64,000 nt of DNA from Planoprotostelium fungivorum (Eukaryota > Evosea > Variosea > Cavosteliida > Cavosteliaceae): assembly GCA_003024175.1 (NCBI GenBank), contig MDYQ01000007.1, positions 372,001 through 436,000 on the forward strand, read 5' to 3'. The notes beneath the pieces are model-generated. The model did not search any database. It saw nothing but the letters and a program-made list of their open reading frames with translations, and had not been told where the DNA came from. Positions 1-64,000 of the stretch are shown piece by piece. Each line of letters starts with the position of its first letter. Position 1 is the stretch's first letter. The translations under genes and the position numbers were made by a program.

Positions 1-2
1 TT

Positions 3-3000
3 TACACATCATGTGGCCTCGACTGCAAATCTGCCTCTTCTGTCTCGGACATCATCATCCCAGCCACCCAACAGAGATCGATCGATGCCCCACCGAAAGA
101 CCAGAACCTCGTGTATAGCTTTCAACTCAAGGGGATCACAGGCCGTTTGTCTACCCCAGCTATGTCTCGCATCTTTTTCGACGCCTCTGCTGTCGGCATG
201 GGCTTCCAGTTCAGAGTCTCGTACGACTACGACGGAGACTCTCAATACGATCAGAGGTGGACATCTCCATTAATCACCCCCGACGCTCTCTTTGGACAGT
301 ATGAGACATTCACATCTACCATTGGAGGAGCCACGAGAGACATCAACAACGGTAACATTCTCGTCGAGTTCTGGTCCACCTTTGCATCTCGTGGAACGGG
401 CAGACTTCGCATCGGCCCCAACATGTCCAACATCGTCTTACCCTTCACCGGTGTCTCCAGTGCTTCATGCTCGAACGCCTCACCGACACCATCACCTTCC
501 CCCCAACCAACCACCGCCGCATCGTCCACATCGGCGACGCCGACACCATCTTCTTCACCGTCATCCGACATCTGCAAGACCATGTTCGAGAGCTTACGAT
601 GCAGAGCGACCAGCGACAACCCATCTTCCATCGATGCCGGAAGAGTCAGCGGAGCGAGAACGTGGCTGTGTGGCAACCACGCCACCTTCTGCTCGGACAT
701 CATCAACGGAGGAAAGTTCTCCAACTGCAATTCTGTACAGCAATTGTCTCAGGCCATGAACCGATACTACGAGACATACGGCGCCAGACAAGGTGAGACA
801 GATTCATCTCCTCTCGATATAAAAACCGCGACTGACTTATTCCAGGTGCCGCAGCTTGTGATTTTGGAGGAGTGGGTACGGTCGTATCCATCACAAATGC
901 TCCCACCCCCACCAGCGCTACCCCCACCCCAACGTCTCAAGTCATTCAGACGACCGTCCCCGCGCCCAACCCCAACCCTGTCCCCGCTCCCGACACGGTT
1001 CCCGCGCCCAACCCTAACCCGGTGCCGATACCTCGACCACCCCCCACACAGACTCCCACCCCCACGCCGAACACGAACGCTCGCTGGTCCACCCTCTACA
1101 ACGGTCGATTGACTGACGTCACGATTCCATCCGGCCAGAGAGTTCTCCTCGACGTGAATTCCGTGGAAATCTCGGGTGTCATCACCATCCAGAAGGGTGG
1201 TGCCTTAGTCTTGGACTACAACCAGCCATCGATCACTGTGACGGCCGCGGCCATCGTGGTGCAGGGAGAATTTCACATCGGTAGTGAATCGAATCCATTC
1301 AATAGACCCGTCGGCATCGTTCTCAGTGGAACTCGCGAGATCACAGTTGATGGAGTACCTGTGGGATCTAAGGTGAGAAGAAATTTCGAGGAAGATTCTG
1401 ATGGGGTCAGGTCATCGTGGTGGGCAACGGTGGAGTTGTAGAATGGCACGGGATCAAAGGTTTGGGACGCTCTTGGACCCAATTGTCCCAGACGGCCCAA
1501 GCTGGAGCCAACAGACTACAACTGGCCGAAAATTTCGCCGAGACCTCCTCTCCCAGCTCGTGGACCGTGGGAGACGAACTCGTCGTGGCGGGAACAGATT
1601 ACGCCCCGGACCAAGCCGAGGTAGTCACCATCACGAGAGTCCTATCCGGAAATACCGTGGAGATTTCACCCTCTCTCAAGTTCTACCACCACGGTACAGT
1701 TACCATGGGAATCGACGAGAGGGCCCAAGTAGGAATCCTCAGCAGGACCATCACCATATCCTCCGGTAACGCCGGCAGAAGAGGTAAACTATCGTCTCGT
1801 TGTAGATGAATCGTACTCAATCTTTCTCTCAGGAGCTCACACTCTGTTTTTGGCTGGCTCTCTCGTTCACATCGAAGGTGTGGAGGGAGTCAATCTCGGA
1901 CAAGACCAGATCGCTCGCTATCCCTTCCATTGGCACATGGCTGGAGAAACTCAGGGACACTACATCCGCCACTCTTCCGTCCGATCCTCTATCTTCCGCT
2001 GCGTCACCATCCACGGCTCCCACGGTATCACCGTGTCCGACGTAGTTACGCACGACAACGCCGGTCACTGCATGTACCTCGAGGACGGTGTCGAACGTAA
2101 CAATGTCTTCCGTCACAATCTCATCACCAGCATCAAGGAGAAGAAAGATGGAGAACGCATGGGAAGTGATTACGGCATGGCCGTGTCAGGCTTCTGGATC
2201 ACTGCTCCGGACAATGTCTTCGAGGACAATGTCGTGTCCGGCTCACCCGGCGCGGGCTACTGGGTCCACGCCAGACAGGGACCCCGCGGTCTATCGTCAC
2301 GTGACGCTCAGTACCGCAACTACCGTCCCAGCGGTACCAATCTCAAATCGTTCAAGGGAAATTTTGGTATCGGTTGTGATCACGGCTTCCAAATCGAGGC
2401 TACGTATTACGACAACTACAACGTGCCACTCAACGACGTACCCGAGTCACCCATGGCAGCGTACGCACCGCAGAGTGGAGGGAAGGATATGGCGATTTAC
2501 CTCGATGACTTCACTGCTCACCACAATCGATTCAGAGGTCTGTGGGCGAGAGCTCCCGTAGTCTACGTCAGGAGAGGAAAGTTTTCGAACAACATGGAGG
2601 GCATTCAATTGGCCACATCCGGTGACCATCCCTCGCCCGGAAGCGTAGGATACGTAGACGACTCACTCATTGTCGGGTGGACCGACAACGTGGGCAACAA
2701 CGTCTTCAACCAGTGGCAGATGTGGAACACCGAGAGAAAGAGGTGAGAAACAGATGTCTAGAGGTAGATGCTGACGTCATCTCTCAGGTCTTGGCCCAGA
2801 AATGGAATTCCCATGGTTGGAGTCGCTCTGTACGACGGACCTCAGGTCGTTCGCAGGACCACTTTCGATTCCTGGGAAATTTCACCCAACGAGACACCAC
2901 ACTCCGCCATCGGTACTCGCTTCCACGGAGAATTCCAGATCGCATCCAGCGGAGCCGTTGTAGACTGCCAATTCAAGCGTACCACACGCCGTGTGTACGT

Positions 3001-3757
3001 CTCGGACCGTAACGGAGATGGAGGCAAGTCTTTCAACTTCAGACTCGGCGACGGAACCGTCCTACCCCAGTGGCCATTCTACCAAGCTCCCGGCTGCAAT
3101 TCCGACGCTTCCCTGGGCCTTCTATGCCCCCAGCGCTACGCTCAGATGTGGCTCATCGATTTCGAAAACCGAGGCGGTAACAAGATGCACATCACCCGAA
3201 ACGAGCACGCCGGCACCGACCACAGGAACTACGAGCTTCAGTACCAAGGCTTCCACTCCGCCGGTATCTGGAGGTACCAACCCCTCCTATCCGTCGGCGC
3301 TCACTACCTCGTCGAGTTCAGCGGCAGAGTCAGCGGCAGCTTGGCCCTTCAACTCAACAACGCCGAGCAAGGAGAGAGCATCAGCGTGGCCATCTGCTAT
3401 CCTCGCGGCACGACCTTCCGAAGAGTCTCGCGTGGTCTGTCTAACCGCCTCGGAGGTGGTCTACTCCCTCCCATCAACGACGGAAGCAACAGCAACCTCC
3501 CCGCTCTCGGCAACAGACAGGCCGTGGAGGGAGGAGAGGGCTACTTCTTTGATAACAGCCGCGGCCTTCTCTTCATCTCAGTCAAGCAGAGGAGACAGAG
3601 ATCAGATTACAACAACTTTTGCCCCAACGAGGGTTGTGACTTTGTTCACGTCGAGGCGAACGTGCCCGCGGGAGCTGCCGCAGAGTGCACGGCCGCAGCT
3701 TACTCTGGAGATTCGATTCAGGTCACAGGAGGCAACTGGCTGAACATGAAGTTTTGA
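3..3757 (+). CDS. Secreted X8 (CBM43) + G8-domain beta-helix protein, 5' end cut by window
   Basis: The frame is already open at the left edge, so the N-terminus lies outside. Read across GT-AG introns at 793-846, 1373-1410, 1784-1832 and 2743-2787. Nt 570-900 encode an X8/CBM43-like Cys module (RTWLCGNHATFC, then NRYYETYG and ACDFGG), a fold known to bind beta-glucan. A Pro/Thr linker (890-1080) follows. Then comes a G8 domain (1087-1785; GVVEWHG..SWTQL..TAQAG, SSWTVGDELVVAGTDY, QAEVVTI) and right-handed beta-helix sequence (PFHWHMAGETQGHYIRHSSV, GNVVSG-type repeats), as in CEMIP/TMEM2-type and fibrocystin-like proteins. Stop TGA at 3755. Probably an extracellular or cell-wall polysaccharide-binding or degrading protein. 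Enzymatic activity is inferred, not shown. Confidence 0.85.
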
Positions 3758-4848
<1,091 letters not shown>

Positions 4849-4964
4849 CCATGCATTCTCAGCCTCCGTAGCTCGAGCTGACGAATAAACGACCAATTGT
4901 AGACGATGATGATGATGAGAGGCGAAGAATCGATTCTTATCGATTTTGTTGGTTCTTCTATACA

Positions 4965-5808
4965 TCAGCTCTTGAATGATCCCGGTGCTGGCTTGGCGGG
5001 CGCCGTACCTTCCTCTGCATCTTCTTCGGATTCTCCACCAGCTCTCCTCTTCTTCAGCTCCTCCTCGTGCTCAAATTCGAGTTGAAGTTCACTGGTCACC
5101 TTTTCAACTCATCAGCGACATCACGATGTAAATGATCTCCATCAGCTCGATGATGGAACTCACCTTGACAAAGAGAGTATTAAATTCCCACGGTTCGTCG
5201 GGTTCCATCACTTCCTCTTGGCTACTCAAGACTTTACTCAACAGCGTCACGTCTACCCCGTTCTCCTGTTGAGAATGTCATCACATTGAGATCGAAGATG
5301 GTGCACCTTCGTGGAAGGTAGAGTCGACTTGGCAGCGGTCTGGAGCTCTCTGATCGTTTGGACCTTGAGGCCGATGTTCTTCGGAGGAGCTGCGATCTGA
5401 GTGGATAATTCTATGTCCACGTCGTCTTTCTTTGGTGCGACTGATGGGGTCAATCGAGCGCACGCACGGTAGAACGGAGATATTCACCTTCATCATCTTC
5501 TCCTGGTTCGTCAAAAGTGTAAGCCTCGTCCGATCGTGATGTCTCTCTGTTTCCTATTAATAACATGCAAGGAGACGTGGTGATATCTCACTCTGCATTA
5601 CCAGCCTTACCATTTGCGTCTGTCCCCCACCCAGACTTCTTCTCGGGTGCCTCTCTAACGCTTAATATCCATGTGATTATCGTCGCATCACCTTGTCCGA
5701 TGGACTGGGCTCATTCTCTTCCACAGCCTTCTTTACGGGTGCGGCCTTATTTCTGATCCTCGAGGCTCCCTCTACTTCGGATGCATCGACGTCAGCTAGC
5801 ATAGACAT
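4965..5808 (-). CDS. IFT43: Intraflagellar transport protein 43 (IFT-A subunit)
   Basis: Six exons on the minus strand (5808-5692, 5650-5611, 5563-5488, 5440-5307, 5265-5164, 5100-4965). The IFT43 signature is clear: a short N-terminal SGWG motif, then a C-terminal block with DIELSTQIAAPP, KVQTIRELQTAAK, DVTLLSKVLSSQEEV, PWEFNTLFVKVTSEL. These align with human IFT43 (VAAPPS, TYRDLDND, IDLKLLTKVLAPEHEV, WDWDHLFTEVSSEL). IFT43 is a small subunit of the retrograde IFT-A complex and works only in cilia or flagella. The start is the first ATG of exon 1 (MSMLADVDASEVEG); an upstream exon is not excluded. The N-terminus faces the EGF gene across a shared 400-bp upstream region. Confidence 0.88.
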
Positions 5809-6208
5809 GACCGATGATGATGATGTGTTCCAAATCGGGTGACCCTGACACTTCGTTGTAGATGCATCCAAATTCTTTCGTGAAGGATTAGTCTTATCAG
5901 TCCAATATCACCAGCACTTGCGCGAACTCGTTGGATCATTGATATGTGTATATCAAAAATAGGAAGTCTGATGTGTATTTTGTTATATCCTTTGTCATCG
6001 CCTGTTATAACCACGTCTTTCAATTGCAGCGTATATAGGACAGCAACTCTTAAGGTATCTCTAGAGATCTAGATCGCCATAGTCATCGACTGCTACAAAG
6101 AGGAATCGTTGTAATCGGTCTATTTCCATTTTCCATCACCCAAATCCATTTCCAAGGAAGGCAAGATGCCTCTTCTCGTGCATCAGAAGAGGACATTACC
6201 TATAATCC
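5809..6208. other. Divergent promoter region, IFT43 / EGF-repeat gene
   Basis: About 400 bases between two divergent start codons. No frame with coding character beyond a short extension of IFT43 exon 1. It holds one CGTTGTAGAT copy (about 5853), a motif seen many times in this window. Confidence 0.45.
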
Positions 6209-7705
6209 ATGCCTCCTCTGTATCACACACGTAACCTTTCGGTAATATTCATCGCATGTTGCATCTTTTTCGCAGTCGGTGCAAATGAAGAAGGTGTCTG
6301 CGATCCTCCATGTATTCACGGAAGGTGAACCATCGAACCTCAACTTGGCATTATAATCGAGATGTAACATACCACAGTTGCCTTCCTGGAGGAGGCAACG
6401 CCTGTGGTTGTGAGAAAGGTTGGGGTGGCCCACAATGTCAGCTAGGTGAATCATCTTTCCCATTGTCATCACGCTGATCGATCGTCAGCGGTCTGTGATC
6501 CTCCCTGCATAAACGGGGCCTGTACTTCACCAAGTGAGTCTTCACTCACATTTCATCCTCTCATCTCACGTTCCAATCAGACACATGCGCCTGTTCAACG
6601 GGCTGGAAGGGTTCAAACTGTGCTTCAGGTAATCCCTCCCATTCTCTTCCCTTTCTAATTCTCGCCAGTCTCCTGCGATCTACACGGCTGCGTGCACGGC
6701 GTGAGTCCATCACATTCGAACCGTATCATCCGCTGATTGTGTCATCAGAATTGCAGCAACCCAGATCAATGCGACTGCGCTCCCGGTTGGGTGGGCCCAG
6801 CTTGTGATACGGCCATCTGCATCCCAGGCTGCGCCAACGGTGGCACATGCATCGGTCCAGGCGTCTGCGCTTGCAACGTCACCGCATGGACTGGTCCCAG
6901 CTGTAAGGAACCCATCTGCAACGGAAAGTGTCAACACAATACGACTTGTGTCGGACCAATGAGCTGTGATTGCAGAGGTGATGGTCGCGATGTCGCATGC
7001 ACCATGTCTGATGGAGTGGTAGGCACGGGCTGGACCGGAAACTTGTGCGAAAACGACATCCACGAGTGCCTCGATAAGAACAAGACCAAATACTGCGATA
7101 GACGCACGAGGTGCATCAACACACTCGGCTCTTTCTCCTGCTCTTCCTGCCCCAGTGGTGAGATCCATTTGTATAGTGGATTCGGCTGAGACGAGAGCAG
7201 GTTACATCGGTAGTGGTAAGATATCAGAGGGTGGCTGCGTTCCCAACTGCGAGGGTGGCTGTTTAAACGGAGGTATATGTGATGCTCCGAACACGTGCAA
7301 TTGCACGGGCACAGGTTTCACTGGCCCAAACTGTTTCCAAGGTGATACGCTCCACCGTCTCGTCACACGTTCTGACGTTCGCGACAGACTTGGACGAATG
7401 TAAAGTCGGTGGCTATTGTGATCCGAAATTACAATGCATCAACATATTGGGGTCTTTCATCTGCCACGGTAGCTGCCCCGGTAACTATACGGGAGACCCC
7501 AGAATAGGCTGTACACCCATCTGTGATCCTCCCTGCCCGGCAGGAGGCGAGGTGATTCAGAATGTCTTTAGACATTGTTCGCTGACGGAGTCAGTGCCTC
7601 AAGCCTAACGTGTGCTCGAACGTTTCTGCTGCGGCGAGTTTGGAGAAGAAATGGTTCCTCGTTCTCCTCTCGTTGACTTACGTCATGGTGAGGGGAAGAC
7701 GATGA
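6209..7705 (+). CDS. EGF-repeat cell-surface protein with C-terminal hydrophobic anchor
   Basis: About ten short exons. The start at 6209 gives a clear signal peptide (MPPLYHTRNLSVIFIACCIF then FAVGA). A chain of EGF-like modules follows (CDPPCINGACTSPNTCACST, CDLHGCVHGNC, CAPGWVGPACDT, CIPGCANGGTC). Two calcium-binding types are included (NDIHECLDKN..CINTLGSFSC and DLDECKVGGYC..CINILGSFIC). The last exon ends in a hydrophobic stretch (WFLVLLSLTYVMV) after small residues, so it is either a GPI signal or a single membrane segment. An adhesion or receptor-like role is inferred; no kinase or other cytoplasmic domain is present. An upstream ATG at about 6167 was passed over because it gives no signal peptide. 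Confidence 0.8.
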
Positions 7706-7943
7706 ACAGGAGGTCGATATTTATGCCTGTACATAAGACAAATAAAAGTGAAACATGAAGGAAGACGAGTGAATGATATATAAGACCAGTCAGAGGTCTA
7801 TGATTCACTATCTATATCACAGTGAATGGCACATATAGTATACGATGAGGTGTCAGCTCCCGTGAGATTTCATTGAAAGCGACATTTGACTTCTGTTTCC
7901 GTCACAAAATAATCGACCCTTCAACACCAACACATACATCGCC

Positions 7944-9287
7944 ATGAACTTCTTCGCAGGATTCGGATCCAAACCACCTCCAGAGTTTCAATGCACCATC
8001 GTCAGTAACACGAACCATCTGAAGATTACCTGGCCGAAATCAACCATTTCACACGACGTATTACAGAAGGTGTGACATCAAACATTCTTCAAACGGTCTT
8101 TCAAGTGTCTCCTAGATTTTTCGTAATGCAAAGCCCATTCTCCGTGAGGGAGACCACGTCATCGATCTCAAGGAGAAGCCGGCCGAACTCACGAAAGGAA
8201 CCACATATACAGTGGATCTAGACGCCCCTGTTGCCGTTCATCAGGTACGTCTCCACCTTGAACATGTATGACTCATACGGTTGCATCGTAGAATCCCTCG
8301 GCCGACGATAGCGACATCAAAGAGGTGACCGTGGGTATCAACACACCCGCTAATGCAGATCTGTCCATCATCGAGAAACCGGCCGACACTCAGCCACCCG
8401 TCCTATCTGTTGGAACCGTTTTGAGCGCTCTGGCTGGAAGTGGAAAAGACGCCAACAGTTCTCTCGAGAAAGAACGTAAACAGAAAGGTACATCCGTGAT
8501 CCATCGTGGTGGACATCAACAACTCATACAAATCATCAGGAAGGTGGGAAGAGAGAACAAACCACATCATCGATGGTCTTTGGCTGGGTGATTTTCTATC
8601 CAACAGCATGCACGTCCAGATGAACGAATATTCTGTCGGTCACATATTGACCGTATCCAACGACTTTAGAAAGGACAAGGGAGAGGTGCATTCATGATGT
8701 ACGTTGATTCTCCTGAACTCTCATCAGGAATTCGTCCATCATCTGATCGGCGTCCCTGATTATCCTTCATCCGATCTCTTCTCTCATTTCGCTCAGACTC
8801 ACGAGTTCATCAATACCGCAAGGTGATCACATCATCTCAAATTTCAAATACAAAATCACACGAATCAGGTACGGCCCAGACAACAAAGGACCTCAGAGTG
8901 GCGTCCTCGTACACTGGTGAGTCACAGACGTCATAATTCCTCTCATCATCTTCAGCATGGCCGGAGTCAGCCGAAGTGCCACGAGTGAGTCCCATCCACG
9001 ACCTCTTACCCTTCTCGTCTCATCCATCTACAACCCGCCATAACTGTTGCAGTCGTCATCGCCTACCTCATGAAAGAATTGGGACTGTCTCTCATCGAGG
9101 CCGCTCACTTGACTCGTTCCAGCAGGGCTCAAATCTGGCCCAACGGGTGATCTACACGTTTGTAGATGGACGTACTGATCTTCCCAGTGGTTTCGTCCTT
9201 CAGCTGGAGAGGTACGAGAGGGAGCTGAACGGAGAGATCGACACCCACCTGGCCCCGAACAACAACAACAATTGTGAGATACAATAG
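7944..9287 (+). CDS. Dual-specificity phosphatase with unknown N-terminal domain
   Basis: Nine exons. The C-terminal half is a DUSP: HIIDGLWLGDFLSN, the general-acid loop VPDYPSSD, signature VHCMAGVSRSATIV (HCx5R; nucleophile Cys, Arg and following Ser present) and the DUSP end motif NGGFVLQLERYE. An intron splits the nucleophile Cys codon (CAC TG|C). The N-terminal ~190 residues (MNFFAGFGSKPPPEFQCTIV..) match nothing I recognise. They contain an SADDSDIKEVTV stretch and a Lys-rich linker. Predicted cytosolic phosphatase acting on phospho-Tyr/Ser/Thr; the substrate is unknown. The catalytic set looks complete. Confidence 0.88.
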
Positions 9288-9508
9288 ACCTTCTTTACCC
9301 ATTCACGAAGAGAAGGGAAGAGGGTGACTTATTTCAGCCGGGTTTGATGCAATAAAATCGTAAGGTGTTCTTGAACAACACGATTTTAGTACAATCTCCT
9401 TACAACAAAATATGGAATTCTGTCCCACTGGAATCATCTCCTCAGCTCTACCTCTTTTCGCCTTCTCCTCTAAATATCGCTTCGTCTCAAGTGTGCTCTG
9501 TTCGTCCA

Positions 9509-9854
9509 TCAGCCGTGATGTGGAAGACGTTCGCACCTCGCCCTGTGATTTTGAAACCACACTTGCACTCTCCTCTGTGTCGTGTCCATGATGCGGGCGA
9601 TCTCTTCTCTCTCCTTCTGTGTGGGATAGGGTTTCACGGAATAGATCCGCAGCATCTCTTCTTTCTGTGCCATCGAGAATGATCTTCGACTCCCTAGATC
9701 GCCTGCACATGATTAGAAAAGATCGAGATGTTGGGTCACCATCTTTCGTCTGCTCTCTCTGCGAGTTGCAGAAGAAGAAGACTCTCTGTTTGTCTTGACA
9801 GAGGTGCTGGAACGGTAGCTCATGGTGGTTCGTGAGTATCTTTGAGATATCCAT
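9509..9854 (-). CDS. Small homeobox transcription factor
   Basis: Minus strand. Exon 1 ends at 9740 (..SQREQTKDG), intron 9739-9703 (37 nt), exon 2 from 9702. Exon 2 encodes a homeodomain: RRSFSMAQKEEML (arm and helix 1), KPYPTQKEREEIARIMD (helix 2) and TTQRRVQVWFQNHRAR (helix 3). W48, F49, N51 and R53 are all present, and PYPxxxEREELA is the usual loop/helix 2 motif. It can end at TGA 9511-9509 (CERLPHHG), or by a further GT-AG intron (9536-9498) reach a TAG at 9470. The start is uncertain: ATG at 9854, or at 10064 in the same open frame, giving ~110 or ~180 residues. Being split by the intron, the homeodomain is easily missed by a simple open-frame scan. Expected nuclear DNA-binding protein. 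Confidence 0.8.
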
Positions 9855-10064
9855 GTGGTGAGCTTCGGTTGCAGGGAAATGATTCCTTGTCGATTCCTCC
9901 TCGAAAAACAGCTGCCAACGGCGTTTTTTAAATCTTACGCCTAGATTTGGAGCTCCTGAGCGAAGTAAAGGAGCAAAAGGATCGAATTGGAGGAGAATGA
10001 TGACAGAGGAGGGATATTGCATCGGCAGAGTGAGAGTGTTTGGAGCTCCACGTTCATTGATCAT

Positions 10065-10471
10065 CCCACTTTATTACGTAAGTGGATGATTGCGGCACGA
10101 CTCTTTTCGGATGAAATGCTAGAACAGACGTGACGCTAGCAGGTTCTCAAACTGGCTGTTGTGGGTTGGGCAATCCATGCGTCACTTCTATCAGGGGACA
10201 AAGAGGAGAGAGATAGCTGGGATATCACATCATACGCAGCCTATCCCTGCGTAGGTCGCAGTACCACATAGTTGACACAAGATCTATTGATCTGAGGCAC
10301 TGCATAACATGTATCGTCCTTATAGACAACCAATCAAAAGAATTATTGGAAGTAGTAGTTGTAGATCGCAATCTTCAGTCTATGCGATCGAGAATGCGAT
10401 TTTCCAAAAAGAAGGCAGTCATCAGGTGATGCGAACACAAGTGTTACATTAGAAGCTGAATCAGCTTTCCA
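10065..10471. other. Spacer between homeobox gene and F-box/DOCK gene
   Basis: About 400 bases (600 if the homeobox gene starts at 9854) between divergent genes. No conserved coding frame seen. It has one GTTGTAGATCG motif (about 10364). Presumed promoter sequence for both genes. Confidence 0.4.
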
Positions 10472-13400
10472 ATGTTCAAAAAGAAGAAAGGCAGTGTTGG
10501 GCACCGACACAGTCTTAACCTTTCAAGCCTCGTTAGCCTCTCGAGCAGCATCGACTTTGATAAGTCGATAAAAAACAAGAAGAGGAGCGATAGTAAAAAG
10601 GGAACCGACGACGATTTCCGATCCATCGGTCGGTCGGGTTTAGATGTCTCTGCTAGTCTGAGGAAAAAGAAGAATGGCAAGATACCATCCATATTGAACA
10701 GATTTCCGGAGTTAGCGAGCGAATGTTTCTCACAGATGTCTGGAGGTGCACTTCAGAGGGTGAGATGATTCGACATATCACCTCTGACCAAGATCAGTTG
10801 AGAGTATCTTATGAATATTCCCCTTTGAAACGAAGAATGAAGAAAGAAGACCCCTGGCAATACGACACGGTTCCACAACAGGTAAAGATTGCGTATGACG
10901 TTGCACTCACATCTCCTCAGGTCTTACTCCACATCGCCAGTTTCCTCACAACGAAGGATCTCTGCAGTCTTCTGCAATTGAATCACACCTGGTTTGACTT
11001 CATCGATAATGCAACCATTTGGAAGAACCTCTTAACCGAGACTTTCAACCGTCCAGAGAATCTCATCACGTCCACCGTAGAGAACGAGGGAACATCCTGG
11101 CGTCAGCTCTACATGCAACACGGTGAATATTTTGGCGGGAAACCTTCATCCTAACCGCACGCAGTCATTCTGGGTGGTATCACAGTCAGAGAAGCCGAAA
11201 AATACCTTCAACTCTTCCCCTCCACCCCCGATTACGAGCACGACAAGTCTGGCTTATACGTTCGAATGCTGGTGAGCACGATCATCCTCTTCCCTCCGTT
11301 CACACTCTCAGGAATATCACAAGAGATCTGAACAGATCGACGACGCCCACAAAGCTGCACAAGATCTCCTGGAGCTACACATCTCTCTCGGAAATTTCAA
11401 CGAAGCTGCCATCGTTCTCCTGCACGAAGCCTCCGTCTACAACTGGAGTAAACCGTACAAACATCCGAGATATCCGACGGCTTCGTGGAATCTTCCCGCC
11501 ATCAAGGACGTTTACCCCGCCGAGAGCCTCCACGAACGTAAGACGAGGCTGCTACTACAAGCAGCCAAATGTTTTTCGGACGGGAAATACTACGAGAGAG
11601 GAATCGAAGTCGTGAGGGAACTGAGAATCATACACGAAGAGAACAAAAGCTTCAAATTGTACCAAGATATCGCGGTGAGTCATCGAGACGTCGTACTTCA
11701 CTGAAGGGTGAGAAGGAGAAGGAGAAGACGATGCAGAGAGATCTGGAGACCAAGGAGAGATTTTTCGAAGAATTTTTCTTCGTAGAGTTTCACGGTAAGG
11801 GGTGGCTGAAGGATCTCCTGGTGACTCATTTACCTCGTTTTATCTTCTGAGGAGAGTTGTAGAACAGACAGTTTGTGTACAAGGGAGCTGAGGTAGAACG
11901 CATCGGAGATTTCGCCGCGAAAGTTCGATCGCGTTTTCCAGGAACGAAGATCATCCATTCCCAAGACGTTCCAACGGAATCCGGACAATGTGAGTCGTTT
12001 GCGCGGGAAAAGGTAATTGGGACTGAGATCCCGTCAGACGCACACGTGCGGCCTTGCAAGCCCATCGATCGCCTGCCCAAATTATTGGCCCAAGAGCACA
12101 ACATCGCACAAGGATTCGTCAAGAAGAAGAGACAAGGAGACAAGCCCAGTTTCGACGTCTACAACGACGTCAACATGTTCATGTTTTCCCGCCCTTTCAA
12201 GAAGGGAAAGTCAGGCGCCAACGAGTTCGAGGTGAGTCCCAAATTTCCGGCGGGAGATTCAATTGGGACAGGACTTGTGGATACAAAAGACCTTCCTCAT
12301 CACGAGAGAGAGGTTCCCCCACATGCAGAGACGTTCAGAAGTCGTCAAGATCATCCAGGTGATTTCATTGCGATGAAACCCTTTAACCCTCTCAGCTCGA
12401 GATCGGCCCGGTGGCCAACGCTGGACACATGATGAAAGACAAGAACAGGCAATTAGAAGGTATCATCAACCGAGCGAGAGAGAAGGGTTGGGTGTCTGGC
12501 TTCTCCATGTCTCTCAACGGTGTCGTCGATGCCGCCGTCTCCGGTGGCGTCAGCATGTTCGGTGAGCATCTACAACGATGTAGATGAACCTGACATCTTT
12601 CAGCGAAATTTCTCAGCGAAGCGTTCGTGCAAGAGAACCCGCAGGAGGCTCAGAACGTCGGAAAATTACAGAGCGCCCTCCTTCACCAATCTCGCCTCTT
12701 AACCGAAGGCCTCTCCCTACACAAGACCATCATGCCCCCACAGATGTCAGCTCTCCACACCAAGATGGAGACTTTCTACGAGAAGTGGAAGATCGTTGCC
12801 AGAATCCACGATCCCATACAGATCGAGAGGCAGAGAGACGCGGACCGATGGAGGATTGTCTTAGCCCAATCGGTCATAAGACGTTTCTTGGTGAGGAGGA
12901 GAACGAAGAAAATGGAGGAGATCAAGAGGAACATGAGGCGACACATGACGTTGGGACACATCGAGATGGATCTTCCCACGATAGAGGAGAACATGCTGTC
13001 GCCCAGGAACAGAACGGAGAACAGGGACATCGTGCCGCCCAAGGTGAATGAGTCGATCTACAACGCGGATGAAACTGAAGGGGGTAGGTGGACTTGAGGA
13101 ATAACTTATTCAAATCGAAGTCGGCCAACGCTCTCCCCGAATTGAAGGTACCGCTCAAGCGGAGTCGGTCGTTCGAGGTGAAATCTCGTGGAGAATCCGT
13201 GGGACATATTCTGATAGGCGTACAGCATCTTCCCACGGTTGTACCGGATCTGTGGAAACAGAACGAATCGATCAAGAGAATAAGGAGGGCACAATCAGAC
13301 GCTCGACCCGTGAAGGGAGAGAAGAATGGAGCTGCGGCTCCAGTGACGAGAGAGAGGTGGCAGCCTTACGCCGCCCGCGTGACCCATTCTCCCAGAAGGG

Positions 13401-14863
13401 TGGACCCATCCGTCACCCATGGGAACGGTTCTCCGAACAAGACGAATCCGGCGGGAAAGCCTCCGACGACCTTGAAATCACCCCGGGGCAAAGTGCCCAC
13501 GCAGAAGCCCCCCAGCGCTGCCTCCTCCCCACGCGCTTCTATGTCACCGCGAGGCTCCATGATCTCTCCCAGGGCTCCCACGTCCCCGATCATTCCCATC
13601 ACTCCACGAAATTCCGTCTCTCCACGGAGCTACAGCTCCACGCGTCCCACCCTGCAGAAGACCTCTTCGATACCTTCCATCAAGACTCCCACCGCTTCCG
13701 GTCGTTCGTCTCCGATTCAAAAGCCGAGCGGTAGATCGAGCCCCATCACTCCCAGATCTTCCGTCAGCCCACAGAGCAAGACTACTCCCACGAAATCTCC
13801 AACGGCATCGGGACGATATTCACCCCTGGCTACCGCTGGAGCTGCTGCTCCATCGGGACCACTCGATGGGAAGCCCAGGACGTCCTCCGTGGGGAAGATG
13901 GTGTCGCCGGTGACTTCCGGTAGATCGTCTCCAGTGGGACAGACCAGTGGGAGAGCTTCTCCATCGACTCCCAGGAATTCCATCAGCCCTGGGAACAAAG
14001 TCTCCACCGCAGCTCCACGATCTCCCGAGGCCCTCTCGTCTCCCCGTGCCGCGCTGTCACCGCAAGGCACGCCCAGGAAAGAGACGCCGAGGTCCATCTC
14101 ATCTACAACGAGACGGACTCCGATCACCCCGCAGAATTCTTCGACGGACGTAAGAGTTGGGAACATCACCCCACGTAGCTCCACGGCAGCTCCACGATCT
14201 ACAACGACCACGCCTCGATCTACCCTGAACTCACCTCGATCTACAACGCTGACGCCCAGATCCACCGTGACGACCCCGAGATCCAGCCTGGCCACCCCCC
14301 GATCTACAACGACCACACCTAGATCTACAACGACCACCCCACGGAGGAGTATCTCTGGACCAGTTCGCCCCATCCCCGTCAAGGTCTCCACCACTTCTCC
14401 ATCTCCTGTGCAGCCTTCCCACGGCAGCTCCACCAAAAGGTCCCCTGGCACCCCCGTCAGCCGCTCATCATCGGGCAACAAAGTCATCGTGCCCTCCCTG
14501 AACCTCTCACCTCTCTCGATGGACGGCCCAACCGTAGAGAAGGACAAGAAGGACAAATTCGTGAGTTCAACGGAGGGAGGTTCGGTGGTTAAAGTACCAC
14601 TCAGCATCGGCGGATATCAGTCAGCCTTCTCAAGCAAGCGGCCACACTCGCAGGAAGGAAGGCAGCCAAGCCGTGATGGAAAGATGGAGGGTGATGGAAA
14701 AGAGAAGATGGAGAACGTAGAGAAGAAGAGGTCGAGGACGTTGCCGGCCAAGTTCGGATCGACTTCGAGGCCGGTGTCGGTGTCCCTGTCTTGGCTCAAG
14801 ACACGAAAGATCATCCAGCACGAATCACGACCTTTCACAAACGGAAGTGCTCCGTATACATAA
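10472..14863 (+). CDS. F-box + DOCK-family DHR-2 GEF with long Ser/Pro/Arg tail
   Basis: One continuous spliced frame, about 12 exons. N-terminal Lys-rich region (MFKKKKGSVGHRHSLNLSS..). Then an F-box (10921-11060; VLLHIASFLTTKDLCSLLQL..TWFDFI..ATIWKNLL). Then a DHR-2 domain (11160 to about 12900): helical lobe A (AAQDLLELHISLGNFNEAAIV, CFSDGKYYERGIEV) and catalytic lobes (FFEEFFFVEFHGKGW, NRQFVYKGAEVERIGDF, VNMFMFSRPFKKG, NEFEDLWIQKTFLIT, MQRRSEVVKI). The DOCK/Zizimin DHR-2 activates Rac/Cdc42 GTPases. The last exon (13088-14863, reached through a 45-nt intron) encodes ~590 residues of basic low-complexity sequence dense in SPR/TPR sites. No DHR-1 C2 domain was seen. F-box plus DHR-2 is an unusual fusion; splice-site continuity supports a single gene. 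Confidence 0.85.
14160..14345 (+). repeat. Coding tandem repeat, ~8-residue TPRST units
   Basis: Within the tail of the F-box/DOCK protein. About eight units of the type TPRSTxTT, from DNA repeats of about 24 or 21 bases carrying GATCTACAACGACCA variants. Two neighbouring copies (14302 and 14323) are almost identical, which suggests recent slippage or unequal exchange. Confidence 0.85.
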
Positions 14864-15124
14864 AGGAACAGTGGATGGCGTATCATGAGTGACGATGAGT
14901 GATATAGAAGATGGTTGTTTGTCATTCGTAACATGATCGAGAGAGACAAGTTGTGGAGGCGGGAAACCGGCCGATGTGATATCTTGGAAATTGTCATAAA
15001 AAAGAAACCGCATCGGAGGAACACCGCTCGTTCATCTTCTAAATTCCATTCAAAGGGAGACAACGTCTACGAGTATACGAGAGTAGAAAAGATATAATAC
15101 TGTTTGGAGATTTGATACGAGAGA

Positions 15125-17123
<1,999 letters not shown>

Positions 17124-17435
17124 GTCATTTACTTATAATAAAACCTCAAAGGGAAAATCATCACGTGCTATGAGCTATCTATTTCACTCGAGCCTTCCCT
17201 TCTCGGACCTTCTCTTGTAATGTTGATGGGACCAACAGACAGCATAAGAGAAACGAGAAAAAAGGATTAGCTGAATCCAGCAGTTGTCTTCAACTCAGAG
17301 TGACGTCAACGTATGAGATAGCAACGATGATGCACAGGCCGCAACAATTGGATAATGAACTCGAATATGGTCGGCTCTTTATGCTCTCGAGCTCACTAAA
17401 ATTCTGATGCCTCTATTCGTTCACGTCTTTACGAT
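17124..17435. other. Convergent 3' spacer, kinase / spherulin-4 gene
   Basis: 312 bases between two stop codons facing each other. AATAAA near 17139 is a likely poly(A) signal for the kinase gene. Nothing else recognised. Confidence 0.5.
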
Positions 17436-18296
17436 CTACATGTGCCTGCGTACCCATTGATAAAAAGTAGACGTGTAGATGCTCCACGATCTACCCAATA
17501 GAACTTCATCCTCTCTGCTCCTCTCCGATAAATACAGCTGTGAGAAGCCAGCGTCTAATAGCTAGAATCTACGTCAGTTTCCAATGCAATCCATAGGACA
17601 TATCTCACCTCGTCGACGGTCCACTTGAAGGACTTCCTCTGATCGGGCATGTTATAAACCATCAACCCTGCCTTCTTCCGCTCTCCTGCGGGGACTTGTG
17701 TCCAGCGCTGGCCGAGCTGTTGATAATCATCTTGGAAGACGATCACGATGTCGGCGATGTTGTATTGGCTCTCGTGAGGTATCTTCTGTGGATTTGTGAT
17801 GACCTGTTGAACATCAACCAGATGAAGAATGTGGTTCTCACCAATCCACCAGGAATGAGAGTTTTCGTGGAGTTGATGATTTCTGCCAAGGCTACGAAGT
17901 CTTTCTCTTCCGCTGGTGATTCATCGAAGAAGATGCCGTGCAGACCCATGTTGGACGCTGATTGCAGGTCGGCCATCACTTGATCTCTCGGTCTCTGTCC
18001 CCACTGCAGAGACAGACCACCAATAAGGCGCACGTTCTTCTGTTTTCTCAGTTCATTGATGGTGGCGGTTGATTTGACCGTGGTGAAGGGATCGATCACG
18101 ACGACGTACTGCATCAACCGCTCAATTCACATCCAACAGACGCAATCACCTTCACAGATTGGTAGGTTCTAACGGCGCGAGATAAATCTTCCCAAGAGCT
18201 TACTGGGTGATGACCTTGCATTGGAACGATGATGGATGGTTGATCGCACCGAGCGAGTGTTAAGAGCGCCATGCATAAGAAAAGTGGTTTGATCAT
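17436..18296 (-). CDS. Secreted spherulin-4 family protein
   Basis: Four exons on the minus strand. Signal peptide MIKPLFLCMALLTLARCDQP. The body matches the spherulin-4 family: SIIVPMQGH near the N-terminus, YVVVIDPF, LIGGLSLQWGQRP, GLHGIFFDE (conserved acidic pair), NPQKIPHESQYNIADIVIVF, KKAGLMVYNMP. The last intron (47 nt, GTGAGATATG...TCTAG) leads to LLDAGFSQLYLSER and a TAG at 17438. Without that intron the frame runs 18 codons and stops. Spherulin 4 was first known as an encystment-abundant product in the slime mould Physarum, and the fold is that of glycoside hydrolase-like TIM barrels. A cyst or spore-wall role is an inference. Confidence 0.8.
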
Positions 18297-18507
18297 GATG
18301 AGCGGTCTGTAATATAAAGAAACTACAGCTCTTCTTGTGGTGGAAGTGACTTTTGTGAGGCGGCCTTTACTTCACGGAACTATATCCAAGATCTGGGTAG
18401 TTTCACCGAAAATAGCGGCAGGCGGTTCTTTATTTATCCGAGATCATCGTGTGTAGTGATCGAAGTGGTCACTCTTGTATTTACATGTGGATAGTGTCGT
18501 GAGATGA

Positions 18508-18894
18508 TCACCTGCCCCTCTTTGGAACGCTTGATTTTCTACCTAATGCGAGGGGCTCGGGATCAGGCTGATGTGAGGTCAGAACATGACACGTGCAGGA
18601 GAGTTACCTTTAATTTCTTGGCCATCGAATCATTTCCTCGTTGAAGTCGCTTCAGTTTCTAAAGTTTCGTCAATGATAATGTCAGGATCAGATGAATCTC
18701 ACTTGTGTTTGTGAGGGCGTCTCCATCATGTCAGAAGTTAAGATGGGTTGTGTATTGACCTCCACCATGGGAGAGTTCGATCTCGATCCTGAAAATGCAA
18801 AGTCTTGAAGATTTTGGAGGCCATCATCAGCATACAGCTGTCCTACTAGATACTCCAAATTCTTTTTCGTTACAGGGACTTGCAGGTTGGCCAT
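18508..18894 (-). CDS. Small hypothetical protein
   Basis: Three exons, about 99 residues. It reads MANLQVPVTKKNLEYLVGQL..., a Ser/Thr-rich middle, then KLKRLQRGNDSMAKKLK and a basic end (KSSVPKRGR). Introns are GTGAGATTCATC..TTTAG and GTAACTC..CATCAG. No family recognised. The basic C-terminus could be a nuclear localisation signal. Its start codon is only 55 bases from that of the divergent E(z)-like gene, so they share a promoter region. Confidence 0.6.
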
Positions 18895-18949
18895 GGGAGA
18901 AATTGTGCGATGTGATGTGATCTGGATTGATCGAATTTAAATCGCATCC

Positions 18950-20574
18950 ATGTCAACCGATGAAAGGGCAGCCTTCAAAGTACAGGAGAAGAAGTTCGTC
19001 AAGAGATGTCAAGAGTTGAAGAAAGAGGATGAGGAAGATTTTAGAAAGTCACTCGAAGAAGCGAAATGGAAGGGCATAGATCAACCACCACTGACTCCTC
19101 CGCCCAGTTCTCGTCTAGATTGTTATCTTCCTGACGAACCGATGTTGATACCTTTCTACCAATACGTCCCAACAGAAGAGAACATTCAGGTGCATCATAC
19201 TTCAGCTGACCGTAACTCAAGCCGATTAGATCAGCAATGACAACGATGACGTGATCAATGGCCTCGAAGATGAGATGGTCAGTTGGATGGGAAGTGATAT
19301 GATGAATTGGACATCAACACAACTCAAAGAGGCTGGACGAGCTTTCGACATCTTTCAAGATCCACTGAACAAAGAACGTCTAAAATACAAGTATGTCCGT
19401 CATCAGAGTGAATCATTGATGCAGAGGTAGATATCAGCTCCTTCACCCTTCAAATAGAGTGTTAACGTCGAAAGATCTGCAAGACAGTTTCTGCATTCAT
19501 TGTCACGTCTTCGACTGCGGGAAACACGATTCAGCCAGTCAAGGTTGGTGTTCATGCTGCCATCATTCTGAAGCGTCCAGAACACCCGGGCTACTTACCC
19601 CTCCACGAGAGTCTCTTCACCGAGCCCCAATTCTGTGGAGATCATTGCCACAAGAGAAAGGTGACTCTCATTCTCACATCACGGTCACCATCTTCTGATC
19701 TCTCAAACAGGAGAGGTCCCGCACACCCTACGATTGGAAGGAAGAACAAATTCTATGTGCTGTAGAACTCGCCGCCCTCTATCGAGGCAACACCTGCAGA
19801 GTTGCACGGTCTCTCTCTCTCGCCACATGCAACCAAGTGGAGATGCTTTTGAGAGACAGGAGAGACCAACTGAAGTCACTCATGCCCGATGATGAGAAGA
19901 AGTTGAAGAGAGGCTGCTCCTGTGACGACGCCTGCGGAAAGAAGTGTTTGTGTCTGCGGCGAGGAGAAGAATGTGACCACAATTATTGCAAGTGTAAGGC
20001 GAGGGCGTTGAAACCGTGCGGCTATAACGATTTGTCTCTCGCACATCGACCTGTGAGGGACATGTCCATCATGTTCAGACGGATGACGAAGATGCAGTTG
20101 ACATACGTCGTGATATCGAGTATACCAAATGCAGGGTATGGATTGATGGTCGGGGAGGAGATAGAGGGAGGAGGATATGTGGGGGAATACACGGGAGAGG
20201 TGGACTGTCATCATCGTCCGGCCATCGAGTTGATTGACGCCGGCAGGTGTCCTTTGGTTTAGAGGAAGATGAACGCAGCCAATATTACAAGAAGATCAAA
20301 CTCAATTATGTCTTCTCCACAAAGTCTTATCAGATCGACTCGTTCATGGTTGGAAACAATATGAGGTTCATCAATGATCCCAATCAGTCGAGCATGATCA
20401 ATTGGTGTGTTGTCATCACCCTCGTCACCTCTGATTGAGGCACACAGTAAGGCGGAGAATCGAAGTGTGAGGGGAGAGCAGAAGACAGGAATCTGGACCA
20501 CGAGGAAAGTCAAAGCTGGAGAAGAATTGTTCCTGAGCTATGGAGAGATGTATTGGAAGAATATGAAAGAATAG
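18950..20574 (+). CDS. Enhancer-of-zeste-like histone methyltransferase (CXC + SET)
   Basis: About seven exons. The N-terminal part has the E(z) Pro-rich block (QPPLTPPPSSRLDCYLPDEP). A Cys cluster (CIHCHVFDCGKH) and a SANT-like part follow. Then a CXC-type pre-SET (GCSCDDACGKKCLCLRRGEE, CDHNYCKCKAR) and the SET domain: PNAGYGLMVGEEIEGGGYVG, EYTGEVSFGLEEDER, NYVFSTKSYQIDSFMVGNNM, RFINDPN, NCKAENRSVRGEQKTGIW, AGEELFLSYGEMYW. The last SET intron was placed so that NCKAENRSVRGEQKTGI matches EZH2 NCYAKVMMVNGDHRIGI in length. The invariant His of RFxNH is Asp here (RFIND). Family role: H3K27 methylation in PRC2. Divergent from the 18508-18894 gene. Confidence 0.85.
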
Positions 20575-20634
20575 ACATACGATCAGCCATTTGAACATAA
20601 AAATACATGAAATGTTTCACTGCCGTCATCACAA

Positions 20635-20721
20635 GCTCGATTAGCTCAGTTGGTTAGAGCACCGTGCTAATACACGTCCCACGACACGCGGGGGTCGCAG
20701 GTTCGATCCCTGCATCGAGCA
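20635..20721 (+). tRNA. tRNA-Ile (anticodon AAU) with a 13-nt intron
   Basis: Acceptor stem GCTCGAT/ATCGAGC with discriminator A. D arm TAGCTCAGTTGGTTAGAGC. Anticodon stem CCGTG/CGCGG and loop CTAATA-A with anticodon AAT. T arm GCAGGTTCGATCCCTGC. The intron, CACGTCCCACGAC (20673-20685), sits at the canonical position after base 37. A TTTT pol III stop follows at about 20727. Confidence 0.93.
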
Positions 20722-20834
20722 ACTCCTTTTATTATTTGTCGGTTTGAGCATCACCTTTTAGCATTGGAGAATATTTTTTCATATTCCAACTCTTCTGCAT
20801 GCATCCCTATTCGTAACCCTTCCCAACAATGACT

Positions 20835-23800
20835 TTATATCATTCTCCTTTTTTCTTCGTCTAGCATCCAGATGATGTCTCTCAGGTGTGGCCTGCTCAG
20901 TGGGTTTGTGTTCAGACACGACTTGACAAAAAGCAGTATCTGCTGTGGGTACTTGCTTTCCATCTCTTTCCACACTTCTGTGCTTGTCTGCCTCCCTTTC
21001 AGCCTCTTTCTCTTCTGCTGTCATCTCACCTTGCACAGACACTGCTCAAACTCGGTCTGTGTCATGTTGAGATAGACTAAGGCCAGGAGCACGCCAAAGC
21101 TGTACAGATCGCTTCTCATCGTCACTTCTCCTTCCATCACCTCTGGCGCCAGATACACTGTATCTCTTTCACCTCATGCTCATCATCACAACTGTCAGTA
21201 TCTCACCTGCATCTTCTGGTTGATACTCTGTGTCTTCCTGCAGCAGAGGCACACTCATAAACAGGCCCGGAAAAGCCAGCTTGGCTCGTCTGTTCACAAG
21301 AAAGATGTTCTATCAAATTCAGTCTACACCTCAATATCTCTCACGCACTGTGGGCCTGATGTTACCATGCGCCACATCTTTCGAATGGATGTACTTGATG
21401 CCCTCTGCTATGTCGCTCATCACTTCTAGCTTGTACCTTACACTGTGCTTGTCTTCCACTGCGTTCGCCACGTATGTTGCCAGATCCCCCCCCTTCGCTC
21501 CTTCACTCAGTATGATGACTTCACCCTCTTCCGTGAAAGATATGGCAACGTACTGTAAGACGTTCACGTGCCTCAGATGTCTGTACGAATGAGTCAAGTC
21601 ACCGTGACGATGCCTCACATCATGTCTTGCATGTGATCGATGAATCGATTGAAGAACTGCTGATTCTCGAATCCGTTGACGAGAGCCATCGTCTTCACGC
21701 ATGCTGTCACATTCAGGTTGTTCCACACTCCCTGACAGTACTCTCTGTCCTCTTCCTTCCACTCTAAGCTGATCTCTGCAGAGTCTTCGATGATTCGCAG
21801 TCCCTCGCCTTCCAGTGCATCTCGCTCTGTCAGCTCTCTTTCTCTCTTTCACTCTCTCACCTTCATCATTGTTGATGATTCTGCGGTTGAATCGTCTGCG
21901 GATAGATATGGCTTTGTGTGTGACGAAGCCTGCGACGAGAATAGAGATGATCAACAGGATGAAAGACACGGCCAACAAGGCTTGCAATTGCTCTAATTCA
22001 CGTTCACATCATTTCGAACGAATGAAATCACCTCTTATGCTGTCGTCCCAACTGAGCGAGAGAGAGTCGTGTACCATGGCAGTGGGCAAGATGGCCCTGA
22101 TAGTTCCCCTCCTGATGAATCATGAGAGAGTGATCGATGGATTTCATCTCACCATCCTTTCAGGTTAAGTTCTTTGGGTGAATTCCACGATTGAGAAGAC
22201 CAAGACCACACGCGATAAGGTAGTTTCACTGCACCATCTAAAGATGATCCATATTTTCCTCCGACGTACAATTCATCTAGATCACATCAATTGATATAAA
22301 TAGATCGATGTGAAGTGGAAGTGGATAAGGAGATAGAGGGAGGAGAATTCATCTAAATAACTCACTGGTGAGAGGGTCTGTGGATAGAGAGTAGATCTCT
22401 GTGGCATCTGCAGAGTTACAACCACTGTTTGTGGGTTCACTTGCACCCCATCTGCCCAGACTTTCGGTGTTTCCGTTAAAGGTGTAAGTCATGATGTCGT
22501 GACTGTGCTTTTCGATCATGAGAAACTGTCCGCGTCAGTGTCGATTCCCTCGTATCACCTCACCCTCCCAGCCACCAGCAGAATCGATTTCGATGGATCT
22601 TTTGGATCCAAATTGACGATTTCCATCGTGTTGATGCGAGAGGGTCCATCTCTGCAGTAGACGGTCACGTTGATGTGAGGTAACCACTTGAAGTGTTCCA
22701 GATCGTAAGCCATCACGAGATCGATCGGATTGCCCTTGGCTTCCGGTGGGACATGAATGGGAACGCCTGACAGGTTCAGCGTATGTACGTACGTAGAGTA
22801 CGTCTCACCTTGAGGACGAAAGGCGCCAGCCACATACATGATCGTGCCGTTCAGCTTGATGCTGCGGATGATATTGCATCGTGACAAGTTCAACGGTAGA
22901 AACTGCCATCTCCTCTGCACTCTGTCATATCTGGCCACAGACGCTCCCATACTGTATGGATTCTGTTTCCTCTCGTCATTCTTTCATCCACCTGTCTGAT
23001 ACTCACTGTCTGGTCACCAGCGCCGTCAAAGTTGCCAGCCACATACAGATGTGTAGAGTCCACATCACTCGCAGTGACAACAGCCGAGGTAGAGTTGCCA
23101 GAGTCCATGCACGTGGTAGGCTCGGTCACCTGTTCTCACATCAATCTCGTGTTGATTCTCTCATATCGATCGATTCATCCGAAGCGTCTTCACTTCTGAA
23201 AGCCAAATTCTCATGGTCTAGGCTCACCTTTATCCCTCCCCCCATATCATCCCATGTCTTTTCGATTCGATTCCATCTGTTCTCTCTTCACATTTCGCAT
23301 GACTCCTTCTCCTCACCTTCCGACTGAATTCAACTTTCTACCCTCGTATCGTGTGTTGAAAGTTCCAACGACCAACACTTCTTCGTCGCTCATCGCATAG
23401 ATCGCATTCACTGTACCTACCCTCCTCTCAGCTCATATCAGCCATATCACCATCCACGCACCGTTTGCCAGTCCATGCTTCCCCATCGATGTGAAGTTTG
23501 TACTCAATGCATCGTATTCGATGATGTTAAAGCTCGTCTTCGTCTCTTCACTTCCCATGTCTGCAAAGTCACCGCCGATGTACAGATGGTCTCCGTTCCG
23601 TGCAAAGGCGTACACTTTGCCAGTGGTATAGAACCCTCTGTCGTCTGTGTCGGACAGGTATTGCCAAGCATTCTCAGAGAAATCGTAGCTGACGGGTCTG
23701 AGGAAGCCCACAGGAAAGAAGACAGAATCTTGACTGATCTCCCATCGCTGTCCGACACTGTACACTCTACCATCAGGTCCCATCACGGCCTGTACGTCTG

Positions 23801-25608
23801 TCAGTACATTTCATTCGCAGATATCACAGGTGATATTGTGATGTACGAATAAGAATGATCTATCGATTGATAGGAATTCAATGTGAAATGTGGTCCAGGA
23901 TGAAGGGTTGATGAAATGATTGTCTCACCTGATAGATGAAAGAAGGATATGGATTGATCGTCACATCATCACCGAGCAGAGACCATCGATCAGCCGCACG
24001 ATCGTACGTGGCTATTCCATTGCACGTCATGTTCTCTCTGCCTTGCACAGAGATCATCGTGAACTCGCCGTACACGATGATCTCGCTCTCGCTCTTGCCA
24101 GACATGATGCCCAACACTCTCGCTGTCACCCCTGCTCTGCTCAGCCATCATCGATGCGATGTCTCACCTCTCGATGATTCTCTGATCATGGGTGATCCGA
24201 TGTAGTGCCATCCAGCGGTGCGGTTGTGATGGGCCAGATTATTCATCATCAAGTTACCGTCGCTGACGTACGAGAAAATGCCTGATGATTCGAGTGAATG
24301 GAAGAAAAAGAGCTCGATGTGATGTGATACTGATGCGTTGACGATGATTTTATATTAATGCAGTTGGCAACACGAGAGTGTACCACGAAGACTCACCTCC
24401 TAAATAAGTATTTTCACCCAGGAGAAGTATGCTGAAGATGGATACCGGATTGTTTGGTATAAAGTCCATATTCAAAGGTTGTTTTTTCAGTCTATCGTAC
24501 TGAAAGAAGCCATTGTATAATGCATTCTCCTCGATATCGATCGAATCGAAATGTCTGAATCGATCAATCGACGATACCATCCATAGAATATCATGATCAA
24601 TGATGCACCCACCCTCCTATGTACAGATATCGAGAATCCAACTCGATCGTGTAGAAATAATGACTTTCGTTCGAAGACTTGTAGATGTCGTGCCATTTCG
24701 GTTGCAAGAGATTGAATTCGTAAGACGCTAGTATGGCTGATCTCTTGTTTCCCTTCCCCACGATTTCACTGCATCGTTTCAATCGAAATAAAATGCTATG
24801 GTTTCTCACTTGTAGCAGCTGCCCACGCCGTACATGGTGTAATTATCTGGTGTCGCTCCCGGGGCTAATTGAATGTCCGACCAGACGAGAGAAGCACAAT
24901 CGAACGTTATGGGCTCGAGAGGTCTGACTAGATTACCATCCAAGTCTAATTGGTAGGCATTCGTGAATTCGAAATCTCCAGCGAAAGAGCCTGCGACAAT
25001 GGTGACGTTGCCCACTGTGCTCGTGGCGTTCACCACCCCAGATGAACTCTGCTTTCCATCAATCATTGTCACAACGTTTAGAAATACAAAGTGGATAGAA
25101 GATGATGATGAGAACAGATTGAACGCTTACGAATGGAGGACGTGATGGAATGTATGAGTGAGAAGTGGTGTTGAAGAAGGCAATCATGGGTGACAACGAG
25201 TGATTGACTCCGATGAAATCCCCTACGTGGTTTCAGCGTCTGATGGTCTCACATGACCCGATTACCCGCAAACATCACCCGATCTTGGAATGATCTGATG
25301 CTGTTGACCCAGCCAGCCGCCTTTGGAATAGAGGCGTTGGGTATCTTCTCGAAAGGATTCTGTTCACTTGACTGTTCATAATAATCATTACGGATGTGTG
25401 ATTCCTTATGTGAAGGGAATCACCTTCAAGAGTCCGCTGTATGCATCTTCTACAAAATCTCCACCAATCCACACTGAGCTCTGAGGTGTGACTGTGATCG
25501 AGTGAATAAGAATAGTCAGTGTCAAGTCTCACAGACAGAGATGATGTCGTCAGCCTGCACCAATGTCTGGATATATGACAACAGATATAGCCAAAACACT
25601 AGGCGCAT
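20835..25608 (-). CDS. Receptor-like protein: propeller-type ectodomain, one membrane span, degenerate TKL kinase
   Basis: Many short exons on the minus strand. Signal peptide MRLVFWLYLLSYIQTLVQAD. The long ectodomain has repeated YxxGGxF-type blades (SSVWIGGDFVEDAYSG, TIVAGSFAG, YLYIGG, HLYIGGDFADMGSEE, LYVAGNFDGAG, MYVAGAFRPQGE) and many N-glycosylation sites. Membrane span: ALLAVSFILLIISILVAGFV, followed by basic residues. The kinase region (21900-20840) keeps VTACVKTMAL (Lys of VAIK), VAISFTEEGEVIILSE, YLAPEVMEG, RSDLYSFGVLL and RPHLRDIIWML. HRD is HGN (AHGNIRP) and DFG is FPG (KLAFPGL), so both catalytic Asp residues are missing. It is predicted to bind or signal without phosphotransfer. 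The ligand is unknown. Confidence 0.8.
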
Positions 25609-25966
25609 TGGGTATCTGATGAGATGCTTGTGAATGGTGCCGATGAAATTGCGTTTGCGTCGTAGAGCGACAAGCTTGTATTTTGTCGGTTGACATTCAA
25701 TCTTCCCCACACGAGCCACGATTGCAACACTTTCGAAATCGTCACAATCTCAACATCCCTAAAACCATTAACATCCTCACAATCGACCTACGACTGCCGC
25801 AAATATTTGTAGAGCGACAAATACATGTATTGGATCGTCATGAACGGCTTTGTTGCAAAAGAAGGCAAGAGGGGCAGTCGGCACAGAAGCTCGTGTGAAC
25901 CGCTCGACGGTGCACGCGTGGGTGTTGTAAAATGGACATTAAATCGGCTGATCACCATTTTTCTCG

Positions 25967-27412
25967 ATGCCTCCACTGTCCAGCCCACCGATCACCTCTA
26001 AAGCTGCGGAAGCTAGGCGGATATTCAACAAGTATGACACCCGAAATCAAGGCTCTCTCAGTTCCGTGAGATCGTTGTGTAATGATCTTCTGATTCCCCA
26101 CAGGCCTTCCGGCATTATCGAGTGCATTAAGAGAATTGAATGTCGAAGCCACACAGGTGTTGAATCAATTTCCGCAGAAGGGAGGAAGGATCATGTTGTC
26201 TGATTTCTTGTCCACCGTGAACAGCTTAAATACAAAGAGAGCACGGTTGAGCGGATCGCATCAGGTGATGAGATTGATGGGTGTCGGATGTTAAGACGCT
26301 ACATAGTCGAAGAGTCTCGTTGATGGAAAGAATCGAATGCAGACAGCCAGGAAACTGTTCAGTCAATATGATCCAGAGGAGAAGAGCATCATCTCACTCT
26401 CACAAGCCGTACAGATTTTCACTGGTGAGCAACACTCATCCGATGTGATCGATCAAGTTGATAAATCGACACCAGAGCTGGACATCGTGGTGACGCCAAC
26501 GATGAAGGCGAAATTGGATCCAACATCCACTGATCGAGTCGGGAGAGCTGATTTCCTCCGATGTTTTGAGTTGTGGCTTGACGTACCCTACGAAGAGGAA
26601 GACATCAAAGTTTCGAAGCCTAAAACCACCGAAGAACAGATGGAAACGGCGAGAGCAATATTTGCCGAATATGACACCCTCAAAAACGGAACGGTGGACG
26701 TTCGAATCTTACGAAACGCGTGTAATGAGATGTTGGAGGTGATGTTTGGTGGGAGAGCGCACCTAATGGAGGGACAGATCTTCTTTCCACCAAGCCAATC
26801 CGCCATGAAGGCCGATCAACTGATGCAGATGATGGACACGGATGGTACGAAGAAGATCACGTTCATCAAATTTCTCAAGGGATTTGCTCTGTGGAATCAG
26901 ATCAGAGAGGCAACCGTGTCTCGCATCAACATGATGAAGGAGATGGAAGACCTGAAGGCTCTCGTGACTGACCTACCCAATCGAAAGGCCACCCTCGTGC
27001 AAGAAGTATTCAGCGCACATCCAAGTGACGTTCTCATCTGATATCAGGTGGAAGATCTGAGGAAAGAATGGAAGGCGATGCAAGAGAACGAAAAAGAGAT
27101 ACGGGAGAGGAGGATGCAAACAGAGACGGAGATCCTGAGTAAGTTGAGTGGTCCGAAAGAATTGACACCAGGACGTGCCTCTGTGGAGTCGAGGTAGGAG
27201 ATATATCGGGCGGTGGTAGTTGATGTATCGTTAGATCCCACGTACAACAGACAGAACTGAAGGAAGCTTATACTGAATTGAATGATATGCATCTGCTCTC
27301 CTTCAACTCGAGTGAATTCTACGTTCAACTCGAAGCGTACCTCCGGCAGTGCAAGGAGAGCGGACAGCTGCAGAGACGTCTCAGCTCGAGCAGGTTAATG
27401 ACGAAGATGTAA
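25967..27412 (+). CDS. EF-hand-like protein with C-terminal coiled coil
   Basis: About eight exons. Three helix-loop-helix units of EF-hand form: IFNKYDTRNQGSLSLPALSS, LFSQYDPEEKSIISLSQAVQ, and IFAEYDTLKNGTVDVRILRN with a partner MMDTDGTKKITFIKFLKGFA. Several loops lack full Ca2+ ligand sets; DTDGTKKIT is the most complete. The C-terminal third is charged and helical (VEDLRKEWKAMQENEKEIRE) and probably a coiled coil. Stop TAA at 27410. The first intron (donor GTTCCGTGAG) is inferred because it restores an EF-hand-like frame, LPALSSALRELNVEA. Function unknown; a Ca2+-sensing or structural role is inferred. Confidence 0.65.
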
Positions 27413-27637
27413 AACCGATTTCCTTCCATATGTTCCGTGATGTTTACTGTACTATATAAACTAGTGTATTCTGTACTTCCTCGAGTGGTCCTAATGACCG
27501 CTCTTCTCTTGAACATCCGAAAGGCTCTGTTCTCGTCTCCTACCAATCATTAAGATGAGCAGCACTGAATGGGGTCAATCTCGTTATCAAAATTTCTCAG
27601 TCGATCGCAATCGATTTTACTGAAGATCTCTACATGT

Positions 27638-28689
27638 CTAATCCCGCTCCTGATACAAGCGGATGAAATCCAGATAGAAAGCGTCGTCGTGCCAATTCAA
27701 TGGATATCCCTCTGTCGTCTCTGACGTATCTATCGAACTTTCAATGCCCCATCGAACGAGATCGAGTCACCATGTGATGCATTGATGCGTGATGTGAACT
27801 CGATCTCGATGGTGTAACTCTTCTCACTGATCCTCTTCATCATCTCAGATGCTTCCACCTGATGTCCCGGATCAACATGGCATCTGACATCATCATCCTC
27901 ACCCTCAAATATTCGATCTCGCTGACGGACCACGTGATGCTCTCACCGGTCCACATCAGAACGTGATTGTAGAATCCCATCGTGACATCGTTGGGAAGAT
28001 TTCTGGTCTTCAAGTCTACCGTCTCAGATTGCACCTGTTCTGTTGTCAGTTCAACTGATCGTTCGGCTTGATGATCTCACTTCATCTGAGTGTTTGATGG
28101 CACCTGTGATGAGCCAGGGAGTCGCTCCATCGGCTGTCTGATTCGCGATCAATCATCGTAAAGGGTGAATCGCGTCACCATGATGTCCAATGAAGGGGCG
28201 GCAGGGCTTTCCACAGGTCTCAATCGAACAGCAACCCACATATTACTCCTAGCTGGAACCTTCGCTCTAAACTCAATTCTCAGAGGTGGCTTCCATGGAG
28301 CTGCTGTTCCTTGCTGATTTTATCTCATCAGTGGACCTCCTTCTCGTGTACTCACTTGGTTGTATTGAGAGGGATCTTGAGGGTATTTTAGTGTCAACCG
28401 AACTGTTCGGTTTAACGCGTCAGAAACTGTCTCGATGGGTGATGAAAGGCGAAGCTGACCTCTTGATGTGACTGATACGCAATCTGAACGGTCAATCAGT
28501 ATAGGAATATACATCTTCACCTCAAATCACGATTCAATTACCTGAACAATCAGTATCCAACTTCCACTGTTCACCCAAAGAGGACGTGTGAAATTCTTCT
28601 GTCCATAACCCTTTCCAACGGCCGAATCCTCTTCTGCCTTCGATAGACAGGAACAATAGGAAAATAAGCAAGAGGGTTGGTTTCATCAT
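27638..28689 (-). CDS. Secreted GH16-like (concanavalin-type) protein
   Basis: About seven exons on the minus strand. Signal peptide MMKPTLLLIFLLFLSIEG. Then motifs typical of glycoside hydrolase family 16 or its relatives: LWTEEFHTSSLGEQWKLDTD, RIEFRAKVP, PSLDIM at the catalytic ExDxxE position, GFYNHVLMWTGESITWSV, and the end FYLDFIRLYQE. SLDIMT would replace the two Glu residues of EIDIME, so hydrolase activity is doubtful; a carbohydrate-binding role is possible. Intron joins in the middle are less certain than the ends. Confidence 0.6.
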
Positions 28690-28786
28690 CTGATGTGGTG
28701 GCGAGATTTCGGCACATTTTGAGGTGCGTGTTGTAAATTGATATTTAGACCGGTCAGAGATCGCTGACCAGCATTTATAGCCCAAG

Positions 28787-29699
28787 ATGACAAAAAGATA
28801 TGAACAACACCTTCACACGGTTCTAGCCCATACAACATTCTTGAAGAAAGTATTCTTCAGAAGTGAAACAATAGAATACGATCTTCTTTTAGAGAAGATT
28901 TCGAGAGGCTACCAGACCTTAAAGACGCAAGCTCTCGATGACACCGACCTCGTGGGATCTCTTCAGCTTCTCTTCTGCAACTATCTTGATCATGTCTGGA
29001 GAGCTGAATTTCCTCCAGACAAGCAACTCGACACGGAAGAGATCATCATACAACTAACAGATAATGACAGAGACCCCACAGAGTTCCTCGAAGACCAACA
29101 TGTAAAGCTAGCAAGCCGTGTCGCCAGTAAGATCAAGAACCTCTTCACAGCTGCCCAACAAGTCTTTGGATCAGACTTTCACACCTATTGCGATGAACAA
29201 TTCTCACCCGACCTGGCCAAACGCATACACATCACACTCGCCAACGGCATCATCGAGGATGGAGGTCTCTACCGTGAAAAGCAGGTCCAAGCCTCACAAT
29301 CCAAGGTGGTATATGCGCCACCAGAGACCATAGAGGCCCGCATGAACGTCCTCTTTCAATTTGCCAACCAGAAAGCAGCCGAGTGTGCCAACTTGGACCC
29401 AATTCAGAGAACGAAAGAGATGTTCCTCGTGGCCACAGTCTTTCTGTCCGAGTTTCTCCTCATCCACCCGTTCTCGAATGGAAATGGACGCACGGCGAGA
29501 TTACTCCTCAGCTTCTTCCTGAGAGATGTGACCGTCGTTCCGTTTTCTCTGTGTGGGATCGGTTGATGACGATGCCAGGAATCATTACATCTCGGCCTTG
29601 GAAGAAAGAAACGGTGGAACACCGCCCTCTGTCTTGGCCACTCTGATGCTCCTGTCTGCAGATCAAACACACGATATCATGGACTACTTGTTCAAATAA
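28787..29699 (+). CDS. Fic-domain protein (AMPylator-like)
   Basis: A long first exon gives ~255 residues with no signal peptide or membrane span. It contains the Fic signature HPFSNGNGRTARLLLSFFLR and, upstream, the Fic helices LFQFANQKAAECANLDPIQR and FLVATVFLSEFLLIHPF. The final short exon (HYISALEERNGGTPPS to FK, stop at 29697) is in another frame, consistent with one very short GT-AG intron near 29552-29580; the exact junction is unsure. Fic enzymes transfer AMP (or other groups) to hydroxyl side chains using the motif His. In HPFx(D/E)GNGR the Mg-binding acidic residue is Asn here. No TPR repeats were seen, unlike animal FICD. The N-terminal ~130 residues are unrecognised. Confidence 0.82.
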
Positions 29700-29889
29700 A
29701 CGTAGATATTCTCTTTTTGTGTAGAATCAGTAGAGAAAGACATCCGATCGTGTCGCGCGTTGTGCGACCGAACCTTTGATAGATGAGAGGGGCCGTTCAT
29801 GGTTGAAGAAATTTGGCGATTTTTTTTCATGTTCTACAAACTGAGTTTGAGGTCTTCTTTTTGCAAGTTGCAAACAGGAGCGAGCGATT

Positions 29890-30673
29890 ATGAGTGAGGA
29901 TCTCTCAACACCAGGGACACCTCCGTTATTGGAGGTTCCCCACAAGGAAGGGTCAGAAGAGCTCATTATGTGCCGCATCTGCCACGATACAGCAGGAGAG
30001 ATGATTGTCCCCTGCCGCTGTGATGGGACTTCTAAATATGCACATGCAAAGTGCCTGAACGATTGGAGGGACAGATGGAAGTCTAGACATAGAGGTGTGG
30101 CCTCCCTCCACCGCTGCGAGATCTGTGGCAGTCGCTTCTCGGTTCAATTCGTAGAGCCAAACTTCTTAGACTACGTCTCGAAACATTGGACGTTCTTTGA
30201 GAAGGTGAGATGTCCATCTGAATCACCCTCATTTCTACGATAGGTTATGTATACGACCTCAGTCGTATCGTGTGTATTCTCAGTGGGATTTTCACTTCTT
30301 GCCTTTTGGCAGAACGAGAAGGATAGACTGTGCAGAGAAGTCAGACAACTCCAATTTTTCGGTCCTCCAATGAGGCGACAGGATGGAGGAATCTTGAAGG
30401 TGAGAGCAACGACGACGCTGCACCATGTGACACTCTACACAGATCTTCACCCAGATGAATCTGGTCCGAAAGATGATCGTATTCATCGTATCCAACGCGC
30501 CACAACTGTTCCTATACGGGTGGCCGTGCAATCTTAAGTTCCTCATGTGCCTGTGCATACTCACCATCTGCGGCGGGAACTCATTTCTCTTTCGGTATTG
30601 GAAGAGGCAAAATAGAAGGGAGAACGTCCTCCCTTACCAGCCTCAACAGACTACCATGAACCAGCTGGAATAA
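29890..30673 (+). CDS. MARCH-type RING-CH membrane E3 ubiquitin ligase
   Basis: Three exons. N-terminal RINGv (C4HC3): MCRICHDTAGEMIVPCRCDG, KYAHAKCLNDW, HRCEICGSRF. Hydrophobic segments follow (MYTTSVVSCVFSVGFSLLAF; MIVFIVSNAPQLFLYGW; FLMCLCILTICGGNSFLF), then a short cytosolic tail ending QQTTMNQLE. This is the MARCH/RNF layout with an N-terminal RING-CH and two or three membrane spans. It is expected to ubiquitinate membrane proteins and drive their turnover. Confidence 0.85.
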
Positions 30674-30931
30674 AAACAATTTGTTGTATAGAAGACGTCT
30701 GTGGGTCACCCGTGTCGGTGTCCCTGTGCGGTGCCCAATAATAAAAGACACATACGCATTTTACACGTAGAAGATTCCCTGAAATGAAGCGACGTCCCAC
30801 ATCTTTGCAACAATCCTGGAGGTTCCATGAGAGAAGACACAACAGAAGATACGAGAGAATAACGCACAAACACAAAAAGGGTAAAGAGGCACTGAAAGAG
30901 AGTCTCTGATACATCATCACCCCACGAAAGA

Positions 30932-33900
30932 ATGGACAAGTCCACCAAGTGGAACCGCAAGCAGACAAAAGTAGCAATCATTCACTCTCGATCCTTTCAA
31001 TATACTTTAGACGATGGCGCACAATATAGACTCCTCGAGCGGATCAACAAACTGGTCGAGGGAGGCGATCTATCAACTTTCTCTCCAGAGAGATCCTTCT
31101 CTCCTCCCGGAACCATCAACGCTTCCAGTCCCACCTCTTTTCATTTTCTAGATCTGAGACCCTCTCGGACTAACTCAACAACTTCCACAAGCAATGCCTC
31201 TTCAAATGTAGTTCAATCTATGAGCCTCCACGGTGAAGGCACAACCGCCATCGGATCACCCGCGCGAATCAGAAGAGCCAACAATCTCATCAAGGTGGGT
31301 CACCCCCTCAGTCGATATAGAATCTTACGAATTCACAGTCCGTCAAGGCGGCCGAGGTCAGCATCGACTCGTTCTCATCTTCGGGCAAGTTTTCACTGTC
31401 CTCGGCATCTTTAGACGATGCCTCGCCCGATTTCGCTTCTTTCGGTTCTCCCTCTGAAGAGCGCCCTCTGAGCTTTTCTGTCTCTCCCCCATCGTCTAGA
31501 GATAGCGGTCCAACGCATAGGAGACACATGTCTGTGTTTGTCCCCGGCTCAGGAAATTCAGCTTCTATGCCCAACGACGTGACCTCATCTGTTCCTTCCG
31601 TCACTCTATCGCCCAGAGATCCCATCAAGAGATCGAAATCATCTCAAGCCATCCCAAGGTGATCCATCCATCCACTCCTCCACTTTCATCTCCACATCAT
31701 CTCACGCGAAACGTCATCATCCATCATGTTCCATCACACCGCACCTCATCCAAAATTCCACGCTGACGCGTTGTAGATCGATCCAAGCCCACACGATCGC
31801 AGAGGCAGAGGCCACGAGAGACAATGGAAATTTGAGAGAGAATCTGACTCACTTGAGCCTGAGAAAGAGAATGATATACAAGAACTCGAGAGAGACAATC
31901 TTCGAAGAGAACGACACGAAGAATGGAAGGGATGTCATCAACTTCAATTCTACCTTGTTGGGTGCCCTACCATCTCAGATCGGTCTAGTCCACTGGCTGA
32001 AAGCTCTTTATTTGGAGGACAATCAGATCCCTTCTATACCTCCGGAGATCAAGTCACTCACACTACTGCGAACACTCTCTCTGTCACACAACAGGTGAGC
32101 TATCTCGTCTCTTTATGTCTTTCCTCTTATTTCATATTTCATCTGTCTTTTGACACAATGTAACGTCTTTTATTGTCTCGATTCAATCTACATCATCCAT
32201 TTCATTCTCTCCATTCATTCTCCATTCATTCTCCATCTTCACAAGCGAGACCTATTGAGAGAATATACAGATTGAGCTCTCTCCCGAACGAAATCGGAGA
32301 ACTGAAGAGTCTGACCGAATTGAATTTGGATTCGAATCTATTGATGGCACTGCCAAAGACACTGGGAAATCTTCACAATTTAGAGACCCTCCTTCTCAAC
32401 AACAACGAGCTGTCTTCCATTCCACTCGAATGTCAGGCACTCACGGAGCTGCAGCAATTGGACCTGTCTGGCAATCCTCTCATCTTCCCACCGAGAGCTA
32501 TCGTCGAAGACGGTGCTCAGACCGTAGGTATGTAACACTCTACACATCATCCACATCATCAACATCATTCACATCATCCACATCATCCACATCATCATCA
32601 TCATCATCATCTCATATCGTACAGTGGCTTATTTAAAGAACACTTCGACAAAGAATAAACCCTGCCACAAGGGCAAACTTTGCGTTTTGGGAGACGGTGA
32701 GTGAGATGAGGTGGACGATCACTGATCGTCATGCAGACGACAGTGGTAAGACGACATTCACGAAGCACTTGCGAGGAAAGAAGGGACAGAAGGAGAGGTC
32801 AAAGAATGCCGCCGGTGTGTCCATTCACAATTGGATGCTGCCAGTCACCATGGAGACCACGACGGTCAACATCAAATTCAGGATCTGGGAATTCGATGGA
32901 AGAGGTGAAGTGTAAGTGTAATATTGAATGACGCTCGCAGAATTGTACGGAGGCATCCATCACCTCTTCTTCTCGGAGAGGGCAGTCTATTGCATCTTGT
33001 GGAACATGACAAAGAGAGAGAAGGGTATGGACACCATCGAGTACTGGCTGCACATGATCGAATCGAGAGCGAGAGACTCACCGGTGGTGGGTGACACAAA
33101 TCGACGATGTGAATGACGTTCATCAGTTAATCATCGGCACCCATGCAGATGAGATGAGCGCTGAAGACGTGACGACGTTAGAAGAGACACTCATCGAACG
33201 ATTCTCCGGTAGATTCGAGAACGTGAAGGGAATCCTTCCCATCAACAATCTCACATCCGATGGAATGCAGTACGTCAAGTGAGGGTCAAATCGTCGATGT
33301 GATGCATTGATGTGTCGTGTAGATTGAGCATCGAGAAGATCGCATCACAGTACGGGCCGTTTCACGAGGAGATACCGAGTAATTACAAGGCCTTCCAGCG
33401 GATTCTCATCGAAGAGAGGAAGAAGAGAACTCCACCGGTTATCACACAGAAGAAATACGCACAGTGGGCTCAGATGTGTGGAATTCCAGAGGGCATATTG
33501 AGCAGAGTGTCCCACTACTTCAATTCGATCGGTGCCATCCATCACTTTCCTGATCTACCTCACGTCGTTCTACTGGACCCGACTTGGTTCTACACTTGTG
33601 TGAATCATCTGGTCAATCAACCACCCGAGGTGATCATCACATCGAGAAGAGAACGAATGAAATCCATTGGCTAACGTGGATAGATCATATTTGAAGGATT
33701 GTTATCGAGTCACAATATTCCCAAGATCTGGCCGAGATACAACACGGAAGTGCAGACGTTCATCATGACGTTGATGTCACAGTGTCAGATCTGCCTGCAA
33801 TTTGATCGAGAAGGAGGGAGACACATCGACATGGTATTACCTTCTCTTCTGCCCGATCAAGCTCCACCCCTCCATCTGTTATCCGATCACGTTTCACTGT

Positions 33901-36900
33901 CTAGGGTGTACAAGCTCTCTTTCATGTCTCGTGCTTTCTCCTCTTCTTTCTTAGCCAGGTAAGTGTTTTTCTCTTGCACCATTTCATCTCAATGGAATCA
34001 TCCATCTCTTATTCTTCGACGTATCTCTCTTTATTCTCTCGAATCATTTCACTCGTCTGATCACGATACAGATTGTTAGAGATGAATTATTATCTCACGA
34101 AGAAGAGATCAACGGTTCCCTTCTGGAGGACTGGTATCGTACTGAGAGACTACGCGAGAGAGACCATTCCCAACACGGCCATCGTTGAATTGGATCGTTC
34201 GAACAAGGTGATTTCTCACTCTCTCTTCACTCTCTCAACTGATCAGACGATCTCTCTCCTCGTGGGTGGACCCTCTCATCCCGTGTCTCTCCTTCGACCC
34301 ATCGAAGACCTCATCCATCTCCTCATCTCGAATTGGTGATCATCATCACATCTCATCACATCTCATCACATCTCATCACATCTCATCACATCTCATCACA
34401 TCTCATCGTCTTGTGATGACTCTGTGTGACGTGCGAATAGGTATCCCTGTGAGATGACCAAATTTGTGAAGGTGGAGGAAGAGATGATTCCGTTCTCGGA
34501 TTGTGAGGTGGCCGTTGCAGCGGAGAAGGAGAAGATCGAATGGAACGGAATATCGCACACTCTCACTAGTATCGTACCCGAGTTCTTCTTTGATGATTTT
34601 ACTGGAAGAAAGAATTTCTCTGATCTAACCATCACTCAGCAAATCGGAAGGGGTGAGTCACATCATCCATCTCATCCCATCATCATCCATCTCATCACAT
34701 CATCATCTATCACATCATCCATCTCATCACATCATCATCATCATCTATCACATCATCGTCCATCTCATCCCATCATCATCTATCAAATCATCGATATTAT
34801 CCATTTCATCGATGAGAGGACAAATCGTGAAATGAAATGCAGGAGCATTCGGAGACATATCGTTAGCTTCTGTGGAATACGACGGAGAGAAGAAAGATAT
34901 CGCCGTGAAACAACTCACCACATCTCTCCCAGAAGAGAGATTGCACGCCATTCGAGAATGGAAGCACGAATTAGAGATGCAACAGTGAGTGTGACGTCAC
35001 CTCAGCCGACGTAACACAGAGCAGGAAGATGAGGCATCCGAACGTGACCAACTATCGAGGCTTCTGCATCTCACCTCCTTGCATTCTCATGGATTATTCT
35101 CCTCACGGAACTCTACACAACCTGATTCACGACCAAGAGCAGAGTCTGCCGTGGAACATGGTGCTCAAGTTAGCGTCCGACATCGCGAGTGGTATGGCTT
35201 ACCTTCACACGCAATCTCCCGCCATACTCCATCGAGATCTGAAGACACCGAACATCTTGCTGTACAGCATGGACGTACACTCTGAGACTATGGCCAAGGT
35301 GGCTGATTTTGGAACGGCCACACCGAGTTACATCAATCACTTTCGATCTCGTCTGGTAGACCAACCTCTCTGGCTCGCCCCGGAGATCATGGTGGGGAGG
35401 CCCTACGATGAGAAATCAGACGTCTACAGCTTCGCCATCATCCTGTGAGTGTCACATGTCTGTCATATGTCTGTCACACGTCACACATGTCTGTCACACG
35501 TCACACATGTCTGTCACACATGAACTGAAGATGACAGGTGGGAGATGTTGTCGAGAAAGATGCCATTCGATGAATTTCCGTTTGCAAACTGGTGCGTTAT
35601 TTCTTTATTTTGGAACAGAAGAGTGACGGAAGATCAGGTATTCACAATTGGAGGACTCGATCGTGGCTGGAACGAGACCCACAGTTCCAGGAAAGACACA
35701 TCCAGGATACAAACGACTCATCATCGATTGTTGGTCGGGCAATCCAGCTCATCGTCCCTCTTTCACTGAGATCAAGACTCACTTGACGCACATCACTAAA
35801 TCGAACACGGCAACCTCCACCGTGGAGGTGAATTGTCGATTTGATATAGAAGATGACGATGTACAGTTGTCCGATGCGACGTATCAATTTGATGTTGCGG
35901 ACAACGAGGATAACATCATTCTCGATGAAGATCGATTTGATGGCTCACTCGCCAAGGCCGCATCCATCACGAAATTAGTCGAGAGGATCACATCACCCGA
36001 TTGCAAAGGTGACATCACATCACGCAACAAACACTGAATCGCTGCAGAAAACACACACATGAGTGATGTCTTTTTGACCCACAGAATGTTCACGACGAGT
36101 GAAGAACTATTGGATTTGTTGATATTGAGATACCACGGACCACCACCAGCTGCCTCTCCAGACCAGAAGCTCAAATTTCATCGAGACAAAGCCTTCATCA
36201 TGATCATGTGAGTCACATCGTCGATGAGACGTACGCATCGACTGACGACATCAGGGTGATCGAGGGTTTGTACGTCTGGAGTGGAATGAAGAGCTTCGTC
36301 ACCATCAAAGAGAGAGTGAGAGATTCACTCGAAGTCATGGAAGGTGTGAAGGCACACGCTCAACGGAGGTCCGTTGAATTAGAAGGAGACAAGTTGATGG
36401 ACGAGCACAAACACCTCCACACGCTCGAGAGTTTGAAGAAGAACGTCTCTTCAAAGTCACACCACCACTCTGATTCTTCTCTTCTCCTGGACGAATGGCT
36501 CAAACTGTACGGAGACGAGAAGAAGGAAGAAGTGAGAGAATTGAATCACAGGAGGCGAGCCAGCAGCGCAGCATCGAAAGAAGTGAAGAAGGAGACGTTG
36601 GCCAGAACAGAGCCGAGAGTCTTGGCCCAGCAGATGACACTGTTAGACACGCATTACCTTCGATCAGTAGACACGGACGAATTGTTGGACGTCAGCGGAA
36701 TCGTTCAGGGAGAGAAGAAGAAGACCATCACTCGCTACCAAGACTATTTCAACGAGAGGAGGAATTGGATTTCCACTGAAATCATCAAGGGAGAGACACC
36801 ACAGGAGAGAGCGGAGATCATCGATTACTACATCCAAGTGGCCGTACGTCTGCAGGAACTTCAAAATTACAACGGCCTCATGATGGTGTTGACCAGTCTG

Positions 36901-39176
36901 TATTCAGATGCCGTCACTTGGTTGTCTTCTTCGTGGAGAGAAGTGAGTCGACTGCAGAGAGAGACGTGATTGACTGTCGTAGGTACCGAAGAAGACACTG
37001 GAGACGTTCGAAACCTTGTCCAAGTTGATGTCACCTCAGTATAATTACAAATCGTACCACGCAGCACTGCAGGACATCGCCGACGAGCCCGTCATTCCTT
37101 ACATCGCGTCCTTCCTGAACGAATTCGTCTTCATGGACACGACCATGCAGTGGAAGATCAACGGTTCATTAGTCAACATCGAGAAGATATTGGCGTTGGG
37201 CAAGATGATCAGAAAGTTTCAAAAGTACGCGGAGAACGCGACACGATTCATCTCATCGATCTCTCCCATCGAGAGAGTACAGAGGTCCATCCTGTGTGCA
37301 GCGGTGAGTGTTCATCACACGACATCGATGAGCATCGTCGATGGATGTCTGCGTTACATCGATGTGATGTTGATTGATATCAGGTGTGGGAGGAAGAAGA
37401 TATCGTGACGGTCGCCCACGTCAGGGAAGGCATCAACGAGAACCTCCAGCAAGGTGGAAGCAACACGACCATCAGGCAGTTCAGAAAGTTGAGGGAGGGA
37501 GGAAGAAATAAGATCGTGACGGACATCACTTCTCTTCCTTCGAGAGATTGGGATCTCTTACTCACCAACGCACGCATCATGCCCGTAAAGTGAGTGAAAT
37601 TTCGATTCGTACGGAAATTTCGATTCGAAATGTACTCACGCGGTGTAGAACCGGCCAAGAGGTTCTCGAGCAGAACATCATCAACACACACTTGTACCGC
37701 ATCATCTCTGGAAGATTTGTCGTGAGAAAGGATGGAAAAGAGCACAGCCTATCTCGTCTCGGCCCCGGTGCCATCTTTGGTGAGATGTCCTTCCTTGGCC
37801 TACGCACTTCCGCTTCGATTCTGTCCGAAGAGGAGGGACAACTTCACGTCTTAGAGATCAAATTGGTCAAGAGGCTCTTCGCGATGGATCCCGATTTGTT
37901 TCGGTCCTTCTATCAATATCTGGCGACGCTGTTGGCCAAGAGACTGAAGAAGGTGAGAGGGAGGAGATGATGGAGAATGACTGGGAAAGGTATCGGAGCA
38001 AGCACCCACCGTGTCTCCACTGTTGAACTCTCCCGATCTACGCCCGACTCGAGGACACTCTGAAAAGGTGAAGATCTTCAAATGACTTATCATTCTTTAT
38101 GAAGATAAGTGTAAAGAATGTCGACTGAATGGATGAACAGACTGTGGGATCTGAAGATGCGGAGGGAAGAGAAGAAGACGACAAGTTCCGCAGGAGATTC
38201 AAACTGGACACCGAAGAGATCATCATCAAAGAGTACAATTGCATTCAGAAGAGATGCGCGGGAAGGCTCTACCTGTCGAAGCAGCACATCTGTTTCTACG
38301 CCAACGTCTTTGGCATGAAGAGAAAGGTGATTGTCTCCATCTCACATCGAGTGGATCTGACCTTGAATAGAAAACATATCCCTTTGCGAGTCTGAAGGCC
38401 ATGTGGAGAGATAAGAAGATGGGTGTGGTGGTCATCACCTTATCTGGAGACAAGGGAAAGTTCTCCTTCGCCTCGTTAACGGATAGAAGCGAAGCCTTCG
38501 ACATGATGGAGTCTCTCTGGACTTCATCCGCTGTAAGTGATATTCCTTGCATACACATCGAATCATATAGTTGTACATAGATCATCGCACGACATAACAC
38601 TGATGTGTACAGTATGTGAGGAGCGGTGGATCGGTCATTCGACAGCCAATGAATGAAGTGAACGCCAACGCAGGAGAAGAAGAAGACACCGAAGGCCTGA
38701 CCACGGAAGACAGGGCCGCCCTCTTGGAGGGAGCGAAGACCCAAAAATACGAAGAGAACCAAGAGATCGTCAGCATCGGAGCGGATCACCAGAGAGTCTA
38801 TCAGATCGACAAGGGTGTCTGCCGCATCGAGAGGGGCAACCAGGTGAGCTGATGATAAGAGAGAGAGCCTGACAGAGATAGATACTTGGATTCCTCCAAG
38901 AGGGACAGTTCTTTGGAGAGATCTCCTTCTTATTATCGGGTGGAGCGACGGCGACCATCGTGGCCCACTCGGACCAAGTCGAGTTGTCCATCTTGGAGGG
39001 TTACTTCATCAACATCCTCTTTGGAATCAGACCGGAGATGGCAGGGAGGTTCTATAAGCACCTGGCCAACATCCTGCAGAGGAGAATCAGGGAGAGGGAA
39101 GACGAGCCGACGGGGGTGAGAGCGTCTCACTTTCTTCTCTTCTGATGCATTACAGCCGCAACAAAAGTTTGTTTGA
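30932..39176 (+). CDS. gbpC-like: GbpC-like giant: LRR - Roc - COR - TKL kinase - RasGEF - cNMP - GRAM - cNMP
   Basis: Over 20 exons, roughly 2,000 residues. Domains in order: Ser-rich N-terminus; leucine-rich repeats (31940-32510; LPSQIGLVHWLKALYLEDNQ, LPNEIGELKSLTELNLDSN); Roc GTPase (32640-33280; LGDDDSGKTTF P-loop split by an intron, GTHADE); COR (33320-34560); TKL kinase (34570-35800; IAVKQL, HRDLKTPNILL, VADFGTAT, LAPEIM); RasGEF_N (36085-36330); RasGEF catalytic (36610-37310; RVLAQQMTLLDTHYLRSV, MRPL-type core); cyclic-nucleotide domain 1 (37640-37960; GAIFGEMSFLGLRTSASI); GRAM (38160-38540; RLYLSKQHICFYANVFG); cyclic-nucleotide domain 2 (38690-39110; GQFFGEISFLLSGGATATI). The last exon gives PQQKFV, stop at 39174. 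This order is that of Dictyostelium GbpC, the cGMP target in chemotaxis and osmotic response. Confidence 0.92.
32541..32613 (+). repeat. ACATCATCC simple repeat in Roco-gene intron
   Basis: Degenerate 9-base units ending in an (ATC)n run, inside the intron between the last LRR exon and the Roc exon. Confidence 0.85.
34345..34407 (+). repeat. (TCTCATCACA)n repeat in Roco-gene intron
   Basis: Six near-perfect 10-base units in the intron before the last COR-region exon. Confidence 0.9.
34655..34805 (+). repeat. CATC-rich repeat in Roco-gene intron
   Basis: Irregular CATCATCCATCTCATCCC units fill the intron that splits the glycine loop of the kinase domain. Confidence 0.8.
35446..35523 (+). repeat. 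CACATGTCTGT repeat in Roco-gene intron
   Basis: Interleaved copies of TGTCACACGTCACACATGTC in the intron inside the kinase C-lobe (after FAIIL). Confidence 0.85.
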
Positions 39177-39235
39177 ATCGAGACTATTCACGTGTACATG
39201 AAGGATCATTTTGTATAGACGACGAATGATTTGTA

Positions 39236-40240
39236 TTAGATGTTCTTTTTGACCTTGTCTCCAAAGACGATATCAAAGTCCTTCAACTTGTTCTTCAATT
39301 GATCGTTCTCTTGCATCAGCTTCTGTAACGTCTCCGTCTGATTGTCCGCTTGTTTCTTGATGGCAGTCACCTTTGTCTCTCAGTCTCTCTCTTCTCTCCT
39401 CTCTCACCTCTGTCTCTGCCTTTCTCTGTGCCTTCAGAGCGTCGTTCAATTGAGATCTCAACTTGTCCTCTGGTGTCTCCTCCTTGCTTCCAGCTGTACC
39501 GAGTTGGTATACAGATAGATGTTTATGTTTATATAGATGTGTATGTTTATATAGATATGTATGTTTATATAGATATGTATGTTTATATAGATATGAATGT
39601 TGCATCACACAGATGGGCTCTTCACCTTTGGGGTCCTTCTCGCCCAACAGTCTGAGGTATTCGGTTCTCGTGCTGTCTGCCTGCTTGACCAACATCTGAT
39701 TGTTGACTGCCTGCTTCATGGTCTCTTTCGTAAGTCCTCCAAGTCGGCTGAGGGCACTGTGGACGTGAGAACGAGATCCTTTAAAATGGCATATGCGCAA
39801 CGTGTATAGATGATGACCACGATGGTTGACGACCGGTAAACAAAAAGATCTGACTCACAGGTGAAAGATGAGAGAGGCACCGGTCAGAACTGCATTCTTG
39901 AAGCTCTCCATGCGGCCTGTGCCAAAGTGGTGGTGTTCGTGATCGGTCTCATCGTGTCGGTTCACGACCAGCAATTCGAATAACGTCTCTGGGAAATGTT
40001 CAATCGAAGGAGATGCATTCACTTCTCACCAGCGAATAAAACGGCGGTAATCACTGTGAGGACATTCGAAGCTCTGCGGTAGTTGGTGTTCTCCAACAGA
40101 TCGGCCAAAGCCTTCTGCAGACCAGAGGGCACACCAGGGATGACGAAGAGAGAGATTCCTACTGCTTGAAGGATCGCAAGAACGAGTACACCAGCCCAGT
40201 GCAGCATGTCTTCTTTTGCTTTTTTGATCGCATGACGCAT
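39236..40240 (-). CDS. BAP31-like ER membrane protein
   Basis: Several exons on the minus strand, start at the first ATG (MRHAIKKAKEDMLHWAGV). Three hydrophobic segments (VLVLAILQAVGISLFVIP; ASNVLTVITAVLFAGETLFE; NAVLTGASLIFHL) are followed by a long charged helix (ETMKQAVNNQMLVKQADSTR; QSQLNDALKAQRKAE-type; QKLMQENDQLKNKLKDFD) that should be a coiled coil. It ends in a Lys-rich tail (DKVKKNI), a dilysine-like ER signal. The layout resembles BAP29/BAP31, ER sorting and quality-control proteins, but overall identity looks low. The stop is 59 bases from that of the convergent Roco gene. Confidence 0.55.
39515..39600 (+). repeat. 18-bp minisatellite in BAP31-like gene intron
   Basis: About four to five copies of a unit of the form TATAGATATGTATGTTTA, within the intron before the AGSKEETPEDK exon. 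Confidence 0.9.
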
Positions 40241-40349
40241 CAATCTTGTGTTGTAGTGTGGCAAAATCTCGCCTGATAAATCGGGCGTTCTTCACATGAG
40301 AAAGATCGTAGCTCATGATGCAAGAAGAATAGACGGAAATGAAAGAGAT

Positions 40350-43300
40350 CTAATCAAATACAATCAGATCCTCTCCTCCTCTGGTCGAACCGTTCTTCTT
40401 CTCCTCCCTCGTCCCTCCCTCTTTCTCTTCCTTCTCCTCTTTCTCTTCTGTCTTCTCCTCCTTCTTTTCTGTCTTCTCCTCCTTCTTTTCTGTCTTCTCC
40501 TCCTTCTTTTCTGTCTTCTCTTGTGTCTCCTCCTCCTTTTCTTCCTTCTTCCCTTGTCTATCTCCCTCCTCTTCCTTCTCTTCCTCTCTCATCGATCCAT
40601 CCGATTCACCGACACACCCCGGCAACTTCTTCTCCAACTCTTCCAGAGTCACCGCCGTGTTCCTCTCCTTCTCTCTTCAGTCACCTCCCACCCTCCCTCT
40701 CACCTTCTTCTTGTGCTGTGATCCGATGACTGATGTTGGCCTGACCAATCTGTCCGGCTCCGTCTTCTTTGGAACATCCAAGATCTCCCTGGCTGACTTC
40801 TCCATCTGATCCTGAGACAGACACATGCAGAAGGACAGTGAAGTGTGTAGAGTGGCCACCAGATAGCCCCCCTGCTCCATCGCCTTCTTTGGAGAGATGA
40901 ACGTGTCCATGAACATGGCCTCCGAGTAGAGGTAGGGAATGCTCGCTCGAATCAAGACGTACCTGTCTGTGTCAATGTCTTCCTTCTTCGATGACTCACG
41001 TGAAGAGGGGAAGGAATTCGTCACCACCCACGATGATCTTGGAGGACGTCTGATGTTTCCTCTCCTTCCAGTATTCAGACACACACGTGACGATGCCCTT
41101 GGCTGTCTCGGTCAGGCAGTCGGTCTGTCCTTGTCAGCTTCTCTTCCTTCTCTCTCTCTCACCTTCTTGTTGGGTGAATTGCAGTGGGATAACTGTTGTA
41201 GGGTGGATATAGCCTTACCGTAGGCGATCTGCATCGACATCTGGATACGATGAGAGGGACATCGATGTGATGTGGATGTGCATCGAATGAGATGATGGAT
41301 GTGGAATGATGGATGTGGAATGATGGATGTGGAATGATGGATGTGGAATGATGGATGTGGACATTGATGTGGGATGATGGATGTGGACATTGATGTGGAA
41401 TGATGGATGTGCATCGATGATGTGAATCGTACCTCTCCATCACCATCAGGTGTCAACCAGAAGACTTGAGGAATACCCAAGTGTGCAAAATTGACCACCA
41501 AGAATTCTCTCATCTTCTTGGTGTGTGTGATATCCTCTTCTTCATACTGCACTCATCAACTCACATCTCTCATCCGTCTATCTACACATCTATCCCTCTC
41601 TATATGCTTATCTCTCTCTATGTGTTTCTCTCTCTATATGCTTATCTCTCTCTATGTGTTTATCTCTCTCTATATGCTTATCTCTCTACACATCTATCTT
41701 TCTATATAGATCATCCTCTCACCCTGATCTTAAACAATTCGAATAGCTCCTTGTAGATCTTTGGAAAGAGTAGATCGGCCACAGCTTCCCTGCAGTAATC
41801 CAAAGTCTGTTCGGATATCTCCAACAGCTCTTGATAGTGATTAGCCAGTGCATCCACCAGATTCTCTATCATCCTCTTCAGTCTCCCTCCCTCTCTCGTC
41901 TCTCACCCAAGAAGTCACGGATCTCATCGTTACACTTGTCGTAGTCTTCGTCTTTCAAGCTGTCCTTTCGACGCAGTAATTTCTTTGCACTGCGCTGCCA
42001 CAGATCGACGAAATTGGGGAGAACTTTTCCAAATTTGTGGTTCGAGTGCGAACTTGGCAAAATGAGAAGGAGAAGATGAAATGAAAGAGAAGATGAGTGG
42101 ATGTCTCACATGAGAATGAGATTGAGATGTCCTGTGATGAGACCCTTCTCTTCTTCGGGGTGTTCCTTCAGCTCCCTGATCCAATTGTCGTCCTGTCTCT
42201 TCAGCTCCTGTCTAGTGTCATTCTCCATCGTTCATTCTCCTCACCTCTGGTGACAATGTATTCGTCACACGATTGACCTGTGGATGGATGATCATCACGT
42301 TCGTCTGCAGGAGAGATACTCACGATATTTGTCCACACGGAGGTGCTGGTCGAAGTGCTGGGAGGATTGGACGATGATAAGATCCTTCCTTCGTTGTTGG
42401 GTGTCGATTGCTTTCTGGAGGGGTTCTGATTGGAAGATCGACTGGCCATCACCAACTGTACTGGACGTCAGAAGAACAAATGGTGAGAGAAGGAAAATGA
42501 GGGAGAGATCAAATGAGAGGAAGAAGGAAGAGATCACCTTGATAGATTGCATCCATTCAGCGGTGGAGGAGGGAGTATCACCCGATAAGAACATCAGCCT
42601 ACCCCCGTTGAATTTGAGGAATAAGATTCCGTCCTTTAAATCCGTGAAGATGATGTCTTGGATCTCCTCTATTTCCGGTCTCTGTATGTATGTCACTCCT
42701 TCTCTCTCCTTCACCCTCACCTTCAGTCCCTCCGTATATACATACAACCTGTCCTTGTTCATAGCGATCCACCTCCTGACATAATTAGAGGCCTCGGCCT
42801 TCTGGAAGGCACACCACATCCATCCTTCCTTCGATACGTCGTTCTATCCATTGTCACAATCGATAGACAGAATCGATCGACTCACTCGATTATGTACAAA
42901 TTGCTGGAAGACGGTGGGTGATGGACCTTGAATCGACTGCAGTTGCGTCGAGAGTCTCTGATAGTTGATAAAGTTGTTGTTGAACCTCTGTTGGTGAGAT
43001 TCGATCTGTCGGTAGTTCGATCCGTTCATCCTGCCCTCTTGTCTCGGTGGTGTCGCCAGCTGGTGGGTGTGCTGGGCCCTCTTCTGCTCTTCGATGTCGT
43101 CCATTCCTCCGTTAGAGGCTGCATGATTCAACGTCACGTTCGTCTCCAGAAGGTATTCACATCCGAAATAGTTGAACTGCTGAGCACGATCGGGGTATGA
43201 TCCGATGTTGGATGTGGGCTGTGGATAGGAAGACTCCATGAAATATCCGTACCCTACGGAACCGCTGTACGCTCTCCCATCGTCTTCATTTCGGTTCATC

Positions 43301-43875
43301 CCTGTGTATGATGCGATCGTGTTTCGTTGATTTCTGTATCGGGTTGAGTGAATGGGTCATCCATTCGATGGGTCCACCTCGAAGAGTCGAAGGCGGGTAT
43401 CAGTTGGTGGTGAGTGCTGCCTCTCCGGTAGGATCGATCTGGGTCACCGTTTGGAGGTGAATTGACGGGTGGTTGATACATTGTATACACGGGTGCTGTG
43501 CTCGCACCATTCGCAGGGACGTATGGGTATTCCTTCTGTTCCCATTCAGATGGCATATAGGAATCGACTGTCACCTGTTCATAAGGTGCAATGGGTGCAA
43601 CATCTGTGTATAATCTGGTCGTTCCCCCTGGAATAGAGACTCTACGCGGGGCCTGCTGTGCAAAATGAGTTTTACGTAACGTGTGTCCAATGTACCACAG
43701 GTTGAGAAGGTTGAGGAGGTCTCGACGGAGCTGTCTCCATTATTTGCCTGCTCAGAGTAGCTGCCAACTCTTCATCCTTCTTGATCTGTTGGTTGTCGAG
43801 ACAAGATTCACAGTGAGTCTCTATTTGATCCACTGGAAATAATTGATCACATATCGGACAGGGTACTTGACTCAT
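40350..43875 (-). CDS. Zinc finger + PH + VPS9-domain RabGEF
   Basis: About 11 exons on the minus strand. N-terminal UBZ/Rad18-like zinc finger (PCPICDQLFPVDQIETHCES). Tyr/Pro/Gln-rich region (43570-42900). PH domain (42840-42545; EGWMWCAFQKAEASNYVRRW, GGRLMFLSGDTPSSTAEWMQ). Helical region (DLWQRSAKKLLRRKDSLKDE, LDYCREAVADLLFPKIYKEL). VPS9 catalytic part (41110-40900; VGGDEFLPLFTYVLIRASIP, GGYLVATLHTSLSFC), with the conserved Asp of DEFLP and Tyr present. Lys/Glu repeat tail ending GEDLIVFD. VPS9 proteins load GTP on Rab5-type GTPases at endosomes. Start chosen at the ATG at 43875 (MSQVPCPIC); the open frame upstream has no ATG. Confidence 0.85.
40425..40535 (-). repeat. Coding repeat (EKTEKKE)n in VPS9 protein tail
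   Basis: Four to five copies of a 24-base unit encode KTEKKEEK on the minus strand; low complexity, probably a disordered or coiled-coil tail. Confidence 0.85.
41270..41425 (-). repeat. 14-16 bp minisatellite in VPS9-gene intron
   Basis: About ten copies of GGAATGATGGATGT, with a GACATTGATGTGG variant, in the intron upstream of the MSMQIAYGKAIST exon. Confidence 0.9.
41575..41712 (-). repeat. TATCTCTCTCTATATGC repeat in VPS9-gene intron
   Basis: About six alternating units of CTCTCTATATGCTTAT and CTCTCTATGTGTTT fill the intron between the KIYKELFELFKI and YEEEDITH exons. Confidence 0.9.
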
Positions 43876-43974
43876 GTCTCTATCTCTCCTCTCACGTGGC
43901 TGATGCCCGTTCCAATTTATTCTTTGTTCCGGAGGAGGCAAGAAAAAAACAAATAAAATAGGATTTATATCAAG

Positions 43975-44982
43975 CTAGCTCCAACCAAAGAGATCGAGGG
44001 GAGACTTGGTTCGTGTCCATCGGTGCTTGGCGACCTCTTCCATGGATATGCGCTTCATGGGGTCCACCGTTAACATGGAGGAGATCAGATGTTTGGCCGA
44101 CTCGCTGACGGTGTTGGGGTTTCTCTCGTCAGCAAAGTGGATGTCTGGATGTTCCTCTCCGTCCGACACGCACTTGACCCTCATGTCGAACCCGAATGGG
44201 AGCTCTCCGTACAGCATGATGTACTGTTCTTGTCAGCATGATGCACAAGGTGGAGGAGACTCACTAGGATCGTACCGAGAGACCACACGTCGGCGGCAAA
44301 CCCGTTGTAAGGAGTCTTCTTGATGATCTCCGGGCAAACATAGTCTTGAGATCCGCACCATAGATCGCACAGCTTACCGCTGTCTATCCTCTCGCACAGA
44401 CCAAAATCGATGATCTTGACTCTGTTCTTCTTCTTGTCGTACATGATCTGTTCACCATCAGAGGGGGTTTCTTTCTTCGGAGTGACTCACATTCTCCAAT
44501 TTGATGTCCCTATGGGCGATTTTTCTCGAATGGCAGTAGAGAAGGGCATCAACGAGTTGTCTGAAGAGTGGGCGGGCTTCTTTCTCTCTCATGGGAGTGA
44601 AGTTTCTGGCCGACAAAAATTTGAATAAATCCACGCCCTTGAGGTATTCCAGGACGAGATAAGTGTATATGCTCTCTCTGAAAACGTCGTAGACCTTGAC
44701 GACCCCCGCATGCTTGAGGGTGGTGGCTGCGAAGACCTCATTGGCAATCAGGGTCTTATTCATTTTGAGGCGGTTGATCTTCTTGAGGACGACTTTCTTC
44801 CCTTGCTTGGTAGTGGCCAATACAACCTCTCCATAAGCGCTTTGTCCGAGGAGGGAGGTTGCAATGTAGTCTGTAGAACTCGAGGGTGCTTGTGAGTCCC
44901 CAGTGATCTTCGGCGAAGATGTGTTACTCTTCTTCTCTTTGGTTGACACCAATGCTGGACTGCTTCGAAAGGAAGAAAACAT
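43975..44982 (-). CDS. CAMK/AMPK-like Ser/Thr protein kinase
   Basis: Four exons on the minus strand. Short Ser-rich N-terminus, then a complete kinase domain: LLGQSAYGEVVLA (Gly loop, first Gly pattern loose), KVVLKKI (catalytic Lys in VxLKK), LEYLKGVDLF, HRDIKLENIM, IIDFGLCE, WCGSQDYVCPEII (Cys for Ala in APE), DVWSLGTILYIMLYGELPFG, and HRWTRTK near the end. Catalytic HRD and DFG are intact. The domain nearly fills the protein, so no regulatory domain is present. It lies upstream of the VPS9 gene on the same strand, 99 bases from stop to start. Confidence 0.9.
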
Positions 44983-45384
44983 GTCTGGATGCAGTTGGTG
45001 TTTGTCTGAATGACCATCAATACAAATGAGTAGACATATAGAGTTTCTCTCACCGTTTAATTGTTCGTCGTTGTTTCGTGCGTGTTGAGTGTTGTTGATG
45101 TTCTGTGCTGCTCCTCACTAAAAAAGCGAATCTCAACTACCTTTCGACGAAAACTCTCCTTAAGGCCATCTTGATATAGATATGACACAGATCTAAAAAA
45201 GCTCGCCTTCTTCCTCTCCATCCTCGATGCATTCACTCAGCACCTCCTCTTAGAGTGCGAGCTGCCTCTATCAACAGCGGCTCCAAAGGCGGTCACGCGC
45301 ATTCAAAGTGTCCAGATGGACATTGTAGAGGTCTAATTCTCATTTTTTTATGATATTCTCAACATCATCCCTTTGAAGAGGAAG
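44983..45384. other. Divergent promoter region, kinase / membrane protein
   Basis: 402 bases between divergent start codons. Only short, low-quality frames; a TATGACACAG-type AT-rich patch lies near 45180. No feature recognised. Confidence 0.4.
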
Positions 45385-47303
45385 ATGAAGGACTACGATA
45401 GTGAGAGTGCACCACTGTTTGGCAATGGGAGTCATCCGATCACCAACAGTTACGAGACAGAGGTATCTGTCGGACCTTCATATGAATCTGACACGAGCAG
45501 GTAGCGCCCATCATCGACGAAAAGGATTTGGTGAATGATGAGGTAAGACTCTACCCAACGGTAGATTAAGTTGTGTAGGAGAAGCATGATGTATACTGGG
45601 AGTGCATGTTCGTCACATTACCCATCTTCAGGTGATACATTTCAATACAGAATCAATGACAACGTCTAATAGAAAACAGTGGATATGCCTGTCTGTTCGC
45701 TCTTCGCCATGACGTAATGGTTCTATTGAACATCACTGACAACAATTCCACCGAAGCGTACTGGTTCGGTGTTGCCTCTTCACTGGTCTACCTTGGAAAT
45801 CTCATCTTCCGTCTGGGACACAATCTCGTCTTTGCTTTTGCCACACCGAGATTCAGAGTGGTGAGTGTTCATTTCACATTACGTGACCGACACTCATCAG
45901 TTGATCTCTATGGTCTCCATGATCGTGGCCATCGGAATCATCGCTTCCATGTTTCTCATCTTAGGATCGGCTCACAGTCGATTGTGGATGGTCTTCTTAG
46001 CTTACGGTCTGGGTGGTCTTGGAATCGGTGAACCTCTCTTCATCTTCCCAACATCACCTTTCACCTCCACACGATCCAATTCTTATCACTCGCAGGCACC
46101 TTCGAGAGCAATCTGCTCGCCTCTCTCGTCCCCATCGGAAAAGAAAATAAATTCTGGTGAGTTGATGTTGAGAAGAAGTCGACTGATTGACCCTTCAGGG
46201 CCATTCTAGGTATCCCCATTGGAGTCAATCTCATTACCATCGGAGGCTATGCATTGATCGGTGTCGGTGTACCCACCGGTTGGATCTATTTCGGTGTGTG
46301 ATGACACCTCATCATCTTCTGATGAGAGGTGCAGCCACTTTCATCGCCCTCTTCGTGGGGCTGGCTGCATTCCTCGTTCGAATCTTCAGGAGAGCGGGAG
46401 AGGCCCACGCGGTGGATCTACTTCCATACTTGAAGAAATTATTCGCCGTCAGATCGAAACACGAACTCTCTGACACCCTTCAATTGAGATCGTGGGCACC
46501 CCCCATCGGTAAATTTTTCATCAGTTCATTCCTATACTTCATTTCTTCACTTTCATTCTATTTCATCTCTTCACTTTCATTCTATTTCATTTCTTCATCT
46601 CTTCTCACGCACACACAGTTTGGCCTTCCATCGCTCTCATGTTCGACATGTTTTTCGTCGCCCTTTTATCCCCGGGAGGTGAGGAGAGAAGACGTAGAAC
46701 TCGAATCGAAGAACAACAGGTCTCATCCAGAACGTCCACCCGTCAAAGTCATCCATGCACTTCAGCGCGTTCGGTTCTGATCTTCCCTTCCGTACGTACA
46801 TGATCTGCTACAGCATCCTCTTCTTCTTGGGTGACATGTCCAGTCGAAAGGTGAACTCTCTCCTCCTCTCCTCTTACCCTCTCAGATCTTCTACAACGCT
46901 GCCTTTGTCTTTCCTCCCTTCTTCCTCATTCTATCTGTCATCGGAGGTGAAGAGAAGATGCTGATATGGTGTGCTGATGGAATAGGTATCTTCTTGGTGA
47001 CGAACGTGGCAGAGATCGTCTTCTTTGCTGGTTTCATGGCTGCATTTGCAAACGGATCCATGTGAAGAGACGATTCAAGGGAGGAGACGCTGAACGAGTA
47101 CAGGTACGCACAAGCCAGTCGCAGGATCGATCTCGTGGTTCCGAAGGTGAGACGTAGATGTATGAATGAGACTCTGATGAAGAGAGCAGAAACAACATCT
47201 AATCGCTCTGTCCTTCTGGTTATTCATCGGTGACATTGGATCTGTCGCAGGATCTCTCCTCATGCAATCTCTCTCGGGTCTCTACACTCACTATCGGGGA
47301 TAA
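45385..47303 (+). CDS. Multi-pass membrane protein, MFS-like transporter
   Basis: About 13 exons. Acidic N-terminus (MKDYDSESAPLFGN..) with a dileucine-type sorting context, then roughly ten hydrophobic segments: LISMVSMIVAIGIIASMFLI, MVFLAYGLGGLGIG, GVNLITIGGYALIGVG, TFIALFVGLAAFLVRIF, VWPSIALMFDMFFVALLSP, RTYMICYSILFFLGDM, IFLVTNVAEIVFFAGFMAAF and the last at ALSFWLFIGDIGSVAGSLLM. The motif GTFESNLLASLVPIGKENKF between spans looks family-specific, but I do not recognise the family. An MFS or equilibrative-type transporter is the best guess; the substrate is unknown. The stretch 46680-46790 has alternative splice choices. Confidence 0.65.
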
Positions 47304-47349
47304 AGGATGAACATCGTGTAGTCTATCTACTCTTCTCTCTTTATTCGTT

Positions 47350-48386
47350 CTACAATTGGAGGACGATATTATCGATCAATCTCGTCTTTCCGTTCCACAT
47401 GGCCCCACTGATCATCAGATGTGTGTTGTCTTCCACTCGACTCTCTCTGTCTAAATCGACACCGGCGTTCATGTCCGAGACGACGATGTAGTCTAAGACG
47501 AGACCCTCACACCTTCTGATCTCTTCTTCTGCTGCTCTCACGATCTCGGACACTCTTCTCTCTCCTTCGTGAACGGATCTAGCGGCACACTGTCTGAGTC
47601 AGCCCCTCCTTCTCATGTCAGCTCATCATCACACACTTGGAGGGCTCGATAGAGGGTGGGTGCGATGGCTCTCTGTTGTGGATTAAGATAGACATTGCGA
47701 CTGCTCATGGCGAGACCATCCTCTTCTCTCATGGTGTCACATATGTCGATTTCCACGGGGACGTTCAGATCGTTGACCATCTTCTTGATGACGATGCATT
47801 GCATCCCGTCTTTCTGTCCGAAGAAGGCTTTATCTGGTTGAACGATGTTGAATAACTTTGTGACGACTGCGGTGGAGTGAGGAAGAGAGAGGTAGTGCGT
47901 CTCACCTACCTGTGGCGACACCTCTGAAATGTCCTTTTCGCGATGAACCTTCTCTCGTTAACTCGTCCATGCCTTCTACTTGAACCCACGTTCTCGATTC
48001 TGTGTGAAGCATCAGATGGCGCTTTGCCTCTTGTTGGGTCTCACTGGTGGGGTACATCTCTTCGGGTGTGGGACAAAAAACAAAATCTACGTTTTCACTC
48101 CTCAGCATGTCTAAATCTCTCTCCATTGCTCTTGGATACGTCGTGAAGTCTTCAGTGGGCCCGAATTGGAGAGGGTTCACAAAGATGGTCACACCCACTG
48201 CATCTGTCTTTCTCTTCGCCTCACGAACCAGAGACAAGTGTCCTTGATGGAGATATCCCTTCCAATGATCAATCGATTGGAATGGAAGAGACATACCATC
48301 GTCGGGACTAAACCTACGCTCTTGTTGTTCTTTGCTAGAGTGGCTCGAAGAGTTCGTAACTGTTTGATGGTGTTGACTACCTGCAT
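47350..48386 (-). CDS. panC: Pantothenate synthetase
   Basis: Four exons on the minus strand, start [13 protein letters not shown]. Catalytic motifs: [17 protein letters not shown] (the HxGH-type ATP site, split by an intron), [83 protein letters not shown], and the C-terminal [11 protein letters not shown]. It joins pantoate and beta-alanine using ATP, the last step of vitamin B5 synthesis before CoA. The conserved His/Lys/Ser set is intact. Length about 300 residues, normal for the enzyme. It converges on the membrane-protein gene with 46 bases between stops. Confidence 0.93.
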
Positions 48387-48510
48387 GATCGGGTTTGTTA
48401 GACACGCGATGTGATCTGGTTGTAAAATTGTGCAACCAGGACTAAGGTGTTCTCAAGATAAAGGTGGGCTCAACCATTACTGATGCACCCTGTCGAATAA
48501 ACAACACAGC

Positions 48511-50057
48511 ATGGACAAGCCTACGAACACGACTCCACCGGCTAAGCAAAAGACGCAGAAGCGAGCTCTGCTACCCATGGATAAATTAACTCAGAAATTC
48601 AAAGTTAAGACGTCCAACCGCTCAGGCAGAGAGAGAGGTAATAGCGCCCCTCCAACGCGAACAGCACCCAGACTAGAAGATTGCCAATTCAATTGGAAGT
48701 CGGGGGGTAATGGGAAGGTGATTCTATAACATCATCACAGATAGAAGCTAAAAGAATTAGCCCCCCAGTCCTCTTTCACCACGAAGATCAGAAGAGACTG
48801 TGAATCGTAGGAGCTCTCTAAGATCGCCCCCCACCAACTTCGAAATGTTGATGTCAGCCGCACAACACTCTTCTGAAGGCGAAATGGAGGAAATCGTAAA
48901 GAGAACAAAGAGATCCAACAGTCTTCCCTCTTCGACAGGTTTGCATCACAGTGCGACATCCTCTAAAGCAATGCAGCACCGATCTTACCTTCCGCATTCT
49001 ACGAAGATCGATTTCCATCAGCTGATGTCACCCGAACCAACTCAAATGACAATGCTTCACGTGAGTCGAGCACGATGGACTCCCCTCTGACTGTCAACTG
49101 TTCAGTTCGCCTACCCACCGGTGACGCCAGCCCCCAGCTTCCCAACTTTCAGCAGCTCTTGCACTCGGTTCAGCAACAGAGCGAAGCGGAGAAACAAGAG
49201 GAAGAGTCGTACAGGTCCAGAGGCTCCCTCGACGCGAACGTCGTACCCAGCCTGACCTCTAAATTCATGCGTTTCGGTTTGATCTCCCCGGGAGAGGCCT
49301 TCCAGCAGGGAGATGTCTTCCCCTCCCCCACCGGTGATTACAATTCCTCTCAGTACTCTTCACCCAGGAGCGGTCACAACACTCCCCGAGAGCTATCTGA
49401 CTTTGCTCACCTTCGATTGGAGCAGCAGATCCAAGTGAGACGGTGACACGTCTCTCTGTTGACATCTTCAGCCCTTCTATAGCGTGGGCATGTCTCCCAG
49501 GAATTTCTCACCCAGAGAGAGGGGAGACAATGGGAGTCCGTCCGCAGTGGCGGGATCACCTCGTCTCAATCCATCGGGTAACGATCTGTACAACCACCGT
49601 CTCAATTCTTCGGGTAACGATCTGTACAATCACTCTCCTCGGTCGAATGGTTCAGATTCTCCTCGCCACACTCTCTGTGGGTGTCTCATCCATCTCTGAA
49701 TGATTCCATCCTTCTCTCACCTCTGAACTATATCATCCTTCTTTGTCTCTGAACGATATCATCCTTCTTTCACCTCTGATGATGTTGACAGACAGTCCTC
49801 GAGATGCGAGCGTGTTCTCGTCTGCGCAGTACAACACGAGAGACCGGCGAGAGGGAATGAACGGGAATGTGGCACAGGAATATCGAAATGTACATATGTA
49901 TGAAACCAGGAACCACGTAGAAGGACAGCACGACGGCAGTTACATCTCCCCGCGGTCACCTCACATCGAGAGGCTGGTATCACAAGGATCACCCTCCTCC
50001 TCTCCTCTCTCATCACCTCGATCACCACGAGACATACCACAGAGACCTCCACTGTGA
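48511..50057 (+). CDS. Ser/Pro-rich low-complexity protein
   Basis: About five exons, roughly 420 residues. No folded domain recognised. It carries many proline-directed and basophilic phosphosite motifs (SPRRS, RRSSLRSPP, SPRSGHNTPRE, SPRSPHIERL, SSPLSSPRSPRD) and Gln/Glu-rich helical stretches (FQQLLHSVQQQSEAEKQEEE). A short internal duplication, LN(P/S)SGNDLYNH, occurs twice. Probably disordered, perhaps a phosphorylated scaffold. Its stop is 26 bases from that of the convergent COMMD7 gene. Confidence 0.65.
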
Positions 50058-50083
50058 AGAATACAGACTATGATCTACATCTA

Positions 50084-50850
50084 TTACGTGTTGAAGTACT
50101 CGAGGTTGGCTTTCGCCTTTTGCATCTCTGCGTAGAGTTGATAGAACTCGGGTAGAGTCAACTCCATCGATATGTGCTCGAGACTTCCCTCTCCCTTATC
50201 TAATGTGAGCTTCAATTGAAGGTAGCTGCTTCCCACTTTCAGGGCCTGTTGATGTTCAGATGTCGATCGATCGTGTCAGCCTTTGGACATCACCTCGTTG
50301 CTGGAAGCCGTGACACCAAATTTCCATTGCATATCGACAATCTGATTAACTACCAATGTTTGACCGATGGCTGATCTCGAGAGTGTGACGAACATCTCCT
50401 TCCATTTGTGCGACACCTTTCTTTTGTCACTTTCTGTATAGGAAAAGATGATACGTCAACGATCTACGATCGGATGTTGAGGTGATTCACCTGTGCTGCC
50501 CTCGATGATTCCAATCCAAGACTCAACAGATCTTCCTTCACGAAGGTAGGTGAAGCATTCGCTCTGAGTTCACCACGAAAGAAGAAGAGAAGGGACTGAA
50601 GGATGCTCTTCAGAGGAGCACCGGGAATGCGTGTACCCTGACTCAAATCAGGGAGAGTATCCATGAGATCCTATCGACCTTTCAGTTTATCTCGTTTCAT
50701 TTCGACTCTCACAGGGTTCTGACCCGAGATGAACGAGAGGATGGCATCGGTGAGTAGGTTTATACCCTCAGGGTCCACTGAGTTGAGCCGTTGAAAGTCA
50801 GATGGAATTTGAGGAGAGATCTCTCCAGTGGTGAATCTGTACTTGGACAT
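50084..50850 (-). CDS. COMMD7: COMM-domain protein, COMMD7-like
   Basis: About five exons on the minus strand, start MSKYRFTTGE. The N-terminal helical part (FQRLNSVDPEGINLLTDAIL, GAPLKSILQSLLFFFRGELR, FVKEDLLSLGLESSRA) and C-terminal COMM domain (VVNQIVDMQWKFGVTASSNE, QALKVGSSYLQLKLTLDKGE, HISMELTLPEFYQLYAEMQK) line up with human COMMD7 (DMEWKFGVTSGSSE; GSIFLQLKLVVKKG; YIELTLPQFYSFLHEME). COMMD proteins form the Commander complex with CCDC22/CCDC93 and act in endosomal recycling. Confidence 0.9.
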
Positions 50851-50950
50851 CTTTGTTGCACAGGAAAATAACAAATGAAAAAACGAAAACCTTTTCGGCC
50901 TAATTCCGAGAGGATTGTATTGCCGAGTGAGCAATCTGCGGGGTCTCAGG

Positions 50951-51188
50951 TCAAGACAACTGTTTCACCATCGCACATGCATTCCGCAGAACATCCTGAG
51001 GACGAAGGTAGTACAAAATTTAAAACGAATACACCCACCATCCAATAGGAGTATCGATCCAAACGCCAAAAAGGTGGTAGGTGTACAGGCGTCGATCGAA
51101 CCCCGTTGGTGATGATGCTGTCGAGGAGGCTACGGATGGGTCCACGGGCAATAGAGACGTCTGGTTGTGAACTTTTACGTGATTCCAT
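50951..51188 (-). CDS. Small hypothetical protein
   Basis: Begins MESRKSSQPDVSIARGPIRS and includes HLPPFWRLDRYSYWM. A 43-nt GT-AG intron (GTGGGTGTATTC..TCCTCAG) would join it to DVLRNACAMVKQLS and a TGA at 50953-50951; unspliced, the frame ends a few bases further on. About 64 residues. No family recognised; size and composition would suit a small mitochondrial or membrane-associated subunit, but this is a guess. It lies head-to-tail upstream of COMMD7. Confidence 0.4.
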
Positions 51189-51265
51189 CAGGATTCACAA
51201 GATGCGTGATAACGGGATATGAGATGAATCTATCTACGTGGTTGATGAAGATATGAAGATTTCGA

Positions 51266-51540
51266 TCATACTAATACCGTGTGGTAGTGTATGTCATCTA
51301 GAAGAATGTTAACAAGTCTATTTATTGCCAGCGCCACCATCACACGACCATCGTTCCCTGTATACGGTATGAAACGGTCATCTCGAGAATACCCAAATTT
51401 GAGTCCAATGCTGTGACTAAGTAAACGTTATGATCTGCGTTGTGAATGCACCTGCCAGTCATCGAAGAAGTAGGAGAATAGTACCGTCGAATCATCTCGA
51501 GGATACCGAGACCTGATGAAATGACACCATGAACGGACAT
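51266..51540 (-). CDS. Possible small gene, strand unresolved
   Basis: On the minus strand, MSVHGVISSGLGILEMIRRY is followed by a possible 35-nt intron and then GLKFGYSRDDRFIPYTGNDG, VMVALAINRLVNILLDD, stop 51268-51266. The plus strand offers an equally open start (MSSRRMLTSLFIASATITRP, mitochondrial-presequence-like) and a coding-looking piece further on (VVDVSEEVTPESLQKIAVLL). A short motif GGTAT(T/C)CTCGAGATGA occurs twice, so the two strands mirror each other. I cannot decide which strand is real. Confidence 0.25.
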
Positions 51541-51815
51541 AACTCCTTTACCTATTAGATATAGGCGTGTAGTCGATGTTTCAGAAGAGGTGACCCCCGA
51601 GTCGCTGCAGAAGATCGCCGTCCTGTTGAATTGCAGTCAGAGTGAGTTTAAATAAATCTCTATATATTTTATGGAGGACACCACAAATGCACGTTGCGAC
51701 CATCGGTATCTTGTAAGCTCTGTTTACCGTTCGTCAATCGCTTCCTGGACGTGTCTCGTTTTCAGACAAGCTTGCGTCACGCTGTCGGATGTGATCCTCT
51801 CAAACCGGCTACAAT

Positions 51816-52314
51816 ATTGAAAAACGACTATTGATGATGAGGTATGAGGTCGTTTATCTACATCCTGCCAACAGTTTGTGTTTTTGTCGTTTTGGGGGTG
51901 TCTACGGCCTTGGTGAAAAACCTACGCGACGGTACGTAGGAAAACCGGGCCCGTAGAATTTTTCCTCGTCTATGCACCCCACGTTCCACCATCGGGCCTA
52001 TCGTTTTTCCCCTCCCGCTCTGTGCGATTTGTGGACGAGTCCCGTCGCAGCTCCTCTCCGGCTCCACCGGTAAGTCTACGGCTGGTTCTCCCTCGTTATT
52101 TCTTCCCAGCGAGTCCCATCGTAGCTCCTCTCCGGCTCCACCGGTAAGACTACAGTCGGCTCCTCCTCCGGTCATCTTGCCACCAAGGCCTTCCGCCTTG
52201 TGGCGATTGTAAACCTGAGTCCGTGATTAGTTCAATAAAATTCCCCAATGTACAGTGATACATATATGGGTGGGCGGGTGGGAGACCTCTCGCTTCGAAT
52301 TGAAAAACGACTAT
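51816..52314. repeat. 16-bp direct repeats bounding a ~467-bp segment
   Basis: ATTGAAAAACGACTAT occurs at 51816-51831 and again, identical and in the same orientation, at 52299-52314. Between them lies the GC-rich structured core. The arrangement resembles a target-site duplication around a short non-autonomous insertion, but no terminal inverted repeat, poly(A) tail or clear pol III boxes were found. Confidence 0.5.
52036..52168. repeat. Imperfect ~58-bp tandem duplication, 74-bp period
   Basis: Copies at 52036-52094 and 52110-52168 share AGCTCCTCTCCGGCTCCACC and its flanks (CGAGTCCC.TCG before, GGTAAG.CTAC after), with about eight differences. Confidence 0.85.
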
Positions 52315-52541
52315 GATTTCTATCGTGTGCAATCGTATGATGTCGTCGTTTTCGATATGGAAGCTGTATGGTACGATAGAGATCGAGAGCATTTCTCGAT
52401 AATAACCGTGAAGAAGCATCATTCTATAGTCGACATGAACTTTTTCGAAGAATATGTTATGTTTCAGCGAAGCGGCGAATGAAAAAATTATATATCTACA
52501 ACGTCTATTTATCAAATATATTTTCAAACACAAAGAGCCGA

Positions 52542-54770
52542 ATGGCGGACACCATTGGAAGACACTTGCTGCGGCACATCTTCTCTTTCCTCTTTCGACA
52601 CCTCTACGATCATCCGGGACAGAATCAGACAGCACTCCGCTCTTACAATGCTTGTCAGCTTGTTTCACATCTGTGGAATAAGGTGTCTCAAGCATGGTTT
52701 GACTTAAAGAATTTGGACTACAGGCCCTTTTGGGTCACGTATGAAAGATGCAATCATCCCGCACACCGAATTTATCTCCAACGACTCTCGAATATATATC
52801 TTCCAACCGATATAGACCGCTTGGTATCAGCCAGAACAGAAGAGAAAGAGCAGACGTTATTCTTCACATACCTCATTCGAGCACTCGCAGCCGCCGTCTG
52901 TTCTGATCTTGAGCTGGCCAAGCTGATCAGTCCTCATATCGAAGTGAATCATGATGAAGATCGTGAACGTCTCTAACGATCTGCAGATGACGAGTGAAGA
53001 TCTCAGCATTTTCTTCTACCACGGCTCTCATGAAGTTGATTTACAATGGAAACACTTGGAATCCATTGGCTGTATGGATGCCATCGTCAATAACGTTGAC
53101 GATGAAGTTTGGGATGATCAAATCCTCTGCCGGGTGATCAAGATGGGCAGGCTAGATCTGTTCCACAAGAGGCTGCAGAAGAGACTCCTATCATCGCGCT
53201 ACGACAATGTCATCCTGCTGACAGCCATCGAGGAAGGACAAGTAGAGATGGTAGACCTACTGTGCAAGTCCGTCCAGATCGATTTGAACGTCAATCGAGA
53301 CGCGCTGAGAGAGGCGATGGAAGCGCGGGGCTACAACACGAAGGTGCTGGATGCGGGAGTCATAGTGGAGTGGCCAGCGGGAGTCTCGGCAATGGATGAG
53401 AAGATAGGCTGGGACATCGTCGACAAGATCTTATCGATGGTCATCACTGACGGGAGAGCTCTCTGTACCTGCCGCTCAGTGTCACACCGCTGGGCCGAAA
53501 GATACGAGAGATGGCTGACGTCCCCACTTTTCTTCCAGACGGTATTCTGGAGAACGTACAGATCATGTGACTCCCGCGCTCATTGTGACTTCCTATTGAG
53601 ACTGATCCATCAGTGCAACGGTTTCTTGCCCGATGACGTCTTTCAAACCATGTGGAAAGAGCACGGCCGAATCTCCGTAGAGCGAGATAGATTCATCCAA
53701 AAAATCCTGGAAGAATATCTGAAGGGAAACTTCAAGGCCAAGAAGAACCCGAACCACAACGGTGATCATTCACGATGGATGCCCGTGAGGTGACTGACCT
53801 CTCGTTCAGATTGTAATTTCTTAGCGAGAGTCATCATTCGCATCGGTTACCGCCGTCTATTGGACACGGACTATTTCAGGGACGCAGCAATGCGCATCAT
53901 AGACTCCCTCTTCTGCTATTTCAAGCAGTATTGGGCCGATCTGGCCGACTACATTGCTGGTGATATGAAGAGTTACTTGATCCGAGAGATGATTCAATCG
54001 TCACCAGGTTGCGAGGAAGTGTGAGACTAATCCGTTCGCGTGATCCGTTATTGATCTTGAAACAGAATCAAGTCTCAATTGGATTCCATCGATTTCACTG
54101 AGGAAGACGAAGGATGGAGGAAGACTCTCGTCACTCTCTCCATTATGTCGTACCGCCCTAAGAGGAAGCATACACTCGAACGGCTGCTCTCCCATTCTGT
54201 GATACCACTCTGTCTAGATTTCTACCATTTCATCTTGGCCGTCAATATTAGTTTCACAGATATGATCACGCACATCGGTCAACACCTGCAGGTGAGAAAG
54301 AAGAGATGATAGCTGTTAAGGTTGATGATCAACAGTTGACCGTGCAATTGATGTCCAACATCTTCACTCCGTCTCAGAATCAGAGGAGAATCGACTTGGG
54401 CGATGGATCGAGCGTTCTGTTGATGCGCAACATCAGCTTGATGGAACTGTCTGAATTGGGATGCATCAATATGCTGAGAGACATCATCGAAGAGGGCCTA
54501 GACACAACGTTCAACAATCAGATCCTTGTTGCTGTGGTCAAGTCGGGCAGGACAGATCTGCTGAACATGATGATAGAGAAGATGTGGTTCAGCTCAGGAC
54601 CGAGCAACGAAGCTCTCTTGCTTGCTCTGCTTGACTCGCAGGATGAGATGGCGGAGATCCTGTGTGGCTGTGATAAGATCAATCTGTCGATCAACAGAGA
54701 GCAGCTGGTAGAGGTGGCACTTACAAATGGGAACGATCGGATCATCAGTGCCCTGTTGTCTCGAGAATAG
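52542..54770 (+). CDS. Two-unit F-box-like / ankyrin-like protein
   Basis: Five exons, start MADTIGRHLLRHIFSFLFRH. Two similar units in tandem. Each has an F-box-like head (SYNACQLVSHLWNKVSQAWF; ALCTCRSVSHRWAERYERWL), a helical middle with R(I/A)H..(Y/F)L.RL, and an ankyrin-like end (WDDQILCRVIKMGRLDLFHK ... LLTAIEEGQVEMVDLLCKSV ... LNVNRDALREAM; FNNQILVAVVKSGRTDLLNM ... LLALLDSQDEMAEILCGCDK ... LSINREQLVEVA). F-box proteins link substrates to SCF ubiquitin ligases; that role is inferred here from weak matches. The duplicated units are well diverged, so the duplication is old. Confidence 0.7.
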
Positions 54771-55001
54771 ATGTGATGTGTACGAATCCAATGCCTCTCT
54801 TTTATTCAATTTCAAAAGTTCTCGATTGGGACTGTCAACCGCCGATGGTGAAAGAAAGTCATCGACCATTTTGGCTATGCTCAATATCTGAAACTCAGAA
54901 GAGGTGATCAGATCATTGAAGTCGTCCGTACCCTCGCTATGGATTTCAACAGAAGAGACCGCCGTGCTCCTGGTGCAAACGACAACCTGTTGAGGCGGCA
55001 A
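54594..55001 (-). CDS. Doubtful minus-strand open frame
   Basis: A 408-base open frame (VVVCTRSTAVSSVEIHSEGT, FQILSIAKMVDDFLSPSAVD) with coding-like composition in its first ~80 codons. It begins without an ATG and its second half lies antisense to the end of the two-unit gene. CTAG just upstream could be an intron acceptor, but I found no good first exon. The block F..L......I..MV..F.P is faintly like the KEOPS subunit GON7; not enough to name it. Confidence 0.25.
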   Translation of the reverse strand: MPPQQVVVCTRSTAVSSVEIHSEGTDDFNDLITSSEFQILSIAKMVDDFLSPSAVDSPNRELLKLNKREALDSYTSHLFSRQQGTDDPIVPICKCHLYQLLSVDRQIDLITATQDLRHLILRVKQSKQESFVARS

Positions 55002-55172
55002 TACTTTCTAGTGCCTCAGTGTATGGCTATGATGTTGTGATACACATCATCATAGTGTATAATTGAGCTGAGGATGATCGGCTCACTCCGAAAATTGGAA
55101 AAATCTCGGAATGTGTTGCTCCCGTTGTGATGATGAGAAGTCACCGATCAACACTTCGATCAACACAGCACA

Positions 55173-57943
55173 ATGCCAAAGAGAAGTGCAAGTATCAAAG
55201 AGGAGGGAGATGCCAAGGAGACTCCCACTCAGAAATGGAGAAAGATCTCAGTATCAGCCGACTCCACCGCTGGAGATTCTGGCCTGTACTCTCTAGAAGA
55301 GATTGATCCGAGTGACTTTTTCGGATCATCGTACAAGCCTCTGTCGAAGAAAGATCTGGCGAAGAAGATACAGGAGAACGGAGATGAAAAAGAGACCACA
55401 GAGAAGAAGAAGACGAAGAAATCCGCTAAACCAAAGAAAGAGCAGGAGATTGGAGATGATGCAGAGACCACAGAGAAGACGACGAAAAAGAAAGGCAAGG
55501 CTCCCAAACCACAGAAGAAGAAAGGGAAAAAACAAGTCCAAGTGAAATTAGAAGAGGGAACAGCAGAGATCAAGCAGGAAGAAGGTGTAGAGGAGATGAA
55601 GGAAGAAGCTCCCATCGAGGAGAAAGAGGAGAACAAGATCGACATGATCCTGTGGAACACATACGGATTAGACTCGAAAATCCTGAGGGCACTGAGTGAG
55701 GAGGGATTCGACAGCCCGACAGAGATCCAGAAGGCCAGCATGCTCGCCTCCCTTCGAGATAGAAAGGATGTCGTGGGTGCTGCTCAGACGGTGAGTCGAA
55801 TTGAAACGTTCATCACTGATACGCTCAGGGTTCGGGTAAGACATTGGCCTTCGGCATCCCCATGATCAACACCATCTTGAACCGCAGATCGAGTGAGACG
55901 GGAGAGAAGTGTCTGAAGGGATTGGTCATGACACCCACACGTGAGCTGGCCATGCAGATCTACAATCATCTGAAGAAGATCTGTGTGCACACGGACGTGA
56001 AGGTGAGAGAGAGGAAGGAAGAAAGTTGAAGGGAACAGATCGCACCCATCATTGGAGGAATAGCGGCACCGAAGCAAGAGAGACTGTTGAGTTATAAGCC
56101 AGATATTATCGTTGCCACACCTGGTCGTTTGTGGGATCTCATGTCACAGAGTCTAGTACCTTATGTCACAGGTACTTCTCTCTCTTTCTCTTCTCTCCTC
56201 TTCATTCTCTCTTCTTCCCTCTCTCCTCTTCATTCTCTCTTCTTCCCTCTCTCCTCTTTATTCTCTTCTCATGTATCCTGTAATGATGAGAGATCAGACA
56301 TTCGAGACCTACAGTATCTGGTCATCGATGAGGCGGATCGTATGATTCAGGCGGGTTGCTATGCAGAGTTGAACAGCATCTTGTCCTCTCTACCCCTGCA
56401 GTACAAATCGGAAGATCAAGCCAAAGTCGAACCTCTTCAATCGATCAAGAAGGAGGAGACACAAGAAGAGGAGGAGAGTGATACAGAGGATGTAGGAGAA
56501 GCAGAAGAACATGAAGAGGAAGGAGAACAAGAAGAGGAGGAAGGTGAACAAGGAGAGGAAGGAGAAGAAGGAGAAGAAGAAGGAAAATACGAACAGCCAG
56601 AAGACGAGCTGAGTGTACTGAAGCAAGAGCAGCAGGTCCAGCAGAGTGAGTGATGAGAGAAGGAAAAGACTGAGAGGAACAGAATACCCCAGACAGACGT
56701 ACATCTACTCGGCCACCTTGACCACAGAGACCAATCAGATCGATGTGGGAAGACAGCACACCACCTTGGGTGAGTACTACACGTTCTATCCATCAGAGAC
56801 TAAGAGAAACAGACACTCTACTGGCCAGACTCTCCTTCCAGAGACCGATCAAGATCATCAATCTCCTCAGCAGAGGTGTCGTTGCTTCCAGCATCACAGA
56901 GTACAAGATCGAATGCATGATCGAAGAGAAGGACGTATACCTCTACTACTTCTTATCCACACACAAGGGGAGAACTCTCGTGTTCGTTAACTCCATCGTA
57001 AACATACACAAGTGAGTGATTCATTTGATTCTACAACTGATCCCGTTCAGATTGGTATCTATATTGGCTCACTTGGGGACGAAAGTGCTTCCCCTCCATG
57101 CTAACATGCAGCAGAAGCAGAGACTGAGAAATCTAGAGAGGTGAGAGAGTGAAGAGAGAGCAATGGATGACAAGAACAGGTTCACAGCAGAGGCGGAGAG
57201 TGTCTTAGTGGCCACCGATGTCGCTGCGAGAGGATTGGACATTCCCCACGTAGATCACGTGATCCACTACCAGATGCCAAAGCACGTGGAGGTGAGTGGA
57301 GACAGAGTTCGACACTGATGATGACAGACCTACGTCCACCGAAGTGGAAGAACGGGAAGAGCGAAGCAGAAGGGAATCTCAGTGTCCTTCATTCAACCTG
57401 GTGAAGTGCAATACTACCGAAAGATCTGCAAGGCCCTCAACAAGGAAGACATGAGCCGATTCGATGTCAATCGATCCATCCTGCCTCAGATCACAGACAG
57501 GATCAAACTGGCTAGACAGATCGTCAAGGATGAAGCAGCAGAGACATCGGCCAAGGTGGAGAAGAGTGAGATGAAGAACTTGGCCCAAGCGGGTGAAATC
57601 GAATTGGACGAACGAGAGTGAGTGAGAGTCCTCCTTCTCAGCTCACTCTCCCACAGCAGCGATGATGAAGAGTTGGCCAGGGAGAGGAAAGTGAATCGCA
57701 TGAAATTGAAGGGAATGAAGGCACAACTGGCTCAGATGCTGAAGGTGCCTCTGTTTGCCTCCGAGAAGAAGGGTGAGAAGAGAGAGAAGGTGTGGCTGAC
57801 AGGGCACAGTCGAGAGCGGTGGAGTCCTTCCCTTCCAATTGATCCGAGAGAGACAGACGAACCGAAACGAGAGCAAATACAAGCAACACGGCAGACAGAG
57901 GAATGGACCTCCTCAAGTCAAGGTCAAGAAGTTTTACCGATAA
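55173..57943 (+). CDS. DDX24: DEAD-box RNA helicase, DDX24/Mak5-like
   Basis: About ten exons. Lys/Glu-rich N-terminus. Q motif GFDSPTEIQ, motif I AAQTGSGKT (split by an intron), Ia TPTRELAMQ, Ib [50 protein letters not shown] ~70-residue acidic insert (Glu runs, 56420-56650) lies between motifs II and [23 protein letters not shown] and [20 protein letters not shown] fit the Mak5/DDX24 group, nucleolar helicases of 60S ribosome assembly. The basic C-terminal end ([12 protein letters not shown]) is reached by a last intron; stop TAA 57941-57943. Confidence 0.9.
56171..56272 (+). repeat. ~28-bp pyrimidine repeat in DDX24 intron
   Basis: Three near-identical copies of CTCTCCTCTTCATTCTCTCT plus CTTCCCT, in the intron after the [19 protein letters not shown] exon. 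Confidence 0.9.
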
Positions 57944-57951
57944 ATTTCATT

Positions 57952-60348
57952 TTATCGATCGTTGTCCTCTCGTTGAATTCCAAAGAGGTTGCTGAATAAC
58001 TCCTTGGATCTCGTCACTCTCTCTCTCTGCTCCACACTCAGTGTCTGTGGTGCCATGAATCCGACCATCTTCTCGATCGTGTGGTATCTCAACCTTCTTT
58101 AGCTCTCGTCTTTCGTCTTCCCTCACCTGATCTCTCTTCCCTTGGATCCTTTTCGGTTGACCTTCTTCTTCAGTCTCTTTTGCAGCATCTCGCTCTCCTT
58201 CAGGTGCTCTGCGTAGACCTCTGGGTCGATCTCTTGGTTTCCTCCTATTCGTTCATTAGCATAGTATTTATCAAGTAGTTTAGTCCATCAATGCATGGGA
58301 TCTATACAGATGGATGGATGAATTATATAAGGTGCATCCTCAAATAATATCACAAACCTTCGATGGCATCTCTGACCACAGTGTGATAAAAGTCATTATC
58401 GTCATAAATCTCAGGATCTTCCTTCGCATCAAGATCCTGTGAGAGATGAGAAGAGAAATAGAGAAGAGAAGAAGATCTCACGTGCACACCAAAGATGCGG
58501 TAGGATGATCTCTTCGTTCTTGCCCTGGAGATCAACCTTCCACTGTCCGAGAGAACATTGTTCACTTGATGAGATATGTCTTGATTCAACGCTTTGAACT
58601 TCTTCCCCGAATACTGTCCCGACGATAAGATCAACCTGCTGTTCCAGGAGTCCAAATTCTCCATCTGGTATCCTTCGATGCTGCTCCATCGTCAGCTCTT
58701 CCTCTTCTCTTCCTCTTCACCTCTTGTTCTGTTCTTCCATCTTCTCCCACAGCTCTTCAACAGATGTTTCGGCCGTTCTCTTCACTCCGGAATACTTTTT
58801 CGTCGCTGGATTTTGAGATAAAAGTTCCTGAAGATCGTCAATACTTCAGGAAGTCATCGTTCATGCTGTATCACTGGAGAATGACACTCACGTCAGTCAG
58901 TTCCAAGAGAGTGTCCAAGAGGGAAGACACACTGGACGATATGTTCTTCATCTTCTCCACTGCGGCTGGGGTCTTTGTGAACAAACTCATCATCTCTCCC
59001 TGCATGATTCAATATCCTTCGTTTCACGATGATGAATCACCCTCGGTAGTCTGTTGGCTTTCTCCAATGGAGCGTGCATCTTGAGTTGTAGATCCACCAT
59101 GTCACGGATCAATTTCTGTCTTCGTCAGGTGACTCTCTCTCCTCCTCTCACCGTTTGATTCGAAGTGTGCTGAGCCTTCTCTAATTCCTTCTTCTCATCG
59201 ATCTGATTGAACGTCGCCGGTGCTTCTTCCTCTTCCTCCAATTGTCTCTGCAGTTCCGCTGCTTTCAATTGTGCCTTGGTCATCTATGATACATTAGATT
59301 CTGCTTCCTGATGTCATCCACATTCACCTTGATCTGCTGGTCTTCTCCTTCCTCTTCTCCCTCTTCTTCGTCCTCTTCATCTTCTCCGTCCTCCATTCCC
59401 TCTTCATCATCTGGAAGTTGATTCAGTCTAATGAGATAGAGGACCTAAACCTGATGAGATGGGCTGATCAGATCCGGTGTCAGATGCATCATCTGGTAAC
59501 ATGATGTCGTCATCTGTTCGTCATTCAATGGTCTCTTCTGGTCTCACGTCTCACCTCCATCCTCTTCTGAGTCGTACATCACTCCTCGAAATAAATCATC
59601 CATTCGACTCTTAGTGGTCTTTCCTTTCGTTTTCTTGATCTCCGTCATCACCTCTACATGCTCTCCTTCTCACCTTTGGCTTCTCCTGCATCTCTTCAGA
59701 GCCTTCTTCTCCAAATTGTCCTTCCCCTTCTGAATCGTCATCTTGGAATGGATTCTCTTCGTCACTGTCCATGTTCATCATGTCCTCCCCTGACTCTTCT
59801 CCGGATTCATCCCCTTCTAATTGATCCTCTCCATCACTGTTCATGTTCATGGCGTCTTCTTCTGAATCGATCTCAGAATCATCGTCTTCTCTTCCAAGCG
59901 ACCTGGAGTCTATTATTCTTCTTTGTCTTCGTGTCAGATCTCACTTTCTGGAGACGATCACTCCTGCGTATTTGGGATCATCGATCGAATAATCTCGAAA
60001 AGTTCCTCCAACCCTTGTATCCTTCAGCGATCACATTACAGAACTCTACATCACATTCTGTCCATCGGATCATCCTCTTCTTCTTGGTCGTCCTGGTTGG
60101 GTCTCCAACCACCCGTGACATCTCCCACATCTTCCGGATCAAAGTCTATCATCATCAGCTGTTTGCCTAACGCTGCATTCACCTTTGTTCTTGGGTGCTG
60201 GATTGGACAGTTCCAACAGTTGTTCTGCTAGACTACGACTTCGCTCTTGCTTCTGCTTGTTCACATCGGGTGCATTGGTCTTCTGTGTGCCACCAGCACG
60301 AGGAGTGATGGACTTTGTTGTCTTCTTCTGTGGCCTCCTGTCCGACAT
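57952..60348 (-). CDS. AATF: AATF/Bfr2-like small-subunit processome protein
   Basis: About ten exons on the minus strand, start MSDRRPQKKTTKSITPRAGG. A long acidic region (59850-59340; GEDQLEGDESGEESGED). Then the AATF leucine-rich/TRAUB region: FKALNQDISHQVNNVLSDSG, RLISRARTKRSSYRIFGV, DLDAKEDPEIYDDNDFYHTV. C-terminal TRAUB domain: MLQKRLKKKVNRKGSKGR, YHTIEKMVGFMAP, ELFSNLFGIQRED. Compare human AATF DDDDFYHQLLRELIE and LSFMAPIDH. It acts in early 18S rRNA processing in the nucleolus. Its stop is 8 bases from the DDX24 stop on the other strand. Confidence 0.9.
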
Positions 60349-60568
60349 GGTGATCACAGGCGAGGAAAGGAAAAGGAAGAATTTGAGAAAATCTACAACG
60401 ACTTTGATTATTCAGGATCAGCAAATCTCAGAGGGCAAAGAAGGAAGGCATCATCTGAAAGGCTTGGTGTTAGAGTTCATTGTGTCCTATACAAGTATAC
60501 AGCATCATCTGCAAACTGCCACGCTTGAACGCATCGAAAGAAACTGTGGGAAACTTTGAAGAAGTCTG

Positions 60569-61399
60569 ATGGCCGAGGATCAAACGGAAGTGGAATCTAA
60601 ATTAGAAGAGCTTACACTAAAAGAGGAGAGCGATGTAGGATCTGTTGGGAATGAGGAAGCAACAGACCTACTCATCAAGCACCCTCTTCAGAACCGTTGG
60701 ACCTTGTGGTATGACAATCCGGGTAAAAAGATCACATCACAGCAATGGCAGGACTCTCTCAAGAAGATCGTCACTTTCGATACGGTAAGTTTCATTCTTC
60801 AAATATTCAATGTGCTCATATTTCTCTTCAGGTCGAGGACTTCTGGGGGTGCGTTGTCCTGAATAACGTCATGCAAATGGTTGACCGAATGACAGGATCT
60901 TCAACAACATTCGACCGGCCAGCAAGCTGACACTGGGAAGCAATTATCACTTATTCAAGGAGGGCGTTGAGCCTAAATGGGAGCACCCCGACAACTTCAA
61001 GGGAGGCAAGTGGATCGTCACCATCAAGGGCAGAGGCTCCATGCTGGACCAACAGTGGTTGTGGTTATGTCCGTGAGATTCCTCTCTTCACCTTCTGATG
61101 CCGAGCAGTGCTGGGAGTGATTGGGGAGTCTTTCGAGGAGGAGAACGAGATCTGCGGGTGTGTGGTCAGTCTGAGGAAGAGCCAAGACAGAATTACCTTG
61201 TGGACGAGAAATGCTTACAATGAAGCTGTACAGAGACGCATAGGGTGAACGATCCCTCTACTCCCTCACTGAAGGACACAGATACCGACTGAAGAGACTC
61301 TTGGAGATCCCAGACAACATCACAGTGGGCTACCAGATCCATTCAGACTCGATGAAGCGACACTCGAGTTTTAACAACCGAAACCGCTACGAAGTGTAA
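60569..61399 (+). CDS. EIF4E: Translation initiation factor eIF4E
   Basis: About five exons, start MAEDQTEVESKLEELTL. Core motifs: HPLQNRWTLWYDNPGKK, FDTVEDFWGIFNNIRPASKL, YHLFKEGVEPKWEHPDNFKG, GKWIVTIKGR, GEENEICG-type (FEEENEICGCVVSLRKSQDR), LWTRNA, and the end YQIHSDSMKRHSSFNNRNR. The cap-stacking Trp pair (W of TLWYDN/EDFWG and of PKWEH) and the Glu next to it are present. It binds the mRNA 5' cap and eIF4G. Length about 210 residues, normal. It is divergent from AATF with ~220 bases between starts. Confidence 0.95.
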
Positions 61400-61527
61400 T
61401 CGTCAATAAATGAGATCCATTGCCTGAGGCCTTTCCTTGTGTTGTAGATTTGAACGACGTGATCAGCCCTGATTGAATCAACCCATCCATCGAAGACACA
61501 GCCAACCCGTCATAAACATACACAACA

Positions 61528-61939
61528 ATGTCCACTCAAACCCACACCAGCGAGGCAGAACAAAGGAGATTGGATCAGACCGTCACAGGCTTGAAGAAGT
61601 TTGAATTGGAGCAACTCCGTTCAGCGATGAACAAGGAGGCACTGAAGGTAATCACATTTCATGTGTAGCTGTCTGATGTGATTTCAGAGATGTGGTACAG
61701 AGATCGAAGGATTCAGCGCCTGCAGCACTGGTCGCACATTCACTGTTCCCTGGGCTTGCAAAAATGAATACGCAACACTTCTGAACTGCATCAATTCATT
61801 GTGAGAATCACTCATACATCACATCACCAAACTGACCTCACCCAGCGCATCGAGTGGAAAGTTTGAAGAATACAAGGTGGAATACTCTCGACAGAAGCTG
61901 CGAATGATCGATCAATACCAAGAGAGTCCAGCCAAGTAA
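61528..61939 (+). CDS. CMC1: Twin CX9C mitochondrial protein, CMC1-like
   Basis: Three exons, about 108 residues. Twin CX9C: CGTEIEGFSAC and CKNEYATLLNC, separated by STGRTFTVPWA, which is the Cmc1 spacing and wording (GR..S.PWAC). Substrate of the Mia40 import route in the intermembrane space. Cmc1-family members help cytochrome c oxidase assembly. The stop is 29 bases from that of the convergent transporter. Confidence 0.9.
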
Positions 61940-61968
61940 AAGATTCGATGCAAGAGCACTATGTTCGT

Positions 61969-63818
61969 TTATTGAGTCTTGGATTTCGTCGAGAGTCTGT
62001 TGAAGGGCACGGCATCGATGACGAGACCGAGGAACACGATGGCCACACCAAGCCATTGCGTCTCACTCAGTGCATTCCCAAAGTAGATGACTGAGATGAG
62101 GATCGTGAAGAACTTTCTCGTGGTGGTGATGATCGATGTCGTCAGCGATCCAAAGTAGTAGAGGCTGATCCCTTCAGCCATGGCTCGATGTCATCTCTCA
62201 CCTGAGGTAGATGAAGTTCTGTCCCACGACCGAGGTGACGGAGTAAGCTAAGATCTGCCAGATGATCTGCGGTGATCAGTGTCAGTCTTCTGCATCAAAT
62301 CACCTCTGGATGTCTCGAACAGAATTTGAGTCCGTTGATACCATCACCCGTCAAGATCAATACTGAATAGTGTCAGAAAGATCCGGTGTAGACGAATCGA
62401 AAGACAAGTGATGAGAGGAGAGAACGGTGGCTCACTGAAGAAGAGAAAGAAGGAGGACCAAGCGTTCGTGTAGTACATCATGTGCTTTGGCATCGGTTTG
62501 TATTTGCTCTGAACTCTCTCTTGGAGTGGACCTGTGAGGGTGAGAAGGATGTGAGATGATGCAGGTCACCGATGATTCCATCGAGAGTGAGAGAGAGAGT
62601 CAACAGGATCAATCCNGCGATCCAAAGTAGTAGAGGCTGATTCCTTCAGCCATGGCTCGATGTCATCTCTCACCTGAGGTAGATGAAGTTCTGTCCCACG
62701 ACCGAGGTGACGGAGTAAGCTAAGATCTGCCAGATGATCTGTGGTGATAAGTATTATTCTCCTGCATCAAATCACCTCCGGATGTCTCGAACAGAATTTG
62801 AGTCCGTTGATTCCATCACCCGTCAAGATCAATACTGAATAGTGTCAGAAAGATCCGGTGTAGACGAATCGAAAGATAAGTGATAAGAGGAGAGAAGGGT
62901 GACTCACTGAAGAAGAGAAAGAAGGAGGACCAAGCGTTCGTGTAGTACATCATGTGCTTTGGCATCGGTTTGTATTTGCTCTGAACTCTCTCTTGGAGTG
63001 GACCTGTGACAGTGAGAAGGATATGAGATGATCCAGGTCACCGATGATTCCATCGAGAGTGAGAGAGAGAGTCAACAGGATCAGTCCGTACAGTGAGTCT
63101 GAACTCTCTGCCTTGTGTTTTCCCTACTCGACATGAACATAGGAGGAGAAGAACGGACTCACAGAACCACCGGCCATCATGAACACTGCGATACCACCGG
63201 TGATGAGGGAGACACAGATGTATTTGGTGGTCGTCTGTTTCTTTCCCAATACGATCAGTCCCATCAGCATCACTGTCGAATTCTTCAATGGATGAGAGGA
63301 GAAGGTGTTATCATTCACCAGGGATGGGTTTGCACGATTTAGCCAAGACCTGCATGAATTTCAGATGAGGTTGTATTTATGAGAGAATGAATGGGTGAGA
63401 AGGTGAGTAGCGAGGATACTCACACTGGTAGGGAATGAAACGTATTGTAAAGCGGTGTTTGAACAATACATTGCACCCATGACTGCAGCAGCGATCCAGG
63501 AGTACTCTATCACTGGCGTTTCATCCGGCTTTGATTTCATAACAGATAAAACTGTGATCAACTCATTATCAACTTTCATACAAAAAACTCACCGATCTTC
63601 ACAATAATGACATCAGTGATACTCTGGCAAAATAGAAGGAAGGACGTGAACCGAAACTTTTCATTCTCTGGACCAAATCTAGACTTCGAACTGATCGTTT
63701 TTTCAGTTGGATGGATTGTTATTCCTTCTCACATATTCTCTTGAAAGATGCTGAAGATCAGGTAAGATGCGTATATCCCGACGACAGATACAATGAAGAA
63801 TACAGTCTTGTTCGCCAT
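61969..63818 (-). CDS. SLC35B1: Nucleotide-sugar/ATP transporter, SLC35B1/HUT1-like
   Basis: Multi-exon on the minus strand, start [20 protein letters not shown]. Family motifs: [124 protein letters not shown]. It ends in a Lys-containing tail (STKSKTQ). Ten spans expected; ER membrane exchanger of the HUT1 group (UDP-galactose or ATP/ADP reported for relatives). Exons in 62145-62615 and 62617-63087 are the same exons twice, either side of an N; only one set belongs in a mature transcript. Confidence 0.9.
62145..63087. repeat. 471-bp duplicated block around a single N
   Basis: 62145-62615 and 62617-63087 have equal length (471 bases) and differ at roughly 18 positions, mostly intronic, with no insertions or deletions seen. 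The only unresolved base of the window (62616) lies exactly between them. This looks like two alleles laid end to end by the assembly and not a real tandem duplication. Confidence 0.85.
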
Positions 63819-63898
63819 GATGGCTGGAGGTTGTTTGTCGTTGTCTTTTTGTTGACTCTACAACGCAATTTTAGAATCAGGGTGATCACCCGTCTGGC

Positions 63899-64000
63899 AT
63901 GTCAAGGATCAAAGCTTCTGCACCAGGAAAAGTGATCCTATTCGGAGAGCATTCAGTGGTGTATGGAAAGAAGGCGATCGCGACAGCGGTGGATCTTAGA
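63899..64000 (+). CDS. MVK: Mevalonate kinase, 5' end only
   Basis: The first 34 codons read [20 protein letters not shown] and [14 protein letters not shown], the N-terminal signature of mevalonate kinase ([19 protein letters not shown]). The GHMP-kinase ATP loop lies further on, outside the window. It phosphorylates mevalonate in isoprenoid and sterol synthesis. The start is the first ATG after the short spacer from the divergent transporter. Confidence 0.85.

Follow-up and report, generated by a model that had tools for sequence, protein, structure and literature searches.

A single gene in the window, the whole 64,000-nucleotide stretch of Planoprotostelium fungivorum DNA that we analyzed, encodes one open protein of the GbpC type. 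Judging from its domain chain and from analogy with Dictyostelium GbpC, this protein, PROFUN_00385 (P0001), is probably the variosean counterpart of GbpC, without a detectable DEP domain, and would act as a single-chain signal relay running from a ligand to RasGEF, from RasGEF to Roc, and from Roc to the kinase. The gene comprises 29 exons encoding 2117 amino acids, and splicing the exons from the window rebuilds the deposited P0001 sequence letter for letter; the interval delimited in a first-pass annotation coincides exactly with this deposited gene. The introns are 36-190 bases long. Splicing by hand had produced a model with a single open frame (2143 amino acids, 26 exons), and Pfam residue numbers follow that model (Table 1).

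Table 1 Features of the PROFUN_00385 gene in the window.
Feature	Position	Strand	Residues (2143-aa model)	Basis
Whole gene	30932..39176	+		exons reproduce P0001 exactly, 28/28 introns GT-AG
Leucine-rich repeats (LRR)	31997..32484	+	302-405	Pfam LRR_8/LRR_4
Roc GTPase	32675..33150	+	437-556	PF08477, E 3.9e-17; motif positions
COR-A and COR-B	33375..34519	+	614-743 (COR-A), 770-904 (COR-B)	PF16095, PF25497 (COR-A, E 3.8e-18; COR-B, E 1.6e-7)
TKL-type protein kinase	34625..35785	+	940-1203	PF07714 (PK_Tyr_Ser-Thr), E 3.3e-49
RasGEF_N	35954..36279	+	1260-1339	PF00618, E 1.1e-12
Linker, DEP position of published GbpC	36280..36621	+		no DEP detected
RasGEF (CDC25) domain	36622..37189	+	1454-1629	PF00617, E 3.2e-42
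cNMP-binding domain 1	37585..37883	+	1735-1814 (best of two stretches)	PF00027, E 5.8e-22 overall
GRAM domain	38183..38523	+	1878-1976	PF02893, E 6.9e-14
cNMP-binding domain 2	38697..39106	+		second PF00027 stretch; bounds set by hand

The Pfam profiles recover the order LRR, Roc, COR, kinase, RasGEF_N, RasGEF, cNMP, GRAM, cNMP, which bears out the order proposed in the first-pass annotation. The N-terminal half has the LRR-Roc-COR-TKL kinase arrangement of GbpC, and among the best 60 of 2588 PDB matches, the top one to the kinase alone was Dictyostelium Roco4 (4f1o_A, E 6.8e-47). RasGEF_N and RasGEF follow the kinase in the same chain, and a cNMP-GRAM-cNMP tail completes it, the same one-chain order as that described for D. 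discoideum GbpC (Roco family, RasGEFT; PMC6320773). The C-terminal half equally matches GbpD as described (RasGEF-cNMP-GRAM-cNMP; PMC11988041), but GbpD is without the Roco-kinase half, so PROFUN_00385 does not fit the GbpD layout; the closest GbpD-like layouts in the P. fungivorum genome are C224(-), C298, and C103.

The kinase and P-loop motifs earlier called intact were all found by reading the sequence, namely IGRGAFG, AVKQL, HRDLK, DFG, and APE in the kinase and GDDDSGKT in Roc, where intron 32690-32753 interrupts the P-loop; Roc also carries THxD. One deviation had been overlooked: the switch-II DxxG of Roc reads ExxG (EFDGRE), with Glu for Asp, and the relative P0002 has the same substitution (EFSGQE).

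In the published description of GbpC, a DEP domain sits between RasGEF_N and RasGEF (PMC6320773), and DEP is also named in PMC1273635. Searching PROFUN_00385 with PF00610 (DEP) gave no match at E<=0.1 over the whole protein and none at E<=10 in the RasGEF_N-RasGEF linker, and none of the 8 DEP matches from an exon-by-exon search of the genome lies on the contig of the gene. DEP was likewise not detected at E<=1 in the relatives P0002-P0004, so that the claim of a full domain set did not hold with respect to this domain of Dictyostelium GbpC. The GbpC and GbpD homologues of Physarum, which are described jointly, include DEP, unlike PROFUN_00385, as far as a comparison by description goes (PMC4758236). 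An AlphaFold model of the exon carrying the linker was discarded as too poor (mean pLDDT 41.5).

The three transcriptome relatives share the architecture of P0001 over the parts that they cover, with DEP undetected and with the Arg-less cassettes discussed below. P0002 (EukProt; 1909 aa, 47% identity over 1936 columns) is one Trinity transcript that stops near the start of GRAM, P0003 (EukProt; 39% identity over 1411 columns) begins in COR-B and reaches the second cNMP domain on one transcript, and P0004 (MMETSP) runs from within the kinase to the second cNMP domain. Annotation could in principle have joined two neighboring genes; this is very improbable, since all junctions are GT-AG and in frame, and the kinase-RasGEF joint lies on a single transcript in all three relatives.

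Another explanation for the likeness to GbpC is convergence, a Roco kinase having been fused locally to a RasGEF-cNMP-GRAM-cNMP protein. The cassette is indeed promiscuous in this genome, where similar cassettes adjoin at least five other output layouts (RasGEF+PLD, C2+RasGEF+DEP, RhoGEF+PH, DEP+RapGAP, and PP2C) in addition to Roco kinase+RasGEF. Nevertheless, we regard independent assembly as quite improbable, because the published GbpC domain order is preserved except for DEP and because P0001-P0004 come together in a RasGEF tree of 10 rows with midpoint rooting (92/95, just below the starred level of the tool). The RasGEF-cNMP proteins of the same genome, C224(-), C103, and C298, stand apart from them in this tree, as expected of one inherited gene. 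In the cassette tree, P0001-P0004 also fall into one group (93/90), which C67, on a long branch, is alone in joining. Many branches are long, chiefly C67, C207, and, in the RasGEF tree, C103 and C298, and the trees were used solely for the grouping of P0001-P0004.

No dictyostelid-named protein was among the matches listed in three protein searches, two of which (regions 1240-2143 and 1690-2110) scored only the candidates with the most words in common (7984 and 7987), while the third (region 1060-1163), limited to E<=1e-20, showed 4 of 20 candidates. Orthology to dictyostelid GbpC is plausible on the basis of the architecture and of the other relatives.

Both phosphate-binding cassettes keep the Glu of the canonical PKA-R/PKG-type Glu and Arg pair, and the in-register Arg is absent from both. 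The second cassette, FGEISFLLSGGATATI at 38912-38959, aligns without gaps to Plasmodium-type PKG and has Ala in place of Arg. In the alignments of the first, FGEMSFLGLRTSASI at 37776-37820, an Arg is found one residue earlier; directly before the Arg column, P0002 and P0003 have Asn rather than Arg in this domain. The Arg loss reported in the first-pass annotation for the second cassette was therefore confirmed, but it is not restricted to that cassette, and extends to a wider class. According to the alignment, the in-register phosphate Arg is absent from 22 of the 23 CNB domains of the cassette-type (cNMP-GRAM-cNMP-like) proteins examined and present in 6/6 control CNBs, which come from PKA-R- and PDE-like proteins that this genome also encodes. 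Read by eye from this alignment, Glu is kept in 19/23 cassette-type rows, and Ser or Thr follows the Arg column in 22/23 cassette-type CNBs versus 3/6 controls. In PKG, a Ser or Thr after the phosphate Arg favors cGMP. We infer that the two cNMP domains rely on a non-canonical phosphate cassette common to their class, with Glu kept, Arg lost, and Ser/Thr next to it, which would hold a ligand differently from PKA-R. More tentatively, the cNMP-GRAM-cNMP unit of these amoebozoans may constitute a distinct sensor class, defined by an Arg-less cassette (mostly FGE.S....[AT][ST]A[ST]) with a different chemistry or ligand and plugged into many outputs, of which GbpC would be one instance.

It is unlikely that the pair no longer binds cyclic nucleotides and serves as a structural module, with switching by GRAM and the membrane or by partners. 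The loss of Arg from both cassettes and throughout most of the class would suit such a module, and the cNMP domains of GbpD have been called not functional (PMC3188802), but GbpD is also said to bind cGMP (PMC11988041). Moreover, the cassette appears conserved rather than decaying, as P0001, P0003, and P0004 all retain FGE[IV]SFLLSGGA, and Glu and Ser/Thr persist at the frequencies given above.

A ligand other than cAMP or cGMP, such as a nucleoside, has an equally low probability in our estimation. The metazoan-type guanylate-cyclase signature consists of an E/C residue pair. With regular expressions applied to 38 stretches (20 + 18) around 87 exon matches to PF00211, leaving out one place with such matches (C257, about 16.3-18.7 kb), this signature, uncalibrated on Dictyostelium cyclases, was found in none, a soft negative in favor of such a ligand, several stretches having given at most one motif. 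In stretches with findable motifs, K or R occupied the first position, and D, R, or T the second. Loss of the phosphate Arg elsewhere accompanies nucleoside binding: in kinetoplastid PKA-R, the cassette Arg is replaced, as in PROFUN_00385, the position is polar, and the protein is described as binding inosine and other nucleosides with nanomolar affinity (PMC10959531). In contrast, kinetoplastid PKA-R has Glu at the position of PKA A202, where the alignment shows Ser in PROFUN_00385 (FGEMS, FGEIS; positions from PMC10959531), and D. discoideum GbpC is reported to bind cGMP with slow release, whatever its cassette (PMC7877599).

The relay is the favored mechanism for PROFUN_00385. Its steps derive from work on D. 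discoideum GbpC (PMC3188802, PMC6320773, PMC11988041), to which our analysis adds the gene, the domain chain, and overlapping parts of the chain in relatives. A small ligand, with cGMP as the prior favorite, would bind the cNMP pair, which would then activate the adjacent RasGEF; RasGEF would load Roc of the same chain with GTP, and GTP-loaded Roc would switch the kinase on. GRAM may bring the protein to the membrane or cortex, the predicted output being myosin/cortex polarity. Points against this mechanism are the missing DEP, the in-register Arg gone from both cassettes, the soft negative for an E/C guanylate-cyclase signature in the 38 stretches, and the Glu in place of Asp in switch II of Roc.

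The first-pass annotation placed the cGMP-chemotaxis effector well before the dictyostelids. A GbpC-like architecture, in one gene of a distant amoebozoan (Evosea/Variosea), stands, but the presence of a gene is no evidence for cGMP chemotaxis, and homologues of GbpC and GbpD, also combining cNMP binding with kinase and RasGEF, have already been published outside the dictyostelids, from Physarum polycephalum (PMC4758236). An origin of the GbpC-type protein before the dictyostelids is plausible and not new. That a variosean living as single cells has a GbpC-type relay suggests, together with the Physarum homologues, that the Roco kinase of this type was in place before dictyostelid aggregation, in which case it probably served first in the motility of single cells or in stress.

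An Arg-less cassette common to the class raises the testable questions of which ligand the sensor domains bind and whether this cassette is linked to the slow release of cGMP described for GbpC. For probing the role of DEP, PROFUN_00385 provides a GbpC in which the domain is naturally missing, and it is also an LRRK2-like chain that carries its own exchange factor. Elsewhere in the genome, one match to a myosin-heavy-chain-kinase-type alpha-kinase exon was observed.

For the gene at 30932-39176 (+), a manual model was first built from reading frames and splice signals in the sequence and then compared with the deposited protein. Its best match in the protein search was the identical PROFUN_00385 of Planoprotostelium fungivorum, a variosean amoeba by its taxonomic lineage, described as unicellular in an excerpt of PMC7934950; the window is part of contig C461 of the genome assembly (G000). 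The deposited protein was reproduced letter for letter from 29 window exons, with GT-AG introns in 28 of 28 cases. Our first model, with 26 exons and 2143 aa, departs from it in three splice choices and the last exon; Pfam domain coordinates refer to first-model residues, afterwards mapped onto the window.

The Pfam profile search recovered the order LRRs-Roc-COR-A-COR-B-kinase-RasGEF_N-RasGEF-cNMP-GRAM-cNMP, each family scoring above its curated cut-off. This is the order given in the first-pass annotation, and the kinase motifs and P-loop are intact, as described there. Among the best 60 of 2588 solved-structure matches, human LRRK2 aligns with the whole LRR-to-kinase span, and Dictyostelium Roco4 (4f1o_A) is the best kinase-only match (E 6.8e-47). 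The Roc switch-II Asp is replaced by Glu in the window protein (P0001) and in its relative P0002. One transcript spans the kinase-RasGEF joint in all three transcriptome relatives (RNA of these relatives, not of P. fungivorum): P0002 matches P0001 from the N-terminus to the GRAM start (47% identity, 1936 columns), P0003 from COR-B to the second cNMP (39%, 1411 columns), and P0004 covers the inside of the kinase through the second cNMP.

The same annotation had credited the protein with the full domain set of GbpC, and here the named domains were found but one published domain was not. In D. discoideum GbpC, a DEP domain sits between RasGEF_N and RasGEF (PMC6320773, in part), whereas domain searches detected no DEP in P0001-P0004, all of which span this linker. 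The window protein is thus a DEP-less GbpC-type protein rather than a complete GbpC. In the RasGEF tree, P0001-P0004 group together (92/95, slightly under the starred support threshold), and the remaining RasGEF-cNMP proteins of P. fungivorum fall outside this group. No match listed in the protein searches was named as dictyostelid. Because GbpC and GbpD homologues have been reported from Physarum (excerpt of PMC4758236), occurrence beyond dictyostelids is not new. The gene encodes a real, intact GbpC-type Roco protein without DEP, deposited earlier as a hypothetical protein.

The second phosphate-binding cassette had been noted to lack the usual Arg, and an ungapped alignment to Plasmodium-type PKG indeed places Ala there. 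In the first cassette, shorter by one residue, Thr falls in the Arg column; the residue before that column is Arg in P0001 and P0004 but Asn in P0002 and P0003. We aligned 29 cNMP-binding (CNB) domains drawn from 15 proteins. Twelve of these are cassette-type (P0001-P0004, the metagenome protein P0008 and seven splice-predicted P. fungivorum proteins) and contributed 23 CNBs; three further P. fungivorum proteins, one resembling PKA-R and two resembling PDE with a lactamase-type domain (names assigned by eye), contributed 6 CNBs as controls. The Arg is missing in 22 of 23 cassette-type CNBs and present in 6/6 controls, so its loss characterizes the class, as far as sampled. The one cassette-type domain that has it, the second CNB of C207, falls within a questionable part of the prediction; the C298 prediction is missing the FGE part of its first CNB. 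Restricted to proteins with GRAM above the Pfam cut-off (P0001, P0003, P0004, P0008, C298, C224(-), C447), the Arg is missing in 14/14 CNBs. GRAM was not listed by Pfam for C103, C224(+) and C207 and was below cut-off in C67; P0002, without a GRAM match, ends near the GRAM start. By eye, Ser/Thr follows the Arg column in 22/23 cassette-type CNBs versus 3/6 controls; 19/23 cassette-type CNBs retain the Glu of FGE.

Genome searches for cNMP, RasGEF and GRAM, followed by spliced predictions and Pfam, place cNMP-(GRAM)-cNMP beside several different outputs in predicted P. fungivorum proteins. The gene finder, trained on one gene, recovers 22 to 23 of the 26 first-model exons exactly near the settings used, and fewer at weaker intron penalties. 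The layout with a phospholipase D (PLD) active-site motif was found twice, in C298 and C103, as divergent copies with short gaps, and may be a cyclic-nucleotide-linked PLD fusion; the PLD parts could instead be neighbouring genes. This Arg-less, widely reused sensor cassette is a more interesting lead than the GbpC-type gene itself. A histidine-kinase-like stretch, seen by eye near the C67 prediction, may be a separate gene.

Features of the window and predicted cassette-type proteins
Feature	Location	Strand	Content
Fic/DOC domain exon	28784-29563	+	PF02661, E 1.2e-17; HPFxxGNGRxxR motif
RING-variant domain	29881-30240	+	PF12906, E 2.7e-9; between Fic exon and GbpC-type gene
Roc-family match, weak	4418-4609	+	E 3.1e-5
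C298	L009/L010	-	predicted RasGEF-cNMP-GRAM-cNMP-PLD motif
C103	L011/L012	-	predicted RasGEF_N-RasGEF-cNMP-x-cNMP-(PH below cut-off)-PLD motif
C224(-)			predicted C2-RasGEF_N-RasGEF-cNMP-GRAM-cNMP-DEP
C447	L014	+	predicted RhoGEF-PH-cNMP-GRAM-cNMP
C67	L015	+	predicted cNMP-(GRAM below cut-off)-cNMP-DEP-(PH below cut-off)-RapGAP
P0008, 1539 aa	JGI metagenome		MORN, cNMP, GRAM, PP2C, cNMP; SnoaL below cut-off; cassettes Arg-less

Kinetoplastid PKA-R has lost the same Arg and carries Glu at the A202 position, associated with nucleoside binding (excerpt of PMC10959531); the cassettes here have Ser instead, so the pocket matches neither the kinetoplastid type nor the standard one. For D. discoideum GbpC, cGMP binding with slow release is described, the half-time being about 115 s (PMC7877599, in part). 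The P. fungivorum genome contains many class III cyclase exons (87 profile matches). A motif scan of 38 stretches, covering all but one of the matching places and using a signature uncalibrated on Dictyostelium cyclases, found no metazoan-type guanylate-cyclase pair.

In D. discoideum GbpC, the ligand of the cNMP pair acts through RasGEF on Roc and then the kinase, with GRAM serving membranes (excerpts of PMC3188802, PMC6320773 and PMC11988041). Beyond gene structure, we infer all steps in P. fungivorum by this analogy: a ligand would occupy the cNMP pair and act on RasGEF, RasGEF would act on Roc and Roc on the kinase, and GRAM would serve membranes.

Just upstream of the GbpC-type gene lies a likely Fic-type gene, and the weak Roc-family match is perhaps another small GTPase-like exon.
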